Shown piece after piece: positions 1-56,727 of a DNA stretch of 56,727 bases. The notes below the pieces were generated by a model. It saw only the letters and a program-made list of their open reading frames with translations. It did not search any database and had not been told where the DNA came from. Made by a program: the position numbers and the translations under genes. The stretch comes from Deltaproteobacteria bacterium (GTDB lineage: Bacteria > Desulfobacterota > Syntrophia > Syntrophales > UBA8958), in assembly GCA_029553375.1 (NCBI GenBank), contig JAKPCH010000036.1, positions 1 through 56,727 on the forward strand, read 5' to 3'. Every line of letters begins with the position of its first letter. The stretch's first letter is position 1.

Positions 1-26
1 CCCCCTCTTGTGTGGGACTCCGGACC

Positions 27-1598
27 TTACAGGGGGATGTTGTTGTGCTTCTTGGGCAGTCTCACCTCGGCCTTGTCCTTGAGGGCCTCGAGGAGGACGG
101 CGACGCGCTTCCTCGTCTCCCGGGGCGCGATGATCTCCTCGATGATCCCCATGCTGGCGGCGAAGTAGGGGTTGTTGAACTGTTCCTCGTAGGCCGCCAC
201 CAGTTCCGCCCTCTTGGCCGCCGGGTCCTCGGCGCTGGCGATCTCCCGGCGGTAGATGATGTTACAGGCCCCTTCGGCGCCCATGACGGCGATCTCGGCG
301 GAGGGCCAGGCCATGACGTAATCGGCGCCCAGGTATTTGCTGCACATGCCGATGTAGGCCCCGCCGTAGTCCTTTCTCGTGACGACGGTGATCTTGGGGA
401 CCGTCGCCTCCGAGTAGGCATGGAGGAGCTTGGCGCCGTGGCTGATGATGCCCGACCACTCCTGATTGGTCCCGGGCATGTAGCCGGGGACGTCGGCGAA
501 GGTCAACAGGGGGATGTTGAAGGCGTCGCAGAACCGGATGAACCGGGAGGCCTTGTCGGAGGCGTTGACGTCGAGGACGCCGGCGCCGAACTTCGGGTTG
601 TTGGCGATGACGCCCACGGGCCTGCCCATGATCCTGATGAAGGCCACGAGGATGTTCTTCGCCCACATCTCGTGGGGTTCGAAGATCTCGTTGTTGTCCG
701 CCACGGCCATGACGACCTGCTTCATGTCGTAGCCCCGCGTCGGGCGATCGGGGATGATCTTGTCCAGTTCCGGACACTCCCGGTCGGGGCTGTCGGTGCA
801 GGGGGCGATGGGGAGGGGGCTGTGACAGCTGTCGGGGAGGTAGGAGAGGAGGATCTTGACCTTGTTGATGCAGTCCTCGTCGTTCTCCGTGGCGAAGTGG
901 CAGACGCCGCTCTTCGTGGCGTGGGCCACGGCGCCGCCCAGCTCGTCATGGGTCACCTCCTCGCCGATGACGGCCTTGATGACGTCCGGGCCCGTGATGT
1001 ACATGTAGGAGCTCTTTTTCACCATGAAGACCCAGTCCGTCAGGGCGGGGGAATAGACGGCGCCCCCCGCCGTGGGGCCCATGATGGCCGTGATTTGGGG
1101 GATGTAACCGGAACCGATGGTGTTGCGGTAGAAGATGCCGCCGTAGCCGTCGAGGGCCGGGACGCCTTCCTGGATGCGGGCGCCGCCCGAATCGTTTAGG
1201 GAGACGAAGGGCTTGCGGGCCGCCAGGGCCATGTCCATGATCTTCCAGATCTTCTTGGCGTGCATCTCGCCGAGGCTGCCGCCGGCGCTGGTGAAATCCT
1301 GGGCGGCGGCGAAGACGGTTCTGCCGTTTACCTTCCCGAACCCCACGATGACGCCGTCGGCGTTTATCTCCTTCTTGTCCAGCCCGAAGAGGGTGGAGCG
1401 GTGCTTGACGAAGAGTTGCACCTCCTGGAACGTCCCCTTGTCGAAAAGTAGATCCAGCCGTTCCCGGGCCGTCAGTTTGCCCAGCTCGTGCTGCTTGGCG
1501 ATCATCTTCTCGCCGCCCATGGTCTTCAGGGCCTCGCGACGGGCCTCGAACACGCGGATCTTTTCTTCCGTTCCGCCTTTTGCTGCTTCTTTTGCCAT
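27..1598 (-). CDS. Acyl-CoA carboxylase carboxyltransferase (beta) subunit, propionyl-CoA carboxylase / methylmalonyl-CoA decarboxylase type
   Basis: Cytoplasmic biotin-dependent carboxyltransferase, 523 aa, the usual length for PccB/MmdA proteins. It moves the carboxyl group between carboxybiotin and an acyl-CoA such as propionyl-CoA. The N-terminal half has the crotonase-fold acyl-CoA site ('SLNDSGGARIQEG' near residue 135). The oxyanion region 'IMGPTAGGAVYSPAL' and 'GGAVAHATKSGVCHFA' follow. The C-terminal half has the second crotonase domain, with 'FADVPGYMPGTNQE' and 'YGGAYIGMCSKYLGAD'. The ATG at 1598 follows an AAGGAG ribosome site. No biotin carboxylase or carrier gene is in the window, so the enzyme direction (carboxylase or Na+-pumping decarboxylase) cannot be decided here. 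It is transcribed away from pgk. Confidence 0.93.
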   Translation of the reverse strand: MAKEAAKGGTEEKIRVFEARREALKTMGGEKMIAKQHELGKLTARERLDLLFDKGTFQEVQLFVKHRSTLFGLDKKEINADGVIVGFGKVNGRTVFAAAQDFTSAGGSLGEMHAKKIWKIMDMALAARKPFVSLNDSGGARIQEGVPALDGYGGIFYRNTIGSGYIPQITAIMGPTAGGAVYSPALTDWVFMVKKSSYMYITGPDVIKAVIGEEVTHDELGGAVAHATKSGVCHFATENDEDCINKVKILLSYLPDSCHSPLPIAPCTDSPDRECPELDKIIPDRPTRGYDMKQVVMAVADNNEIFEPHEMWAKNILVAFIRIMGRPVGVIANNPKFGAGVLDVNASDKASRFIRFCDAFNIPLLTFADVPGYMPGTNQEWSGIISHGAKLLHAYSEATVPKITVVTRKDYGGAYIGMCSKYLGADYVMAWPSAEIAVMGAEGACNIIYRREIASAEDPAAKRAELVAAYEEQFNNPYFAASMGIIEEIIAPRETRKRVAVLLEALKDKAEVRLPKKHNNIPL

Positions 1599-1668
1599 AA
1601 ACCCAAACTCTCCTTCTCAAACTATGGTGTTGTAATTGTTAACTGTTAAGGATCGATCCAAATCTCCC

Positions 1669-1698
1669 TTGACCTTCCCGGCCTCTCTTGGCTATAGA
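1669..1698 (+). promoter_or_regulatory. Putative sigma70 promoter for pgk-truA-rfbD
   Basis: TTGACC at 1669-1674 and TATAGA at 1693-1698, 18-base spacer, in the 247-base gap between the divergent carboxyltransferase and pgk genes. It lies about 150 bases upstream of pgk. The same gap holds a short palindrome (TTAACTGTTAA, 1639-1649) near the carboxyltransferase start, a possible operator. Confidence 0.4.
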
Positions 1699-1845
1699 GC
1701 CCTCGGTCGACGGTGCCGCCCGCCGTCCCGGGCGGCCCCGGTGATTTGGGGAGGACCTCATTTCAAAAGCCGCCTTTCATACCCTGTTTATCTCGAAGTT
1801 GCAACAGGATACTGAAGAGGGCGGCGAGGAAGAAAGGAGCGAGGT

Positions 1846-3039
1846 ATGAAGTACATAGACCAGATAGATCTGAAAGGGAAGAGGGTCTTGTGCCGTTTCG
1901 ACTACAACGTCCCCCTCGACGCCCTACAGAACATCACCGACGACACGCGGATCCGCGCCACCCTGCCGACGATCAACTACGCCCTCGACGAGGGGGCGAA
2001 GGTGATCATCATCTCCCACCTGGGCCGGCCCAAGGGGAAACGCAAGGAGGAACTGAGCCTCGCCCCCGTGGCGAAACGACTCTCCCGCCTCCTCAAGAAG
2101 GAGGTGAAGATGGCCCCCGACTGCGTCGGCGACGAGGTGGAGGAGATGATTCGCCGGCTGGTCCCCGGGGACGTGATCCTCCTGGAGAACCTCCGCTTCC
2201 ACCCCGAGGAGGAGAAGAACGACGATGAATTCGCCAAAAAGCTGGCCTCCTATGCCGACGTCTACATAGACGACGCCTTCGGCAACGCCCACCGGGCCCA
2301 CGCCTCCAACGTGGCCATCACGAAGTACGTCAAGGAATGCGCCGGCGGTTTCCTCATGAAAAAGGAGATCAACTACCTCAAGGGCTGCGTGGAGAAACCG
2401 GCCCGGCCCTTCGTGGCCATCATCGGCGGTTCCAAGGTGTCGGGGAAGCTCGAGGCCTTGGTCAATCTCATCAAGAAGGTGGACAAGATGATCATCGGCG
2501 GCGGCATGGCCTTCACCTTCCTCAAGGCCCTCGGCTTCGAGGTGGGCCGGTCCCTCGTGGAGGATGACCTCATCCCCAAGGCTAAGGAGGTCATGGAGAC
2601 GGCCAAGGCCCTGGGGGTCAAGTTCTACCTCCCCGTCGACTGCGTCATGGCCGAGGACATGAGCGCCGAGGCGGAGACCAAGATCGTGCCGGTCCAGGAG
2701 ATGAACTCCCACTGGATGGGCCTCGATATCGGCCCGGCGACCATCACCCTCTTCACGGAGGCCCTGAGCAACGCCAAGACCATCGTCTGGAACGGCCCCA
2801 TGGGGGTCTTCGAGATCGACGCCTTCAGCCGGGGGACCAGCGCCCTCGTCCACAGCATCGCCAATTCCTATGCCATCACCATCGTCGGCGGCGGCGACAC
2901 GGACGTGGCCGTTCACAGGACGGGGGAGAGCGACAAGATCACCTACATCTCCACGGGCGGCGGCGCCTCTTTGGAACTCCTCGAGGGTAAGGAACTGCCC
3001 GCCATCGCCGCTCTGGAAAGGTGCGGTGCGGAGACATAG
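1846..3039 (+). CDS. pgk: Phosphoglycerate kinase
   Basis: Cytoplasmic glycolytic enzyme making ATP from 1,3-bisphosphoglycerate and ADP. It has 397 aa, normal for bacterial PGK. The N-terminal domain has '[14 protein letters not shown]' (substrate loop) and '[12 protein letters not shown]'. The middle has '[15 protein letters not shown]' and '[10 protein letters not shown]', where the family usually has 'DAFGTAHRAHAS'. The C-terminal nucleotide domain has '[13 protein letters not shown]', 'WNGPMGVFE' and '[17 protein letters not shown]'. The ATG at 1846 follows a strong AAGAAAGGAGCGAGG ribosome site. It is first of a likely operon with truA nine bases downstream. Confidence 0.97.
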
Positions 3040-3048
3040 CCTTTCGCC

Positions 3049-3870
3049 ATGACCGACGCCCCGGAGAGGAACCTCAGGATGACCGTCGAGTACGACGGGA
3101 CGAACTACCGGGGCTGGCAGCGCCAGATGGAGGGCCCCTCCATCCAGGCGGTCCTGGAGGAGAAGATAGGCGTCATTACCGGGGAGAACGTCAGGGTCAC
3201 GGGGTCGGGGCGCACCGACGCGGGGGTCCACGCCCTCAATCAGGTGGCCTCCTTCCGGACCCGTTCCCCCATACCCTGCCACCGCCTCCGGGCGGGTCTC
3301 AACGGCCTCCTGCCGGAAGACATCGCCGTCAAGGCCGTCGAGGAGGCGCCCGAATCCTTCCATGCCCGCAAGAGCGCCCGGAGCAAGACCTACCTCTACC
3401 AGATCCTGAACCTGCCTTACCCCTCCGCCCTTTGGCGCCATCACGCCTGGCACGTCACCAGACCACTGGATACGGAGGCCATGGGGGAAGGGGCCTCGTT
3501 TCTGTTGGGGACCCATGATTTCCGGTCCTTCAGCAGTGTCCATACCAACGTGAAATCCTTCGTCAGGACCGTCATGGCCGTCGCCGTGAGACCCCGGGGC
3601 GGGGGGAGGATACACGTGGAGATCGAGGCGGACGGTTTTCTCCGCCACATGGTGCGGATCATCGTCGGGACCCTGGTGGAGGTGGGAACGGCAAAGAGAC
3701 GGCCTCAGGACATGGCGGTCATCCTCGCCGCCAAGGACCGCGACGCCGCCGGTGTGACCGCCCCTGCCCGGGGCCTGTTTCTGAAGGGGGTTAGGTATGA
3801 GGATCCTGATCTTGGGTCACAGGGGGATGCTGGGGAGCGACCTGATGAGCCGCCTCGGGGGCGACCATGA
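3049..3870 (+). CDS. truA: tRNA pseudouridine(38-40) synthase TruA, with a C-terminal extension
   Basis: Converts U38-U40 in tRNA anticodon stems to pseudouridine. The catalytic Asp is in 'GSGRTDAGVHALNQVASF' near residue 55. Also visible are 'YDGTNYRGWQRQ' at the N terminus and 'FLRHMVRIIVGTLVEVG' near residue 205, all TruA signatures. The protein has 273 aa, whereas TruA usually ends soon after the 'GLFLKGVRY' element. Here about 25 further residues are encoded in sequence shared with the next gene, so the last 74 bases overlap rfbD in another frame. The extension looks like low-complexity read-through and is unlikely to add an activity. Confidence 0.95.
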   Translation: MTDAPERNLRMTVEYDGTNYRGWQRQMEGPSIQAVLEEKIGVITGENVRVTGSGRTDAGVHALNQVASFRTRSPIPCHRLRAGLNGLLPEDIAVKAVEEAPESFHARKSARSKTYLYQILNLPYPSALWRHHAWHVTRPLDTEAMGEGASFLLGTHDFRSFSSVHTNVKSFVRTVMAVAVRPRGGGRIHVEIEADGFLRHMVRIIVGTLVEVGTAKRRPQDMAVILAAKDRDAAGVTAPARGLFLKGVRYEDPDLGSQGDAGERPDEPPRGRP

Positions 3871-4666
3871 GGTGGTGGGCAAAGACATCGAGGACTTCGA
3901 CCTGACGTCCTTCGCGTCCGTCCGCGACGTCGTCGAGGAGGCGCGGCCGGAGGTTTTGATCAACGCCGCCGCCTACACGGACGTCGACGGCGCCGAGAGG
4001 GACGAGACGAGGTGTTTCGCCGTCAACGCCCTCGGGGTGGAAAACGTCGTCCGGGCCTGTGGTCCCCTGGCCGTGTGCGTGGTCCACATCAGTACCGATT
4101 ACGTCTTCGACGGGACGAAGGGCTCGCCCTACACGGAGGAGGACAGCCCCTCGCCCCTCGGCGTTTACGCCCGGTCGAAGGCCGAGGGGGAAAGGATCCT
4201 CATCTCCGGGGGCGGCGACTACCTCCTGATCAGGACGGCCTGGCTCTACGGCCGCCACGGACGCAACTTCGTCCGGACGATCCTCGACAAGGCCAGGGCG
4301 GAGGGGAGGCTGGCCGTCGTCAGCGATCAATTCGGATCCCCCACCTGGTCCTGGGACCTTGCCGGGGCGATAAAACATCTCCTGGAGAACAACCACCGCG
4401 GCATTTTCCATGTCACCAACAGGGGGTCCTGCAGCTGGTACGACTTCGCCTGCAAGATCCTCTCCTATGCCGGCCTGGAGGGGGTGAAGGTGGAAGCCAT
4501 ACCCTCCTCCCGCCTCGACCGGCCCGCCCCGCGACCCCCCTACGCCGTCCTGAGCGGCCGCAAGTTCAACACCGTCACGGGGAGGACCATGAGGCCCTGG
4601 CAGCTGGCCCTGAGGGAGTTCGTCGCCAAGATGGCCCGGAATGGGGTTATGAACGATCTGACTTGA
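3797..4666 (+). CDS. rfbD: dTDP-4-dehydrorhamnose reductase family protein
   Basis: NAD(P)H-dependent SDR-type reductase that makes dTDP-L-rhamnose in the known family, 289 aa. The Rossmann motif is 'GHRGMLGSDL' at residues 7-16 (GxxGxxG). Next come 'INAAAYTDVDGAERD', 'HISTDYVFDGTK' with the Ser/Thr, and the catalytic 'YARSK'. Later elements are 'TAWLYGRHGRNFVRT' and 'DQFGSPTW'. The ATG at 3797 lies inside truA, preceded by an AGGGGG ribosome site. No rfbA, rfbB or rfbC is in the window, so the product would feed envelope polysaccharide from elsewhere. Confidence 0.9.
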   Translation: MRILILGHRGMLGSDLMSRLGGDHEVVGKDIEDFDLTSFASVRDVVEEARPEVLINAAAYTDVDGAERDETRCFAVNALGVENVVRACGPLAVCVVHISTDYVFDGTKGSPYTEEDSPSPLGVYARSKAEGERILISGGGDYLLIRTAWLYGRHGRNFVRTILDKARAEGRLAVVSDQFGSPTWSWDLAGAIKHLLENNHRGIFHVTNRGSCSWYDFACKILSYAGLEGVKVEAIPSSRLDRPAPRPPYAVLSGRKFNTVTGRTMRPWQLALREFVAKMARNGVMNDLT

Positions 4667-4691
4667 CAGCATGTAATTGACCCTGTAGTGT
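4663..4691 (+). promoter_or_regulatory. Putative sigma70 promoter of the envelope lipoprotein cluster
   Basis: TTGACA (4663-4668), 17-base spacer, TAGTGT (4686-4691). It overlaps the rfbD stop codon. A start about seven bases after the -10 box would fall at or next to the ATG at 4699, and no Shine-Dalgarno sequence is visible there. The transcript may therefore be leaderless or nearly so. Confidence 0.45.
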
Positions 4692-4698
4692 TTCGGCC

Positions 4699-5796
4699 AT
4701 GGCAATGAAAAAAACCCTTGCCCTCGTCTTTTCCCTTCTCTTGCTCCTGACCGGCTCGGTTTGGGGCCAGGACAAGGTGCGGGCCGTCGGGACCGCCGCC
4801 GTCCACGGGGAAAAAACCGACGCCGCCCGGGACAAGGCCCTCGACAACGCCCTGCGCAACGCCGTGGAGGAGAAGGCGGGGGTCATGGTGACGGGTGTCA
4901 CGGAGGTGCAGGACTTCCAGGTCAAGATGGACCAGATCCTCTCCGAGTCCCGCGGGTTCGTCAAAAACTACCGCGTCCTGGAAGAGGGCAGGCGGGGCCG
5001 GGAATATCGGGTCGTCATCGAGGCCGAGGTGGAGACGGGGCGTCTGAGGGACAGGATGGAGGCCCTGCAGCTCTTGATGGTGAGGAAGGAAAAGCCGCGC
5101 CTGTTGCTCCTTTTCCAGGGCAAGGGCAAGGCGGAGGCCACGGCGGAGGCGGTCCTGACCCGCGTCTTGATGGCCGAGGGATTCAAACTGGTCGATTACA
5201 CGCCCCAAGGCGGGGAGGGCATCTCGGCCGCCGTGTTCAGGGCCGACCGGAAGGCCGTCGCCTCCCTGGCGAGGACCTCGGGGGCCGAGGTCATCATCCT
5301 CCTGGCCCTGGAGGACACCCCCCGCTCGTTCAAGATGGGGGAGATCGAGGTCAAGTCCCATGAGATCTCCCTCGCCCACAAGATCGTCAACGGCGACACG
5401 GGGGAGGTCATCGCCTCGGGGGTCAGGACCCAGAAGGGCGACTTCAAGGAGACCGTGGAGGCCGTCTCCACCCGTGTGGGGAGAGAGATAAGGGACGCCG
5501 TGATCCAGCAGTGGACCTCGGAGGTGACGAACGTCGTCACCATCAGGCTCCACGTCGAGGGCCTCAAGGGTTACCGGGACGTTGACGAACTCAATGAGGC
5601 CCTCCGGGAAGGTATAAAGGGCCTGAAACAGATCTATCAAAGGTCCTACTCCCGGGGCGAGGTGGAGATGGACCTCGAGGTAAGGGGGACCACCCGGGGG
5701 GTGGCGGAGGATCTATCGGTCATCCGGGCCGGCGGCCGGTCCCTCCACGTCGTCGAGATGACCGCCAGCCGCATCGCCGCCGTTTTGAGGGATTGA
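4699..5796 (+). CDS. Exported FlgT-like protein (LPP20/FlgT-N domain plus ABD-like middle domain)
   Basis: Exported protein of 365 aa with a signal peptide (basic 'MKK', hydrophobic core, likely cleavage near residue 23). Residues about 27-115 resemble the N-terminal domain of flagellar FlgT/LPP20 proteins, with a repeated-Ala helix 'DKALDNALRNAVEEKAG' followed by 'GFVKNYRVLEE' and 'YRVVIEAEVE'. Residues about 120-230 match the ABD-like pattern of CsgG/FlgT-M/GNA1162: strand 'RLLLLF', then 'FKLVDY', then 'SGAEVIILLALED'. The C-terminal domain (about 250-365) is unassigned. An ATG at 4705 is an alternative start. It is first of six co-directional envelope genes. There is no flagellar gene nearby, so a role in an outer-membrane assembly other than the flagellum is inferred. 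Confidence 0.7.
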   Translation: MAMKKTLALVFSLLLLLTGSVWGQDKVRAVGTAAVHGEKTDAARDKALDNALRNAVEEKAGVMVTGVTEVQDFQVKMDQILSESRGFVKNYRVLEEGRRGREYRVVIEAEVETGRLRDRMEALQLLMVRKEKPRLLLLFQGKGKAEATAEAVLTRVLMAEGFKLVDYTPQGGEGISAAVFRADRKAVASLARTSGAEVIILLALEDTPRSFKMGEIEVKSHEISLAHKIVNGDTGEVIASGVRTQKGDFKETVEAVSTRVGREIRDAVIQQWTSEVTNVVTIRLHVEGLKGYRDVDELNEALREGIKGLKQIYQRSYSRGEVEMDLEVRGTTRGVAEDLSVIRAGGRSLHVVEMTASRIAAVLRD

Positions 5797-5854
5797 TAGG
5801 GATTGATGAGTAACCGTGGGAAACAATCCAGGGTATAGCTCCAGGGAGGAAGAG

Positions 5855-7843
5855 ATGAAGACCACCAAAGTGTCGAGGTTCGCCCTTGCCGTCTTGATGC
5901 TGATCGTTCTCTTTGCCTGCGCCCCGAGCGAGGTCTACAAGATCGGCCAGGACATGATGGCCCAGAACCGGCCCGACGACGCCATCGGTTACTTCGAACA
6001 GGCCCTGCGGGAGGAGCCGGACAACAAGGAATACCAGGACAGCCTCTTGCAGGCCAAGGAGGCGGCGGCCAAGGGTCATTACACCAAGGCGCGGAGGCTC
6101 TTGGAATCGACGCCGGAGGTGACGTTCGCCACCCTCGAGCAGGTGGTGAAAGAGGCCGATCTGGCCTTCAAACTCGATCCCAAGAACGCCGAGATAGCCG
6201 CTTTCCAGAAACAGGCCCAGACCAGGATGAGGACCTTTCAAGAAAACCTAAAGGCCCTCTACGCCCAGGCCGAGCAGGACATGGCCAAGGAGGACTGGGT
6301 GGCGGCGGTGACGAAACTGAGGCAGATCAACCGTCTCTTCCCCAACTACGAGGAGACGGGGGCCCGTCTCCTCAAGGCGGAACAGGAGGGAAGCAAGGCC
6401 TTCTACCAGCAGGGGATACAGCTGGGGCAACAGGAAGATTGGAAGATGGCCTCCTTAGCCTTCAAGAACGTTTTGGATATCAACCCCAACTACATGGACG
6501 CGGCCCGTCTCTACGAAGAGGCGAAGGGTAAGGACAACGCCGGATACTACTTAAAGAGGGCCGAGGAGGCGGTGCAGAGGTCGGAATGGCCGCGGGCCGT
6601 CCTCCTCCTGGAAAAGGCCCTGGAGTATAACCCCGACGACGCCGCCGTTGCCAAGAAGCTCGACGACGTCAAGCAGAAGGCGGCCCGGGTTTATTTCGAA
6701 GAGGCCCGGCGCCAGATCGACAGGGGTCAGCTCTACGGGGCCGTCAAGGGTATGAATCTGGCCAGGACCTACCTGCCTTTCATCCAGGGCGAGGCCCCTT
6801 ACAAAGAGGCCCTCAAGACCCTGACGGGCAAATTGATGGAGAAGGCCGACAAATTCGCCGAGCGGGAGCTCTGGGGGAACGCCCTCGTCTGGCTGCAGAA
6901 CGTCGAACTCCTCAACCCCTCCCATCCGGATCTCTTCCAGAAGATGATCGACGTCCGGGACCGCATCAACAAACGCATCCGTAAATCCATCGCCGTCTTC
7001 GATTTCGGCAGCCCGAGCAACAACAGAGACGCCGGCAGGATCGTGGCCGACAAGCTCATGACCTTCCTCCACAAGAACGCCAGCGGCGACCTGAGGATCA
7101 TCGAGAGGGAGAACCTCCAGTCCATCCTCAGGGAGATGCAGCTCGGCCAGACGGGGATCGTCGATATCAAGTCGGCCCAGACGGTAGGGAAGATGCGCGG
7201 CATCGACACCTTCATCATGGGTAACGTGCTTCACTATTCCGCCAAGATGACGGACAACCCCAGCACCGCCCAGGTGAAGGTCCTCGTCGATGAAGAGGAG
7301 GTCCCGAATCCCGAGTTTCAGACCTGGCTGATCCTCCACCAGCGGCCGACGGAGGAGGAGTGGAAAACCGCCCCGCCCCGCACGATGAAGAAGAAGAACT
7401 ATCAGTTTGTGTCCTATCGCCAGGGGGTGGCCAAGATCAACGCCATCTTCGAGATCTCCTACAAGCTCGTCGACACCCTTTCGGGGGAGAATATCTTCAC
7501 CAACACCATCGCCGGCCGCACCGTCAAGGAAGACAAGTACCAGGACGCCGTGCCCATGGCCAATATCGTCCATGACCCCCTCGAGTTGCCGACGGAGACG
7601 GAGGTCCTCGACGACCTGACGAACGCCAAGGTCACCGAGATGGGCCAGAGTGTCCTGAAGCATTTCCAGAGCCTCGAGACGGTCTACTTCAACGAGGCCC
7701 AACTCCACCAGAAGCGACGCAACTTCGAGCAGGCCGTGGAGAAGTACATGGACGCCGTTTTCGACGAGAAGCTCAAAGGCATCACGACACCCATTACCAA
7801 GAAGTCTCTGGAATCGATCGATAAATTGATGCAGAACCTGTAG
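5855..7843 (+). CDS. TPR lipoprotein with C-terminal CsgG-like domain
   Basis: Predicted outer-membrane lipoprotein, 662 aa from the ATG at 5855, which follows AGGGAGGAAGAG; an upstream ATG at 5816 has no ribosome site. The lipobox 'LFAC' puts the lipidated Cys at residue 22. Residues about 25-370 are helical TPR-like repeats ('GYFEQALREEPDNKEY', 'AFKNVLDINPNYMDAARLY', 'LLEKALEYNPDDAAVAKKL'). Residues about 375-480 match CsgG-type domains: 'KSIAVFDFGSP', 'LRIIERENLQSILRE', 'GIDTFIMGNV'. The C-terminal part is rich in beta strands and ends in another TPR-like helix pair. The repeats suggest a scaffold binding partners such as its cluster neighbours. Confidence 0.8.
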   Translation: MKTTKVSRFALAVLMLIVLFACAPSEVYKIGQDMMAQNRPDDAIGYFEQALREEPDNKEYQDSLLQAKEAAAKGHYTKARRLLESTPEVTFATLEQVVKEADLAFKLDPKNAEIAAFQKQAQTRMRTFQENLKALYAQAEQDMAKEDWVAAVTKLRQINRLFPNYEETGARLLKAEQEGSKAFYQQGIQLGQQEDWKMASLAFKNVLDINPNYMDAARLYEEAKGKDNAGYYLKRAEEAVQRSEWPRAVLLLEKALEYNPDDAAVAKKLDDVKQKAARVYFEEARRQIDRGQLYGAVKGMNLARTYLPFIQGEAPYKEALKTLTGKLMEKADKFAERELWGNALVWLQNVELLNPSHPDLFQKMIDVRDRINKRIRKSIAVFDFGSPSNNRDAGRIVADKLMTFLHKNASGDLRIIERENLQSILREMQLGQTGIVDIKSAQTVGKMRGIDTFIMGNVLHYSAKMTDNPSTAQVKVLVDEEEVPNPEFQTWLILHQRPTEEEWKTAPPRTMKKKNYQFVSYRQGVAKINAIFEISYKLVDTLSGENIFTNTIAGRTVKEDKYQDAVPMANIVHDPLELPTETEVLDDLTNAKVTEMGQSVLKHFQSLETVYFNEAQLHQKRRNFEQAVEKYMDAVFDEKLKGITTPITKKSLESIDKLMQNL

Positions 7844-7884
7844 AGCGGGCGGGATTTACCTTAAGAAGCCCAAGGAGAAGGCGT

Positions 7885-10161
7885 ATGAGAACCCGCGGCA
7901 GATCGGTGGGCACTTTCCTCCCCGTGGCTTTGGCGGTCGCCTTTTGCCTCGTCTTTACCACGACGGCGTCGGCCGCCCCGCCGGCGGTGGTGAAGATCTC
8001 CGTGTTCAATTTCGGGTCCGTCAACATCGACGCCGCCGGTTACGGGACGACGGTCTCCAACATGCTCATCAACTCCCTCTCCGCCGACCCTTCTCTCGTG
8101 ATCCTCGAACGTAAGGAACTGGAGGCCTTTCTGGCCCTCAACGACCTCCAGCAGAACGACGACGTCAACAACGCCGTCAACATCGGCACGCGCCTCGCCC
8201 TGGACGTCGTCGTCGTGGGCACGGTGGAGAAGAAGGGACCCGTCATCACCATCCGGGCCAACACCATCCAGGTCGACAAGAGGAGATCGATCCTCCACTC
8301 ACGGGTGGCGGCCCTGGGCGACGCGGGTCTCATGACGGAGGTGCGGAAACTCGCCGAGGACATCCGTAAGGCCATCGGCGCCCACCTCCTGGGAGGGAGG
8401 GAAGAGGAGAAGGCCTCCATCGGCGTCCCCGGCAACATCAGAAAGAGATCCTCGGCCACGCGGGTGTCTTTGTCCTGGGACCCCCCCGCGGGAAAGGTGG
8501 CGGGATACGAGGTCTTTCGTTCCTCCGCGGAGGCGGGGCCCTTCGCCAGGGTCGGTCAGGTGGCCGCCCCGGAGTACACGGACGAGGGCCTCGCAAGAAA
8601 CACGACTTACTATTACAGGGTCCGGGCCTACGACCACCGGGGTCTCCATGGGGACTATTCGCCGGCGATCGCGGCGGAAACGGCCCTTTCCCCCAACCCC
8701 CCCGTCATCCTCTCGACGGAGCCCCATGTCCGCAGCATCACCCTGACCTGGTCGCCCAGTCCCGCTCGCAGCGAAGATCCCCTCAAGCTCAAGGGCTACA
8801 AGGTTTACCGGGCCAAGGTCGAGGCGGGTCCCTACCGTGAGATCGCCAACATCCTCGGGAGCGATCTCGGCCTCGGTCTCGACGAGACCCTCGACAAGAT
8901 CATGAAGGTCCCCCTGGTGGACAGGGGTCTGGCCGACGGCGAGTCCTATTTCTATCGGGTCACGGCCTATAACGAAAAGGGGGTGGAGAGCGATTTCTCG
9001 CGGCCCATGAAGGGTACCACCATCCCCGCCGTCAACGGTCTCACCGCCCGGGGGGACATGGTGAGGGAGATCGAGCTGACCTGGAACTCCCTCGACGAGT
9101 TCTTCTATGTGAGGGGATATTATATCTACCGGAGCACGGCCCCCGACACGGGCTTCTTGAAGATCAAGAAACTGGACTCCACCGAGGCGTCGACAAAGCG
9201 GCTGCGCTACGTCGACACGGAGGGCCTCTCCGATGCGACCCGCTATTACTACAGGGTGACGGCCTTCGAGACGCCCGATCAGGAGACCTCGCCCTCCGTA
9301 ACCGTCTCCGCCGTCACGAAGGGCAAACCCCCGACGGTTTCCCCTCCCCGGGCCCAAGGCGGTCTGGTCAAAAAGGTGGTCCTCACCTGGACGCCTGCGA
9401 CGGCGGAAGACGTGGAAGGATACGTCGTCTACCGTTCCACGACGAAGACGGACGAGTTCCGGCAGGTCAAAAAGATCCGGGGGAGAGAGGCGGGGAGCTA
9501 TACGGACGAGGGGCTCGATGACGGGGCGACGTATTATTATTTTGTCAACACCTTCAACAAGGTCGATGTGGAAAGCGCCGGTGCGCCCGTTGTCTCCGCC
9601 ACGACCAAGCCCCGGCCTTCCCCGCCCCAAGGACTGAAGGCGGAAAGCGGCAAGGCGAGGTCGGTCCCGTTGAGCTGGCAGGCCAACCCGGAAAAGGACG
9701 TGATTCTCTACCACGTCTCGCGGGGGTCTGAGGATGGGCGGTTTGAGGTCGTCGACAAAGTGAAGGCGACCTCCTGGGTCGATCGGGACCTGAAGGACGG
9801 CCGGAGATATGCCTACCGGGTCCAGGCGGAGGATCGGGACGGCCTGTTAAGCGATCCCTCGGCGGTCGTGACGGCGACGACGAAGAACCGGCCCCGCCCC
9901 CCCCGGGACCTCTCGGCGGTGCAGAAAGGCGATCGGGTCGAGCTCACCTGGCAGCCGCCGGGGGAGGAGGATATCAAGGGTTACAACGTTTACGAGAAGG
10001 GGTTCTTCCGGCCCGAACCGGTCTCCATGGGTGTCAAGGGCCTGTCCTTCAGCGACGGGCGGCCGCTGAAGAAGGGGAAGGAGAGGGTCTATCTCGTGAC
10101 GGCCGTGGATAGGGACGATCTGGAGAGCGATCCCCGGGAAGTGGTGATAACGGGGCGGTGA
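7885..10161 (+). CDS. Exported protein with N-terminal CsgG/FlgO-like domain and six fibronectin type III domains
   Basis: 758 aa with a signal peptide ending near the 'ASAA' at residues 28-31. Residues about 33-170 repeat the ABD-like pattern of the preceding gene ('VKISVFNFGSVN', 'LVILERKELEAFL', 'LDVVVVGTV'). Six FnIII modules follow from about residue 185 to the C terminus. Each has a 'V.L.W' strand, 'GY.VYRS' and 'YYYRV.A.D..G..S' ('VSLSWDPP', 'ITLTWSPS', 'IELTWNSL', 'VVLTWTPA', 'VPLSWQAN', 'VELTWQPP'). FnIII arrays usually mediate binding or act as spacers at the cell surface or in the periplasm. I infer an envelope anchor plus rod or adhesive stalk. The ABD-FnIII combination is unusual to my knowledge. 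Confidence 0.78.
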   Translation: MRTRGRSVGTFLPVALAVAFCLVFTTTASAAPPAVVKISVFNFGSVNIDAAGYGTTVSNMLINSLSADPSLVILERKELEAFLALNDLQQNDDVNNAVNIGTRLALDVVVVGTVEKKGPVITIRANTIQVDKRRSILHSRVAALGDAGLMTEVRKLAEDIRKAIGAHLLGGREEEKASIGVPGNIRKRSSATRVSLSWDPPAGKVAGYEVFRSSAEAGPFARVGQVAAPEYTDEGLARNTTYYYRVRAYDHRGLHGDYSPAIAAETALSPNPPVILSTEPHVRSITLTWSPSPARSEDPLKLKGYKVYRAKVEAGPYREIANILGSDLGLGLDETLDKIMKVPLVDRGLADGESYFYRVTAYNEKGVESDFSRPMKGTTIPAVNGLTARGDMVREIELTWNSLDEFFYVRGYYIYRSTAPDTGFLKIKKLDSTEASTKRLRYVDTEGLSDATRYYYRVTAFETPDQETSPSVTVSAVTKGKPPTVSPPRAQGGLVKKVVLTWTPATAEDVEGYVVYRSTTKTDEFRQVKKIRGREAGSYTDEGLDDGATYYYFVNTFNKVDVESAGAPVVSATTKPRPSPPQGLKAESGKARSVPLSWQANPEKDVILYHVSRGSEDGRFEVVDKVKATSWVDRDLKDGRRYAYRVQAEDRDGLLSDPSAVVTATTKNRPRPPRDLSAVQKGDRVELTWQPPGEEDIKGYNVYEKGFFRPEPVSMGVKGLSFSDGRPLKKGKERVYLVTAVDRDDLESDPREVVITGR

Positions 10162-10185
10162 CCGGACCGCGCCGTCGCCGGGCCA

Positions 10186-10938
10186 ATGGTTCACCCCGTT
10201 GAGAGATGCGGTTTCGGAAGGACTTACGTCGTCTCCTGTCCGGAAGGCCTGTTGGTGGTTGACGTGGGCAGCGTCGCGGCGGCCCGGGAGACGATCCTCT
10301 TTGTGGAAGGAGTTTTGGGGAGCCCCCCTTCCCAGGTCCGCTATGTATTGGCCACCCATTTCCACGTCGACCACATCGGGGGTATCGGACATTTACTGGA
10401 CCGGTGCGGCGACGGGACCCGGGTTCTTTTCCATAGGGCCGTGGGGGACTACCTGGAGGGTGTAAGACCCATCCCGGTCATGAAGAACTGGATCAAGGGC
10501 CTGCTCCCCGTCACCCGCAGGACGGTCACCCGGGTGAGGCGCCTCTCGGAGCTCTTCGTTGAGTCCCCCGCCGGTATCCCTCTCCCCCTCTTGAGGCACT
10601 GGTCGGCCCTGCCTTTCGAGAGGGAGAAGATCGTGTTTGCCCATGAGGGATTCCCCCTGGGTTTGGGGGACTGGGAAGTCCTCGAGACCCCCGGCCACAC
10701 CTCCGATTCCCTCTCCCTCTATTCCCGTGGGGAGGGGGTGTTGATCTGCGGCGATCTGATCCACAACGTCTTCGACGACGGGAGGGGCAGATTGAACGGC
10801 TTTTACGAGGATCGCGACGAGATTGTGAAGACCTATGAGGCCTTGGCCATGACCCTGAGGGTGGATAGGATCTACCCCGGCCACGGCGAGGTGATCCTGG
10901 GGGAGGGCGACGCCCTCGCCGGGGTGGTACCCCTTTGA
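10186..10938 (+). CDS. MBL-fold metallo-hydrolase
   Basis: Metallo-beta-lactamase-fold hydrolase of 250 aa. The metal site reads 'THFHVDHIGG' near residue 63 (HxHxDH), then 'ETPGHTSDSLSLY', 'CGDLIH' and 'GHGEV'. There is no signal peptide, so it is probably cytoplasmic. The sequence does not show the substrate; the general fold covers thioesterases, glyoxalase II and others. It sits 24 bases after the FnIII gene and 24 before the beta-helix lipoprotein, inside a run of exported proteins. It may therefore serve the same system, for example by processing or detoxification, but this is inference. Confidence 0.85.
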   Translation: MVHPVERCGFGRTYVVSCPEGLLVVDVGSVAAARETILFVEGVLGSPPSQVRYVLATHFHVDHIGGIGHLLDRCGDGTRVLFHRAVGDYLEGVRPIPVMKNWIKGLLPVTRRTVTRVRRLSELFVESPAGIPLPLLRHWSALPFEREKIVFAHEGFPLGLGDWEVLETPGHTSDSLSLYSRGEGVLICGDLIHNVFDDGRGRLNGFYEDRDEIVKTYEALAMTLRVDRIYPGHGEVILGEGDALAGVVPL

Positions 10939-10962
10939 AATGGGGGGCGGAGGGAAAGGAAC

Positions 10963-13719
10963 ATGAAGAGGATTTCGGTATTTCTTTGGACGATAGCCCT
11001 CGTTCTATCTCTGTTGATCTTGGAGGGTTGTGTCGTCGCCACGAAGGAAACGGCCATCGCCCCGGAGATCAGGTCTCTGTTCGAAGGGAAGTACCACATC
11101 TACCCCTACATGGAGAAACACATCCCCCGCACCGTGGCGGTGCTGCCGTTCCTGGACCTCTCGGGGAGCCAGCAGGGGGCCCAGGCCGTCCGCCGGGGGT
11201 TCTACAACCATTTCAGTTCCCTTCCCTTCAAGGACATGGAGATCCAGAGAATTGACGATCTCCTCGGGAAGGCGGGTCTGAATGACCCCGTCGAGATCAA
11301 CAAGAAATCACCCCAGGACCTGGGGAAGATCCTCGGTGTCGACGCCGTCGTCTACGGCGAGATCTCGAACTTCGATAAGCTCTTCGCCGTCATGTACTCT
11401 CAGGTGGCCGTCGGGGCCAAGATCAGGATGCACGACACGAAGTCGGGCGAGGTCCTCTGGACGGGGGAGCACACCGTGAGGATCCACGAGGGGGGCATCT
11501 CCCTGAGTCCCATCGGCATCGTCGCCACCATCGTCGCCACGGCCATGAACGTGAGGGATATACAGCTCTTGCGGGCCTGTGACGACCTTTTCCGGGACAT
11601 GGTCAAGACCATCCCGGCCCCGCCCTTGGCCGAGGCCCTCCGTCCCCCCGTCATCACCCTCCTTGTCCAGGATACGAAGAACCTGCCCAAGAAGGCGGGC
11701 GACGAGATCAGGGTGGTCATTCAGGGGACACCGAAGATGAGGGCCTACTTCGACATCGGCGATTACCGGAAAGGGATCGACATGCAGGAGCAGGCCGATT
11801 CTCCGGGTGTCTATCTCGGTGTCTACCGCGTCGTCCCCGGGGATGATTGCCGCAAGGCGATCATTACGGGTTACCTCAAGGACGATGCCGGGGCGGTCAC
11901 CCAGTGGGTGGACGCCATAGGCAGCGTGACCCTCAAGACCACTCCCCCGCCGAAGCCCTCTTTCTTGAAGACCGTCGGCCGGGACGGGGTGGTCCTCCTC
12001 TCTTGGGGGGACGTCAAGGATCCGGACCTGGCAGGTTACCGCCTCTATCGAAGCCTGACCCCCCTGTCGGGTTTCACGGAGGTGGCCAAGGTCGAGGTGA
12101 CCCAGTACCGTGACGCCGGCCTCACCAACGGCGTTCGCTATTACTACGCCCTCTCGGCGGTGGACCTGGCGGGGAACGAGAGCGAGCGGGCCGTCGCCGA
12201 GGGTGTCCCCGTCGCCCCCGGTCCCACGCCGGTGAGGGGCGTCATCGATAAAAACACGACCTGGTATGCCGGGGCGAGCCCTTACATCATCGAGGAGACG
12301 GTGGTGGTCAAGGACAAGGCGACCCTCTTCGTGGAGGCGGGGACGGAGATCCGGTCCCGGGGCGGGGCTTTGGTAGTGGAGGGCAACCTCACCGCCCGGG
12401 GTGACGAGGGGCACCTCATCTCCTGGGCCCCCGCCGAGGGGGTAAAGACCTGGGAGGGTATCGTCTTCAGGAACGTCAAGGAGAAAGAAAACGTCCTGAC
12501 CTACAACAAGATCACCGGTGCCGTCGCGGGCGTGACCTGCATCGCCTCTTCCCCCGCCGTCACCGCCTCGGAATTCACGGGTAACGTCACGGGGATCTCC
12601 GTCTCCGGGGCCTTTTCCAAACCCGTCATCGAGAGGTGTGCCTTCCGGGACAACCAGGGGGCCGGTGTGGCCGTAACGGAAGGGGCGCAGCCGACGGTGA
12701 GGGAAAACACCATCCAGGGGAACGGCAAGGGGGGTGTTTACGTCCAGGGGGCGGCGCCCGTCATCGCCCGCAACGTCGTCACCCAGAACGAGGGCGGGGG
12801 CATCGTGGTCCTCAAGAGCGCCGCCGTCATCAACGAGAACAACATCCACCACAATCGGCCCTTCAACATCGTGGGGGCCATGGACGGGGCCGCCGTCAAC
12901 GCCCGGGAGAATTGGTGGGGGACGGCGAAGGGCCTGGAGGTCTTGGCCTCCGTCAAGGGGCGCGTCGACGTCTCGGTGATCCTCGATGGACCCTACCCCG
13001 GCGGTAAAAAGGTCAGCCTCCCCATCCTCCCCTCCGAATTGAGGGGGACGATCAAGAAGGACGCCCTGCTGACCCTCTCCCAGAGCCCCTACCGGGTCGA
13101 GGGTGAGGTCTCCCTCGAAGACGGCGCCCTCCTCCATATCGAGCCCGGCGTCGTCATCCAGTATGATCAGGGGGCCGTCATCGTGGTGAACGACGGGGGC
13201 ATCGTGGCCCGGGGGACAAGGGAGAATCCCATCGTCTTCACCGCCTCCGCCGCCTCGCCCTCGGCCGGCTTCTACGCCTCCGCCGTCCGCTTCGCCCGGC
13301 CCACGAAGGTGAACAGCGCCTTTTCCCATTGCGTGGTCAAATACGCCTCCATCGCCTTCGACATCCACCGGGGCAACCCCGAGATCACGAAGTGCCATAT
13401 CGCCCATAACAGCCAGGCGGGGATCTACGTGAGAAACGATGGGGCCCCCGTCATAACCTACAACACCCTGACGGCCAACGGGGGCGAGGGGGCCCTCAAG
13501 TGTGTCGGCAACTCGCGCCCCCTGATCAACTTCAACAACATCGAGGGGAACGACTTTGCCATCCAGGCCCTCTCCACCATCTATCTCGACGCCCGCCACA
13601 ACTGGTGGGGGAAGAGCCCCCCCGATTTGGGGATGATCCTGGGGGATCTGGAGCGGAACGTCAACATCAAGCCCTGGCTGGATGCCCCGGAGGCTCAGGC
13701 CTTCGCGGTCAAACCTTGA
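10963..13719 (+). CDS. GNA1162-like lipoprotein fused to FnIII and right-handed parallel beta-helix domains
   Basis: 918 aa lipoprotein; the lipobox 'LEGC' gives Cys23. Residues about 45-215 resemble the DUF799/GNA1162 lipoprotein family: 'RTVAVLPFLDLSG', 'MEIQRIDDLL', 'GVDAVVYGEI'. A beta-rich linker covers about 222-325. One FnIII domain ('VVLLSWGDVKDPDLAGYRLYRS') covers about 330-420. The rest is a pectate-lyase-like parallel beta-helix in two blocks. Each block ends alike, 'ARENWWGTAKGL' near residue 650 and 'ARHNWWGKSPPDL' near residue 885, which indicates an internal duplication. Such helices are common in surface adhesins and polysaccharide-binding proteins. I cannot assign an enzymatic residue set. 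Confidence 0.8.
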   Translation: MKRISVFLWTIALVLSLLILEGCVVATKETAIAPEIRSLFEGKYHIYPYMEKHIPRTVAVLPFLDLSGSQQGAQAVRRGFYNHFSSLPFKDMEIQRIDDLLGKAGLNDPVEINKKSPQDLGKILGVDAVVYGEISNFDKLFAVMYSQVAVGAKIRMHDTKSGEVLWTGEHTVRIHEGGISLSPIGIVATIVATAMNVRDIQLLRACDDLFRDMVKTIPAPPLAEALRPPVITLLVQDTKNLPKKAGDEIRVVIQGTPKMRAYFDIGDYRKGIDMQEQADSPGVYLGVYRVVPGDDCRKAIITGYLKDDAGAVTQWVDAIGSVTLKTTPPPKPSFLKTVGRDGVVLLSWGDVKDPDLAGYRLYRSLTPLSGFTEVAKVEVTQYRDAGLTNGVRYYYALSAVDLAGNESERAVAEGVPVAPGPTPVRGVIDKNTTWYAGASPYIIEETVVVKDKATLFVEAGTEIRSRGGALVVEGNLTARGDEGHLISWAPAEGVKTWEGIVFRNVKEKENVLTYNKITGAVAGVTCIASSPAVTASEFTGNVTGISVSGAFSKPVIERCAFRDNQGAGVAVTEGAQPTVRENTIQGNGKGGVYVQGAAPVIARNVVTQNEGGGIVVLKSAAVINENNIHHNRPFNIVGAMDGAAVNARENWWGTAKGLEVLASVKGRVDVSVILDGPYPGGKKVSLPILPSELRGTIKKDALLTLSQSPYRVEGEVSLEDGALLHIEPGVVIQYDQGAVIVVNDGGIVARGTRENPIVFTASAASPSAGFYASAVRFARPTKVNSAFSHCVVKYASIAFDIHRGNPEITKCHIAHNSQAGIYVRNDGAPVITYNTLTANGGEGALKCVGNSRPLINFNNIEGNDFAIQALSTIYLDARHNWWGKSPPDLGMILGDLERNVNIKPWLDAPEAQAFAVKP

Positions 13720-13795
13720 GAAAAGGTCTTGTAGGCAGGGGTGGTATTTGTTAGGATGGGATCGAAAGGGAACAAAGTAAAGTGAGGAGGAAGAC

Positions 13796-14704
13796 ATGAG
13801 GAGAAAAAAAGGGATGTTGTGCGGAGCGATCCTGGCGGCGATGGTTTTTCTGCTGGCCGGGACGGGCTTCTGCCAGGACGACGCGAAGGTGAGCCTGAAG
13901 GATTGGACGAAGATCTTGGAATCCAAGGTGGCGGAACAGGTGGGCGATAAGGGGATCGTCAACTACGAGGACCAGTATATCGAGGTCGTGGCCATCGGTG
14001 CGCCCCCCGAGAGGTACTACGGCAAACCCCAGGCCCGGCCCCTGTGCATCCGGGCCGCCAAGGTCGTGGCCATGAGGGACATCCTCGAGATCGTCCAGGG
14101 GGTACGTATCGACTCTGAGACCATGGTCAAGGATTACGTGGTGGAATCGGACACCATCAAGGCCGCCGTGAACGGCATCGTGAAGAACGTCGTCCAGGTG
14201 GGCGAGCCCAGCTACATGTCCGACGGGACCTGTGAGGTCAAGTATCGCATGTCCATGAAGGGGCCCTTCATGCAGGCCATCCTCCCCAAGGCCATCGCCG
14301 ACGACAAGAAGACCGACACGCCTCCCCCCAAGGTCAAGGTGAGGCCCACTCCCCCCGGGGAAGAGGTATACACGGGCCTGGTCGTGGACGCCCGGGGTCT
14401 CAATGCCCGCCCGGCCATGTCTCCCAAGGTCTTTGACGAGGACGGCAAGGAGGTTTACGGATCCCTCGTCGTCAGCAAGGAGTACGCCGTTCAGCAGGGT
14501 ATCAGCGGTTACGCCCGCGATCTCACGGCGGCCCAGAGCAATCCGAGGGTGACGAACAACCCCCTGACGGTCAAGGCCATCTCCGCCGAAGGGCCGGGCC
14601 GCTCCGACCTCAAGATCAGCAATCAGGACGCCGGCAAGCTCAGGGGGATCAAGGAGAATCAGGCCTTCATGAAGCAGTGCCGCGTCATGATCGTTCTCGA
14701 TTGA
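13796..14704 (+). CDS. Exported LPP20/FlgP-like protein
   Basis: 302 aa with a signal peptide (basic 'MRRKK', hydrophobic 7-22); the Cys26 context 'TGFC' is a poor lipobox. Residues about 75-165 resemble LPP20-type domains, with an Ala-rich helix 'IRAAKVVAMRDILEIVQG' followed by 'GIVKNVVQVGEPSY' and 'DGTCEVKYRMSMKG'. The C-terminal part ('YTGLVVDARGLNARPAMSPKV' region) is a separate beta-rich domain seen in LPP20-like proteins that I cannot name. In vibrios, LPP20-type FlgP works with FlgO and FlgT in the flagellar outer-membrane ring; here it closes the six-gene cluster. A GAGGAGGAAG ribosome site precedes the ATG. Confidence 0.72.
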   Translation: MRRKKGMLCGAILAAMVFLLAGTGFCQDDAKVSLKDWTKILESKVAEQVGDKGIVNYEDQYIEVVAIGAPPERYYGKPQARPLCIRAAKVVAMRDILEIVQGVRIDSETMVKDYVVESDTIKAAVNGIVKNVVQVGEPSYMSDGTCEVKYRMSMKGPFMQAILPKAIADDKKTDTPPPKVKVRPTPPGEEVYTGLVVDARGLNARPAMSPKVFDEDGKEVYGSLVVSKEYAVQQGISGYARDLTAAQSNPRVTNNPLTVKAISAEGPGRSDLKISNQDAGKLRGIKENQAFMKQCRVMIVLD

Positions 14705-14795
14705 AGGCGTCGGCCCCCGAATCTCGATTGTAACGACCATGAACGACCGCGTTCCGGTGAGCCCTGCCGGGGCGCGGTCGCTTAATTTTTTAGCG

Positions 14796-16589
14796 ATGCC
14801 GTCTCCCGTAAAGGTCCTACCCCAGGAACTTACCTTGAAGATCGCGGCCGGCGAGGTCATAGAGCGGCCCGCCTCCATCGTCAAGGAACTCCTGGAGAAC
14901 GCCCTCGACGCCGGGGCGACCCACGTCACCATAACCCTGGAGAAAGGGGGCCTGGAACTCATCAGGGTGACGGACAACGGGTGCGGGATGACGAGGGAGG
15001 ACGCGGCACTGGCCTTCGAGAGGTTCGCCACGAGCAAGATCCGGCGGTTCGAGGACCTCTACACGGTCTCGTCCTTCGGTTTCCGCGGCGAGGCCCTGCC
15101 GAGCATCGCCGCCGTATCGACGGTGGAGCTCGTGACGCGGACCAAGGACGCCGTTGCCGGGACGAGGGTCTTGGCCGAGGAGGGCGCCGTCAAGGCGGTG
15201 TCCGAGATCGGTTGCCCCGTGGGTACCTCCGTCACCGTGAGGAGGGTCTTCGCCTCCTTGCCCGTGAGGAGGAAATTCCTCAAGTCGGAAAAGGTCGAAC
15301 AGGGCCTTTGCCTGGAGAGGATCCAGAGGACGGCCCTTTCTTCCCTGGGCGTCCGCCTGGAGGTGAGCGGGGAAGGGCGGGAATTACTTTCCCTGCCGGC
15401 CGCCACCCGGCTGGACGAACGGATCTCCCTCCTCTTGGGCCGGGGCACCAGGGAGGAGCTGACGCCCGTCAGCGGGGAAAAGGATGGGATAAGGTTGCAC
15501 GGTTTTGTGTCCCGCCCGGGGAGTTCTCGTTCCAGCGCCAGGCACATCTATCTCTATGTAAACGGCCGTTTCGTCCGTGACGGCGTCGTTCAGGGGGCCC
15601 TCATGGCGGCTTACCGCAACGTCATGGAGGCGCGGCGCTATCCCGTGGCGGTGTTGTTCGTCCATTGCCCGCCGGGGACGGTGGACGTCAATGTCCATCC
15701 CACCAAGTCGGAGGTCCGTTTCCGCGATCCCCGGCTCGTCTACGCCCTCGTCCTCGAGTCCGTCTCCCTCGCCTTGACGGGGCTGTTCCCCTTCGCGGAC
15801 GGGGAGGAGCCTCGGGGGGACTTGAAGGACGACCCCACGGAGGGGGTCCGGGAGGCGGTCAGGAGATATCACCTCTTGCGTAACTACGGTAAGAAAATAC
15901 CGGGTGACAGGCCCGAGTCCCCACGGTGGGAAATGGAAGGGGACGGCGGCCAAAGCCCCTTCCCCTCCGGGACGGCGAGCGTGGGCGTCCTCGATCTGCA
16001 AGACAAAAGGCCCGTCTCGTCCTTTGCCTATCTGGGACAGGTGGGGGGGACCTATCTCGTCTTCTCCGGTCCCGAGGGGCTCGTCCTCGTGGATCAGCAT
16101 GCCGCCCACGAACGCCTGCTCTTCGAAAGACTTAAGAAGGCGTGGGGAGGGGATCGCAAGGCCCAGGGACTCGTCGTGCCCCTGGCCTTGACCCTGACGC
16201 CCGGCGAGGCGCGGACCGTTTGGGATTTGAGGGACGACCTGGCCGAGGTGGGCCTGGAGGTGGATCGCCTCGGTCGGGACACCATCCTGGTACGATCGGT
16301 GCCTGCGGCGTTGCCGGACCTGGATGTGGAAGGTTTTGTCAAAGACCTCCTCGATGATGCGGCGAGGGGTGAAAGTCCCCCTCGTCTGGAGGGACGCCGT
16401 GACGGCCTCCTGAGGAGCCTGGCCTGCCGGGGGGCCGTGAAGGCCCGGCAGGCCCTGTCCCCGGAAGAGGCCCTGGCCCTGTGTCTCAGCCTGGAACAGG
16501 ACGGCGCACCTGCCTCGTGCCCCCACGGCCGGCCCCTCTACCGCGAGATCCCCTTGCGGGAGATCGAGAAGATGTTCAAGAGGCGCTGA
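14796..16589 (+). CDS. mutL: DNA mismatch repair protein MutL (endonuclease-type)
   Basis: GHKL ATPase that couples mismatch recognition to strand incision. It has 597 aa from the ATG at 14796. An upstream ATG at 14739 would add 19 residues not typical of MutL, which normally starts just before 'VLPQELTLKIAAGEVIERPA'. ATPase motifs are 'ELLENALDAGAT', 'DNGCGMTRED' and 'TSKIRRFEDLYTVSSFGFRG'. The C-terminal domain has 'DQHAAHERLLFE', which fits the endonuclease motif DQHA(x)2E(x)4E, plus 'ACRGAVKA' and 'CPHGRP'. It is therefore a nicking MutL of the kind found in bacteria without MutH. miaA starts three bases after its stop codon. Confidence 0.95.
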   Translation: MPSPVKVLPQELTLKIAAGEVIERPASIVKELLENALDAGATHVTITLEKGGLELIRVTDNGCGMTREDAALAFERFATSKIRRFEDLYTVSSFGFRGEALPSIAAVSTVELVTRTKDAVAGTRVLAEEGAVKAVSEIGCPVGTSVTVRRVFASLPVRRKFLKSEKVEQGLCLERIQRTALSSLGVRLEVSGEGRELLSLPAATRLDERISLLLGRGTREELTPVSGEKDGIRLHGFVSRPGSSRSSARHIYLYVNGRFVRDGVVQGALMAAYRNVMEARRYPVAVLFVHCPPGTVDVNVHPTKSEVRFRDPRLVYALVLESVSLALTGLFPFADGEEPRGDLKDDPTEGVREAVRRYHLLRNYGKKIPGDRPESPRWEMEGDGGQSPFPSGTASVGVLDLQDKRPVSSFAYLGQVGGTYLVFSGPEGLVLVDQHAAHERLLFERLKKAWGGDRKAQGLVVPLALTLTPGEARTVWDLRDDLAEVGLEVDRLGRDTILVRSVPAALPDLDVEGFVKDLLDDAARGESPPRLEGRRDGLLRSLACRGAVKARQALSPEEALALCLSLEQDGAPASCPHGRPLYREIPLREIEKMFKRR

Positions 16590-16591
16590 GG

Positions 16592-17524
16592 GTGGGTCCT
16601 CCGGGGGGGCGTCTCGTCGTCTTGACGGGGCCGACGGCGTCGGGAAAGACTCAACTGGCCTGCGAGTTGGCCGCCGAGCTGGGCGGAGAGATCATCAGCG
16701 CCGATTCCATGCAGGTCTATCGGGGTCTCGACATCGGGACGGCGAAACCGCCCCGGGAGGTGCGTGAGGCCGTGCCCCATCATTTGATCGACGTGGCGGA
16801 TCCCGACGAGGATTACAACGCCGCCCGCTTCGCCAGGGAGGCCCGGCGGGCCATCGAGGACCTCGGGCAAAGGGGTAAAGCCGTCTTCGTCGTGGGCGGC
16901 ACGGGCCTTTACATCCGCGCCCTCCTGGGCGGCATCTTCCCCGGCCCCGGTTCCGACGAGGGTCTGAGGCGGCATTACCGCGAATTGGCCCGGCAGGGGG
17001 GAACGGGTTATCTCCATTCCCTCCTTGCGGCAAGGGACGGGCGTGCGGCGGCCCGCATCCATCCCCACGACGAGGTCCGCGTCATCCGGGCCCTGGAGGT
17101 CTTGGCATTGACGGGTAGGTCCATCGTGGACAGCCAGGAAGCCCACGGTTTCCGCAACCGCCCCTACGAGGTCCTCGTCGTCGCCCTGGGGCTGGAACGC
17201 CAGGAGCTCTACAGGCGCATCGAGGAAAGGTCGCGGGAGATGGTTCGGGCCGGTCTCCTGGAGGAGACAAGGGGCCTCCTCAGCAAAGGGTACGGACCCC
17301 ACCTCAAACCCCTTCAGGGACTGGGATACCGCCACATGATCTCCCACCTCAGGGGGGAGATGGACCTCGAGGCGGCCGTGAATCTCCTCATCCGGGACAC
17401 GAGACGCTATGCCAAACGCCAGGTGACCTGGCTGCGCTCGGAGGAGGGGGTGACATGGTTTCATCGAACGGATCGTTACGGTATCACGAGGAAGATCCTT
17501 GACTTCCTCCGGAGCGGATTATAG
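16592..17524 (+). CDS. miaA: tRNA dimethylallyltransferase
   Basis: Adds a dimethylallyl group to A37 of tRNAs reading UNN codons. It has 310 aa from the GTG at 16592, three bases after mutL stops. An in-frame ATG at 16481 lies inside mutL and would add 37 unrelated residues. The P-loop is 'LTGPTASGKTQL' near residue 12, followed by 'ISADSMQVYRGLDIGTAKP', 'VPHHLIDVADPDEDYNAARF' and 'VGGTGLYIRALL'. The late element 'GLGYRHMISHLRGE' is where MiaA has 'GYRQ...YL.GE'. mutL-miaA adjacency is common in bacteria. Confidence 0.95.
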   Translation: MGPPGGRLVVLTGPTASGKTQLACELAAELGGEIISADSMQVYRGLDIGTAKPPREVREAVPHHLIDVADPDEDYNAARFAREARRAIEDLGQRGKAVFVVGGTGLYIRALLGGIFPGPGSDEGLRRHYRELARQGGTGYLHSLLAARDGRAAARIHPHDEVRVIRALEVLALTGRSIVDSQEAHGFRNRPYEVLVVALGLERQELYRRIEERSREMVRAGLLEETRGLLSKGYGPHLKPLQGLGYRHMISHLRGEMDLEAAVNLLIRDTRRYAKRQVTWLRSEEGVTWFHRTDRYGITRKILDFLRSGL

Positions 17525-17605
17525 AATCCCCCTTGCTTTTCCACCCTGTCGAGGCGCCGGCGCGCCTGCTGTCCGGGGAACCTTGAGAGAGAAAGGAGCT
17601 CCACC

Positions 17606-18808
17606 ATGTTTGATCTCGGAAGACACGGACGTTTTTCTGTGGCCCTGGTATTCGCCTTGGCCTGCCTGCTGGCGGTTTCCTGCGCCCCTAAGGCCGCGAA
17701 ACCCGTCAGCGAGATGGATACGCCGGAACATCACTTTTTCACGGGGATGAAGCTTTTGAATCAGGAACGGTTCGACGAGGCCCAGGTGGAGTTTGTCAGG
17801 GCCGTCGAGCTGGACCCCAAGTATGCCAAGGCCTATGTGGGCACGGCCCTGGTCAAGGCCTATCAGAAGGATTTTACCAGTGCCTTCAAACAACTGGAAA
17901 CGGCCTGGGACAACGCCCGGAAGGACGACGAAAAGGTCTTCGTCCACGTGGGCTACATCAGGGTCAATACCATGAGCAAGGCCGCCTGCGTCCGCATCGG
18001 TACGGATTGCGAACAGGACAGGGGATGGCTGGACAAGTGTCGGGATGAATTCTCCAAGGCCGTGGCCATCGACCCCAAATCGTCCGCCGCCTACTATTAC
18101 ATGGGGCTCGCCTACAAGACGGCCCTCGATTTCGTGAAGGCGGGGGAGATGTTCGCCCGCGTCATGGAGATCAAAGGTGAACTCACGGCGGAGGCCGACG
18201 TCCAGTGGAAACTGGTCCAGGACATCCAGCGGGCCATGCCGGGCACCATCACGGGCAAGAAGATCGCCCTTCTCGATAAGATCACCCGCGCGGACGCCGC
18301 CGCCCTCTTTCTCGAGGAGCTGAGGATCGATATCCTTTACGCCAAGCGCACCCCCAAGACCTTCGACACCTCCTTCAAGGACCCCGCGAAGGCCGCCTCC
18401 GTGGGGACGGCGCCGGCCACGGCTTCCGATATCGCCGTTCACCCCTTGCGCGCCGATATCGAGGCCATCCTCGGTCTGGGTGTCCGCGGTCTCGAGAAAC
18501 GTCCCGACGGCAGTTTCGGACCTGAGGATTTCGTGAATCGGGCCGAGTACGCCATGATGATCGAGGACATCCTCATCAAGGTGACGGGGGACAACAGCCT
18601 GGCCACCAAGTACATCGGGTCCACGTCCCCCTTCCCCGATCTGCGGTCGGACCTCCCCTACTTCAATTCCGTGATGGTGGTCACCTCCCGGGGGATCATG
18701 CAGGCCAAGACCATCGCGACGGGCGAGTTCGCCCCCCTGGACACGGTATCGGGGGTGGAGGCCCTGCTGATCATCAAGAAGTTCAAGGAAGAACTCAAGT
18801 TCTTCTAA
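17606..18808 (+). CDS. TPR lipoprotein with C-terminal SLH-like repeats
   Basis: 400 aa predicted lipoprotein; the lipobox 'LAVSC' gives Cys26. Residues about 40-200 are TPR-like ('GMKLLNQERFDEAQVEF', 'AVAIDPKSSAAYYYMGLAYK'). Residues about 220-400 look like S-layer-homology motifs: 'ITRADAAALFLEEL', then 'FGPEDFVNRAEYAMMIEDIL', then 'FPDLRSDLPYFNSVMVV' with 'GEFAPLDTVSGVEALLII'. SLH motifs bind cell-wall polymers or peptidoglycan. A lipoprotein carrying them could tether the outer membrane to the wall. It may belong functionally to the envelope cluster that ends at 14704, although mutL-miaA intervene. A GAGAGAAAGGAG ribosome site is present. Confidence 0.72.
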   Translation: MFDLGRHGRFSVALVFALACLLAVSCAPKAAKPVSEMDTPEHHFFTGMKLLNQERFDEAQVEFVRAVELDPKYAKAYVGTALVKAYQKDFTSAFKQLETAWDNARKDDEKVFVHVGYIRVNTMSKAACVRIGTDCEQDRGWLDKCRDEFSKAVAIDPKSSAAYYYMGLAYKTALDFVKAGEMFARVMEIKGELTAEADVQWKLVQDIQRAMPGTITGKKIALLDKITRADAAALFLEELRIDILYAKRTPKTFDTSFKDPAKAASVGTAPATASDIAVHPLRADIEAILGLGVRGLEKRPDGSFGPEDFVNRAEYAMMIEDILIKVTGDNSLATKYIGSTSPFPDLRSDLPYFNSVMVVTSRGIMQAKTIATGEFAPLDTVSGVEALLIIKKFKEELKFF

Positions 18809-18823
18809 CCTTGCCCGACCGAA

Positions 18824-18850
18824 GCCGCCGGACCCCTCAGGGCCGGCGGC
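18824..18850 (+). terminator. GC-rich hairpin between the TPR/SLH lipoprotein and valS
   Basis: Perfect 8-bp stem GCCGCCGG (18824-18831) / CCGGCGGC (18843-18850) with an 11-base loop, 15 bases after the lipoprotein stop codon. No T-run follows. It may be an mRNA-stabilising or weak terminator hairpin rather than a classical intrinsic terminator. Confidence 0.4.
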
Positions 18851-18881
18851 CATCCCACACCACGACAAGGAGAGACCGTTC

Positions 18882-21536
18882 ATGGCCCGAGGCACCCTAA
18901 GCAGTTCTTTCGAACCTTCCGTCGCGGAACCAAAATGGTACGACTACTGGACGGAGAGGAACCTCTTCCACGCCCAAGACGTCAGTGAGAAGAGGCCCTT
19001 CTGTATCGTCATACCGCCTCCCAACGTGACGGGGATGCTCCACATGGGGCACGCCCTCAACAACGCCCTCCAGGACATCATGACGAGATACAGGCGGATG
19101 CAGGGGTACAACGCCCTGTGGATGCCGGGGACGGACCATGCCGGTATCGCGACCCAGAACGTGGTGGAACAGGAACTGGCCAAGGAGGGTCTCAGCCGCC
19201 ACGATTTGGGGCGGGAGAAATTCATCGAGCGGGTGTGGAGATGGAAGGAGAAATACGGGGGCGTCATCATCAACCAGCTCAAACGCCTCGGTTGTTCCTG
19301 CGACTGGGAACGGGAACGTTTCACCATGGACGAGGGGTGCTCCCGGGCGGTCCGGGAGGTCTTCGTCCGCCTCTACAACGACGGTCTCATCTACCAGGGG
19401 GACTATATCGTCAACTGGTGTCCCCGCTGCCACACGGCCATTTCCGACCTGGAGGTTGAGTACGAGGAAGAGGCCGGCCACTTCTGGAGTATCCGGTACC
19501 CCCTCGTGGACGGCACGGGCGAGATCGTCGTCGCCACCACGAGACCTGAGACCATGCTCGGCGACACGGCCGTGGCCGTGAACCCCCAAGACGAGCGCTA
19601 CCGTGACATGGTGGGAAAGATGGTGGTGTTACCCCTCGTCAACCGCCACATCCCCATCATCGCCGACGATTACGTGACCATGGACTTCGGCTCGGGGGCC
19701 GTGAAGATCACGCCGGCCTGCGACCCCGCCGACTTCGCCATGGCGGGGCGGCACAACCTGGAGATCATCAAGATCATGGACGGTAACGCCGTGATCAATG
19801 AAAACGGCGGTCCTTACCGGGGGCAGGATCGCTACGAGTGTCGCCAAAACGTCGTCCGGGATCTCGAGAAGGGCGGCTACCTCGTGGGGATCGAACCCTA
19901 CTCCCACAACGTGGGCAAGTGCTACCGCTGCAAGACCGTCATCGAGCCCGCCGTTTCCAAACAGTGGTTCGTGAAGGTGGGGCCCCTGGCGAAGGAGGCG
20001 ACGGCCGCCGTCGTCACCGGCCGGACCCGCATCGTGCCGTCCCAGTGGGAGGCGACCTATTTCGACTGGATGACCAATATCCGGGATTGGTGCATCTCCC
20101 GCCAGATCTGGTGGGGCCATCGGATCCCCGTCTGGTACTGTGACAATTGCGGAAAGGTGATCGTCCAGTCCACGGATCCCACGGCCTGTCCCGGCTGTCG
20201 AAACGAGGGGCTCCGCCAGGAGGAAGACGTCCTGGATACGTGGTTCAGCTCGGCCCTCTGGCCCTTCTCCACCCTGGGTTGGCCCGATGAGACACCGGCC
20301 CTCAAGACCTTCTATCCCACGACCCTCCTCATCACGGGTTTCGACATCCTGTTCTTCTGGGTGGCGAGGATGATGATGATGGGTCTCTACGTGATGAAAG
20401 ACGTGCCCTTCAGGGACGTCTACCTCCATGCCCTCGTGAGGGACGAGCATGGGGACAAGATGAGCAAGTCGAAGGGAAACATCATCGATCCCCTCGAAAT
20501 GGTCGACAAGTTCGGGGCCGACGCCTTCCGCTTCACCCTGGCGGCCTTCACGGCCCAGGGACGGGACGTGCGGATGTCGGAGGAACGGATCGAGGGCTAC
20601 AAGTTCTTCGTGAACAAGATCTGGAACGCCGCCCGCTTCGCCCTGATGAACCTCCAGGATTACGAGGACGCCTCCGAAATCGACCCCTCCGATCTTTCCC
20701 TCGCCGACCGCTGGATATTGGCCCGCCTCGGCCGGGCCGTCAAGGAGGTCATAAGGGGCCTCGACGAGTACAAATTCAACGAGGCCTGCAACGAAGTCTA
20801 TCAGTTCGTCTGGCACGAGCTGTGCGACTGGTATATCGAGGCGGCGAAGCCCGTCCTCTATGGGCGCCGCGGCGGCGAGAGGGAAAGAAGGGCGGCCCAG
20901 GATACCCTCTATCGTGTCCTCGCCGGTTCCTTGAAACTCCTCCATCCCTTTATGCCCTTCGTCACCGAGGAGATCTGGCAGGCCCTCGTCAACGACGGGA
21001 GTTCCATCATGGTCAGTCCCTTCCCAAAGGCAGAAGACGTCTTTGTGGACGAAGAGGCACAGAGGGAGATGGGGCTCGTAGTAGAGATCATCACCCGTAT
21101 CCGCAACATCCGTGGGGAGATGGGGATCGCCCCGTCGCGAAGGCTGCGGGTGATCCTGTCCGTCCCCGACGAGGCCCTGCGGGCGTCCCTTGCGCGGAAT
21201 CGCGATTATATGATCGACCTCGCCAACCTCGAGGACCTTCAGATCTCCGGAGTCGTTTCGGAACCGGAGGGATCGGCCGTGGCCGTGGCCGGACCCGTGC
21301 GCGTCTTCGTCCTCCTCGGGGGGCTGATCGATTTCTCCGCCGAGAGGGCCCGCCTGGAAAAGGAGTTGGCCAAGGTGGAAAAGGACCTGGCCGCCGCCGC
21401 CCGTAAACTGGCCAATCCCGACTTCCGGGCCAAGGCCGCCGAGGCCGTCGTCAGGAAGGAAGAGGACAAACACCGGGAACTCATGGAGAAAAAGCGGGTC
21501 ATCACGGAGGCCCTCGGCAGACTCCCCCGTCCTTAG
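18882..21536 (+). CDS. valS: Valine-tRNA ligase
   Basis: Class I aminoacyl-tRNA synthetase charging tRNA-Val, 884 aa, normal length. The HIGH-type motif is 'PPNVTGMLHMGHALNN' near residue 45; 'KMSKSKGN' is the KMSKS loop near residue 527. The editing domain lies between, with 'TTRPETMLGDTAVAVNP' and 'GSGAVKITPACDPADF'. Zinc-type Cys pairs are 'YCDNCGKV' and 'CPGC'. The C-terminal arm ('ERARLEKELAKVEKDLAAAA') is the tRNA-binding coiled coil typical of ValRS. The ATG at 18882 follows AAGGAGAG. Confidence 0.97.
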   Translation: MARGTLSSSFEPSVAEPKWYDYWTERNLFHAQDVSEKRPFCIVIPPPNVTGMLHMGHALNNALQDIMTRYRRMQGYNALWMPGTDHAGIATQNVVEQELAKEGLSRHDLGREKFIERVWRWKEKYGGVIINQLKRLGCSCDWERERFTMDEGCSRAVREVFVRLYNDGLIYQGDYIVNWCPRCHTAISDLEVEYEEEAGHFWSIRYPLVDGTGEIVVATTRPETMLGDTAVAVNPQDERYRDMVGKMVVLPLVNRHIPIIADDYVTMDFGSGAVKITPACDPADFAMAGRHNLEIIKIMDGNAVINENGGPYRGQDRYECRQNVVRDLEKGGYLVGIEPYSHNVGKCYRCKTVIEPAVSKQWFVKVGPLAKEATAAVVTGRTRIVPSQWEATYFDWMTNIRDWCISRQIWWGHRIPVWYCDNCGKVIVQSTDPTACPGCRNEGLRQEEDVLDTWFSSALWPFSTLGWPDETPALKTFYPTTLLITGFDILFFWVARMMMMGLYVMKDVPFRDVYLHALVRDEHGDKMSKSKGNIIDPLEMVDKFGADAFRFTLAAFTAQGRDVRMSEERIEGYKFFVNKIWNAARFALMNLQDYEDASEIDPSDLSLADRWILARLGRAVKEVIRGLDEYKFNEACNEVYQFVWHELCDWYIEAAKPVLYGRRGGERERRAAQDTLYRVLAGSLKLLHPFMPFVTEEIWQALVNDGSSIMVSPFPKAEDVFVDEEAQREMGLVVEIITRIRNIRGEMGIAPSRRLRVILSVPDEALRASLARNRDYMIDLANLEDLQISGVVSEPEGSAVAVAGPVRVFVLLGGLIDFSAERARLEKELAKVEKDLAAAARKLANPDFRAKAAEAVVRKEEDKHRELMEKKRVITEALGRLPRP

Positions 21537-21550
21537 GGGACCCCTTGTCC

Positions 21551-22861
21551 ATGGCCAGGTTTTTCCCGTCCCTCTGCCGGGCCGCAGGATTGCCTTCCGA
21601 CGGGGGGTGTTGGCGTTCGTCCCTCGCGGCCTTCGGAAGGGAGCCCCTCGGGAGTTTCCTCTTTCTCCTCGTTCTCGTTCAGGTCTTTTTCATCCCCTTC
21701 CCCGGTCCCACGGCCGTCTCCGAGACGGCCTTCTATCTCTCCGCCGCCCTTTTCGCCTATGGTCTGGCGAGGGGACGGCTCCGTTTAACCGGCCTGGGAC
21801 GGCCCCTCATAGTCCCCCTGTTCGTTTTTTTCCTCTGGGGCCTTGTCTCCCTCTGCGGGGCCCTCAACCCGTCGAACTCCATCCACGACCTCTACGCCCA
21901 CTGGTTGAAATATCTCTTCTTTTTCATCCTGACGGTCAACCTGGTCCGGTCCGAGGGGGAAATCACCGCCGTCTTGGCAGCCGTCGTGATCTCCACGGTC
22001 CTGTACAGCCTCTGGGAGGTAATCCAGTACTACGTGGTGATGGGCAACCCCCTTTGGAGGAAACTGAATTACGCCCTGCCCAAGGAGATCCCCCCGAACG
22101 TGACGGCCGTCATCACCGTTTTCGGCTTCCTCGTGGGGTTGCGCCTCGCGGCGACCTTCGAGGACCTGCGCCTGAAATGGGCCGTCTATGCCGGGTGTCT
22201 GGTCATGTTGGCGACGACCCTCCTCACCCAGAGCCGCTCCGGTGTCCTCGCCCTTCTGACGGGTCTCATCGTCCTCTTCGGTAGAAGCAAAAAGGCCCTC
22301 CTCGCCGTTGTCCTGGTCGTGACTATCGCCTATTTGGCCGTACCGGCCCGTTTCTCCCCCGCAGGTATCATGGAGAAATTGAAATGGGACGACCGGGTGC
22401 AGATTTGGCTCGCCTACCTCGAGATCATCAAGGACCACCCCGTCAAGGGGGTGGGGTTCGGGATGCAGAGCCTCTACAACGACGAGTTCCTCAAGGTGTA
22501 CAACGAGCGGGTCCCGGCAAGATACAGGGCCGAAAATGTCTATTACGCACCCCACAACATCTTCGTCGACACGGCGACGAGGACCGGCGTCGTCGGTTTG
22601 GGGATCTTCATTTGGTTTTTATGTTACGTCTTTTACCTCAACGCCCGCCGCTTAGGCGGGGAGAAAGGACCGGCGGCCGGAAGGGGGGCGCGCGCCCTCT
22701 CCGCCGCCCTCGCCGCCCTCCTGATCCAAGGCTGTTTTGAAAACACCGCCCACGGCCCCCCCCTGGCCATCCTCTTCGTGATCGCCGCCCTGACCGTTTC
22801 CGTGGGAAATCTCCAGGACGTCGAGGGGACGACCCTTGTAAAGGGGCTTAAATTCTGTTAG
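21551..22861 (+). CDS. O-antigen ligase / polymerase family membrane protein (WaaL/Wzy-like)
   Basis: Inner-membrane protein of 436 aa with about ten hydrophobic segments. Family members transfer polysaccharide to lipid A-core or polymerise O-antigen. The Wzy_C-type region is visible: 'LTQSRSGVLALLTGLIVLF' near residue 225, then a periplasmic loop with 'HPVKGVGFGMQSLYND' and 'YYAPHNIFVDTATRTGVVGL'. In this family the Arg in 'QSRSG' and the His in 'PHN' are conserved. I use the ATG at 21551; a TTG at 21545 is an alternative. It starts 14 bases after valS with no sugar-transferase genes adjacent, so its glycan is unknown. Confidence 0.82.
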   Translation: MARFFPSLCRAAGLPSDGGCWRSSLAAFGREPLGSFLFLLVLVQVFFIPFPGPTAVSETAFYLSAALFAYGLARGRLRLTGLGRPLIVPLFVFFLWGLVSLCGALNPSNSIHDLYAHWLKYLFFFILTVNLVRSEGEITAVLAAVVISTVLYSLWEVIQYYVVMGNPLWRKLNYALPKEIPPNVTAVITVFGFLVGLRLAATFEDLRLKWAVYAGCLVMLATTLLTQSRSGVLALLTGLIVLFGRSKKALLAVVLVVTIAYLAVPARFSPAGIMEKLKWDDRVQIWLAYLEIIKDHPVKGVGFGMQSLYNDEFLKVYNERVPARYRAENVYYAPHNIFVDTATRTGVVGLGIFIWFLCYVFYLNARRLGGEKGPAAGRGARALSAALAALLIQGCFENTAHGPPLAILFVIAALTVSVGNLQDVEGTTLVKGLKFC

Positions 22862-22865
22862 TAAA

Positions 22866-22908
22866 TCTCCCGCCAGGATGTCATTCTCGGCACATGAAAG
22901 GCGGGAGA
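22866..22908 (+). promoter_or_regulatory. Hairpin overlapping the ribosome-binding region of the ferritin-like gene
   Basis: Perfect 9-bp stem TCTCCCGCC (22866-22874) / GGCGGGAGA (22900-22908) with a 25-base loop. The 3' arm merges with the purine-rich ribosome site GAGAGGGGG just before the ATG at 22919. It starts three bases after the upstream stop codon, so it could act as a transcript end or as translational control. Confidence 0.4.
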
Positions 22909-22918
22909 GGGGGAAATT

Positions 22919-23416
22919 ATGCTGCAACCCAGGGATGTAGAGGGCCTGCTGGGGACCATGGCGCTGATGGCCTCCGTGGAGCGTCTCGTGGCCGAGTTTT
23001 ATCGGACCTGCGCCGAGACATGGAAGGAGGACTCCCCCTTCTGGTCGGCCCTGGTCAAGGAAGAGGAGAAACACGCCGAGAACATCGAGCAGATGATACA
23101 AATCGTCAGACAGAAACCGGAACGCTTCGAGATCGGACGGCCTTTCAACAAGATGGCCTTACAGACTATCATGAAGGGCCTGGAGGGCCACCTGCAAGAT
23201 CTCAAGGCGGGCCGTCTGACCAGGGAAAGGGTCATGATCCTCGCTCGGGACATCGAGTCCTCCCTCATGGAGAAATCCTACGGCGAGATCGTAAAGACCA
23301 ACGATCTGGAGTACCTCGAGTTGCTAAAGACGATCGTGAAGGACACGGCGATGCACAAACGGACCATCGAGGAGAAGTGCCTGGCCATGGGAGGGGCGCA
23401 ATGCCCCCTGCGTTGA
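22919..23416 (+). CDS. Ferritin-like / rubrerythrin-type four-helix protein
   Basis: 165 aa all-helical protein. Helix 1 has 'ASVERLVAEFYRTCAE'; helix 2 has 'ALVKEEEKHAENIEQMI' with the ExxH pattern of diiron carboxylate proteins. Helix 3 has 'DIESSLMEKSYGEIV' and helix 4 has 'IVKDTAMHKRTIEEK', where Asp takes the place of the usual Glu in the second ExxH. There are no rubredoxin-type Cys pairs. It could bind a di-metal centre and sense or reduce oxygen or peroxide, or be a degenerate structural version. Its last 16 bases overlap the start of the PAS-cyclase gene, so the two are probably translationally coupled. Confidence 0.68.
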   Translation: MLQPRDVEGLLGTMALMASVERLVAEFYRTCAETWKEDSPFWSALVKEEEKHAENIEQMIQIVRQKPERFEIGRPFNKMALQTIMKGLEGHLQDLKAGRLTRERVMILARDIESSLMEKSYGEIVKTNDLEYLELLKTIVKDTAMHKRTIEEKCLAMGGAQCPLR

Positions 23417-24471
23417 CGATCGAGATCGAGACCCTCTCTCGAAAGGACACGACCCTGGCCTTTGTCCTGGACAGCCTCTTCGACGGCGTCTACATCGTGG
23501 ACCGGAGGAGAAGGATCGTCTTCTGGAACCGGGGGGCCGAGGCGATCACGGGCTACGGGGCCCAAGAGGTCACGGGTCGGCGATGCGCCGACAACATCCT
23601 CAACCACATCGACGGCGACGGCAACCTCCTCTGTCGTAACCTCTGTCCTCTCCTGCGGACGATCCGGACGGGAGAGGCGACGGAGGCCAAGGTCTATCCC
23701 CTCCACAAGGACGGACGGCGTTTCCCCGTCATGACCCACATCGCCCCCCTGCGGGACGAGACGGGCCGCGTCATCGCCGGTATAGAGATATTCCGGGACA
23801 TCTCCCTCGAGGAGGACTACCGGCACCTGCAGGAAAAATTCCAGACCCTGATCAAAAAATACGTCTCCGCCGCCACCTTTGAAGAGGTCATGGCCCAGGC
23901 GAAGGCCGGGGCCGCGGGGGGGGCGAACATCCGGGACCTGACGGTGCTTTTTCTGGACATCGCCGGTTTTACCTCCTTTTCCGAGCGCCGACCCCCCCAG
24001 GAGGTCGTGTCCATGCTCAACGAGGTCTTCGGGGTGTGTGAGGTGATCACAAGGGAATGCCACGGCGATATCGACAAATTTATCGGTGATGCCGTGATGG
24101 CCGTATTCGTAGATGCCAACGACGCCGTCGAGGCCTCCGTCCGCATCCTTTACGGGGCCTTGACGAAGATGAACCTCATCAGAGAAAAAGACGGTTTGGA
24201 ATCCGTCCATATCCGCATCGGCATCAACAGCGGCCGGGTCATCCAGGGGGACGTGGGTTCCAAGGAGAGGAAGGACCTCACCGTCATCGGCGACGTCGTC
24301 AATGCGGCGGCCCGCATCCAGGCCATCACCGACATCGACACGATCGCCGTCTCCGAGGCCACCTACAGCCGTCTGAAAGAGGATCTGGCGCATCGTTTCG
24401 TCTTTCTCAGAAAGACCACGGTGAAGGGGAAGACGAAACCCGTCGGCATATTTCAATATCGTCCCGCCTGA
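23401..24471 (+). CDS. PAS-domain adenylate/guanylate cyclase (class III)
   Basis: 356 aa from the ATG at 23401 inside the end of the ferritin-like gene; the open frame continues upstream but in a different gene's space. A PAS domain covers about 18-140 ('LDSLFDGVYIVDRRRRIVFW', 'GYGAQEVTGR', 'VIAGIEIFRDI'). Cys residues in 'CADNIL' and 'NLLCRNLCPLL' resemble PAS variants that hold a cofactor. The class III catalytic domain covers about 170-356. Metal Asp residues lie in 'VLFLDIAGFTSFSE' and 'DKFIGDAVMAVF', and the transition-state Asn/Arg in 'GDVVNAAARIQ'. There is no membrane segment. The product (cAMP or cGMP) cannot be settled by eye. Confidence 0.88.
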   Translation: MPPALTIEIETLSRKDTTLAFVLDSLFDGVYIVDRRRRIVFWNRGAEAITGYGAQEVTGRRCADNILNHIDGDGNLLCRNLCPLLRTIRTGEATEAKVYPLHKDGRRFPVMTHIAPLRDETGRVIAGIEIFRDISLEEDYRHLQEKFQTLIKKYVSAATFEEVMAQAKAGAAGGANIRDLTVLFLDIAGFTSFSERRPPQEVVSMLNEVFGVCEVITRECHGDIDKFIGDAVMAVFVDANDAVEASVRILYGALTKMNLIREKDGLESVHIRIGINSGRVIQGDVGSKERKDLTVIGDVVNAAARIQAITDIDTIAVSEATYSRLKEDLAHRFVFLRKTTVKGKTKPVGIFQYRPA

Positions 24472-24486
24472 GAGGGGAGGGTCCCT

Positions 24487-25335
24487 GTGGAGTTAGGCCT
24501 CATCCACCTGCCATACCTGCGCGGGATCATCGCCGCCGCCCTTGAGGAGGATGTCGGCAGCGGCGACGTGACCTCGGAGGGGATCTTTACGGGAAAGGAG
24601 ACGGGCAAGGCCGTGGCGACGGCCAAGGCGGAACTCGTCTGCGCGGGCCTCGAGGTCTTTCGTGAGACCTTCCGCGCCCTCGACGACGGCATCGCGATCA
24701 CCACCCTCGTCGGCGACGGCCAGGAGGTGGGGAGGGGTAACGTCCTCGCCGAGGTGGAGGGCAGGATTCTGTCCATCCTGGCGGCGGAGCGGACGGCCCT
24801 GAATTTCCTCCAGCGCCTCTGCGGCATCGCCACCCTGACCCGCCGCTACGTAAAGGCCGTGGAGGGGACGGGGGCCCGCATCATCGACACGAGGAAAACG
24901 GTCCCCGGTCTGCGTCTTTTGGACAAGTATGCCGTGCGCTGCGGGGGCGGTTACAATCACCGTTTCGCCCTCTACGACGGGGTGTTGATAAAGGACAACC
25001 ACATCGCCGCCGCCGGTGGGATCGCCGCGGCGGTGGCCCTCCTCAAGGGCCGGGTGCCCCACACCTTGAAGATCGAGGTGGAGGTCGGTGATCTCGGGGG
25101 CTTGGAAGAGGCCATCCGGGCGGGGGCCGACGTGGTCATGCTGGACAACATGGAGATCGAAGCCATGGCCGAGGCGGTGAGGATGGCCAAGGGCAGGGTG
25201 CTCCTCGAGGCCTCCGGGAACATGACCCTCGAGCGGGTGCGGGCCGTGGCGGAGACGGGGGTGGATTTCATCTCCGTGGGGGCCCTCACCCATTCCGCGG
25301 CCGCGGCGGACATCTCCTTGACCATCGTCCCTTGA
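24487..25335 (+). CDS. nadC: Nicotinate-nucleotide pyrophosphorylase (carboxylating)
   Basis: Quinolinate phosphoribosyltransferase of NAD synthesis, 282 aa. Motifs: 'AALEEDVGSGDVTSE' near residue 17, 'AERTALNFLQRLCGIAT', 'IIDTRKTVPGLRLLDKYAV', 'GGGYNHRFALYDGVLIKDNH' and 'DVVMLDNM'. The GTG at 24487 follows GAGGGGAGGG. nadA and nadB are not in the window. It opens a cofactor run: the next gene starts within its stop codon (TTGA overlap). Confidence 0.96.
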   Translation: MELGLIHLPYLRGIIAAALEEDVGSGDVTSEGIFTGKETGKAVATAKAELVCAGLEVFRETFRALDDGIAITTLVGDGQEVGRGNVLAEVEGRILSILAAERTALNFLQRLCGIATLTRRYVKAVEGTGARIIDTRKTVPGLRLLDKYAVRCGGGYNHRFALYDGVLIKDNHIAAAGGIAAAVALLKGRVPHTLKIEVEVGDLGGLEEAIRAGADVVMLDNMEIEAMAEAVRMAKGRVLLEASGNMTLERVRAVAETGVDFISVGALTHSAAAADISLTIVP

Positions 25336-26120
25336 ACGCCTTCGACGAACAAAACCTCCGCGCGGCTTTGAAGGGACGGACCTTCGGGTCAATCGTCTTC
25401 CATGGGGAGCTCGATTCCACCAACACCGAGGCCTGGCGTCTCGCCGAGAGGGGGGCCCCCGAGGGGACCCTCGTCGTCGCGGATCGTCAGACCCGGGGAC
25501 GGGGCCGGATGGACCGCGTCTGGTATTCCCCCCCGGGGGGCAACTTCTACGGTTCCTTCATCCTCCGACCCCCCATAACCCCCGACCGGGCACCCCAGAT
25601 CACCCTGACGGCGGGGGTGGCCGTGGCCGAGGTCCTGTCGCGTTATTGTCCCGACGGCGTGGAGATCAAATGGCCCAACGACGTGTTGATCAAAGGGAAG
25701 AAGGCCTGCGGCATCCTCACGGAGATGAAGGCCGTCCCCGCCGGTGTGGTCTTCGTGATCCTGGGCGTGGGGATAAACGTCAACATGGAAGCCTCTGATT
25801 TCACAGCGGAGATCCGGGATCGGGCCACGTCCCTCATGTTGGAGACGTCAGCGGCCGTGGACCGCGTGGCCTTGACGGTGGGGCTCGTCGAGAGCCTGGA
25901 AAAATGGTATAGGGTCTTCCTCCGCGACGGTTTCCAGGCCGTGAGGGGGCAGTGGATCGCCCGTTCCCGCCTGGCGGGGAAGAGGATCCGCGTCTCCTTC
26001 AAAGAACGGACTCAGACGGGTTTGGCCTTGGGTATCGACGACGAGGGGGCCGTCGTCATGAGGGAGGACACGGGTTTGATCCGGAGGATAACGGCGGGCG
26101 ACGTGACGGAAGAAAAGTAG
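25332..26120 (+). CDS. birA: Biotin-[acetyl-CoA-carboxylase] ligase, catalytic domain only
   Basis: Attaches biotin to carboxyl carrier proteins. It has 262 aa and lacks the N-terminal winged-helix DNA-binding domain of repressor-type BirA, so it is probably a plain ligase. Catalytic motifs: '[17 protein letters not shown]', '[20 protein letters not shown]' (the biotinyl-AMP loop, GRGR), '[20 protein letters not shown]' and '[12 protein letters not shown]'. The likely start is TTG at 25332, overlapping the nadC stop. Carboxylases such as the one at 27-1598 would need it. Confidence 0.92.
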
Positions 26121-26133
26121 GGAGGACATGGTG

Positions 26134-26901
26134 ATGTTGCTCGTGGTGGACGTAGGGAACACCAACACGGTCCTGGGGCTATACGACGGGGAGAGGCTTC
26201 TCCACGACTGGCGGATACGCACCGTCGTGGATCATACGGTGGACGAGTACGGGATGCTGATCTACAATCTATACAAATCGAGCAAGATCGGTGCGTCCCG
26301 GAAGGTCTCGGCCATCATCATCTCCTGCGTCGTACCTCCCATGCTCAATATCCTCGAGCCGTTGTGCGAACGGTACTTCCATATCAAACCCCTCATCGTC
26401 GGCCCCGGCATCAAGACGGGGATGCCCATCTACTACGACAATCCCAAGGAGGTGGGGGCCGACCGCATTGTCAACGCCGTGGCGGCCTATGAGAAGTATA
26501 GGCGGGACCTCATCATCGTCGATTTCGGGACGGCGACGACCTTCGATTACGTCTCCCCCCGGGGGGAGTACATGGGGGGATGTATCGCCCCGGGGATCAT
26601 GATCGCCAGCGAGGCCCTCTTCGAGAGGGCGGCGAAGCTGCCGCGGGTGGAGTTCAGCAAACCCCGTTCCGTCATCGCCAAGGACACCGTAAGCAGTATG
26701 CAGGCGGGGATCATGTACGGTTACGCCGGCCTGGTGGACGGTATCGTCGGGAGGATGAAGGCCGAGGCGGGGGGTGAGCCCAAGGTGGTGGCGACGGGGG
26801 GGCTGGCGAGGATCGTGGCCCCGGAGACGAAGACCATCGAGATCGTCGATGAGATGCTGACCCTGGAGGGCCTCAGGATCATCTACCAGCGCAACAGGTA
26901 G
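26134..26901 (+). CDS. coaX: Type III pantothenate kinase
   Basis: First step of coenzyme A synthesis, 255 aa. ASKHA-fold motifs: '[18 protein letters not shown]' at the N terminus, '[20 protein letters not shown]', '[13 protein letters not shown]', '[14 protein letters not shown]', '[20 protein letters not shown]' and 'VVATGGLA'. An ATG at 26128 is only two bases from the GGAGG ribosome site; the ATG at 26134 has a better 8-base spacing and I prefer it. birA-coaX adjacency recurs in many bacteria. Confidence 0.95.
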
Positions 26902-26905
26902 GGGG

Positions 26906-27541
26906 ATGCTGAACGTAGGTCTCACGGGGGGCATCGCCTCGGGGAAATCCACCGTGGCCTCCATGCTGGTGGAGTTGGGGGCCGTCCATATCGACCTTGA
27001 TCGCCTGGCCCATGCCGTCCTGAGGGAGGAGCGGGAGGTGAGAGAGAACCTGGTGGACCTCTTCGGGCCGGTGATCCTTGGGCAGGACGGGGGCATAGAC
27101 CGGGCGAGACTGGCCCGGGTCGTCTTCAATGACCCCTCGAAACTCCCCCTCTTGAACCGGGCCGTCCATCCCGCCGTCATCCATCGGTGGCGAAGTGTTC
27201 TGAGGGATATCGAGGCCGACAACCCAAGGGCCGTCGTCATCTCCGACGTCCCCCTCCTCATCGAGGAGGGTCTTCAGGGGATGGTGGACCTCGTCGTCCT
27301 CGTCTACATATCCCCCGAGGAACAGCTGAGGCGTCTCATGGCCAGAAACGGTCTTGACCGTGCTGAGGCCCAGGCGCGCCTAGCGGCCCAGATGCCCATC
27401 GGGGAAAAGGTGCCCCTCGCCGACTGTGTCCTGGACAACGGCGGGGTGGTGACGGAGACGAGGAAGAGGGTAAGGACCCTCTGGGAGAAACTCGTGTCGA
27501 GGGAGAAGGAGAAATTCGCCCGGCATAACCCCGGGCTGTGA
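26906..27541 (+). CDS. coaE: Dephospho-CoA kinase
   Basis: Last step of coenzyme A synthesis, 211 aa. The P-loop is 'VGLTGGIASGKSTVASML' at residues 4-21. Next come 'VHIDLDRLAHAVL', 'LNRAVHPAVIHRW', 'VVISDVPLLIEEGLQGMVD' (the usual 'DVPLLFE' element) and 'VLVYISPEEQLRRLMARNGL'. It begins four bases after coaX, so the first and last CoA steps are co-expressed. Confidence 0.95.
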   Translation: MLNVGLTGGIASGKSTVASMLVELGAVHIDLDRLAHAVLREEREVRENLVDLFGPVILGQDGGIDRARLARVVFNDPSKLPLLNRAVHPAVIHRWRSVLRDIEADNPRAVVISDVPLLIEEGLQGMVDLVVLVYISPEEQLRRLMARNGLDRAEAQARLAAQMPIGEKVPLADCVLDNGGVVTETRKRVRTLWEKLVSREKEKFARHNPGL

Positions 27542-27565
27542 AATTGTAACGGAGGAAGGAAGATT

Positions 27566-28195
27566 ATGATCGGAAAAAATGTCGCAACAGACTTCAGCGC
27601 CCGTGTCAGTGATCCCGTAATCGACCCGACGGCTTACGTCCACCCCCTGGCGGCGGTCATAGGGAACGTGACCATCGGTAAGAACGTCATGGTGGCCCCA
27701 TTTGCCGCCGTGCGCGGCGACGAGGGCCAGCCCCTCTTCGTGGGCGACGACGCCAACGTGCAGGACGGGGTGGTGATCCACGCCCTGGAGACGGAGATGA
27801 ACGGTCAGGCCGTAGAGAAGAACCTCTTCGAGGTGGACGGCAAGAAATACGCCGTTTACGTGGGCCGGCGGGTTTCTTTGGCCCACCAGGTCCAGATCCA
27901 TGGGCCCGCCGTAGTTCTCGACGACACCTTCGTGGGTATGAAGGTCCTGGTGTTTCGCTCCTGGGTGGGGAGGGGTTGCGTCCTCGAACCAGGCGCCATC
28001 GTCATGGGGGTACGCGTGGCGGACGGTCGATACGTGCCGGCGGGCACCGTCGTCAACAGCCAGTCCCAGGCCGATGCCCTTCCCGTCATCACGGAGGATT
28101 ACCCCTTTAGGACCCTCAACAAGGGCGTGGTCCATGTCAACACCTCTTTGGCCAGGGGTTATCTCGCCGCGCAGCGGGGCGGGGATGGGCGCTGA
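27566..28195 (+). CDS. Gamma-class carbonic anhydrase, Cam-like
   Basis: 209 aa left-handed beta-helix protein with hexapeptide repeats ('AAVIGNVTIGKNVMVAPFAA'). Metal-ligand His positions fit the gamma class: His in 'DGVVIHALETE' (followed by the Glu used in Cam), then both His in 'SLAHQVQIHGPA'. The Cam-type insertion between strands ('NGQAVEKNLFEVDGKKYAVY') separates it from the shorter CamH/YrdA group. The known reaction is CO2 hydration, relevant to anaerobes using CO2 or bicarbonate for carboxylation. A GGAGGAAGG ribosome site is present. Its end overlaps the next gene by 11 bases. Confidence 0.86.
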   Translation: MIGKNVATDFSARVSDPVIDPTAYVHPLAAVIGNVTIGKNVMVAPFAAVRGDEGQPLFVGDDANVQDGVVIHALETEMNGQAVEKNLFEVDGKKYAVYVGRRVSLAHQVQIHGPAVVLDDTFVGMKVLVFRSWVGRGCVLEPGAIVMGVRVADGRYVPAGTVVNSQSQADALPVITEDYPFRTLNKGVVHVNTSLARGYLAAQRGGDGR

Positions 28196-29078
28196 GGGGA
28201 TTTGCCGGCGGGCCCTCTGCCTCCTGGTCTCCCTCTGTCTCATCTTGGGGGCGGCATGGCCGACCGAGGCGGCCCGCGCCAAGGCGGTTTCCAAGAAGGC
28301 GAAGAAGGCGGCCAAGAAGAGGGAGGTCCCGGGACCCGTCATCAAGTCCGCCGTGGTGACGGACATGGCCTCGGGGCGCGTCCTCTACGCCCTGGAACCT
28401 GACCTGGCCATCCCCCCCGCCTCGGTGGCTAAGATCATGACCCTCTATTTGGTCTACGAGGCGGTGGAACTGGGCAAGGCCCGCTGGTCCGATCCCGTGC
28501 CGGTGAGCGTGAAGGCGTGGCGGACGGGGGGTACGAAGATGTTCCTCGATCCCCACACCACCGTGCCCCTGGGTGAGCTAGTCATGGGTATCGCCGTCGT
28601 CTCGGCCAACGACGCCGCCGTGGCGGTGGCGGAATATCTCGGGGGGAGCGTGGAGAACTTCGTCTTGCGCATGAACGAGAAGGCGAGGCAGTTGGGGATG
28701 ACCCACACGGTCTTCAAAAATCCCCACGGCCTTCCCGCCAAGGGGCAGATCACGACGGCCCGGGACATGGCGACCCTCTCGCGGGCCTACCTGGATAGGT
28801 TCCCCGAGTCCCTCCGCGTCCACTCCCAACGCTACTATACCTATCACAATATCCGCCAGCGGAACCGCAACCGCCTTTTGGGGACCTATCCCGGGGCGGA
28901 CGGGATCAAGACGGGTTTCGTCTGCAAGGCGGGTTACAACATCGCCGCCACGGCCAGAAGGGGTGATACGCGCCTCCTGGCCGTGGTCATGGGGGCGCGC
29001 AACCCCGTGGTGAGGGCGAAGGAGACGGCCCGTCTCCTCGACGAGGGTTTCAGGATGATGGGGGCGAGGGGAGGCTGA
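28185..29078 (+). CDS. D-alanyl-D-alanine carboxypeptidase (penicillin-binding protein 5/6 type)
   Basis: 297 aa exported S11-family enzyme trimming peptidoglycan pentapeptides. I use the ATG at 28185, which gives a signal peptide ending near 'AAWPTEA'. A Lys-rich linker follows ('KAVSKKAKKAAKKR'). Catalytic motifs: 'PPASVAKIMTLY' (SxxK), 'VVSANDAAVAVAEYL' (SxN) and 'DGIKTGFVCKAGYN' (KTG). It lacks the long C-terminal domain and amphipathic anchor of PBP5, so it may be periplasmic rather than membrane-bound. Convergent with etfA, with only 16 bases between. Confidence 0.92.
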   Translation: MGAEGICRRALCLLVSLCLILGAAWPTEAARAKAVSKKAKKAAKKREVPGPVIKSAVVTDMASGRVLYALEPDLAIPPASVAKIMTLYLVYEAVELGKARWSDPVPVSVKAWRTGGTKMFLDPHTTVPLGELVMGIAVVSANDAAVAVAEYLGGSVENFVLRMNEKARQLGMTHTVFKNPHGLPAKGQITTARDMATLSRAYLDRFPESLRVHSQRYYTYHNIRQRNRNRLLGTYPGADGIKTGFVCKAGYNIAATARRGDTRLLAVVMGARNPVVRAKETARLLDEGFRMMGARGG

Positions 29079-29094
29079 GGGCTCCCCCGCCCCA

Positions 29095-30045
29095 TTATTT
29101 CTTAAGGGCCGTGATCAACTTCGGCAGGGCCTCGTAGAGGTCCCCGACGATGCCCAGATCTGCCTGGGCGAAGATGGGGGCGTTTTCATCCCGGTTGACG
29201 GCCGCGATCACCTTGGCCCCGCGTACCCCCGTCATGTGTTGGACCTGGCCGGAGACCCCGACGCCGATGTAGAGATCCGGTTTGACCGAGACACCCGAGA
29301 GGCCGATGCAGAGCTCCGTGGGGAGCCAGTGGAGCTCTTCCGAGAGGGGACGGGTGCAGCCCACCTCGCCGCCCACGAGGGAGGCAACCTCCTCGACCAG
29401 GGCCAGGTCCTCCTTCTTCTCCAACCCCCGCCCGGCGGCGACCACCACCTTCGCCTGGGTGAGATCTCTGGCGAGGCGCCGTTTCTCCCTCTTCTCCACG
29501 ATCCGGACCCCCGGGACGGTGCCGGCGGCGAGGGGAGGGAGTTCCCTGAGGCGGGCGCTTCTCCCCTCCTCGGGGACAGGGGGGGAGAAGGTCTTGGGGG
29601 CGACGGTGGCCATGACGGGTCGTGTCAGGAACTTCACCGTCTGTATCGCCGCCCCCCCGTAAACCACCCTGTCCATCTCGATGTCCCCGCCGGACCATCG
29701 CACGGCGACACAGTTGCTGCAGAGACCCGTGTCGAGCCTCTGGGCGAGTCGGGGGGCCATCTCCCGGCCCCGTGCCGTGGCGGGGAGAAGGATGATGTCG
29801 GGTTTTTCCTCCGCGGCCGCCGCGGCGATGACGGGTATATGGGCCTCCATGGCCAGGCCGTCGGCCAGGGGGGGCAGGAGGATGATCTCATCGGCGCCGT
29901 AGGCGGCCCATTCCTCCCTTCCTTCTCCATCGGGGCCCATAAGGACCGTGATGGATCCGCCCACGGCGGAGATGAGTTCCCGCCCCAGGCCCAGGAGTTC
30001 CTTGGTCGAGGCCGTCGTCTCCGAGAAGATCCATAAAACCGCCAT
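29095..30045 (-). CDS. etfA: Electron transfer flavoprotein, alpha subunit
   Basis: FAD-binding subunit of ETF, 316 aa. The C-terminal FAD domain carries the family signature: 'VVAAGRGLEKKEDLALVEE', 'CTRPLSEELHWLP', 'CIGLSGVSVKPDLYIGVGVS', 'GQVQHMTGVRGAKVIAAVN' and 'APIFAQADLGIVGD'. It follows etfB by eight bases with a strong AGGAGG ribosome site. With the acyl-CoA dehydrogenase of the same operon it would carry electrons to FixC-like FAD protein. Confidence 0.95.
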   Translation of the reverse strand: MAVLWIFSETTASTKELLGLGRELISAVGGSITVLMGPDGEGREEWAAYGADEIILLPPLADGLAMEAHIPVIAAAAAEEKPDIILLPATARGREMAPRLAQRLDTGLCSNCVAVRWSGGDIEMDRVVYGGAAIQTVKFLTRPVMATVAPKTFSPPVPEEGRSARLRELPPLAAGTVPGVRIVEKREKRRLARDLTQAKVVVAAGRGLEKKEDLALVEEVASLVGGEVGCTRPLSEELHWLPTELCIGLSGVSVKPDLYIGVGVSGQVQHMTGVRGAKVIAAVNRDENAPIFAQADLGIVGDLYEALPKLITALKK

Positions 30046-30053
30046 ATTACCTC

Positions 30054-30821
30054 CTATGCCAGGACCCCCCTCTTCTTGAGGGCGTCGACGAATCTGATCA
30101 CCTCCGCCTCCTCGACGCCGAACTTTTCACAGGCCCTCTCCATCGCCGCCGCACGCACGGCGAGGGTCTGGAGCCTGGGACCGCCCGTCGCGCCCAAATC
30201 TCCCTTCGCAAGGGTCCGCACGGGTTTCTTCCCCGCCATGAGGGTGTCCTTGACCCCGGGGATGCGGGGGGTGTTGATCTCCGGTAACACCGTGACCAGG
30301 GCGGGCAGGGGGGCCGTGACGACCTCGATCACCCCTTCCAGCCGTCTCTGGGCCGTCAGGGTCCCCCCCTCCAGGGAGATCTGGGTCGCAAAGGCCACGC
30401 AGTCTATCCCGAGGGCCTCGGCCAGACGCGGTCCCACCTGCTGGGCGTAGAGATCCCCCGAACCCTCGCCGCAGATGATGAGGTCGAAGGGCCCCACGTG
30501 GTTCCTGACGGCCTGGGCGATGAGACTCACCGTCTGGGAAGGATCCAGATCCACGAAGGCCGGATCGGCGATGAAGACCCCGGCGTCCATCCCCCGGGAG
30601 AGGGCGTCCTTGACGCCCTTGGCGGCCTCCGGCGGCCCCACGGTGATACCCGTCACGGTCCCCCCCAGGGCGGTGCGGATCCGCACGGCCTCCTCGATGG
30701 CGTTGCGGTCGTAATCGCTCAGCTTGTAGTCGACGGAGGAGAAATCGAGACCCCCTCCCGGCGCCCGCCTGAGGTAGGTCTCGTCGATCACCCACTTGAA
30801 ACAGACGACGATGTGCGGCAT
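30054..30821 (-). CDS. etfB: Electron transfer flavoprotein, beta subunit
   Basis: 255 aa ETF beta (AMP- or second-FAD-binding subunit). Visible elements: 'VCFKWVIDE' near the N terminus, 'LSDYDRNAIEEAVRIR', 'DLIICGEGSGDLYAQQVGPR' and the C-terminal signature region 'LPEINTPRIPGVKDTLMAG'. The usual 'NEPRYP' reads 'NTPRIP' here, as in more divergent FixA-like ETFs. That leaves open whether this ETF takes part in electron bifurcation. Confidence 0.94.
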   Translation of the reverse strand: MPHIVVCFKWVIDETYLRRAPGGGLDFSSVDYKLSDYDRNAIEEAVRIRTALGGTVTGITVGPPEAAKGVKDALSRGMDAGVFIADPAFVDLDPSQTVSLIAQAVRNHVGPFDLIICGEGSGDLYAQQVGPRLAEALGIDCVAFATQISLEGGTLTAQRRLEGVIEVVTAPLPALVTVLPEINTPRIPGVKDTLMAGKKPVRTLAKGDLGATGGPRLQTLAVRAAAMERACEKFGVEEAEVIRFVDALKKRGVLA

Positions 30822-30839
30822 GGCCTTACCCCGTCTTCA

Positions 30840-31979
30840 TCAACGCAGGACGTTGCCGGAGATGACCATCCGCTGCGCCTCCGAGGTCCCCTCGTAGATC
30901 TCCGTTATCTTGGCGTCCCTCATGAGGCGTTCCACTTTGGCCCCCTTGCAGTAACCGTAACCGCCCTGGATCTGGACGGCCTTGATGGTGTGGTGCATGG
31001 CCTTTTCCGAGGCGAAGAGCTTGGCCATGGAGGCCTCCTTGCTGAAGGGCTGCCCCTGGTCCTTGAGCCAGGCGGCGTGGTAGGTGAGGAAACGGGCGGC
31101 GTTGAGGTCCGTCGCCATGTCGGCGATCATCCAGGCGATGGCCTGGTGACGGGCGATGGGCTGCCCGAACTGGACCCGCTCCTTGGCGTAGCGGACCGAC
31201 TCCTCCAGGGCGGCCTGGATGATCCCCACGGCCTGGGCGGCGATCCCCGTGCGGCCGTGATCGAAGCCCGTCATGGCCATGGCCAGGCCGTTACCCTCCT
31301 TGCCGAGGAGGTTTGCCTTGGGGACACGGCAGTCCTTGAAGAGCATCTCCGAGGTCTGGGAGGAACGGAGACCCATCTTGGCAAAATGGTTCCCCGCCGT
31401 CATCCCCGGCGTGCCCCGCGGGACGATGAAGGCGCTCATCCCCTTGCGCCCGGCGGCCTTGTCCGTCCAGGCGAAGACGAGGTAGGTGTCCCCCGTGGGG
31501 CCGTTGGAGGTGAAGGTCTTGGTGCCGTTGATGACGTAGTGGTCCCCGTCGAGGACCGCCGTCGTCGTGGCCGCCATGACGTCCGTGCCGGCGCCGGGCT
31601 CCGTGAGGACGAAGGCGCCGAGCTTCTCGCCCTTGGCGAGGGGGACGAGGAAGGTCTTTTTCTGCTCCTCGTTGCCGAAGAGGAGGATGAGCATGGAGGC
31701 GATCCCCACGTGGATGGAGACGGTAAACCCCGTGGAGGCGCACGAACGGGCCAGCTCCTCCACGGCGCAGATGTGGGTGAGATAATCGGCGCCGCTCCCC
31801 CCGTATTGAGCAGGTATGGGGATGCCCATCCAGTCGCCTTCCGCCAGTTTTTGGAAGACCTCGGCCGGGTGGCGGCTGTTCTCGTCGATCTCCGCCGCGA
31901 TGGGGTCCACGTATTTCTCGCAGAACTCCCGCATGTTCTTCTTTATCAATTCTTGCTCTTCCGTCAGTTTGAAATCCAT
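30840..31979 (-). CDS. Acyl-CoA dehydrogenase
   Basis: FAD enzyme oxidising an acyl-CoA to enoyl-CoA, 379 aa, normal for short- and branched-chain types. Motifs: 'FVLTEPGAGTDVMAATTTAV' near residue 123 (flavin/substrate loop), 'KTFTSNGPTGDTYLVFAWTD', 'VQIQGGYGYCKG' and the C-terminal 'ITEIYEGTSEAQRMVIS' with the catalytic Glu position of most family members. It sits between fixX and etfB, so ETF is its likely electron acceptor. The sequence does not show the substrate chain. Confidence 0.94.
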   Translation of the reverse strand: MDFKLTEEQELIKKNMREFCEKYVDPIAAEIDENSRHPAEVFQKLAEGDWMGIPIPAQYGGSGADYLTHICAVEELARSCASTGFTVSIHVGIASMLILLFGNEEQKKTFLVPLAKGEKLGAFVLTEPGAGTDVMAATTTAVLDGDHYVINGTKTFTSNGPTGDTYLVFAWTDKAAGRKGMSAFIVPRGTPGMTAGNHFAKMGLRSSQTSEMLFKDCRVPKANLLGKEGNGLAMAMTGFDHGRTGIAAQAVGIIQAALEESVRYAKERVQFGQPIARHQAIAWMIADMATDLNAARFLTYHAAWLKDQGQPFSKEASMAKLFASEKAMHHTIKAVQIQGGYGYCKGAKVERLMRDAKITEIYEGTSEAQRMVISGNVLR

Positions 31980-32019
31980 AGCCCCCTCCTTGAAACTTGA
32001 TTTTTATTCCTTTCCTTCG

Positions 32020-32319
32020 TCATCCGAAGCGGAATTGGACGCCCAGACCGCCCTCGGGATACTCCCACTCGATGAGGTCGGGGCCGCAGAGGATGCGGCA
32101 TGTCCCGCACTCCAGGCAGCCGTCCACGGTGACGGTAAAGGTCCCCGGCTTCTCCTCCCGCCAGAGGCCCGCCGGGCACAGGGACACGACGGGGCGCAAA
32201 CGCGGGTCTCCCTCCTTACCCGGCCTGATGCGGATGTGGGGTTCGCCCCCCTGCTTGAAGACATCCCAGCCCAACTTGGCCTTGAGGTCGCCCTCGCCGA
32301 TCCGCCCGCGGTCCTTCAT
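32020..32319 (-). CDS. fixX: FixX-like ferredoxin
   Basis: 99 aa ferredoxin of the FixX/ETF-dehydrogenase type. The cluster ligands are 'CLECGTCRILCGPDL' (CxxCxxCxxxC) near residue 68, with an extra upstream Cys in 'SLCPAGLW', as FixX proteins have. The start ATG overlaps the fixC stop (ATGA). It is expected to pass electrons between the FixC-like flavoprotein and the quinone pool or another acceptor. Confidence 0.92.
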   Translation of the reverse strand: MKDRGRIGEGDLKAKLGWDVFKQGGEPHIRIRPGKEGDPRLRPVVSLCPAGLWREEKPGTFTVTVDGCLECGTCRILCGPDLIEWEYPEGGLGVQFRFG

Positions 32320-33599
32320 AGTTTCGTAAACCCCTTCAAATCCTTGATAATCATGAACAATTCCCCGAGGGAGAGGCGGGAGCGTACGGTGTCGAACAGG
32401 CGGGCCTTGGGACCGGCCGGGACATGGTAGATATCTTTCAGGATCCCCGCCGCCAGCTCGGGGTAGTGCCTAAAGAGGCGGGGATTGGCCAGGACGGCGG
32501 GGTTGTTCCGGAAGGCTCGGAAGTCCTTCAGGACGAAGCTCTCCTCGAGGAAACGTTGGTAACAGGCCAGCGTCGCCCCGTCGTAGCGGCCCGCCCGGCG
32601 CGCCTCCATGACCGCTTGGGCGGCCCAGTAACCAGAGGCCAGGGCGTATTCCATCCCCCGGACCGTGAATCCCAAATTCAGGGCGAAGCCCGCGGCGTCT
32701 CCCGCCAGGAGGACGCCGTCGCCGTAAAGGGTCCCCAAACCTCCATAACCGCCCTCGGGGATGACGTGGGCGGAGTACTCCACCCCCTGACCCCCCCGGA
32801 CGAGGGGGGCGATCTCCGGCGACGCCTTGAAGTCTTCAAGGAGGGAGGGGACATGGAGATTTTCCCCGGCCGAGTTGGTGTCCAGGCCCAAGACGAGGCC
32901 CAGGCTCACGCTCTCGAGGTTGGTGTAGAGAAAGGCGCCGCCGAAACGCCCCCGGGTGACGTCGCCCACATAGAGGTGGGCGGCACCTTCCCGTCCCTCG
33001 AGGTGGAAACGCTCGTTGATCACGGCGGCATCGAGGGCGATCACCTCTTTGACTCCCAAGGCGAAGTGACGGGGAGAGGGCCAGGTGCGGAGACCGGCCT
33101 TTTCCCCCAGGGGGGAGAGGGCGCCGTCGCAGATCAGGACCACCTCGGCGAACAATTCGTCACCTCCGGCGACGACGCCCGCGACCCGCCCGTTCTGCCT
33201 GATCAGATCCTGGACCTTGGTCTTGGGGATGATCATGGCCCCCCTCGCCTCGGCCTCCTCGGCGAACCACCGGTCGAAGCGGGCCCTCAGGACACTGTAG
33301 CTCTGGGGTGGGTCTTCCTTGAGTTCATCGCCCCGGTAGAAAAAGGTGACGGACCGCTCCGGCGTGACCATGGCGGCCCCTTCCCGGACGATATAACGCT
33401 CCAGGGGGGCCGAGGCCCAGAGGTCGGGGAAGAGATCTCGAACGGGGTTAAGATAGATGCGGCCGCCGGTGACGTTCTTGGAGCCGGGGTAGTCGCCCCG
33501 TTCGATGAGGAGGGTCTCCACGCCGGCACCCGCCAGGGTGTAGGCCGCGGCCAGTCCGGCCAGCCCTCCTCCCGCTATGATGACCTCGAATCTCTCCAT
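32316..33599 (-). CDS. fixC: FixC-like FAD-dependent oxidoreductase (ETF:quinone oxidoreductase family)
   Basis: 427 aa flavoprotein. The N-terminal dinucleotide fold is 'IIAGGGLAGLAAAYTLA' followed by 'IERGDYPGSKNVTGG'. The second FAD element is 'GVLLAGDAAGFALNLGFTVR' near residue 280. It has no 4Fe-4S Cys set of its own; that is supplied by FixX. In the family such proteins link ETF to membrane quinones. It is the promoter-proximal gene of fixC-fixX-acd-etfB-etfA. Confidence 0.93.
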   Translation of the reverse strand: MERFEVIIAGGGLAGLAAAYTLAGAGVETLLIERGDYPGSKNVTGGRIYLNPVRDLFPDLWASAPLERYIVREGAAMVTPERSVTFFYRGDELKEDPPQSYSVLRARFDRWFAEEAEARGAMIIPKTKVQDLIRQNGRVAGVVAGGDELFAEVVLICDGALSPLGEKAGLRTWPSPRHFALGVKEVIALDAAVINERFHLEGREGAAHLYVGDVTRGRFGGAFLYTNLESVSLGLVLGLDTNSAGENLHVPSLLEDFKASPEIAPLVRGGQGVEYSAHVIPEGGYGGLGTLYGDGVLLAGDAAGFALNLGFTVRGMEYALASGYWAAQAVMEARRAGRYDGATLACYQRFLEESFVLKDFRAFRNNPAVLANPRLFRHYPELAAGILKDIYHVPAGPKARLFDTVRSRLSLGELFMIIKDLKGFTKL

Positions 33600-33622
33600 C
33601 GCCTCGACCCGGATGGTCTTTC

Positions 33623-33651
33623 TTATTACGCCTTGAGGTGTCCCCTGTCAA
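33623..33651 (-). promoter_or_regulatory. Putative sigma70 promoter of the fixC-etfA operon
   Basis: On the minus strand TTGACA (33651-33646), 17-base spacer, TAATAA (33628-33623), 24 bases upstream of the fixC ATG. A near-consensus promoter between purF and fixC. Confidence 0.6.
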
Positions 33652-33689
33652 CAGTCAAGCCCCTCGGCGGCGGGCGAATGGAAATGGTT

Positions 33690-35069
33690 TCAGGTCGTGT
33701 CCGTCGGGCGAACGCCGTCCCAGCACTTGAGACAGAGATCCGTCCGGGGCATGCCGAGGGCCGCCACGAAGGCCTCGACGCTGTTGTAACGGACCGAGTC
33801 GGCGCCGATCTGGTCGGCGATCCAGGCCTCGATGGCCTGGAGTTCCTCCATCGTCTTGATGTCGCCTTTGGGAAGGAAGTGGCGTGCTGCCAGCTCCTCG
33901 TAAGAACGGGTGGAGACGCCGAAGTCGCAGGGGTACATGAGGGGGGGGCAGGCGATGCGCACATGGACCTCCCTCGCCCCCGCCGCCTTGAGATCCCGGA
34001 CCTTCGTGAGGATCTGGGTGCCCCGGACGATGGAGTCGTCGCAGATGACGATCCTCTTGCCCTCCACGGCGAAGGGGAGGACGGACAGCTTCCTCTTGGC
34101 CATCTTTTCCCGGGCCGTCTGGCTCGACTGGGTATAGCTGCGGTCGGCGTAGCGGTTATAGAGGAAGACCTCCTGGTAAGGGATCCCCGAGGCCCGGTGG
34201 TAGCCCAGGGCGTGACCGATGCCGGACATGGGGACGGGGGCCACGATATCGAAGCGGTCGTTGCCCTCCTCGCGGTCCCTCCGGGCGAGGGCGCCGCCCA
34301 GCCTATGGCGGGCCTCCTGGACGTAGAGGCCGTCGATGCGTGAATCGATGCTGGCCGTGTAGGCCCACTCGAAGGCGCAGTGGGCCTTCCTGGGGGAAGG
34401 GAGGCGCAGGACGGAGGTGACGCCGTTGTCGTTCAAGAGGACCGTTTCGCCCGGTGCCACGTCCCGGACGACCTCCATGTCCATATTCTGCAGGGCCCGG
34501 GACTCGGAGCAGCAGACCAGGCGTTCCTTGTCCCTGCCGATGATGAGGGGGCGGAAACCGTAGGGGTCCCGGACTCCGTAGACGCCTTCTTTGGCGAGGA
34601 TCACCATGGAGTAGGCACCCCTTACCCGCCGGCTGATGGCCTCGATACCCGTGAGGATGTCCTTGGATTCCATGATGATCTTGGCGAGGATCTCGACGTG
34701 GTAGCCCCGGTAGAAGGCGTGACCGCACGACTTCATCTCCCTGATGAGATCCTCGGCGTTGATGATGTTGCCGCTGAAGGCGACGGAGATGTCCCCCACC
34801 TGGGACTGCCAGCTCATGGGCTGTCTCTCCCAGAGGCTCACGTGGCCGATCCCCCAGTTGCCCCTCAGGTATTCCAGGTCCTGGATGGTGAAGCTCGTCC
34901 CGGCCCGGCCGTGGTGGGTGACCTGGTGGATGTGGTCGTCGTAGGTCGCGATGCCGCAGTACTCCTGGCCCCGGTGTTGAAGGAAGTCGAGGCCGTTGAA
35001 GATGTCCCAAACACAGGGCCTCTGGGAGTAGATGGCGAAGACGCCGCAGTTGTCCCTTGCCGATGCCAT
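33690..35069 (-). CDS. purF: Amidophosphoribosyltransferase
   Basis: First committed step of purine synthesis, from PRPP and glutamine, 459 aa from the ATG at 35069. An upstream in-frame ATG at 35117 would run into carB. The N-terminal nucleophile Cys lies in 'ARDNCGVFAIYS', so a short propeptide is removed. The Ntn domain continues with 'LQHRGQEYCGIATYD' and 'FSGNIINAEDLI'. The PRPP loop is 'IVICDDSIVRGTQ' near residue 345. A C-terminal 'CLKCWDG' Cys pair is present. The ribosome site AGGAG overlaps the end of carB, so the two are coupled. Confidence 0.95.
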   Translation of the reverse strand: MASARDNCGVFAIYSQRPCVWDIFNGLDFLQHRGQEYCGIATYDDHIHQVTHHGRAGTSFTIQDLEYLRGNWGIGHVSLWERQPMSWQSQVGDISVAFSGNIINAEDLIREMKSCGHAFYRGYHVEILAKIIMESKDILTGIEAISRRVRGAYSMVILAKEGVYGVRDPYGFRPLIIGRDKERLVCCSESRALQNMDMEVVRDVAPGETVLLNDNGVTSVLRLPSPRKAHCAFEWAYTASIDSRIDGLYVQEARHRLGGALARRDREEGNDRFDIVAPVPMSGIGHALGYHRASGIPYQEVFLYNRYADRSYTQSSQTAREKMAKRKLSVLPFAVEGKRIVICDDSIVRGTQILTKVRDLKAAGAREVHVRIACPPLMYPCDFGVSTRSYEELAARHFLPKGDIKTMEELQAIEAWIADQIGADSVRYNSVEAFVAALGMPRTDLCLKCWDGVRPTDTT

Positions 35070-35076
35070 AGGTCTC

Positions 35077-38000
35077 CTATTTGATGTCCCGGTGATAGTC
35101 CTGCAAGGATTTGGCACGACCGTGGCCCTTGCGGAAGGCCTCGATCCCCTTCACGGCCGCCGCCGCCGCCGCCGTCGTGGTGATGTAGGGCACCGTGTAC
35201 TTGATGGCCGCCTTGCGGATGTAGGAATCATCATAGGCGCTGGTCTTGCCGCTGGGGGTGTTGATGATGAGGTTGATCTCCCCGTTCTTCACGCTGTCGA
35301 CGATGTTGGGCCGCCCTTCGTGCATCTTGAGGATCAAATCCGCGGCGATACCGTTTTGGGCGAGGTGGGCCCTCGTCCCTTCCGTGGCCACGATGCGGAA
35401 CCCCAGTTCGACGAACTGGCGAGCGATTCTCAGGATGGAGCCCTTGTCACGGTTGTCCACGGTGATGAGGACCGTGCCCCGGTCGGGCAGGACCTGACCC
35501 GCCGCCTCCTCCGCCTTGTAAAAGGCCAGGCCGAAGGAGTAGGCCAGGCCGAGGACCTCGCCCGTGGATCTCATCTCCGGTCCGAGGACGGGATCGACCT
35601 CCTGGAACATGTTGAAGGGGAAGACGGCCTCCTTGACGCCGAAATGAGGGATATTGCGCTGTTTCAGGTTCAGCTCCGAGAGCTTCTTGCCGAGCATGAC
35701 CTGGGTGGCGACGCGGGCCATGGAGATGTTGCAGACCTTGGAGACGAGGGGGACGGTCCGGGACGCCCGGGGATTGGCCTCCAGGATGTAGACCACGTCG
35801 TCGGCGATGGCGTACTGGATGTTCATCAGGCCTACCACGTTGAACTCGACGGCGATCTTCTTGGTGTACTCCACGATGGTGTCGAGGTGTTTGGCCGGGA
35901 TGCTGATGGGGGGGATGACGCAGGCCGAATCGCCGGAATGGATGCCCGCCAGCTCGATGTGCTCCATGACGGCGGGGACGAAGGCGTCGGTCCCGTCGGA
36001 GATGGCGTCCGCCTCGGCCTCGATGGCGTTCTCCAGGAACTTGTCGATGAGGATGGGGCGCTCGGGTGTCACCCCCACGGCGGCGGCGACGTATTGCTTG
36101 AGCATCTCCTCGTCGTGGACGACCTCCATCCCCCTCCCCCCCAGGACGTAGGAGGGCCGCACCATAAGGGGATAACCGATGCGGGCGGCGATGGCGAGGG
36201 CCTCCTCGAGGGTGCTGGCCATGCCCGAGGCGGGCATGGGGATGCCCAGCTTATCCATCATCTTACGGAACCGGTCGCGGTCCTCGGCCAGATCGATCGT
36301 CTCGGGGGAGGTGCCGATGATGTTCACCCCCGCCTTGGCCAGTTCGGAGGCGATGTTGAGGGGCGTCTGGCCTCCGAACTGGCAGATGAGGCCGACGGGT
36401 TTCTCCTTCTCGTAGATGGACAGGACGTCCTCCACCGTCAGGGGCTCGAAGTAGAGCTTGTCGGAGGTGTCGTAGTCCGTGGAGACCGTCTCGGGGTTGC
36501 AGTTAACCATGATGGACTCATAGCCCTCGTCGCGGAGGGTGAAGGCGGCGTGGACGCAGCAGTAATCGAACTCGATGCCCTGGCCGATGCGGTTCGGCCC
36601 CCCGCCCAGGATCATGATCTTCTTGCGCCCGCTTGTGGACACCCGGTCGGGGGCGTTGTAGGTGGAATAGTAGTAGGCCGCGTTCTCCACGCCGCTCACG
36701 GGGACGGCATCCCAAGCCTCCGCCACTCCCAGGGAGAGGCGTTGCCTTCGTATCTCCTCCTCCTTCTTCCCCAGGATCTGGGCGAGATAGCGGTCGGCGA
36801 AACCGTCCTTCTTGGCCTGGATCAGCAGCTCGTCGGGCAGGTCCTTCCCCTTGAAGGCGATGATCTTCTCCTCCAGGGCCACGAGTTCCCGCATCTGCTC
36901 GATGAACCAGGTCTTGATGTGGGTGCGGCGATGTAGGGTCGCCACGTCCGCCCCCTTGCGGAGGGCTTCGTACATGATGAACTGCCGCTCCGAGGACGGT
37001 TCGCTCAGGAGCTCCATGAGCTCGTCGAGGGTCTTGTGGTGGAAGTCCTTGGCGAAGCCCAGGCCGTAGCGTCCCTTCTCGAGGGAGCGGATCGCCTTCT
37101 GGAAGGCCTCTTTGTAGGTCTTGCCGATGCTCATGACCTCCCCCACGGCCCGCATCTGGGTCCCCAGCTTATCCTGGGCGCCCTTGAATTTCTCGAAATC
37201 CCAGCGGGCGAACTTCACGACGACGTAATCCCCCGAGGGCGTGTACTTGTCGAGGGTGCCATCCCGCCAGTAAGGGATCTCGTCCAGGGTCAGGCCCCCC
37301 GCCAGGAGGGAGGAGACAAAGGCGATGGGGAAACCCGTGGCCTTGGAAGCGAGGGCCGAGGAGCGGGAGGTGCGGGGGTTGATCTCGATGACCACCACCC
37401 GGCCCGTCTCGGGGTTATGGGCGAACTGGATGTTCGTGCCGCCGATGACCTGGATGGCCTCCACGATGTCGTAGGAATACTTCTGGAGGCGGGCCTGGAG
37501 GTCGGGGGAGATGGTGAGCATGGGGGCGGTGCAGTAGGAATCCCCCGTGTGGACCCCCATGGCGTCCACGTTCTCGATGAAGCAGACGGTGATCATCTGG
37601 TTCTTGGCGTCCCTGACCACCTCCAGCTCCAGCTCCTCCCAGCCCAGGACCGACTCCTCCACGAGTATCTGGCCGACGAGACTGGCGGCGATACCCCTGC
37701 TGGCCACGACGCGGAGTTCTTCCAGGTTGTAAACCAGACCGCCCCCCGTTCCCCCGAGGGTGTAAGCCGGGCGGATGACGACGGGGTAGCCGAGGGAGGC
37801 GGCGATTTTTTCCGCCTCCTCCACGCTGTAGGCCGGTTCGCTCTTGGGCATGTCGATGCCGAGGCGCCTCATCGTCTCCTTGAAGGCGATCCGGTCCTCG
37901 CCCCTCTCGATGGCGTCCACCTGGACGCCGATGACCTGGACCCCGTACTTCTCGAGGTAGCCCTTGCGGGCCAGTTCCGCCGTGAGGTTGAGCCCCGTCT

Positions 38001-38277
38001 GGCCGCCCAGGTTGGGCAGGATGGCGTCGGGGCGTTCGTTTTCGATGATCTCCACCATCGTCTGGAGATTGAGGGGCTCAATGTAGGTGGCGTCGGCCAT
38101 CCCCGGGTCCGTCATGATGGTGGCGGGGTTGGAGTTGACCAGGACGATCTCGTAACCCAGGCTCCTGAGGGCCTTGCAGGCCTGAGTACCGGAATAGTCG
38201 AACTCGCAGGCCTGACCGATGACGATGGGACCGGAGCCGATGATCATCACCTTTTTGATGTCCGTTCGTTTGGGCAT
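35077..38277 (-). CDS. carB: Carbamoyl-phosphate synthase large subunit
   Basis: 1066 aa ATP-grasp enzyme making carbamoyl phosphate for pyrimidines and arginine. The duplicated halves are visible: 'IGSGPIVIGQACEFDYSG' near the N terminus and 'LGGGPNRIGQGIEFDYCC' near residue 550. Matching ATP-site elements are 'RPAYTLGGTGGG' and 'RPSYVLGGRGME', and 'EINPRTSRSSALASKATG' and 'EANPRASRTVPLVSKVC'. The C-terminal allosteric domain ends with 'YITTTAAAAAAVKGIEAF'. The glutaminase carA is not adjacent. purF follows directly. Confidence 0.97.
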   Translation of the reverse strand: MPKRTDIKKVMIIGSGPIVIGQACEFDYSGTQACKALRSLGYEIVLVNSNPATIMTDPGMADATYIEPLNLQTMVEIIENERPDAILPNLGGQTGLNLTAELARKGYLEKYGVQVIGVQVDAIERGEDRIAFKETMRRLGIDMPKSEPAYSVEEAEKIAASLGYPVVIRPAYTLGGTGGGLVYNLEELRVVASRGIAASLVGQILVEESVLGWEELELEVVRDAKNQMITVCFIENVDAMGVHTGDSYCTAPMLTISPDLQARLQKYSYDIVEAIQVIGGTNIQFAHNPETGRVVVIEINPRTSRSSALASKATGFPIAFVSSLLAGGLTLDEIPYWRDGTLDKYTPSGDYVVVKFARWDFEKFKGAQDKLGTQMRAVGEVMSIGKTYKEAFQKAIRSLEKGRYGLGFAKDFHHKTLDELMELLSEPSSERQFIMYEALRKGADVATLHRRTHIKTWFIEQMRELVALEEKIIAFKGKDLPDELLIQAKKDGFADRYLAQILGKKEEEIRRQRLSLGVAEAWDAVPVSGVENAAYYYSTYNAPDRVSTSGRKKIMILGGGPNRIGQGIEFDYCCVHAAFTLRDEGYESIMVNCNPETVSTDYDTSDKLYFEPLTVEDVLSIYEKEKPVGLICQFGGQTPLNIASELAKAGVNIIGTSPETIDLAEDRDRFRKMMDKLGIPMPASGMASTLEEALAIAARIGYPLMVRPSYVLGGRGMEVVHDEEMLKQYVAAAVGVTPERPILIDKFLENAIEAEADAISDGTDAFVPAVMEHIELAGIHSGDSACVIPPISIPAKHLDTIVEYTKKIAVEFNVVGLMNIQYAIADDVVYILEANPRASRTVPLVSKVCNISMARVATQVMLGKKLSELNLKQRNIPHFGVKEAVFPFNMFQEVDPVLGPEMRSTGEVLGLAYSFGLAFYKAEEAAGQVLPDRGTVLITVDNRDKGSILRIARQFVELGFRIVATEGTRAHLAQNGIAADLILKMHEGRPNIVDSVKNGEINLIINTPSGKTSAYDDSYIRKAAIKYTVPYITTTAAAAAAVKGIEAFRKGHGRAKSLQDYHRDIK

Positions 38278-38392
38278 GGGGGGTCTCCGCTGTTGGAATG
38301 AAGTAAGTTTTTTCCTCGGATAGGCAATCGGCCTTGATTAGGGGGGGTTGATGGTTCCTTCGAAATTCCTTCCTCCACCGAGGTGCGGCGGG

Positions 38393-38421
38393 AATATAAG
38401 GAAGAGCCCCGACCTTGTCAA
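38393..38421 (-). promoter_or_regulatory. Strong putative sigma70 promoter of carB-purF
   Basis: On the minus strand TTGACA (38421-38416), 17-base spacer, TATATT (38398-38393). It lies in the 159-base gap between the EcsC-family gene and carB, leaving a leader of about 110 bases before the carB ATG. That leader could carry regulation but shows no named riboswitch to me. Confidence 0.62.
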
Positions 38422-38436
38422 GGTATAAATAACCCC

Positions 38437-39216
38437 TCAGAGGGTCTCGTAGATCTCCCGCAGGGTGTCGCTTCCGTAGAGCTTCTCGAGGCGGAGGATG
38501 ATGAAGTGACCCCTCGCCATCTCCTGGAAATGTCTCATGAAGAGGTAGTTTATCGTCCCCCCGCCCAGGGCGCCTACAATGGGCACGGCCCGGGCGGCCG
38601 CCTGCTGGCTGACGGTGACGCCGAAACGGGGGGCGATGGCCGTCACGAGGCGCACCAGGGGCGGGGCGCCCTCCCGGGCCAGGCCGCGGTGGGCGAGGTA
38701 GGCGGCGGCGTCGGAGACGGCCTTGGCCAGGACGGAGCGGGTGATCCAGTAACCCCCCTCGGGGTGGTCGGCCCCCCGGTGGGGACCGATGGCCAAGACC
38801 TCGAGGCAGGCGAGGCGCGTGGTCGGGAGGGACAGGTCGTGCCCCTCGCTGCGGGCGATATCGGCGATGGAGCGCAGGATGAGGCAAGTGGAGACGGGGA
38901 GCTCTACGGGGAGGGAGGCGACACCGAGGGCGCCGCCGGCGGTGCCCGCGGCCGTCACGAGGAGGCGGTGCAGGGTCTCCCGTGCCGGCCGGGGCCTCGG
39001 GTCGCCGAGGGTGAGGATGGTGAAGGAAAGACCCTTGAAGAGGGCCTTCCTCGCCGCCGCAGCCACGATCTCCTGCCACCCCTGGGGCAGGCGCCTGAAA
39101 CCCTCCTCCAGGGGTTTACCCAAATAGGCCGTGAGGCGGGCCGTCCAAGAGGGGTTTTCCAGGATGGCCCGGGCCCTTCTCAGGTCCGCCTCGTCTTCTC
39201 TCGGGAGGGTGGCCAT
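38437..39216 (-). CDS. EcsC family protein
   Basis: 259 aa from the ATG at 39216, which has an AGGGGA ribosome site; a TTG at 39237 would add seven residues. Resembles EcsC-family proteins: 'EEGFRRLPQGWQEIVAAAAR', a Gly/Ala-rich segment 'AAGTAGGALGVASLPVELPV' and a C-terminal Gly-rich stretch 'VPIVGALGGGTINYLFMRHF' that could associate with membrane. The biochemical role of this family is poorly known. It starts just before the end of the small membrane-protein gene upstream, suggesting one transcript. Confidence 0.78.
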   Translation of the reverse strand: MATLPREDEADLRRARAILENPSWTARLTAYLGKPLEEGFRRLPQGWQEIVAAAARKALFKGLSFTILTLGDPRPRPARETLHRLLVTAAGTAGGALGVASLPVELPVSTCLILRSIADIARSEGHDLSLPTTRLACLEVLAIGPHRGADHPEGGYWITRSVLAKAVSDAAAYLAHRGLAREGAPPLVRLVTAIAPRFGVTVSQQAAARAVPIVGALGGGTINYLFMRHFQEMARGHFIILRLEKLYGSDTLREIYETL

Positions 39217-39233
39217 GGCCGGATTTCCCCTGT

Positions 39234-39548
39234 TCAATTACCCGCCGAATTGCGACCCGCCATCTTGCCGATGGCCCGGACGTTGTGGGCCACCACCGCC
39301 GCGTAGAGGAGACAGCAGAGGGAGCCGACCCAGAGGGCCGTTTTCGTCTCCAGGATCAGGATAGCCGCCGCCACGGCCGTAACGACGACGGCCTTGAAGG
39401 GGATGAAGAGTTGATACCTCATGAGGAAGGCCACGACGGGGTTCAGCTCCCGGGCACCCAAGGAGAGGGCCCGGCGGGTCGTCGTGACGTCCAGGACGTT
39501 GAGGACGACGAACAGCATCGCCAATGCCACAACCACTATCTTTTCCAC
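39234..39548 (-). CDS. Small membrane protein, DUF5658-like
   Basis: 104 aa with three or four hydrophobic segments ('VVVALAMLFVVLNVLDVTTT', 'FKAVVVTAVAAAILIL', 'ALWVGSLCCLLYAAVVAHNV'). The 'NVLDVTTTRRALSLGARELN' region followed by 'NPVVAFLM' resembles DUF5658-type proteins of unknown function. The start is GTG at 39548, after GGGAGG. Probably co-transcribed with the EcsC-family gene, whose frame follows with minimal spacing. Confidence 0.65.
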   Translation of the reverse strand: MEKIVVVALAMLFVVLNVLDVTTTRRALSLGARELNPVVAFLMRYQLFIPFKAVVVTAVAAAILILETKTALWVGSLCCLLYAAVVAHNVRAIGKMAGRNSAGN

Positions 39549-39734
39549 TCTGGCCTCCCTGGGTGTTCCCTCCTAGGTACCTATACCGCGGGGGGAGGAA
39601 AGTCAACACGGCAGGGCCGGCGCCGGCGGGCCCTGAAGGTAGAGAGACCCGGAGCCTTGCCATTCCCGTCGAAGTGGTATAACGGGAAACATCACCCTCC
39701 AGGGTGGTCTTCCGGGTACCGAAGGAGGAAGGAC

Positions 39735-40520
39735 ATGACGATACCCTTTTACCAGGTGGACGCCTTCACGAAAGAGGTCTTTCACGGCAACCCGGCGGCG
39801 GTTTGCCTCCTCGATGCGTGGCCGGGAGACGACACCCTCCAGGCCGTCGCGGCGGAGAACAACCTCTCCGAGACGGCCTTCCTCGTGCCCCTCGCGAGGG
39901 GGAGATACGCCCTCCGGTGGTTCACCCCCGCCCTGGAGGTGGACCTCTGCGGTCACGCCACCCTGGCGAGCGCCTTCGTCGTCTTCTCCTTCGTGGACGG
40001 CGGCCTCAGCGTGGTCGAGTTCGAGACGTCAAGCGGCCTCCTGACGGTCTCAAAGGAGGATGACCTCCTCTGGATGGATTTCCCGGCCCGCAGGCCCGAG
40101 CCTTATCCGGAGAGCGCCGCCCTGGCCGCCGCCCTCGGTGCCCGGCCCCGGGAGGTCCTGAAGTCCCGGGACCTGATGGCCGTTTTTGACGAGGAGGGGC
40201 GGATTCGGGACATGACCCCCGATTTCGAGGCCCTGAAGGGGATCAGGGATGCCTTCGCCGTCATCGTCACGGCGCCGGGGAGGGACTGCGACTTCGTCTC
40301 CCGTTTCTTCGCCCCCAACGCCGGTGTCCCGGAAGACCCCGTGACGGGCTCCTCCCATTCCACCCTCATCCCCTACTGGGCCGGGGTACTCGGCAGGAAG
40401 CGCCTCCATGCCCGTCAACTATCCCGGCGGGGCGGGGAGCTGTTCTGCGAGGACGGGGGCGATCGGGTAAGAATCGGGGGTCACGCCGTCCTCTACGCGC
40501 GGGGGGAGCTTTGTCTCTGA
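39735..40520 (+). CDS. PhzF-family isomerase-like protein
   Basis: 261 aa from the ATG at 39735 after GAAGGAGGAAGG; open frame continues upstream without support. PhzF-type epimerase fold: 'FYQVDAFTKEVFHGNPAAVC' at the N terminus, the catalytic Glu in 'NNLSETAFLVP' near residue 44, 'DLCGHATLASAFVVF' near residue 70 and 'GVPEDPVTGSSHSTLIPYW' near residue 200. True PhzF makes phenazines, but most members have unknown small-molecule substrates and no phenazine genes are here. Confidence 0.9.
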   Translation: MTIPFYQVDAFTKEVFHGNPAAVCLLDAWPGDDTLQAVAAENNLSETAFLVPLARGRYALRWFTPALEVDLCGHATLASAFVVFSFVDGGLSVVEFETSSGLLTVSKEDDLLWMDFPARRPEPYPESAALAAALGARPREVLKSRDLMAVFDEEGRIRDMTPDFEALKGIRDAFAVIVTAPGRDCDFVSRFFAPNAGVPEDPVTGSSHSTLIPYWAGVLGRKRLHARQLSRRGGELFCEDGGDRVRIGGHAVLYARGELCL

Positions 40521-40599
40521 AGGACTGTGACCGTCTCCGGCAAAGGCGGTCTGGACAAGATAAGCGGCGGTGCCGGAGTTCCGCGAGGGGGGGCTGGTG

Positions 40600-41532
40600 A
40601 TGACACAAGAGCACGGGGGGAACAGAGACCATGTGATACGCGTCCTGGCCGCGGGGGGCCACGTCCTGACCCTGGCCGCCCTCACCACGGGCCTGGTGGG
40701 GGAGGCGCGGGTCCTCCACGGGACCTCGCCCACGGCCACGGCGGCCCTCGGGAGGGCACTGACGGGCGGGGCCCTCATGGCGGCCCTCCTCAAGCGGGGC
40801 CAGCGCCTGGCCCTCAAGATCGAAGGGGGGGGACCGCTGGGCAAGATCATCGTCGAAGCCGACCGGGACGGGTCGGTGCGTGGTTTCGTGGATCACCCCG
40901 AGGTCGAGCTGCCCGCCCGGGCGGGGAAGATAGACGTGTCCGGCGCCGTGGGCAGGGACGGTTTCCTCACCGTCATCAAGGACCTGGGCACGAAGGCGCC
41001 GTACAACGGCGTCGTGAGCCTCCGGACGGGCGAAATCGCCGAGGACCTGGCCTACTATTTCGCCGAGTCGGAACAGATCCCCACCGCCATGGGACTGGGG
41101 GTCTATGTGGAGGCGGACGGAGCGGTGGGGGCCGCGGGGGGGTTCCTCGTACAGACCATGCCCCCCGTGGAGGAAGAGATCGTGGAGGGCCTCATCGCCC
41201 GCATCGGCGGGATGGACCCCGTGACGACCAACCTGCGGCGTGGTGCCTCACCCGAAGAGATCCTCAAGATCATCCTGGGCGGGCTGGAGTACCATGTCCT
41301 CGAGGAGAACCCCCTGACTCTGCGCTGCAACTGCGACCGCCCGCGGATCGAGCGGGTCGTGCTGTCCCTGGGGGAAAAGGAGATCGCCTCCCTCATCGAG
41401 GATCCCGGTTTCGCGGAGGTCTCCTGTACCTTTTGCCGCTCGTCCTACCGCCTCGAGGCCCAGGACCTAAGGAGGCTCTTGGAGGAGGCCCGCGGCGGGC
41501 GCGAGGAGGCGCCGCCTCGCCCAAAACGCTAA
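40600..41532 (+). CDS. hslO: Redox-regulated chaperone Hsp33
   Basis: 310 aa from the ATG at 40600 (a GTG at 40570 is possible). Holdase chaperone activated by oxidation. The N-terminal domain has 'GGALMAALLKRGQRLALKIEG' and 'GPLGKIIVEADRDGSVRGFV'. The C-terminal zinc switch is 'LRCNCDRPRIE' (CxC) and 'VSCTFCRSSY' (CxxC), the normal four Cys. The stop codon TAA at 41530-41532 and the last two codons lie inside a dispersed 28-base repeat, so the native C terminus may have been changed by repeat insertion. Confidence 0.94.
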   Translation: MTQEHGGNRDHVIRVLAAGGHVLTLAALTTGLVGEARVLHGTSPTATAALGRALTGGALMAALLKRGQRLALKIEGGGPLGKIIVEADRDGSVRGFVDHPEVELPARAGKIDVSGAVGRDGFLTVIKDLGTKAPYNGVVSLRTGEIAEDLAYYFAESEQIPTAMGLGVYVEADGAVGAAGGFLVQTMPPVEEEIVEGLIARIGGMDPVTTNLRRGASPEEILKIILGGLEYHVLEENPLTLRCNCDRPRIERVVLSLGEKEIASLIEDPGFAEVSCTFCRSSYRLEAQDLRRLLEEARGGREEAPPRPKR

Positions 41533-41550
41533 TTTTCAAGACCTGACCCC
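41523..41550 (+). repeat. 28-base dispersed repeat, copy 1
   Basis: Starts AAAACGCTAATTTTCAAGAC and ends CTGACCCC. Identical to 42580-42607 in the same orientation and to 49802-49829 in the opposite orientation. It supplies the hslO stop codon. Confidence 0.85.
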
Positions 41551-41665
41551 GATGGGGGTGCGAGGGGTTTGACAAGACGACAAATACACGCCCCGCGGCG
41601 GTGGCCTGGTCTTGTCCCCGGGAGGGGCACGCCGCCGCCCAAGGGCGGGAAAGGGGAGGTGTCTT

Positions 41666-42541
41666 ATGAAAAGAAGGTTCAAGGTCCAAGGTTTTTCGTC
41701 TCTCCTGTTTGTTTTCATCCTTTTGTCGGCCCTCACGGCGTCGCCCCTGTGGGCGGGCGAGGGGGCCAAGTTCGCCTCGGCCTACCTGAAGAAGGAGCCG
41801 ATCCCGTCTTACGACCCCAATTTGACGATGGATCAGGCCATGAAGATCCAGGCCGAGTTCGTGGAGGCCCTGAAACCCGCCTTCGGCAAGGTGGTGGGCT
41901 ACAAGGCGGGTCTCACGAACCCCAACGTCCAGAAGGCCTTCGGCGTCACGGCCCCCGTGAGGGGGACCCTCTTGGAGAAGATGATCCTCAAGAGCGGCGC
42001 CGAGGTGCCCGCGGCCTTCGGGGCCCGACCCCTCTACGAGGGAGACCTCATCCTTAGGGTGAAGGGCTCGGGGATCAACAAGGCCAAGACCCCCGAGGAG
42101 GCCCTGAGGTACATAGACGCCGCCGTTCCCTTCATCGAGCTGCCCGACCTGGCCTTCGCCAAGGAGGTGAAGATCAACGGGCCCGCCATCACCGCCGTGA
42201 ACGTGGCGGCCCGCCTGGGCGTCGTGGGGGATCCCATCCCCGTGAAGGCGAACAAGGAATGGCTGGAGCGCCTGAAGAACTTCAAGCTCCAGATCTATGA
42301 CGACAAGGGGCAGATGCTCATCGAGGGGCAGGGGAGCGCCCTCCTGGAGCACCCCCTGAACGTGGTCCTCTGGATCCGCGACTCCCTCAAGGCCGAGGGG
42401 AAGAGCCTCAAGAAGGGCGATCTCCTCTCGCTGGGGACCATCACCAAGCTGACGCCCACGGCTCCCGGCACGACCATCCGGGCCCGCTACGTCGGTCTCG
42501 ATCCCCGGGGGCCCGTCGAGATCACGGTCAAGTTCAACTGA
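41666..42541 (+). CDS. Exported 2-keto-4-pentenoate hydratase / fumarylacetoacetate hydrolase-fold protein
   Basis: 291 aa from the ATG at 41666 after AAAGGGGAGG. The first 30 residues form a clear signal peptide ('MKRR', then 'LLFVFILLSALTASPLWAG'). The rest resembles the hydratase/decarboxylase family of aromatic meta-cleavage: 'VVGYKAGLTNPNVQKAFGV', 'YEGDLILRV', 'FIELPDLAF', 'PLNVVLWIRDSL', 'LSLGTITKLTPTAPGTTIRA'. Relatives are cytoplasmic, so an exported version is unusual. Metal-ligand Glu residues are hard to place by eye, so activity is uncertain. The gene stands alone between two direct copies of a 28-base repeat. Confidence 0.82.
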   Translation: MKRRFKVQGFSSLLFVFILLSALTASPLWAGEGAKFASAYLKKEPIPSYDPNLTMDQAMKIQAEFVEALKPAFGKVVGYKAGLTNPNVQKAFGVTAPVRGTLLEKMILKSGAEVPAAFGARPLYEGDLILRVKGSGINKAKTPEEALRYIDAAVPFIELPDLAFAKEVKINGPAITAVNVAARLGVVGDPIPVKANKEWLERLKNFKLQIYDDKGQMLIEGQGSALLEHPLNVVLWIRDSLKAEGKSLKKGDLLSLGTITKLTPTAPGTTIRARYVGLDPRGPVEITVKFN

Positions 42542-42607
42542 GGGGTCAGGAGGGGGCGCGATCAGGCGCCCCCTCCCCCAAAACGCTAATTTTCAAGACC
42601 TGACCCC
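42542..42607. terminator. Hairpin and inverted repeat between two convergent genes
   Basis: An 11-bp GC stem (42549-42559 with 42566-42576, loop GATCAG) lies just after the exported hydratase stop. GGGGTCAGG (42542-42550) is also inverted in the end of repeat copy 2 (CCTGACCCC, 42599-42607). No T-run is present on either side. Probably ends transcripts from both directions. Confidence 0.5.
42580..42607 (+). repeat. 28-base dispersed repeat, copy 2
   Basis: Identical to copy 1 and in direct orientation, 1057 bases apart. Read on the minus strand it provides the last five codons and TAG stop of the transglutaminase-like lipoprotein. Confidence 0.85.
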
Positions 42608-44163
42608 GGGTGCCCGGGGGCGCAGGTCACCGCGAGGATCCGGATCCCGAGGCGGCCCACGACGCGGCCGAGGGGGAGGAAGGATGACCAGTCCGGGCCC
42701 TCCACGAGCTTGATGTGGGTGGCGTCCGCCGGTACCTGGCCGAAGGTGGGGTCGACGGCCACCCAGCCTCCCGCGTGGCTCTCCGCCCAGCTGTGGTAGA
42801 GGAAACCGTGGCCCTCGAGGTAGACGACACCCCCGACGAGGCGGGTCGGGATGCCGACGGACCGGGCCAGGGCGGTATAGAGGAGGGTGTGGGCCTGACA
42901 CTCCCCCTTGCGGGTCGTAAGGACCTCGAGGGCCGAGAAGGTGTCCACGGCCTCGTCCTTGATCTCCCGGGCCACCCAGGCGCAGAGGCGCTCGATCTTC
43001 TCGCGGGGACCCGTCACGCCGGACGTGATCTGAGCCCCAAGGCGCCTGATCTCGGGATGGCGGCTCTCGATCTGGACGTGGGGGGCCAGGCAGGAGCGGA
43101 GCGTCTCCTCCGTCGGGGGTCCCCCGCCGGGGAAGGGGCGGCGCCGCGTGTGGACCGAGAAGACCCGCTCGCCGTTTTGCCTTTCCTCGGCGACCTCCTG
43201 GTGGGCCCCCTCGGGGGGCCTGAGGTCCCCGGGGAGGCCCGAGAGGATCACCCTCATCTCCTCCGCCCCGCGGGGGCAAGGCACGCCCCGTTCCGTCCGG
43301 ATCAGGCTGAAATCGAGGATCACGTCTTTCTTGGCCAAGGAGGAGGCGACGAGGTATCTCTTCGCCTCCTCCTCGTCCTCCCGATGGGTGATCAGGACGC
43401 CCCCGAGGCCGAACTCCATCTCCGTCACCCCCTCGGGGGCGATCCAGGTGGTCGCCTCGTAGCCCCCCATCCTCGTCTCCACCCGGAAGGACTCCCGCAG
43501 GCCCAGGGCGGGCGCCCTTTCGAAGCGGACGACCTCCTGTTCCACGTCGTAGACCTGGACCGTCTGGGGTTCGAAGACGCGATAGCGGTAACGGGCGCCC
43601 ACGGCCAGGCCGCGGAGGGGCGGATAGAGATTGACGGCCGAGGCGGGGAGGACCTCGCCCGCCACCGCCAGGGTGTTCTCCTGTATCCCCCCCGGCCCCT
43701 GGACACGGACGAGGAGGTTTCCCCCAGACCGTTCTCCTTCAAGGGTCAGGGTCTTGTCGTCCAAGGTCTGGACGTACCGAAAGGAGAGGAGGTTGAGATC
43801 CCTGTCCACGGTCTCTTCGGACCGCAGGTGGACCCGGCGCTGGAGCCCCAGGAAACGGATCACCATCTGGAGTTCCGAACGGAGGAGGAACCGGCGGCCG
43901 TCGGGGAGGGGGGTGACCCGGAGGCGGGAGAAGCCCACCTTCTCGCCGTTGAACACAATCCCGTACCAGAGTTCCTTTCCCGACAGTTCTCCCGGGGAGG
44001 CCAACTTGACCGTCCCGGAAGGCGCCCGGAGGGCCTGTAGGTAGAAGGGGGCGCAGGCGGCGAGGGATAGAAGGATCAACAGGACCGCCGGGAGGATAAA
44101 AAACCGCCTTCTCGCGGGGCCGATCGAAACGGCGGTCTCCCCTTTCCCGACCCTGGCCGTCAC
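42586..44163 (-). CDS. Transglutaminase-like lipoprotein
   Basis: 525 aa from a GTG at 44163 that overlaps the LysE stop (GTGA). An open frame extends further upstream but only through the LysE gene. The lipobox 'LAAC' gives a Cys near residue 40. Residues about 50-330 are beta-rich and unassigned. The papain-like transglutaminase domain covers about 375-500: Cys in 'RKGECQAHTLLYTALARSVG', His in 'LYHSWAESHAGGW' and Asp in 'VAVDPTFGQ' form the triad. Such domains act as proteases or crosslinkers in the envelope. It is last of a seven-gene operon. Its final residues come from repeat copy 2. Confidence 0.85.
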   Translation of the reverse strand: MTARVGKGETAVSIGPARRRFFILPAVLLILLSLAACAPFYLQALRAPSGTVKLASPGELSGKELWYGIVFNGEKVGFSRLRVTPLPDGRRFLLRSELQMVIRFLGLQRRVHLRSEETVDRDLNLLSFRYVQTLDDKTLTLEGERSGGNLLVRVQGPGGIQENTLAVAGEVLPASAVNLYPPLRGLAVGARYRYRVFEPQTVQVYDVEQEVVRFERAPALGLRESFRVETRMGGYEATTWIAPEGVTEMEFGLGGVLITHREDEEEAKRYLVASSLAKKDVILDFSLIRTERGVPCPRGAEEMRVILSGLPGDLRPPEGAHQEVAEERQNGERVFSVHTRRRPFPGGGPPTEETLRSCLAPHVQIESRHPEIRRLGAQITSGVTGPREKIERLCAWVAREIKDEAVDTFSALEVLTTRKGECQAHTLLYTALARSVGIPTRLVGGVVYLEGHGFLYHSWAESHAGGWVAVDPTFGQVPADATHIKLVEGPDWSSFLPLGRVVGRLGIRILAVTCAPGHPGSGLEN

Positions 44164-44813
44164 GGCGAGAAGGCGAGATGGCGAACCTTGTCGACCCCCG
44201 CCCAGGCGAAGAAACAGGCGAAGACCGCCAGGAAGCTGGCGCAGAAGGCGATCACGCCGCGGTAGAGGCCGTCGGAGAGGAAGCGCCGACCCCCCGCCAC
44301 GGCCGCGGAGAGGAGGGAGTACCAGGCCAGGTCCGCCAGGATGTGACCCGTAAAGAAGGCGGCAACCCCCGGCGGACCGTAACGGGAGGCGTAGAGGATG
44401 TAGCCCGTCCCGACGGTGGCCCACCAGATGAACCAGTAGGGGTTTGCCAGGCTCAGGAGGATGCCGCTGACGACGGGGTGGTGCCTCATGACCGGCCCTT
44501 GCGCCGTCGATAGTTGCAGTCCCGGGAGGGAACGGAACATGCCCACGGCCATCCACAGGAGGATGGCGGCGCCGACGAGGGCCGTGAAGGCGAAGAAGGC
44601 CCCGGAGCCCATGAGGGGGGCCAGGCCGAGGAACAGGGCGGCGATGAGGGCCGCCTCGAGGAGGGCGTGACCGGTCACCAGGAGGGGGCCGGTCACGAAG
44701 CCCAGGCGGGCGCTCTCGCCGATGGTGGCCGTCATCAGCGGTCCCGGCATCATGGCCCCCGACAGGGCGATGACGAAGGAAGAGACGAGGATGGTCAGGA
44801 GGGCGGCCGTCAC
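44160..44813 (-). CDS. LysE/RhtB-family exporter
   Basis: 217 aa inner-membrane protein with about six hydrophobic segments. The family signature is at the N terminus: 'ALSGAMMPGPLMTATIGESA' with 'GFVTGPLLVTGHALLEAALI'; 'LSLANPYWFIWWATVG' follows near residue 122. Known members export amino acids; some act on other small organic cations or metalloid-related compounds. The start is GTG at 44813, six bases after the upstream stop, with AAGGGA ahead. Confidence 0.85.
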   Translation of the reverse strand: MTAALLTILVSSFVIALSGAMMPGPLMTATIGESARLGFVTGPLLVTGHALLEAALIAALFLGLAPLMGSGAFFAFTALVGAAILLWMAVGMFRSLPGLQLSTAQGPVMRHHPVVSGILLSLANPYWFIWWATVGTGYILYASRYGPPGVAAFFTGHILADLAWYSLLSAAVAGGRRFLSDGLYRGVIAFCASFLAVFACFFAWAGVDKVRHLAFSP

Positions 44814-44819
44814 TTCCCT

Positions 44820-45215
44820 TCAGCCGCAGCAGGTGGAGGGGGGTGCCCCCTTCAGGGCCGTCGGCTCCTCCCCCGCGAAGAGTCCCCTGAGGGCCCGGCG
44901 GGCATTCTCCAGGTCCTCGGGGCCCAGATCGCCCGTCAGGTTCTTTTTGATCCCCAGGTCCGTGAGGCAGAGGTACTTCTTGAGGGGCACCTCGGCGTGT
45001 TCGAAGATGGCCTTTCCGCACCCGATGGAACAGCCGTCGATGAGAATGGTGTCCTTCTCCTTCGCCGCCTTGATGAATCCCCGCCGGTGGGCGCCCACGC
45101 CGCACAGGCACAGGGGGCTCCCGAAGCCTTCCCGGACCAGCTCCAGGGCCAGGAGGTTGGCCAGTTGGCCCACGTTGGCGCATCCGGCACAGTTCAAGAC
45201 GAGGGTCTCTTTCAT
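44820..45215 (-). CDS. Putative zinc-binding protein with DGC motif
   Basis: 131 aa from the ATG at 45215 (ATGA overlap with arsR). Cys-rich: 'LNCAGCANVGQLAN' at the start, 'LCLCGVGAHRRGF', 'ILIDGCSIGCGKAIFEHA' with the DGC motif, and a C-terminal 'STCCG'. Members of the DGC family are predicted metal-binding proteins of unknown role, often near ArsR regulators and mini-thioredoxins. The longer frame to 45476 is an arsR shadow. Confidence 0.82.
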   Translation of the reverse strand: MKETLVLNCAGCANVGQLANLLALELVREGFGSPLCLCGVGAHRRGFIKAAKEKDTILIDGCSIGCGKAIFEHAEVPLKKYLCLTDLGIKKNLTGDLGPEDLENARRALRGLFAGEEPTALKGAPPSTCCG

Positions 45216-45559
45216 GGTCTCCCTTTGATCTCCTCTCTGGAAACGGTCACGGCCCCCTCTATGAGGGCCTTGACGGCGGGGTTGTCCCCCAGCCAGTGCC
45301 TCAGGTTGCCCAGGATAACGGCGGCATAGGGGCTCCGGGCGCCGTCGGCGAGGCGGTAGTTCACCCAGAGCCCCTTCTTGTGGGAGGACACCAGTCCCGC
45401 CTTCTCGAGGATCTTGAGGTGTTTGGAGACGGTGGGCTGGGCCAGACCGATGAGGGCCTGGATCTCGCAGACGCACAGCTCGCGCTCCTGGAGGGCCTTT
45501 AGCATCATCACCCGGTTCGGGTCCGAGAGGGCCTTCATGACCTTAAGAAACTCGTCCAT
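45212..45559 (-). CDS. ArsR-family transcriptional regulator
   Basis: 115 aa winged-helix repressor. 'MKALSDPNRVMMLKALQERE' is followed by 'LCVCEIQALIGLAQPTVSKH', where the CVC pair at the start of the DNA-reading region matches the As(III)/Sb(III) site of classical ArsR. The wing follows ('GLVSSHKKGLWVNYRLAD'). It is likely to repress its own operon and release it on binding a soft metal or metalloid. It lies mid-operon rather than first. Confidence 0.92.
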   Translation of the reverse strand: MDEFLKVMKALSDPNRVMMLKALQERELCVCEIQALIGLAQPTVSKHLKILEKAGLVSSHKKGLWVNYRLADGARSPYAAVILGNLRHWLGDNPAVKALIEGAVTVSREEIKGRP

Positions 45560-45572
45560 GACGGTCGTTCCC

Positions 45573-45812
45573 CTAATGCTGCTTCTTCAACCAGGAGATG
45601 ACCTCCGCCTTGGTAGGTATCTTTCCCATACATTTCACCTGGCCGTCCACGGCGACGGCGGGGGTGGAAAAGATACCATATTTGGCGTACTCCCGCACGT
45701 CCTTGACCTTTTCGAGGGTGGCCTCCAACTGGAGCTCCTCGAGGGCCTCCTTGACCGTCTTTTCCACGGCGACACACCGGGCGCAGCCGGGACCGAAAAC
45801 CTTGATGTCCAT
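45573..45812 (-). CDS. Mini-thioredoxin, MTH895/SelE-like
   Basis: 79 aa thioredoxin-fold protein. The active site is 'KVFGPGCARCVAVEKTVKEA' with CARC at residues 10-13; the cis-Pro is in 'YGIFSTPAVAVDGQVKCMG'. Acts as a small redox carrier, here probably for the thiol chemistry of the surrounding operon. Starts 13 bases upstream of arsR on the same strand. Confidence 0.9.
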   Translation of the reverse strand: MDIKVFGPGCARCVAVEKTVKEALEELQLEATLEKVKDVREYAKYGIFSTPAVAVDGQVKCMGKIPTKAEVISWLKKQH

Positions 45813-45848
45813 ATAGGTACCTCCTTCAGGAATTTATCGTCTTTGCGA

Positions 45849-46352
45849 TCACCCTCCGGCGGGGCCCGCGGCCTCCCTCAGCCAGTTCTTTATCTGGGGA
45901 CGGCTCGGCGTCTGGCCCACGGAAACGACCTTGCCGTTTATGATCAGGGCCGGCGTTCCCATTATCCCGAAGCGGGCAATGGCCCTCAGGTCGTCCACGT
46001 GGGTAAGCTCCCCGGGGAGCTGCAGCTCCGCCAGGGCCTCCCGGACGTCCCTTTCCAACTGGGTGCACCGGGCGCAGCCCGGTCCCAGGACGATGATCCT
46101 GAGTCCTCCCGTCGGCGCCTCCTCCACCTCGCGGCCGAGGAAGCGATGGAATTCCTTGACGAGGGCCTCCCGGTACAGCCCCTCGGCCCGCCGGGGGATG
46201 TAGTTCTGCCGGGCCACGCGCGCCATGATCTCCCGGCCGATCTCCTCGTCGGACCGTTCGGCATAGTCCGCGGCCATGTCCTCCATGATTGCCTTCAGGC
46301 CGGCGATCCCGACCAGGTTGCCGCCGATCCTTATTTGCCCAATATCGGTCAT
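45849..46352 (-). CDS. Thioredoxin-fold protein with N-terminal helical extension
   Basis: 167 aa. Residues about 1-75 form a helical domain I cannot name ('GNLVGIAGLKAIMEDMAADY', 'YIPRRAEGLYREALVKEFHR'). Residues about 85-160 are a mini-thioredoxin with 'VLGPGCARCTQLERDVREAL' (CARC) and 'FGIMGTPALIINGKVVSVG', closely parallel to the next gene. The N-terminal part may bind a partner or the permease. The pair probably arose by duplication. Confidence 0.85.
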   Translation of the reverse strand: MTDIGQIRIGGNLVGIAGLKAIMEDMAADYAERSDEEIGREIMARVARQNYIPRRAEGLYREALVKEFHRFLGREVEEAPTGGLRIIVLGPGCARCTQLERDVREALAELQLPGELTHVDDLRAIARFGIMGTPALIINGKVVSVGQTPSRPQIKNWLREAAGPAGG

Positions 46353-46390
46353 CGTCTCTATCTAACACCGGCGGTGGGAGGTTTTCAATC

Positions 46391-47446
46391 CTACATGATG
46401 AAATTGCCGAAGAACCATCCGACCAGAGTTCCCAGGATAACTATGGATATAACATACACGATCGCCTTCTTGACGCCGAAGACGCGGCCGATGGCGATCC
46501 AGTTGGGCAGGCTCAAACCAGGACCGGTAAGAAGGAGGGTCAGGGCGGGCCCCTTCCCCATCCCGAGCTTCATCAGGGTATCGACGAAGGGGGCCTCCGT
46601 CATGGTGGCAAAATAACTGACTGCACCGATCATCGTCGCGAGAAACGACGCCGCAAGGCCGTTGCCCCCCAGCCAGCTCCGGATCCATTCTTCGGGGAGG
46701 AGCTTGCCGATGACGCCGACGAGAAAGACACCGAGGAGCAGGAGGGGAAAGATGATCTTGACGAACCACCAACTCTCCCGGAGCCAGGAGGCGATCTCGT
46801 CTTTGCCGAGGGCCTTCCAGGCGTAAACGGCCAGGACCGCCGTGGCGATTCCCCAGATTACCACCTTTTCCCAAAATGGTCCTGTTTGGCCGATGTAATT
46901 GGGGAGCAGCAGGGAAACGAGGATCAGCAGCATCAGGATCAGGTGGGGGCGCTTCACGATCCCTTCCCGCTCCCCGCCGGTCTCATAGGCGCCGACAACT
47001 TCCCGCTTCTCCCTGCCGAAGAAGAACGTCATGATCCAGCCGACGATGAAGGCCATCAGCAGGGCGGCGATCACCCGGTAGGCGACGATGTCGTAGCCGA
47101 GGATGTTTCCCGTGTAGATCAGGGAGAGGATATTGGCCGAGGGGGCGACCCAGAGGACGATGAAGGCCACGCCCACGGCGGCGCCGCTGTAATACAGGCC
47201 GCTGGAGACGGGGATCACCGTGCAGGAGCAGGCGGCGACAAAGAAACTGGCCGCGCTGGCCATGGAAAACGATTTCAATTTGTTGGCCTTTTCCCCCAGA
47301 ACGGTGAGGATGGCCTGCTGGTTGATGAAGGCCACCATGGCCCCGGCCAAAAGAAAGGCCGGCACCAGACAGGTCAGGACATGGGTGGCCACGTAGTCCT
47401 TGAGGGCCAGCAGGCCGGCAGTCAATAATTCCATGAAGAGATCCAT
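46391..47446 (-). CDS. Permease of the UPF0718/DUF318 (ArsP/SO_0444-like) family
   Basis: 351 aa membrane protein with about eight to ten hydrophobic segments. Conserved 'FFVAACSCTVIPVSSGLYYS' carries the CSC pair of this family. The second half has 'YFATMTEAPFVDTLMKLGMG' and 'LLTGPGLSLPNWIAI'. Characterised relatives include the organoarsenical exporter ArsP, and others are proposed to move metals. First gene of the operon with two mini-thioredoxins and ArsR. The substrate is not visible; a thiol-bound metalloid is my best inference. Confidence 0.85.
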   Translation of the reverse strand: MDLFMELLTAGLLALKDYVATHVLTCLVPAFLLAGAMVAFINQQAILTVLGEKANKLKSFSMASAASFFVAACSCTVIPVSSGLYYSGAAVGVAFIVLWVAPSANILSLIYTGNILGYDIVAYRVIAALLMAFIVGWIMTFFFGREKREVVGAYETGGEREGIVKRPHLILMLLILVSLLLPNYIGQTGPFWEKVVIWGIATAVLAVYAWKALGKDEIASWLRESWWFVKIIFPLLLLGVFLVGVIGKLLPEEWIRSWLGGNGLAASFLATMIGAVSYFATMTEAPFVDTLMKLGMGKGPALTLLLTGPGLSLPNWIAIGRVFGVKKAIVYVISIVILGTLVGWFFGNFIM

Positions 47447-47479
47447 TACTTTACCCTTTGCCTCCGTGTTTTAAAATTT

Positions 47480-47493
47480 CATCTATAGAGATG
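47480..47493. promoter_or_regulatory. Candidate ArsR operator upstream of the permease operon
   Basis: Inverted repeat CATCT-ATAG-AGATG, 33 bases before the permease ATG at 47446. On the minus strand it contains TATAGA, which could be a -10 box. The position suits repression by the operon's own ArsR. Unproven. Confidence 0.3.
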
Positions 47494-47588
47494 CCGATGG
47501 ATTCATCATTATTATTCACTCGTATCTTTACCCTTTCTAAATTCTCGAAGCGGAATGTAGTCCCTCCGAAGGCCCCTGTCAAGGGAGT

Positions 47589-47617
47589 TTGAAGAAAAAC
47601 GCTTCTGGTGATATGAT
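47589..47617 (+). promoter_or_regulatory. Putative sigma70 promoter of the HD-GYP regulator
   Basis: TTGAAG (47589-47594), 17-base spacer, TATGAT (47612-47617), followed by a GC-rich leader with short inverted repeats of about 70 bases before the ATG at 47693. Confidence 0.52.
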
Positions 47618-47692
47618 CGGCCCGCCGATCGGGGGCGGCAGGCGGCCGGGCAAGGTTGCCCGGATGTGTTTTGCCTTGGAAAAGGAGGAGAC

Positions 47693-49816
47693 ATGGCGAT
47701 CCCCTTGCGGGTGTTGCTCATCGAGGACAACGAGGACGACGCCGTCTTGATCCTGCGGCAGTTGAAGCGGGGCGGCTACGAGACGTCCCATCTCCGCGTC
47801 GATACCTTCCCCGACGTCGTCCGGGCCCTCGAGGAGGGCCAGTGGGACGTCGTCCTGTGCGACTACCGCCTACCCGGTTTCGACGGTCTGCAGGTTTTGT
47901 CCCTGTACCGCCAAAAGGGCCTCGAGGCCCCCTTCATCGTCTGTTCGGGGACGATCGGAGAAGAGACGGCCGTGGCGGCCATGAGGGCGGGGGCGGACGA
48001 CTACGTCATGAAGGACAAACTCTCCCTCCTCGGTCCGGCCGTGGAGCGGGCCCTCCAGGCGGCTGCCGTCAGGAGGGAGCTCCGCCGGACGGAGGCCAAT
48101 CTCGCCTCCATCATCAACAGCACAAATCACTGGATCTGGGCGGTGGACGCCGAGGAGTTCCGCCTCGTGACCTTCAACGACGCCCTGGTGCGTCATTTCG
48201 CCGGCCGGGGGGTGTCCCTGAGGGCGGGGATGGCCCCCGAGGAACTACCCCCGGGGGAGGAGGCATTGTCGTGGCGGGAAAGGTACGGCCGCGCCCTGAA
48301 AGAGGGGCCGTTCCGCTGCGAGTGCCGGCCCTTCGCCTCGGAGAGGACCTTCCTCGTTTCCTTCGCCCCCGTGCGGAAGGGGGAGGACCTCCTGGCCGTG
48401 GCCGTCTTCGGCGAGGATGTCACGGAGATGAAGGAGGCCGAAGAGAGGCTCAGGTCCAGGGAGGCGCACTACCGCCTCATCCTCGAGAACATGCACGAGG
48501 GCTACCACGAGGTGAACCTCAAAGGTGATTTCACCTTTTTCAACCCCGCCTTTCGCCGGATCATGGGTTATGAAGAGGGTGAACTCCTCGGGATGAACTA
48601 CCGTACCTACGGCGCCGACCCTCAGAACGTCAAGAAGGTCTTCGAGGCCTACAACCGGGTCTTCCGGACGGGGGAACCCCTGGAGGGCTTCGAGTGGGAC
48701 GTCTTGACGAAGGACAAGGGGAGGCGGACGGTGGAGGTCTCCGCCTCCCTCATCAGGGACAGGGAGGGGAAACCCGTGGGCTTCAGGGGCCTCGTCCGGG
48801 ACGTCACGGACCGCAAGGCGGAGCAGGAGCGGATACGCCGGGCGGAGGAGCAGTACCGGAGCATCTTCGACAACGCCCAGGAGGGGATCTACCGTGTCAC
48901 CCCGGAGGGGAGGATCCTGCTGGCCAACACCGCCATGGCCAAGATGTTCGGATACGCCTCCCCTCAAGAGTTCATCGCGGCCGTGACGGATACGGCCTCC
49001 CAGCTCTACGCCGACCCCGCCCAGCGTAGTGAAGTCGTCCGGATCATGGGGGAGAAGGGTTTCGTCCGGGGCCTGGAGGCAAGGATGCGCCGCCGGGACG
49101 GCAGCGAGTTCTGGGTCTCCATGTCCATGTGGGCCGTCCGGGACGAGGAGGGGCGTATCGTCTACTACGAGGGGATCGACGAGGACATAACGGAGCGGAA
49201 GGAGCACGTCGAGCGCCTCAAGAGGACCCTCGAGGCCGCCGTCGGGGCCATCTCGTCCGTCGTCGAGATCCGGGACCCCTACACGGCGGGCCACCAGCGG
49301 CGGGTCGCCCACCTCGCCGCGGCCGTCGGGCGGGAGATGAGCCTGGATGAGGCGAGGATCGACGGTCTGCGCATGGCCGCCGGGATCCACGACATCGGCA
49401 AGATCTCCGTCCCCGCCGAGATCCTCGCCATGCCCCGGCGCCTGACGGATATCGAGATGGACCTCGTCAAGATCCACCCCCAGGCGGGCTACGAGATCCT
49501 GAGGGACATCGATTTCCCCTGGCCCGTGGCCTTGATGGTCTACCAGCACCACGAGTGTCTCGACGGCTCGGGCTACCCCCGGGGCCTCCGGGGGGAGGAG
49601 ATCATCCTCGAGGCCAGGATCCTGGCCGTCGCCGACGTGGTGGAGGCCATCTCCTCCCATCGCCCCTACCGCCCGAGGCTGGGTCTCGGGGCCGCCGTCG
49701 AGGAGTTGAAGAAGAACGTCGGCGTCCTCTACGACCCAGAGGTCGTCGCGGCCTGCCTGCGGATTATCCAGCGGGACGACTTCCTCTTCCCCGGCGACCC
49801 CGGGGTCAGGTCTTGA
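47693..49816 (+). CDS. Response regulator with REC, PAS repeats and HD-GYP domain (cyclic-di-GMP phosphodiesterase)
   Basis: 707 aa from the ATG at 47693 after AAAGGAGGAG. The REC domain covers about 5-125 ('VLLIEDNEDDAV', phospho-Asp in 'DVVLCDYRLPGFDG', 'KDKLSLLGP'). Three PAS/PAC segments cover about 135-510 ('YRLILENMHEGYHEVNLKGD', 'YRSIFDNAQEGIYRVTPEG'). The HD-GYP domain covers about 520-690: 'YTAGHQRRVAHLAAAVG', 'AAGIHDIGKISVPAEIL', 'YQHHECLDGSGYPRGL'. All metal-binding and GYP residues appear intact, so c-di-GMP hydrolysis is likely. No histidine kinase is adjacent. The stop codon falls inside repeat copy 3. Confidence 0.92.
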   Translation: MAIPLRVLLIEDNEDDAVLILRQLKRGGYETSHLRVDTFPDVVRALEEGQWDVVLCDYRLPGFDGLQVLSLYRQKGLEAPFIVCSGTIGEETAVAAMRAGADDYVMKDKLSLLGPAVERALQAAAVRRELRRTEANLASIINSTNHWIWAVDAEEFRLVTFNDALVRHFAGRGVSLRAGMAPEELPPGEEALSWRERYGRALKEGPFRCECRPFASERTFLVSFAPVRKGEDLLAVAVFGEDVTEMKEAEERLRSREAHYRLILENMHEGYHEVNLKGDFTFFNPAFRRIMGYEEGELLGMNYRTYGADPQNVKKVFEAYNRVFRTGEPLEGFEWDVLTKDKGRRTVEVSASLIRDREGKPVGFRGLVRDVTDRKAEQERIRRAEEQYRSIFDNAQEGIYRVTPEGRILLANTAMAKMFGYASPQEFIAAVTDTASQLYADPAQRSEVVRIMGEKGFVRGLEARMRRRDGSEFWVSMSMWAVRDEEGRIVYYEGIDEDITERKEHVERLKRTLEAAVGAISSVVEIRDPYTAGHQRRVAHLAAAVGREMSLDEARIDGLRMAAGIHDIGKISVPAEILAMPRRLTDIEMDLVKIHPQAGYEILRDIDFPWPVALMVYQHHECLDGSGYPRGLRGEEIILEARILAVADVVEAISSHRPYRPRLGLGAAVEELKKNVGVLYDPEVVAACLRIIQRDDFLFPGDPGVRS

Positions 49817-49829
49817 AAATTAGCGTTTT
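49802..49829 (-). repeat. 28-base dispersed repeat, copy 3 (inverted)
   Basis: Reverse complement of copies 1 and 2, starting GGGGTCAGGTCTTGAAAATT on the plus strand. It provides the stop codon (49814-49816) of the HD-GYP regulator. Confidence 0.85.
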
Positions 49830-49839
49830 TCAATTTTTT

Positions 49840-49866
49840 GGGGTCAGACCTCAAAAATTAGCGTTT
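49840..49866 (-). repeat. 28-base repeat, degenerate copy 4
   Basis: GGGGTCAGACCTCAAAAATT followed by AGCGTTT, in tandem with copy 3 after a short T-rich spacer. It differs by a few bases in the middle. Confidence 0.75.
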
Positions 49867-49945
49867 CGCCCGTCCGCGCCGGGCCTTTATCGGAAGGCGG
49901 CGGCCCCCGAAAAGGCCTCCGGTCCCCCGTCGCCGGGCCCGGGGT

Positions 49946-49971
49946 AGAGACGGAACGACGAGATCGTCTCT
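49946..49971 (+). terminator. Possible terminator hairpin after the HD-GYP gene
   Basis: 7-bp stem AGAGACG (49946-49952) / CGTCTCT (49965-49971) followed by TTCCC, about 130 bases after the stop codon and convergent with murI. Short T-run; weak. Confidence 0.3.
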
Positions 49972-50051
49972 TTCCCTGCCTATGTCTTCGGATCCCGACG
50001 GGCAAGTCCCTTGGCGGAGCCTTTACCGCCGCCGCGGGCGATCCGTGAACT

Positions 50052-50864
50052 TCAGCCGGGGAGGCTGACGACCTCCACCTTCCCCAGGCTCCGCCCGAGG
50101 AAGCGCTCGCCGATGGTCTGGAACCGGTAGGGGACGTCGGAGACGTAGAAGCGGTACTCCGGGGCGATCCGGAGGGGGGTGGCGAGATCCCGTTCGCGCA
50201 GGAGGGCGGCGGCTATCTCCCCCATGGCCTCGGCGGAGTCGATGAGGCGGATCGAGGGGCCCGCCAGATCCTCCAGGAGGGGTTTCAGGAGGGGGTAGTG
50301 GGTGCAGCCGAGGACGATGGTGTCCACGTGTTCGGCCAGGATGGGTTTCAGGTACTCCTGGGCGGTGAGGCGGGTCACGGGGTGGTCGAGCCAACCCTCT
50401 TCTACGAGGGGGACGAAGAGGGGGCAGGCCTGGGAGAAGACGCTGATGTCTGGTCGCAGGGCGTGGATCTGCCGGGCGTAGGCGTTGCTGTTCACCGTGG
50501 CGGGCGTCCCGATGACGGCCACTCTGCCCGTGGTCGTCGCCGCCGCCGCGGCCCTGGCCCCGGCGGTGATGACGTCCAGGACGGGGACGGGGCTCCTTTC
50601 GGCCACGGCCTCGTAGGCCACGGAGGCGATGGTGTTGCAGGCGATGATGAGGAGCTTGACCCGCCGGGCGAGGAGGAAATCGGTGATCTCGAGGGCGTAG
50701 CGCGTGATGGTCTCCACGGACTTCACGCCGTAGGGGACCCGGGCCGTGTCGCCGAAGTAGGTGATGTTCTCGAAGGGCAGGCGGTCCATGAGGGCCCTGA
50801 CCACCGTCAGTCCCCCGATACCCGAATCGAAGACCCCGATGGGGTGCACCAGCCTCAGATCCAT
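50052..50864 (-). CDS. murI: Glutamate racemase
   Basis: Makes D-glutamate for peptidoglycan, 270 aa. N-terminal 'IGVFDSGIGGLTVVRALM' with the conserved Asp-Ser; catalytic Cys residues in 'LIIACNTIASVAYEA' (CNT, near residue 75) and 'IVLGCTHYPLLKPLL' (GCTHYP, near residue 185). Also 'FGDTARVPYGVKS', where the family usually has 'GDTARxPYG'. All expected residues are present. No adjacent cell-wall genes. Confidence 0.96.
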   Translation of the reverse strand: MDLRLVHPIGVFDSGIGGLTVVRALMDRLPFENITYFGDTARVPYGVKSVETITRYALEITDFLLARRVKLLIIACNTIASVAYEAVAERSPVPVLDVITAGARAAAAATTTGRVAVIGTPATVNSNAYARQIHALRPDISVFSQACPLFVPLVEEGWLDHPVTRLTAQEYLKPILAEHVDTIVLGCTHYPLLKPLLEDLAGPSIRLIDSAEAMGEIAAALLRERDLATPLRIAPEYRFYVSDVPYRFQTIGERFLGRSLGKVEVVSLPG

Positions 50865-50931
50865 ATTTCCCCTTTACCAGAGGGCGCGGGGTTTGGAAAG
50901 ACGAAAAGGAGGCCTTGCAGGGTCCTTTCCG

Positions 50932-51474
50932 CTAAGGTCTCGGGAGGAGAGACTTTCTCCACACAGGGCTGACGCTCGTGGGGAAGAAGAGCCCCTCGAT
51001 GAGGCCCACGGGGTCACCGGCCAAGGCGCTGTAGAAGCTCCAGGCCGTCTCGCGGTAGCGGGGGTTGCTGGACCAGATCATCTCGGAGAAACCCTCTCCC
51101 CGGGCCTTCTCGAAGAGGGCCGTCAGGAGCCTCTTCCCCACGCCTCTCCCCCGGGCCTCCGGGGAGAGGAAGGCCGTCAGGAGACCCGCCGCCCGCCTCG
51201 AGGGGTCCGTCCGGTAGGGGGCCATCCTCTCGGGGAGGGGGCCGAAACCCATGACGCCGAGGACCTTCCCGTCCCCGTCCCGTGCCACGAGGTAGCGCCG
51301 CCCCGAGGCCTCGTCGAGACCCCCCCGGACCGTAACCAGCGCCGCCGCGGCCTCCTCCTCGATGACCGCCCCGTCTTTCCTCACCCAGTGGCGGACGATC
51401 ACCTCGACGGCGGGCATATCGTCCGCCCGCAGGGAGTCGATGACGACGCAATAGGCCTTTGGTGCTTCCGACAT
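50932..51474 (-). CDS. GNAT-family N-acetyltransferase
   Basis: 180 aa. The acetyl-CoA loop is 'LSPEARGRGVGKRLLTALFE' near residue 105 (RxxGxGxxL). Other elements: 'RYLVARDGDGKVLGVMGFGP' and 'IWSSNPRYRETAWSFYSAL'. The substrate is unknown. ATG at 51474 after GAGGAGG. It has its own likely promoter inside the end of the upstream transporter gene. Confidence 0.85.
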   Translation of the reverse strand: MSEAPKAYCVVIDSLRADDMPAVEVIVRHWVRKDGAVIEEEAAAALVTVRGGLDEASGRRYLVARDGDGKVLGVMGFGPLPERMAPYRTDPSRRAAGLLTAFLSPEARGRGVGKRLLTALFEKARGEGFSEMIWSSNPRYRETAWSFYSALAGDPVGLIEGLFFPTSVSPVWRKSLLPRP

Positions 51475-51509
51475 GAAACGATCCTCCTCAACCTTTCCCT
51501 CGACTTGCG

Positions 51510-51538
51510 AACATAGGGGAGGGGAAGGGGGGTGTCAA
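51510..51538 (-). promoter_or_regulatory. Putative promoter of the GNAT gene
   Basis: On the minus strand TTGACA (51538-51533), 17-base C-rich spacer, TATGTT (51515-51510), 36 bases upstream of the ATG and overlapping the stop codon of the DMT transporter gene. Confidence 0.42.
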
Positions 51539-52446
51539 GGCGGTTCGAACGTCTCCGGCACCTCTTGGGCTCCCCTGTGTTCACGGAGGCGCAGGAAGGA
51601 AAGGAGGAACAGGGCGAGAAGGATAAGGACCATACCCACGGCCTCGCAGGTGTCGGGTCGTTCCTCCAGCTCCAACATGGAGGTGGACACGCCGATGACG
51701 GGCACGGCGAGGGTCCCCATCCCGGCGACCCCGGCGGGCAGCCTCTTCATGATGTAGGTCCAGAGGAGAAAGGAGACGGCGCACACCAAAACGGCGTTAT
51801 AGGCCACGGCCGCGACGAGGTACGGCGTCCAGGCGACCGGCCTCTGGGGGACGACGAGGGCGACGAAAACCAGGGGCACGGAGCCGTACACGAACTGCCA
51901 GGCCGTGACGGAGACGAGGTCGAAACCCGGCCTCTTTTGCATGACCTTGATGAGGACGGCGCTCACCGCCCAGCAGACCCCCGCCGCGACGGCCAGAAGC
52001 TCGCTGAAGGCGGTTCCCTTCGACCGCCAGGGCTCCAGGAGGAGGACCATACCCCCGAAGGCCATGGCGACGGGCACCCAGTGGCGGCCCCGGATCCTTT
52101 CGGCCAGGATCGGCCGGGCGAAGAGGATGATCCAGAAGGGCATGGTGTAGACGAGGATGGCCGTCTTACCCGCCCCGCCCGCCACGAGGGCCCAGATGAT
52201 CAGCCCCGTGCCCGCCGCCGTCTGGAAGAGACCCAGAAGGACCGTCCGGGGTATGTCCCGGGGTCGCAGGGAGATGCCCGTCAGGGACATGGAGACCAGG
52301 AGGATCACCCCCCCGAGGGCCATGCGCAGGGCGTTGAAGTCGAAGGGCCCCATGAACTGGAGGGACCTCTTCATGACGACCCAGTTGTAGCCCCAGATGA
52401 GGGCCAACATGGTCAGGGCCGCTACGGGCCGGAAATACCGGGACAT
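51535..52446 (-). CDS. DMT-superfamily (EamA) transporter
   Basis: 303 aa from the ATG at 52446; the longer frame to 52533 adds a charged tail unlike the family. About ten hydrophobic segments in two EamA repeats: 'LTMLALIWGYNWVVMKRSLQ' and 'FNALRMALGGVILLVSM' in the first, 'LAVAAGVCWAVSAVLIKVMQ' and 'GTLAVPVIGVSTSMLELEER' in the second. Predicted metabolite exporter in the inner membrane; the substrate is not evident. Divergent from the DapA-family gene. Confidence 0.88.
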   Translation of the reverse strand: MSRYFRPVAALTMLALIWGYNWVVMKRSLQFMGPFDFNALRMALGGVILLVSMSLTGISLRPRDIPRTVLLGLFQTAAGTGLIIWALVAGGAGKTAILVYTMPFWIILFARPILAERIRGRHWVPVAMAFGGMVLLLEPWRSKGTAFSELLAVAAGVCWAVSAVLIKVMQKRPGFDLVSVTAWQFVYGSVPLVFVALVVPQRPVAWTPYLVAAVAYNAVLVCAVSFLLWTYIMKRLPAGVAGMGTLAVPVIGVSTSMLELEERPDTCEAVGMVLILLALFLLSFLRLREHRGAQEVPETFEPP

Positions 52447-52520
52447 GATAATTATCCTAAAGCGATGTTTTCGTTGGATTATTTTCAGGAAAAAGGTTTG
52501 AGGTGTCCCCGGATTTTCCG

Positions 52521-52549
52521 TTGTTGTCGTCACCCCGTTGGGATATACT
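52521..52549 (+). promoter_or_regulatory. Putative promoter of the DapA-family gene
   Basis: TTGTTG (52521-52526), 17-base spacer, TATACT (52544-52549), 38 bases before the ATG at 52588. Confidence 0.45.
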
Positions 52550-52587
52550 GTCGTCGCTGCCGATCACCCCGGCACGGTCGGACTACC

Positions 52588-53634
52588 ATGAACAGCGTCG
52601 CCGCGAAAAGGAAAAATCTCCAGGGCCTTCTCTTCCCCCACGGCATCCCGTCGTTGTGGTGCCCGCCCCTGACCCATTACGACGAGGGGCGCCGGATCGA
52701 CCTGCGGCGGATGGAGGCCCACCTGGCGTGGATGGCGCCCTATGTGAAGGGCTACCTTATCCCCGGTTCGACGGGCGACGGCTGGGAGCTCGACGATGCC
52801 GAGACGGACACCGTCATCCGCTTCGCCTTGGAACGGGTGCGGCGGCAGGGGGGATCCCTGCTGCTGGGCGCCCTGAGGAAGCGAACGGCCGAAGTGGCGG
52901 CCCTGATCGATGGCTGTCTCGACCTCCTGCGACGCCTGACGGGCGAGAACGAGCCCGTGGCGGCCATGAGGGCGGCCGGGGTCTGCGGGTTCGCCGTCTG
53001 CCCCCCCGCCGGGGAGGGGCTCGATCAGGGGGCGATCGGCGCGTCCCTGGAATACCTCCTCGAGATGGGTCTGCCCCTCGCCCTCTACCAGCTCCCCCAG
53101 GTGACGGGCAATGAGATAGGGCCGGATACCTTTGCCCGCCTCGTCGCACGCTACCATAACCTCATCCTCTTCAAGGATTCCAGCGGGGGGGATCGCATCG
53201 CCCTCTCCGGGATCGATAAGGGCGGCGTGTTCCTCGTGCGGGGCGCCGAGGGCGACTACGCCCGCTGGCTGCGAGGTGGCGGCGGGGTTTACGACGGCTT
53301 CCTCTTGAGCACGGCCAACAGCTTCCCCGGGGGCCTGCAAGAGGTCATCGCCGCCGTCCGGGAAGGCCGCGCAGGGGACGCCGCGCGGGTATCCGCCGCC
53401 CTCTCCGCGGTAGTGGCCGAGGTCTTCGCCCTCGTGGCGGGTCTCCCCTGCGGCAACGCCTTCACCAACGCCAACAAGGCCATGGAGGTATTCATGGCCT
53501 TCGGCCCCCGGGGGGCGGATGGCGAGGGTCCCATGCTCCACGGGGGCGTGCGGATCCCCGCGGCGGTCATGGCGGCGGTGGGTGAGTCCCTGCGCCGCCA
53601 CGGCCTGATGCCGGAAAGGGGTTATTTGGGTTAG
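52588..53634 (+). CDS. Dihydrodipicolinate synthase / N-acetylneuraminate lyase family aldolase
   Basis: 348 aa from the ATG at 52588; the upstream open frame covers the divergent transporter and is not used. Class I aldolase TIM barrel: 'GYLIPGSTGDGWELDDAE' (the GTTGE loop reads GSTGD), Tyr in 'PLALYQLPQVTGNEIG', Schiff-base Lys in 'HNLILFKDSSGGDRI'. It is about 50 residues longer than DapA, so lysine synthesis is less likely than a sugar-acid or other 2-keto acid aldolase. The start has no obvious ribosome site. Confidence 0.83.
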   Translation: MNSVAAKRKNLQGLLFPHGIPSLWCPPLTHYDEGRRIDLRRMEAHLAWMAPYVKGYLIPGSTGDGWELDDAETDTVIRFALERVRRQGGSLLLGALRKRTAEVAALIDGCLDLLRRLTGENEPVAAMRAAGVCGFAVCPPAGEGLDQGAIGASLEYLLEMGLPLALYQLPQVTGNEIGPDTFARLVARYHNLILFKDSSGGDRIALSGIDKGGVFLVRGAEGDYARWLRGGGGVYDGFLLSTANSFPGGLQEVIAAVREGRAGDAARVSAALSAVVAEVFALVAGLPCGNAFTNANKAMEVFMAFGPRGADGEGPMLHGGVRIPAAVMAAVGESLRRHGLMPERGYLG

Positions 53635-53814
53635 CGCCGTCTTGTCGTTTCGTCCCTCCCGGGCCTACGACGGGGATCCGGGGCCTTTTCGGGGTCCGTC
53701 GCCGTCCGGTGCGGGTAAGGCAAGGGTGGCCCCGGGCGTCATAGCGGACCCGCCCCCGGGGCTTTATCCTGACCAAAGTCAGTGCTATCTTAAGAGAATA
53801 TGAGGAGTTTTTCC

Positions 53815-53844
53815 TTGACTTTTAAGGGTTTCCCCACCTATACT
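53815..53844 (+). promoter_or_regulatory. Orphan sigma70-like promoter
   Basis: TTGACT (53815-53820), 18-base spacer, TATACT (53839-53844). No plus-strand gene starts until 54382, about 530 bases downstream. The transcript could be a long leader for the M23 peptidase or a non-coding RNA antisense to the broken ORF. Confidence 0.42.
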
Positions 53845-53872
53845 CCCTTCCCGGTAAAGAGGATCCCGTTAT

Positions 53873-54367
53873 TTATCGATTAATTAGGCTCCAAACAAGG
53901 CGTAAGCCCCTATCTGAACGCAGGCTTTCGGTGGGGGGGCTGGGATGTTCTGCAATGGTTACCTCTGACCCGAATGATTCATCTCCCCCGAGACCAAAAC
54001 ATCCCTGGTAATGTCCAGCGGTGGACTCAAAGCGATAGCCGCCGTTTCCCTCTTTGAATTCTTGGACGAGCAATGCATTCCGGAAATCAGCGAACTCGGC
54101 AAAATCGCCGGCGATGCTCGCAAGGAGGATATCCTTGCCCTGATAAACCATTTCCATGTAACCGATAGGCTCTGATTAGCCCAAGGTACCCACCTTTATG
54201 AAATCACCTGGGCGGCACGGGATAATTATGGTGTTTGTCACTCCTTCAATGTCGAAATTGTTAAAGTTTTCTGAAATGCTTGATCCTTGGGCATCGAGCA
54301 GGCGGAAAAAAGGATCGCGGTACCGGATATTGTGAAGAGGGCAGGAACAGATCGCTGTCGTTATCAT
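53873..54367 (-). pseudogene. Small ORF interrupted by an in-frame stop
   Basis: A 63-codon frame (54367-54176) ends in TAA and the same frame continues without further stops as a 94-codon ORF from the ATG at 54157. Joined, they would give about 164 residues ('GDFIKVGTLG' / stop / 'SEPIGYMEMVYQGKDILLAS'). I recognise no family; the 'RSDRGLRLVW' near the C terminus is weakly reminiscent of sulfatase-modifying-factor-like tails. Could be a decayed gene or two tiny genes. Confidence 0.35.
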
Positions 54368-54381
54368 GGAAGAGGAGAGGC

Positions 54382-55632
54382 ATGATGGACCGTTTATGGG
54401 AAAGTACGGTGGGAAAGTGGGGGTTTGTCTTGGCGATGATGCTTCTTTTCCTTACTCCCTCGACGGGGTGGACGGAAGAGAAGATCGACGTCCGTTATCT
54501 TGTCCAGGGCAAGAAGGTTATTCCCGTTACCTGCAGCATCGGCCACTGGGAGATCACCGACATCAAGCTGCCCGATCTGGTAGTGACGAATGGGCAGAAG
54601 ACCCCTGTGACCGTTGAGCAGATAGACGTGATCGGCAAGGTTTCAGGCACTGAGACGGTGCGCCTTCAGATATCCGGGAAGCCTCTGTCGGAGGCGATTA
54701 AGGAGACCGCCGAGATGCTGAATAAAAAGAAGCTGCCCCTGCCTACCGTGCAGTTGTCTTTGGGCAACGTGGTGCTCCCCGAAGGCATGCTGTCGGAAAA
54801 CGGCACGGCTGTTAAGGGACAGAGCATCCTGCTCCCCCTCTCGAAAATTGCTTATCTCCATCATGTCGGCCACATGAAGATAGACGGCATGGAGATTAAG
54901 GTGACCTCCAAGTCCGGAAAGAAAAAAACGGTCCACTCATTCCCCGTGCAACTCACCTCCTATCAGGCGAAGGGGAAATACATCTTTCCGTTAAAAGGTG
55001 ATGTGCAGATGGCCTATCTCCCCTTGAGCTACATCCACCATCGGGGATCTGCGCCTCAGGAATTTGCCATGGACGTGGTCGGGGCCAACCAGAAGGACGC
55101 CGCGTCCTTCACCGATATTTCCCGTCCCAAACCGAAGACCCTTTCCGACTACAGCATCTGGGGCCGTGAGATTCTGGCGATAGGTGACGGTGTGGTCGCG
55201 GAAATCGGAGACCGGTTTCCCGAGGAACGGATGAGCGATCCCGCTCAATTCGGCAAACCCGGCTACGCCATCGGTCTCATCAAAGAATTGATTCCGAAGA
55301 TCGGCTGGACCAACGCCGTGGCCGGCAACTACGTGGTCATCGATCACGAAAACGGCGAGTTCAGCGTTTACTGTCATCTTCAGGAAGGTTCCATCCGTGT
55401 AAAGCCGGGAGAGAGGGTGAAGAAAGCCATGGTCATCGCCAAGGTGGGCAACACGGGGAACTCCGGGGCGCCCCATCTGCATTTTCAACTGACGGATGCC
55501 AAGGATTTCTTTGTCGCCAACGGTCTTCCCGTGATGTTTGAGAATGTGCCGGCCCAGGTGATGGTCGTTGAATACCCCGTCCGGGGCAACACCTTGAGCT
55601 TCAGCGACAGCATTTTCACCACCGTGCGGTAA
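54382..55632 (+). CDS. Exported M23-family (LytM-type) metallopeptidase
   Basis: 416 aa with a signal peptide (hydrophobic 12-27, cleavage near 'STGWT'). Residues about 30-220 are a beta-rich domain I cannot name. The peptidase domain covers about 220-390: the first His/Asp set in 'YIHHRGSAPQEFAMDVVGAN', 'GNYVVIDHENGEFSVYCHLQ', 'GNTGNSGAPHLHFQL' with the HxH. This architecture suggests peptidoglycan cleavage, though full zinc binding needs an alignment. Starts at ATG 54382 or 54385 after AAGAGGAGAGG. Its base composition is less GC-rich than the rest of the window, so recent transfer is possible. Confidence 0.86.
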   Translation: MMDRLWESTVGKWGFVLAMMLLFLTPSTGWTEEKIDVRYLVQGKKVIPVTCSIGHWEITDIKLPDLVVTNGQKTPVTVEQIDVIGKVSGTETVRLQISGKPLSEAIKETAEMLNKKKLPLPTVQLSLGNVVLPEGMLSENGTAVKGQSILLPLSKIAYLHHVGHMKIDGMEIKVTSKSGKKKTVHSFPVQLTSYQAKGKYIFPLKGDVQMAYLPLSYIHHRGSAPQEFAMDVVGANQKDAASFTDISRPKPKTLSDYSIWGREILAIGDGVVAEIGDRFPEERMSDPAQFGKPGYAIGLIKELIPKIGWTNAVAGNYVVIDHENGEFSVYCHLQEGSIRVKPGERVKKAMVIAKVGNTGNSGAPHLHFQLTDAKDFFVANGLPVMFENVPAQVMVVEYPVRGNTLSFSDSIFTTVR

Positions 55633-55929
55633 CGAAAAGCGGACCGTGTCCATGAAAAGAACGACCCCGGCGATAATCTCCTATAGCGACGACACCCTTG
55701 GATCCGAAGGCGGGTTGTTGAGCCGGACGGTTTTGGGGAGGCGCCGTGCGGGAGGTCTTTCATCGGCGGCCGTGAGGACACCTGACGTTTCTCGACAACG
55801 TGCCCGACGGTCCCTGATGGGCGGCCGCCGGGGTCGGGGAGGCGCCGTCACCGGCAAGCTGGTGGTCGGCGTCGGTTCGCCCCTCCGTCGGTGGTGACTC
55901 CCCTGGTTCAAGGGGCCGCCCGGGGAGGA

Positions 55930-55947
55930 GTATCGGAGTTCCGATAC
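55930..55947. repeat. Inverted repeat
   Basis: GTATCGGA-GT-TCCGATAC, a perfect 8-bp dyad with a two-base centre. Operator-sized, but no regulator or gene start is nearby. Confidence 0.4.
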
Positions 55948-56266
55948 AGGTTAGCTATATGATATCATTGAGAAATCGGCGACGTTGGAAAAATTTCCTG
56001 CCGTGGCGTGGCTTCCGGGATTCCGTCTATCTCCCGCCGCGAGTTGTCGAGCAAAAACGTATGGCCTGCCCGTCCCCGGAGGTCCGGTCCGCCGTGTCGA
56101 GATCCCTTCTTGGGGCGACTGTCCCGCCATCGCGTCTCCCCGGGCCCGCCGGGGCCCCGGGGGTCATTTCGGTCCCGTCCCATCCCCTCCGGGGAGAAGG
56201 GGAAGAAAAACGGCGGGAAAATTTTTTGTCCATCGCCGAATCCTAAATGATTTCAATTAGTTTACC

Positions 56267-56286
56267 TATGCCGGAGCTCCGGCATA
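56267..56286. repeat. Perfect 20-base palindrome
   Basis: TATGCCGGAGCTCCGGCATA, with no loop, inside an AT-richer context. Suits a dimeric DNA-binding protein site. Confidence 0.55.
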
Positions 56287-56412
56287 CCTTTGCGTCAGTC
56301 TGGTTTTGATCTAATATGGCACTTGTAATATGCTCATAATAAGACCGCTCTCGTCCCGTTTTCGAGGCCGGAAATTTTTGGACCCAAACGGTCTGTTTTC
56401 CCAAAAACACCC

Positions 56413-56442
56413 CCCGGCGGGGGAAACTTTGGTCCCGCCGGG
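56413..56442. terminator. GC-rich hairpin
   Basis: 9-bp stem CCCGGCGGG (56413-56421) / CCCGCCGGG (56434-56442), 12-base loop. On the minus strand GGGGGTGTTTTTGGG follows, on the plus strand AAAAACGG. Possible minus-strand terminator. Confidence 0.35.
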
Positions 56443-56529
56443 AAAAACGGTTAAATAAGGGCTTTTCCCCGTAAAGCTCCTCCCCGGTGAATGGCATCAT
56501 TTACATTGGCAAAGGGGGGGATCCGCACT

Positions 56530-56574
56530 TGGCCCCATTGCGGCGATCAGGAAGTGGCCCCATTGCGGCGATCA
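56530..56574. mobile_element. Doubled 20-base repeat, probable IS21-type element end
   Basis: TGGCCCCATTGCGGCGATCA occurs exactly at 56530-56549 and again at 56555-56574 (25-base period). Multiple TGGCCCC-type repeats are typical of the ends of IS21-family elements. The transposase would lie beyond the right edge; no istA or istB is seen in the remaining 150 bases. Confidence 0.45.
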
Positions 56575-56727
56575 CAGCATGGATCTATAGGGCCGATCAT
56601 TGACAGTTGCGGGTTTCCTATCCCCGCTGGGCACACAACCCCATCCTCAGGGGCGTACCCTGGCAACGTCTGCCGCAGTCTCTCTCCTGGCTCGGCGGCC
56701 TGAAACTCAACCTTGATTTCCAATGAT

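Follow-up and report, generated by a model that had tools for sequence, protein, structure and literature searches.

The 56,727-nucleotide window analyzed here (the whole stretch of DNA, one contig of a 2.4-Mb genome) contains a locus suggesting a cell-envelope assembly not described before, with a probable anchor in the cell wall. The known rings of FlgP, FlgT and CsgG-like proteins belong to flagella, curli and exopolysaccharide export, and most products of this locus have domains that build rings in known systems; the reading we prefer, tentatively, is that its products assemble into a periplasmic ring or collar that is non-flagellar and is attached to the outer membrane. No published account of such a module was found in the literature searched, most subscription papers lying outside its reach.

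Gene layout and domains of the products

The genes lie in a co-directional run of pgk, truA, rfbD, A, B, C, D, E, F, mutL, miaA, a TPR/SLH gene and valS, in which the gaps from rfbD onward are -16 to 81 bp. An earlier note on this DNA had described A through F as a six-gene envelope module. All six are present where it placed them and point in one direction with gaps of 24-76 bp (Table 1), and A, B, C, E and F fit the description, but D is a hydrolase without an envelope signature. The set comprises three lipoproteins (B, E and the TPR/SLH gene product), three secreted proteins (A, C and F) and a small secreted protein, G, which is found in relatives. The named relatives of protein B come from Syntrophales, Syntrophaceae, Smithella and "Deltaproteobacteria" assemblies. 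An ARAGORN tRNA-Lys call at bp 2036-2127, antisense inside pgk, is probably a false positive.

Table 1. Genes of the locus and the matches on which their descriptions rest
Gene	Product	Position in window	Strand	Evidence
A	Secreted FlgT-like protein, 365 aa	4699..5796	+	Pfam FlgT_N, Foldseek, VIA
B	Outer-membrane lipoprotein, TPR and CsgG-like ABD	5855..7843	+	Pfam TPR, CsgG 3.8e-8
C	Secreted, short ABD then FnIII domains	7885..10161	+	Pfam fn3 2.4e-36, CsgG 1.1e-3
D	Metallo-beta-lactamase-fold hydrolase	10186..10938	+	Pfam Lactamase_B 4.5e-23
E	Lipoprotein with GNA1162-like ABD, FnIII and beta-helix	10963..13719	+	Pfam GNA1162-like 2.1e-15, Beta_helix 2.6e-26
F	Secreted, FlgP/LPP20-like with C-terminal domain	13796..14704	+	PDB FlgP matches
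TPR/SLH	Seventh component, TPR/SLH (S-layer homology) lipoprotein	17606..18808	+	Pfam TPR_2 2.4e-9, SLH 1.9e-7

By sequence and predicted fold, A is FlgT-like. It has a signal peptide and no lipobox, and consists of an SHS2/LPP20 (FlgT_N) domain (residues 27-111; Pfam 7.2e-9, with 18/18 orthologues matching FlgT_N), an ABD-like middle domain (128-277) and a C-terminal alpha+beta domain (278-365). When its AF2 model (pLDDT 77.5, pTM 0.46) is compared with known structures by Foldseek, Vibrio FlgT (3w1e) is the top match at 5.2e-14 over 404 columns, followed by LPHT-ring FlgT (6.3e-13) and then PelC, CT253, GNA1162 and CsgG; the FlgT arrangement of N plus middle domain is thus present in A. In VIA, residues 130-279 align to these structures with Z about 9-13, the values for PelC, TolB and LPHT-ring FlgT being 11-13, and a PDB profile search with the ABD of A alone gave no meaningful match. 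A also matches NCBIfam LipL46 of Leptospira (2.5e-8, residues 24-287), but at 33 bits this is far under the family cut-off of 400. In one complete genome of 3,179,300 bp, A (L041; G044:C1:2039550-2040652) is split between two frames, by a frameshift or an error. The window's own genome carries a second FlgT_N-like protein, with DUF4384, which adjoins a caspase-domain protein (L056 2867-6012; G000:C44).

Protein B has an invariant lipobox cysteine (Cys22), a TPR superhelix (residues 26-376, bp 5930-6982) and a CsgG-like ABD (376-662, bp 6980-7840), and it is 52-65% identical to 16 relatives over its full length. Its AF2 model is confident for the TPR part only, with the ABD at low confidence; Foldseek with this model returned generic TPR proteins only, and a PDB profile search with the ABD alone had no meaningful match. 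In C, an ABD (residues 33-172, bp 7981-8400) precedes at least six FnIII domains, and Pfam fn3 matches in six stretches. The C ABD alone reached CsgG only at E=0.23 in the PDB profile search, and a distant homolog of C (in L121) matches CsgG, FlgO and TolB_N. Elsewhere in the window's genome (L135 2771-3871; G000:C33) a CsgG/LpoB-like domain is fused to a 3-keto-disaccharide hydrolase domain.

D has a THFHVDHIGG motif and no signal peptide, and is cytoplasmic and optional. It occurs in only some of the syntenic loci, as well as at L130 and L142, which are without A-B-C; as a patchy gene that goes with E rather than with A-B-C, it was rejected as a core part. E has an invariant Cys23, a GNA1162-like ABD (bp 11032-11628) that exceeds the curated GNA1162 cut-off (57.2 vs 25.9 bits), one FnIII-like domain and two right-handed beta-helix stretches. 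In the PDB it matches GNA1162 (4hrv, 1.1e-11), FnIII chains and alginate-epimerase beta-helix chains. E is like the Neisseria GNA1162 and LpoB lipoproteins in its N-terminal domain and lipid anchor, but differs from them in running on into FnIII and beta-helix parts. A short GNA1162-like lipoprotein adjoining a FecR-domain protein is also present in the same genome (L134 5066-6451; G000:C74); this arrangement recurs in relatives (L144, L146 and L138), where a FlgT-like gene stands ahead of the GNA1162-like one, and makes up a second envelope operon that is conserved.

F consists of a FlgP/LPP20-like domain (residues ~56-160) and a conserved C-terminal "YTGLVVDARGL" domain (~190-302). Its best PDB match is Campylobacter jejuni FlgP (9hmf, 1.4e-13); Vibrio FlgP (8z5n) matches at 1e-7, and the C-terminal part matches Tp0624 (5jir) at 1.6e-6. 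Pfam LPP20 is matched by 12/16 F orthologs (best 9.6e-5), the window's own F not being among them, and a lipobox-like site is present in 1/16 F proteins, whereas FlgP is a lipoprotein. In the FlgP/FlgT family, ring formation accompanies a hairpin insert between the SHS2 helix and the second strand (PMC12222027). F aligns gap-free through this insert to 9hmf and 8z5n, and A likewise aligns gap-free to FlgP across the insert region, a part (residues 63-80) that the monomer model of A gives with low confidence. By homology, then, both proteins may form rings.

The earlier note had seen a common pattern in four of these proteins, and its quoted motif strings are found in the translations, E reading "IQRIDDLL" in the place of ERxxL. 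Comparison of family profiles bears the relationship out for B-C (E=1.3e-5), B-E (2.4e-5) and A-C (1.7e-4); for C-E, A-B and A-E the sequences by themselves give no significant score, and the connection there depends on fold or on Pfam relatives in common. ABD domains are present in B and C (both CsgG-like) and in E (GNA1162-like). The likeness of the first and last genes to LPP20/FlgT_N is confirmed by the A-F profile comparison of their LPP20 parts (E=5.8e-7), by Pfam FlgT_N and by the FlgP structure matches, so that both kinds of domain looked for, ABD and LPP20, are present.

The seventh component lies outside the coordinates of the earlier note and matches TPR and SLH only, the SLH match being modest. 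This lipoprotein belongs with F; its family directly adjoins F on the same strand in 20/27 loci outside the class. SLH domains bind peptidoglycan or peptidoglycan-linked polymers in other diderms (PMC9388160). The outer-membrane tethers OmpM and SlpA have an SLH domain that can bind the cell wall. In those tethers, however, the SLH domain and an outer-membrane barrel are in one chain, whereas here the SLH domain sits on a TPR lipoprotein that has no beta-barrel.

Resemblance to export systems

Several of these domains recall machinery that exports polymers or proteins. A polysaccharide export collar, with a PelC-like ring under an unlinked outer-membrane exporter and with the TPR arm, the FnIII domains and the alginate-epimerase-like beta-helix binding the polymer, would account for the fold of A's middle domain, which is near PelC and the PelBC ring, and for the resemblance of E's beta-helix to alginate C5 epimerases. 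Yet neither a PelB barrel nor Pel genes are present at the locus, nor is there a glycosyltransferase, polymerase or barrel, the exception being rfbD, which remains when A-B-C are missing, and beta-helices serve many functions; we regard such a collar as unlikely, although PelC-like support of polymer export is possible (cf. PMC12141448). The locus has no gene for polymer synthesis, for a substrate or for an outer-membrane barrel, so the neighbors do not indicate its purpose.

B and C share their CsgG Pfam domain with the curli channel, and on an outer-membrane lipoprotein such as B this domain could mark a secretion pore, a CsgG-like channel that exports a protein (perhaps G) and is gated and assisted by rings of A, C, E and F. 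G is a small secreted protein with the pattern "YQVVxGxxDNAYLVDTxTGAVW", encoded between C and E in several relatives (for example L034 7396-7830), and in the class it is nearly confined to B-bearing genomes (27/28), as expected of a substrate or a CsgF-like accessory. It has no Pfam match above cut-off and no repeats, however, and it is absent from the window's genome, where it has been lost. In B, the CsgG match ends ahead of the membrane-hairpin region, and the stretches at the hairpin positions are long, proline-rich and charged (22/77 and 12/35 residues), unlike membrane strands, and modeled at low confidence; ~350 residues of TPR, moreover, separate the lipid anchor from the ABD. The composition of these stretches disfavors a CsgG-type pore, which we consider quite unlikely. 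A curli system was rejected: CsgE is present in 0/155 class genomes (an E. coli control was positive), in agreement with the earlier statement that curli genes are lacking.

Gene order and distribution among relatives

Among relatives' loci of up to 20 kb, most have A-B-C followed by E-F in the interval from rfbD to mutL, and the pgk-valS block keeps its synteny throughout the order. As the earlier note supposed, the genes are kept together in related genomes, their order being conserved across many families. The set is made up of two units, A-B-C(-G), whose members travel together also outside the class, and E-F. A-B-C(-G) is relocated in L039 and L048 while E-F stay in place, and E-F are at the usual place without A-B-C in L130, L142 and L143. 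The idea of a six-gene unit was thus right about the clustering but not about the make-up, which is A-B-C(-G) plus E-F, with the TPR/SLH lipoprotein missed. In L039 (Syntrophales) and in L121 and L123 (outside the class) the relocated A-B-C(-G) is near alaS, perhaps an older location.

Co-occurrence was counted in 155 class genomes with hand-set E-value limits. A is found with B in 40 of 43/44 genomes (OR 360) and is directly upstream of it in 39/40, 42/44 and 43/44 B-bearing genomes have E and F, respectively, and all E-bearing genomes (67/67) have F; the genomes counted are related, so the p-values of such co-occurrence are inflated and overstate independence. Other families of the phylum also have full-length B homologs, accompanied by A and C, and F is found in 63/297 sampled genomes of the phylum. 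Outside the class, FlgT-like, GNA1162-like and CsgG genes are near F in L194, L197, L199 and L200. In L122 one run contains the TPR/SLH gene, F, a gene for a transglutaminase-like protein, A, B, C, a G-like gene and an E-like gene whose product has GNA1162, beta-helix and TPR parts.

Synteny of the whole pgk-valS block, and the occurrence of E-F without A-B-C, would also be expected if these were envelope proteins of separate function, held together by operon organization with housekeeping genes rather than as one machine. That A-B-C relocates as a unit, that genomes with B nearly always have E and F too, linked or not, and that the pairing of F with the TPR/SLH gene recurs away from mutL, miaA and valS all argue against this explanation, and make it distinctly doubtful.

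The Vibrio flagellar H-ring (FlgO, FlgP and FlgT) shows both likenesses to the module and differences from it. A shares the FlgT arrangement of N-terminal and middle domains, F the FlgP SHS2 fold with its ring-linked insert, and B, C and E the ABD fold class, which includes FlgO; on the other hand, the module is independent of flagella, F is no lipoprotein, and TPR, FnIII, beta-helix and SLH parts come in addition. FlgP of the C. jejuni basal disk, in turn, is a short flagellar lipoprotein, whereas F adds a second, Tp0624-like domain. FlgI (the P-ring gene) is present in 21/44 B-carriers and 40/111 other class genomes, so that it shows no significant association with B (p=0.2). That these genes do belong to the flagellum, making up an accessory H-ring or basal disk at a distance from the flagellar genes, as the co-location of FlgP, FlgT and ABD relatives and the presence of FlgI in the window's genome might suggest, is very improbable and was rejected on the FlgI distribution, which largely refutes it: 23/44 B-bearing genomes are without FlgI, several of them rated 100% complete, and outside the class 13/27 genomes with F or B have none (14/27 have it). 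The description of the module as "without flagellar genes" holds only locally, since FlgI is elsewhere in the genome (G000:C15). The earlier choice between a non-flagellar ring and a secretion apparatus is narrowed by the results above, the ring-type domains being non-flagellar and non-curli and the CsgG-type secretion pore finding no favor.

A candidate ring or collar at the outer membrane

In the non-flagellar ring or collar that we prefer, the SHS2 domains of A and F, with their hairpin insert, would assemble into rings like those of FlgP and FlgT, and the ABD lipoproteins B and E would hold these rings against the outer membrane on its inner side. The TPR arm of B could serve as a binding platform, and C (ABD and FnIII) and E (FnIII and beta-helix) might make contact with a polymer or a partner, while the TPR/SLH lipoprotein would tie the collar to peptidoglycan. 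E-F with the TPR/SLH lipoprotein have the look of the older base, to which A-B-C-G seems to have been added as a dependent part. Purpose is the least certain part; a static scaffold that stabilizes the envelope, or that helps a surface polymer to be exported or anchored, seems likelier than a protein pore of the CsgG type. A broader proposal, to which we give rather little weight, is that this is a phylum-wide non-flagellar envelope nanomachine, built from FlgT-, FlgP-, GNA1162- and CsgG-type ring proteins and a TPR/SLH wall anchor, and kin of the stock that gave rise to flagellar H-rings and basal disks.

The same building blocks, inherited independently of FlgI, would show what such rings do alone, and the origin of flagellar outer-membrane rings would become testable. 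The envelopes of syntrophic bacteria have received little study, and for their organization the locus names candidate parts, including a possible wall-binding SLH lipoprotein.
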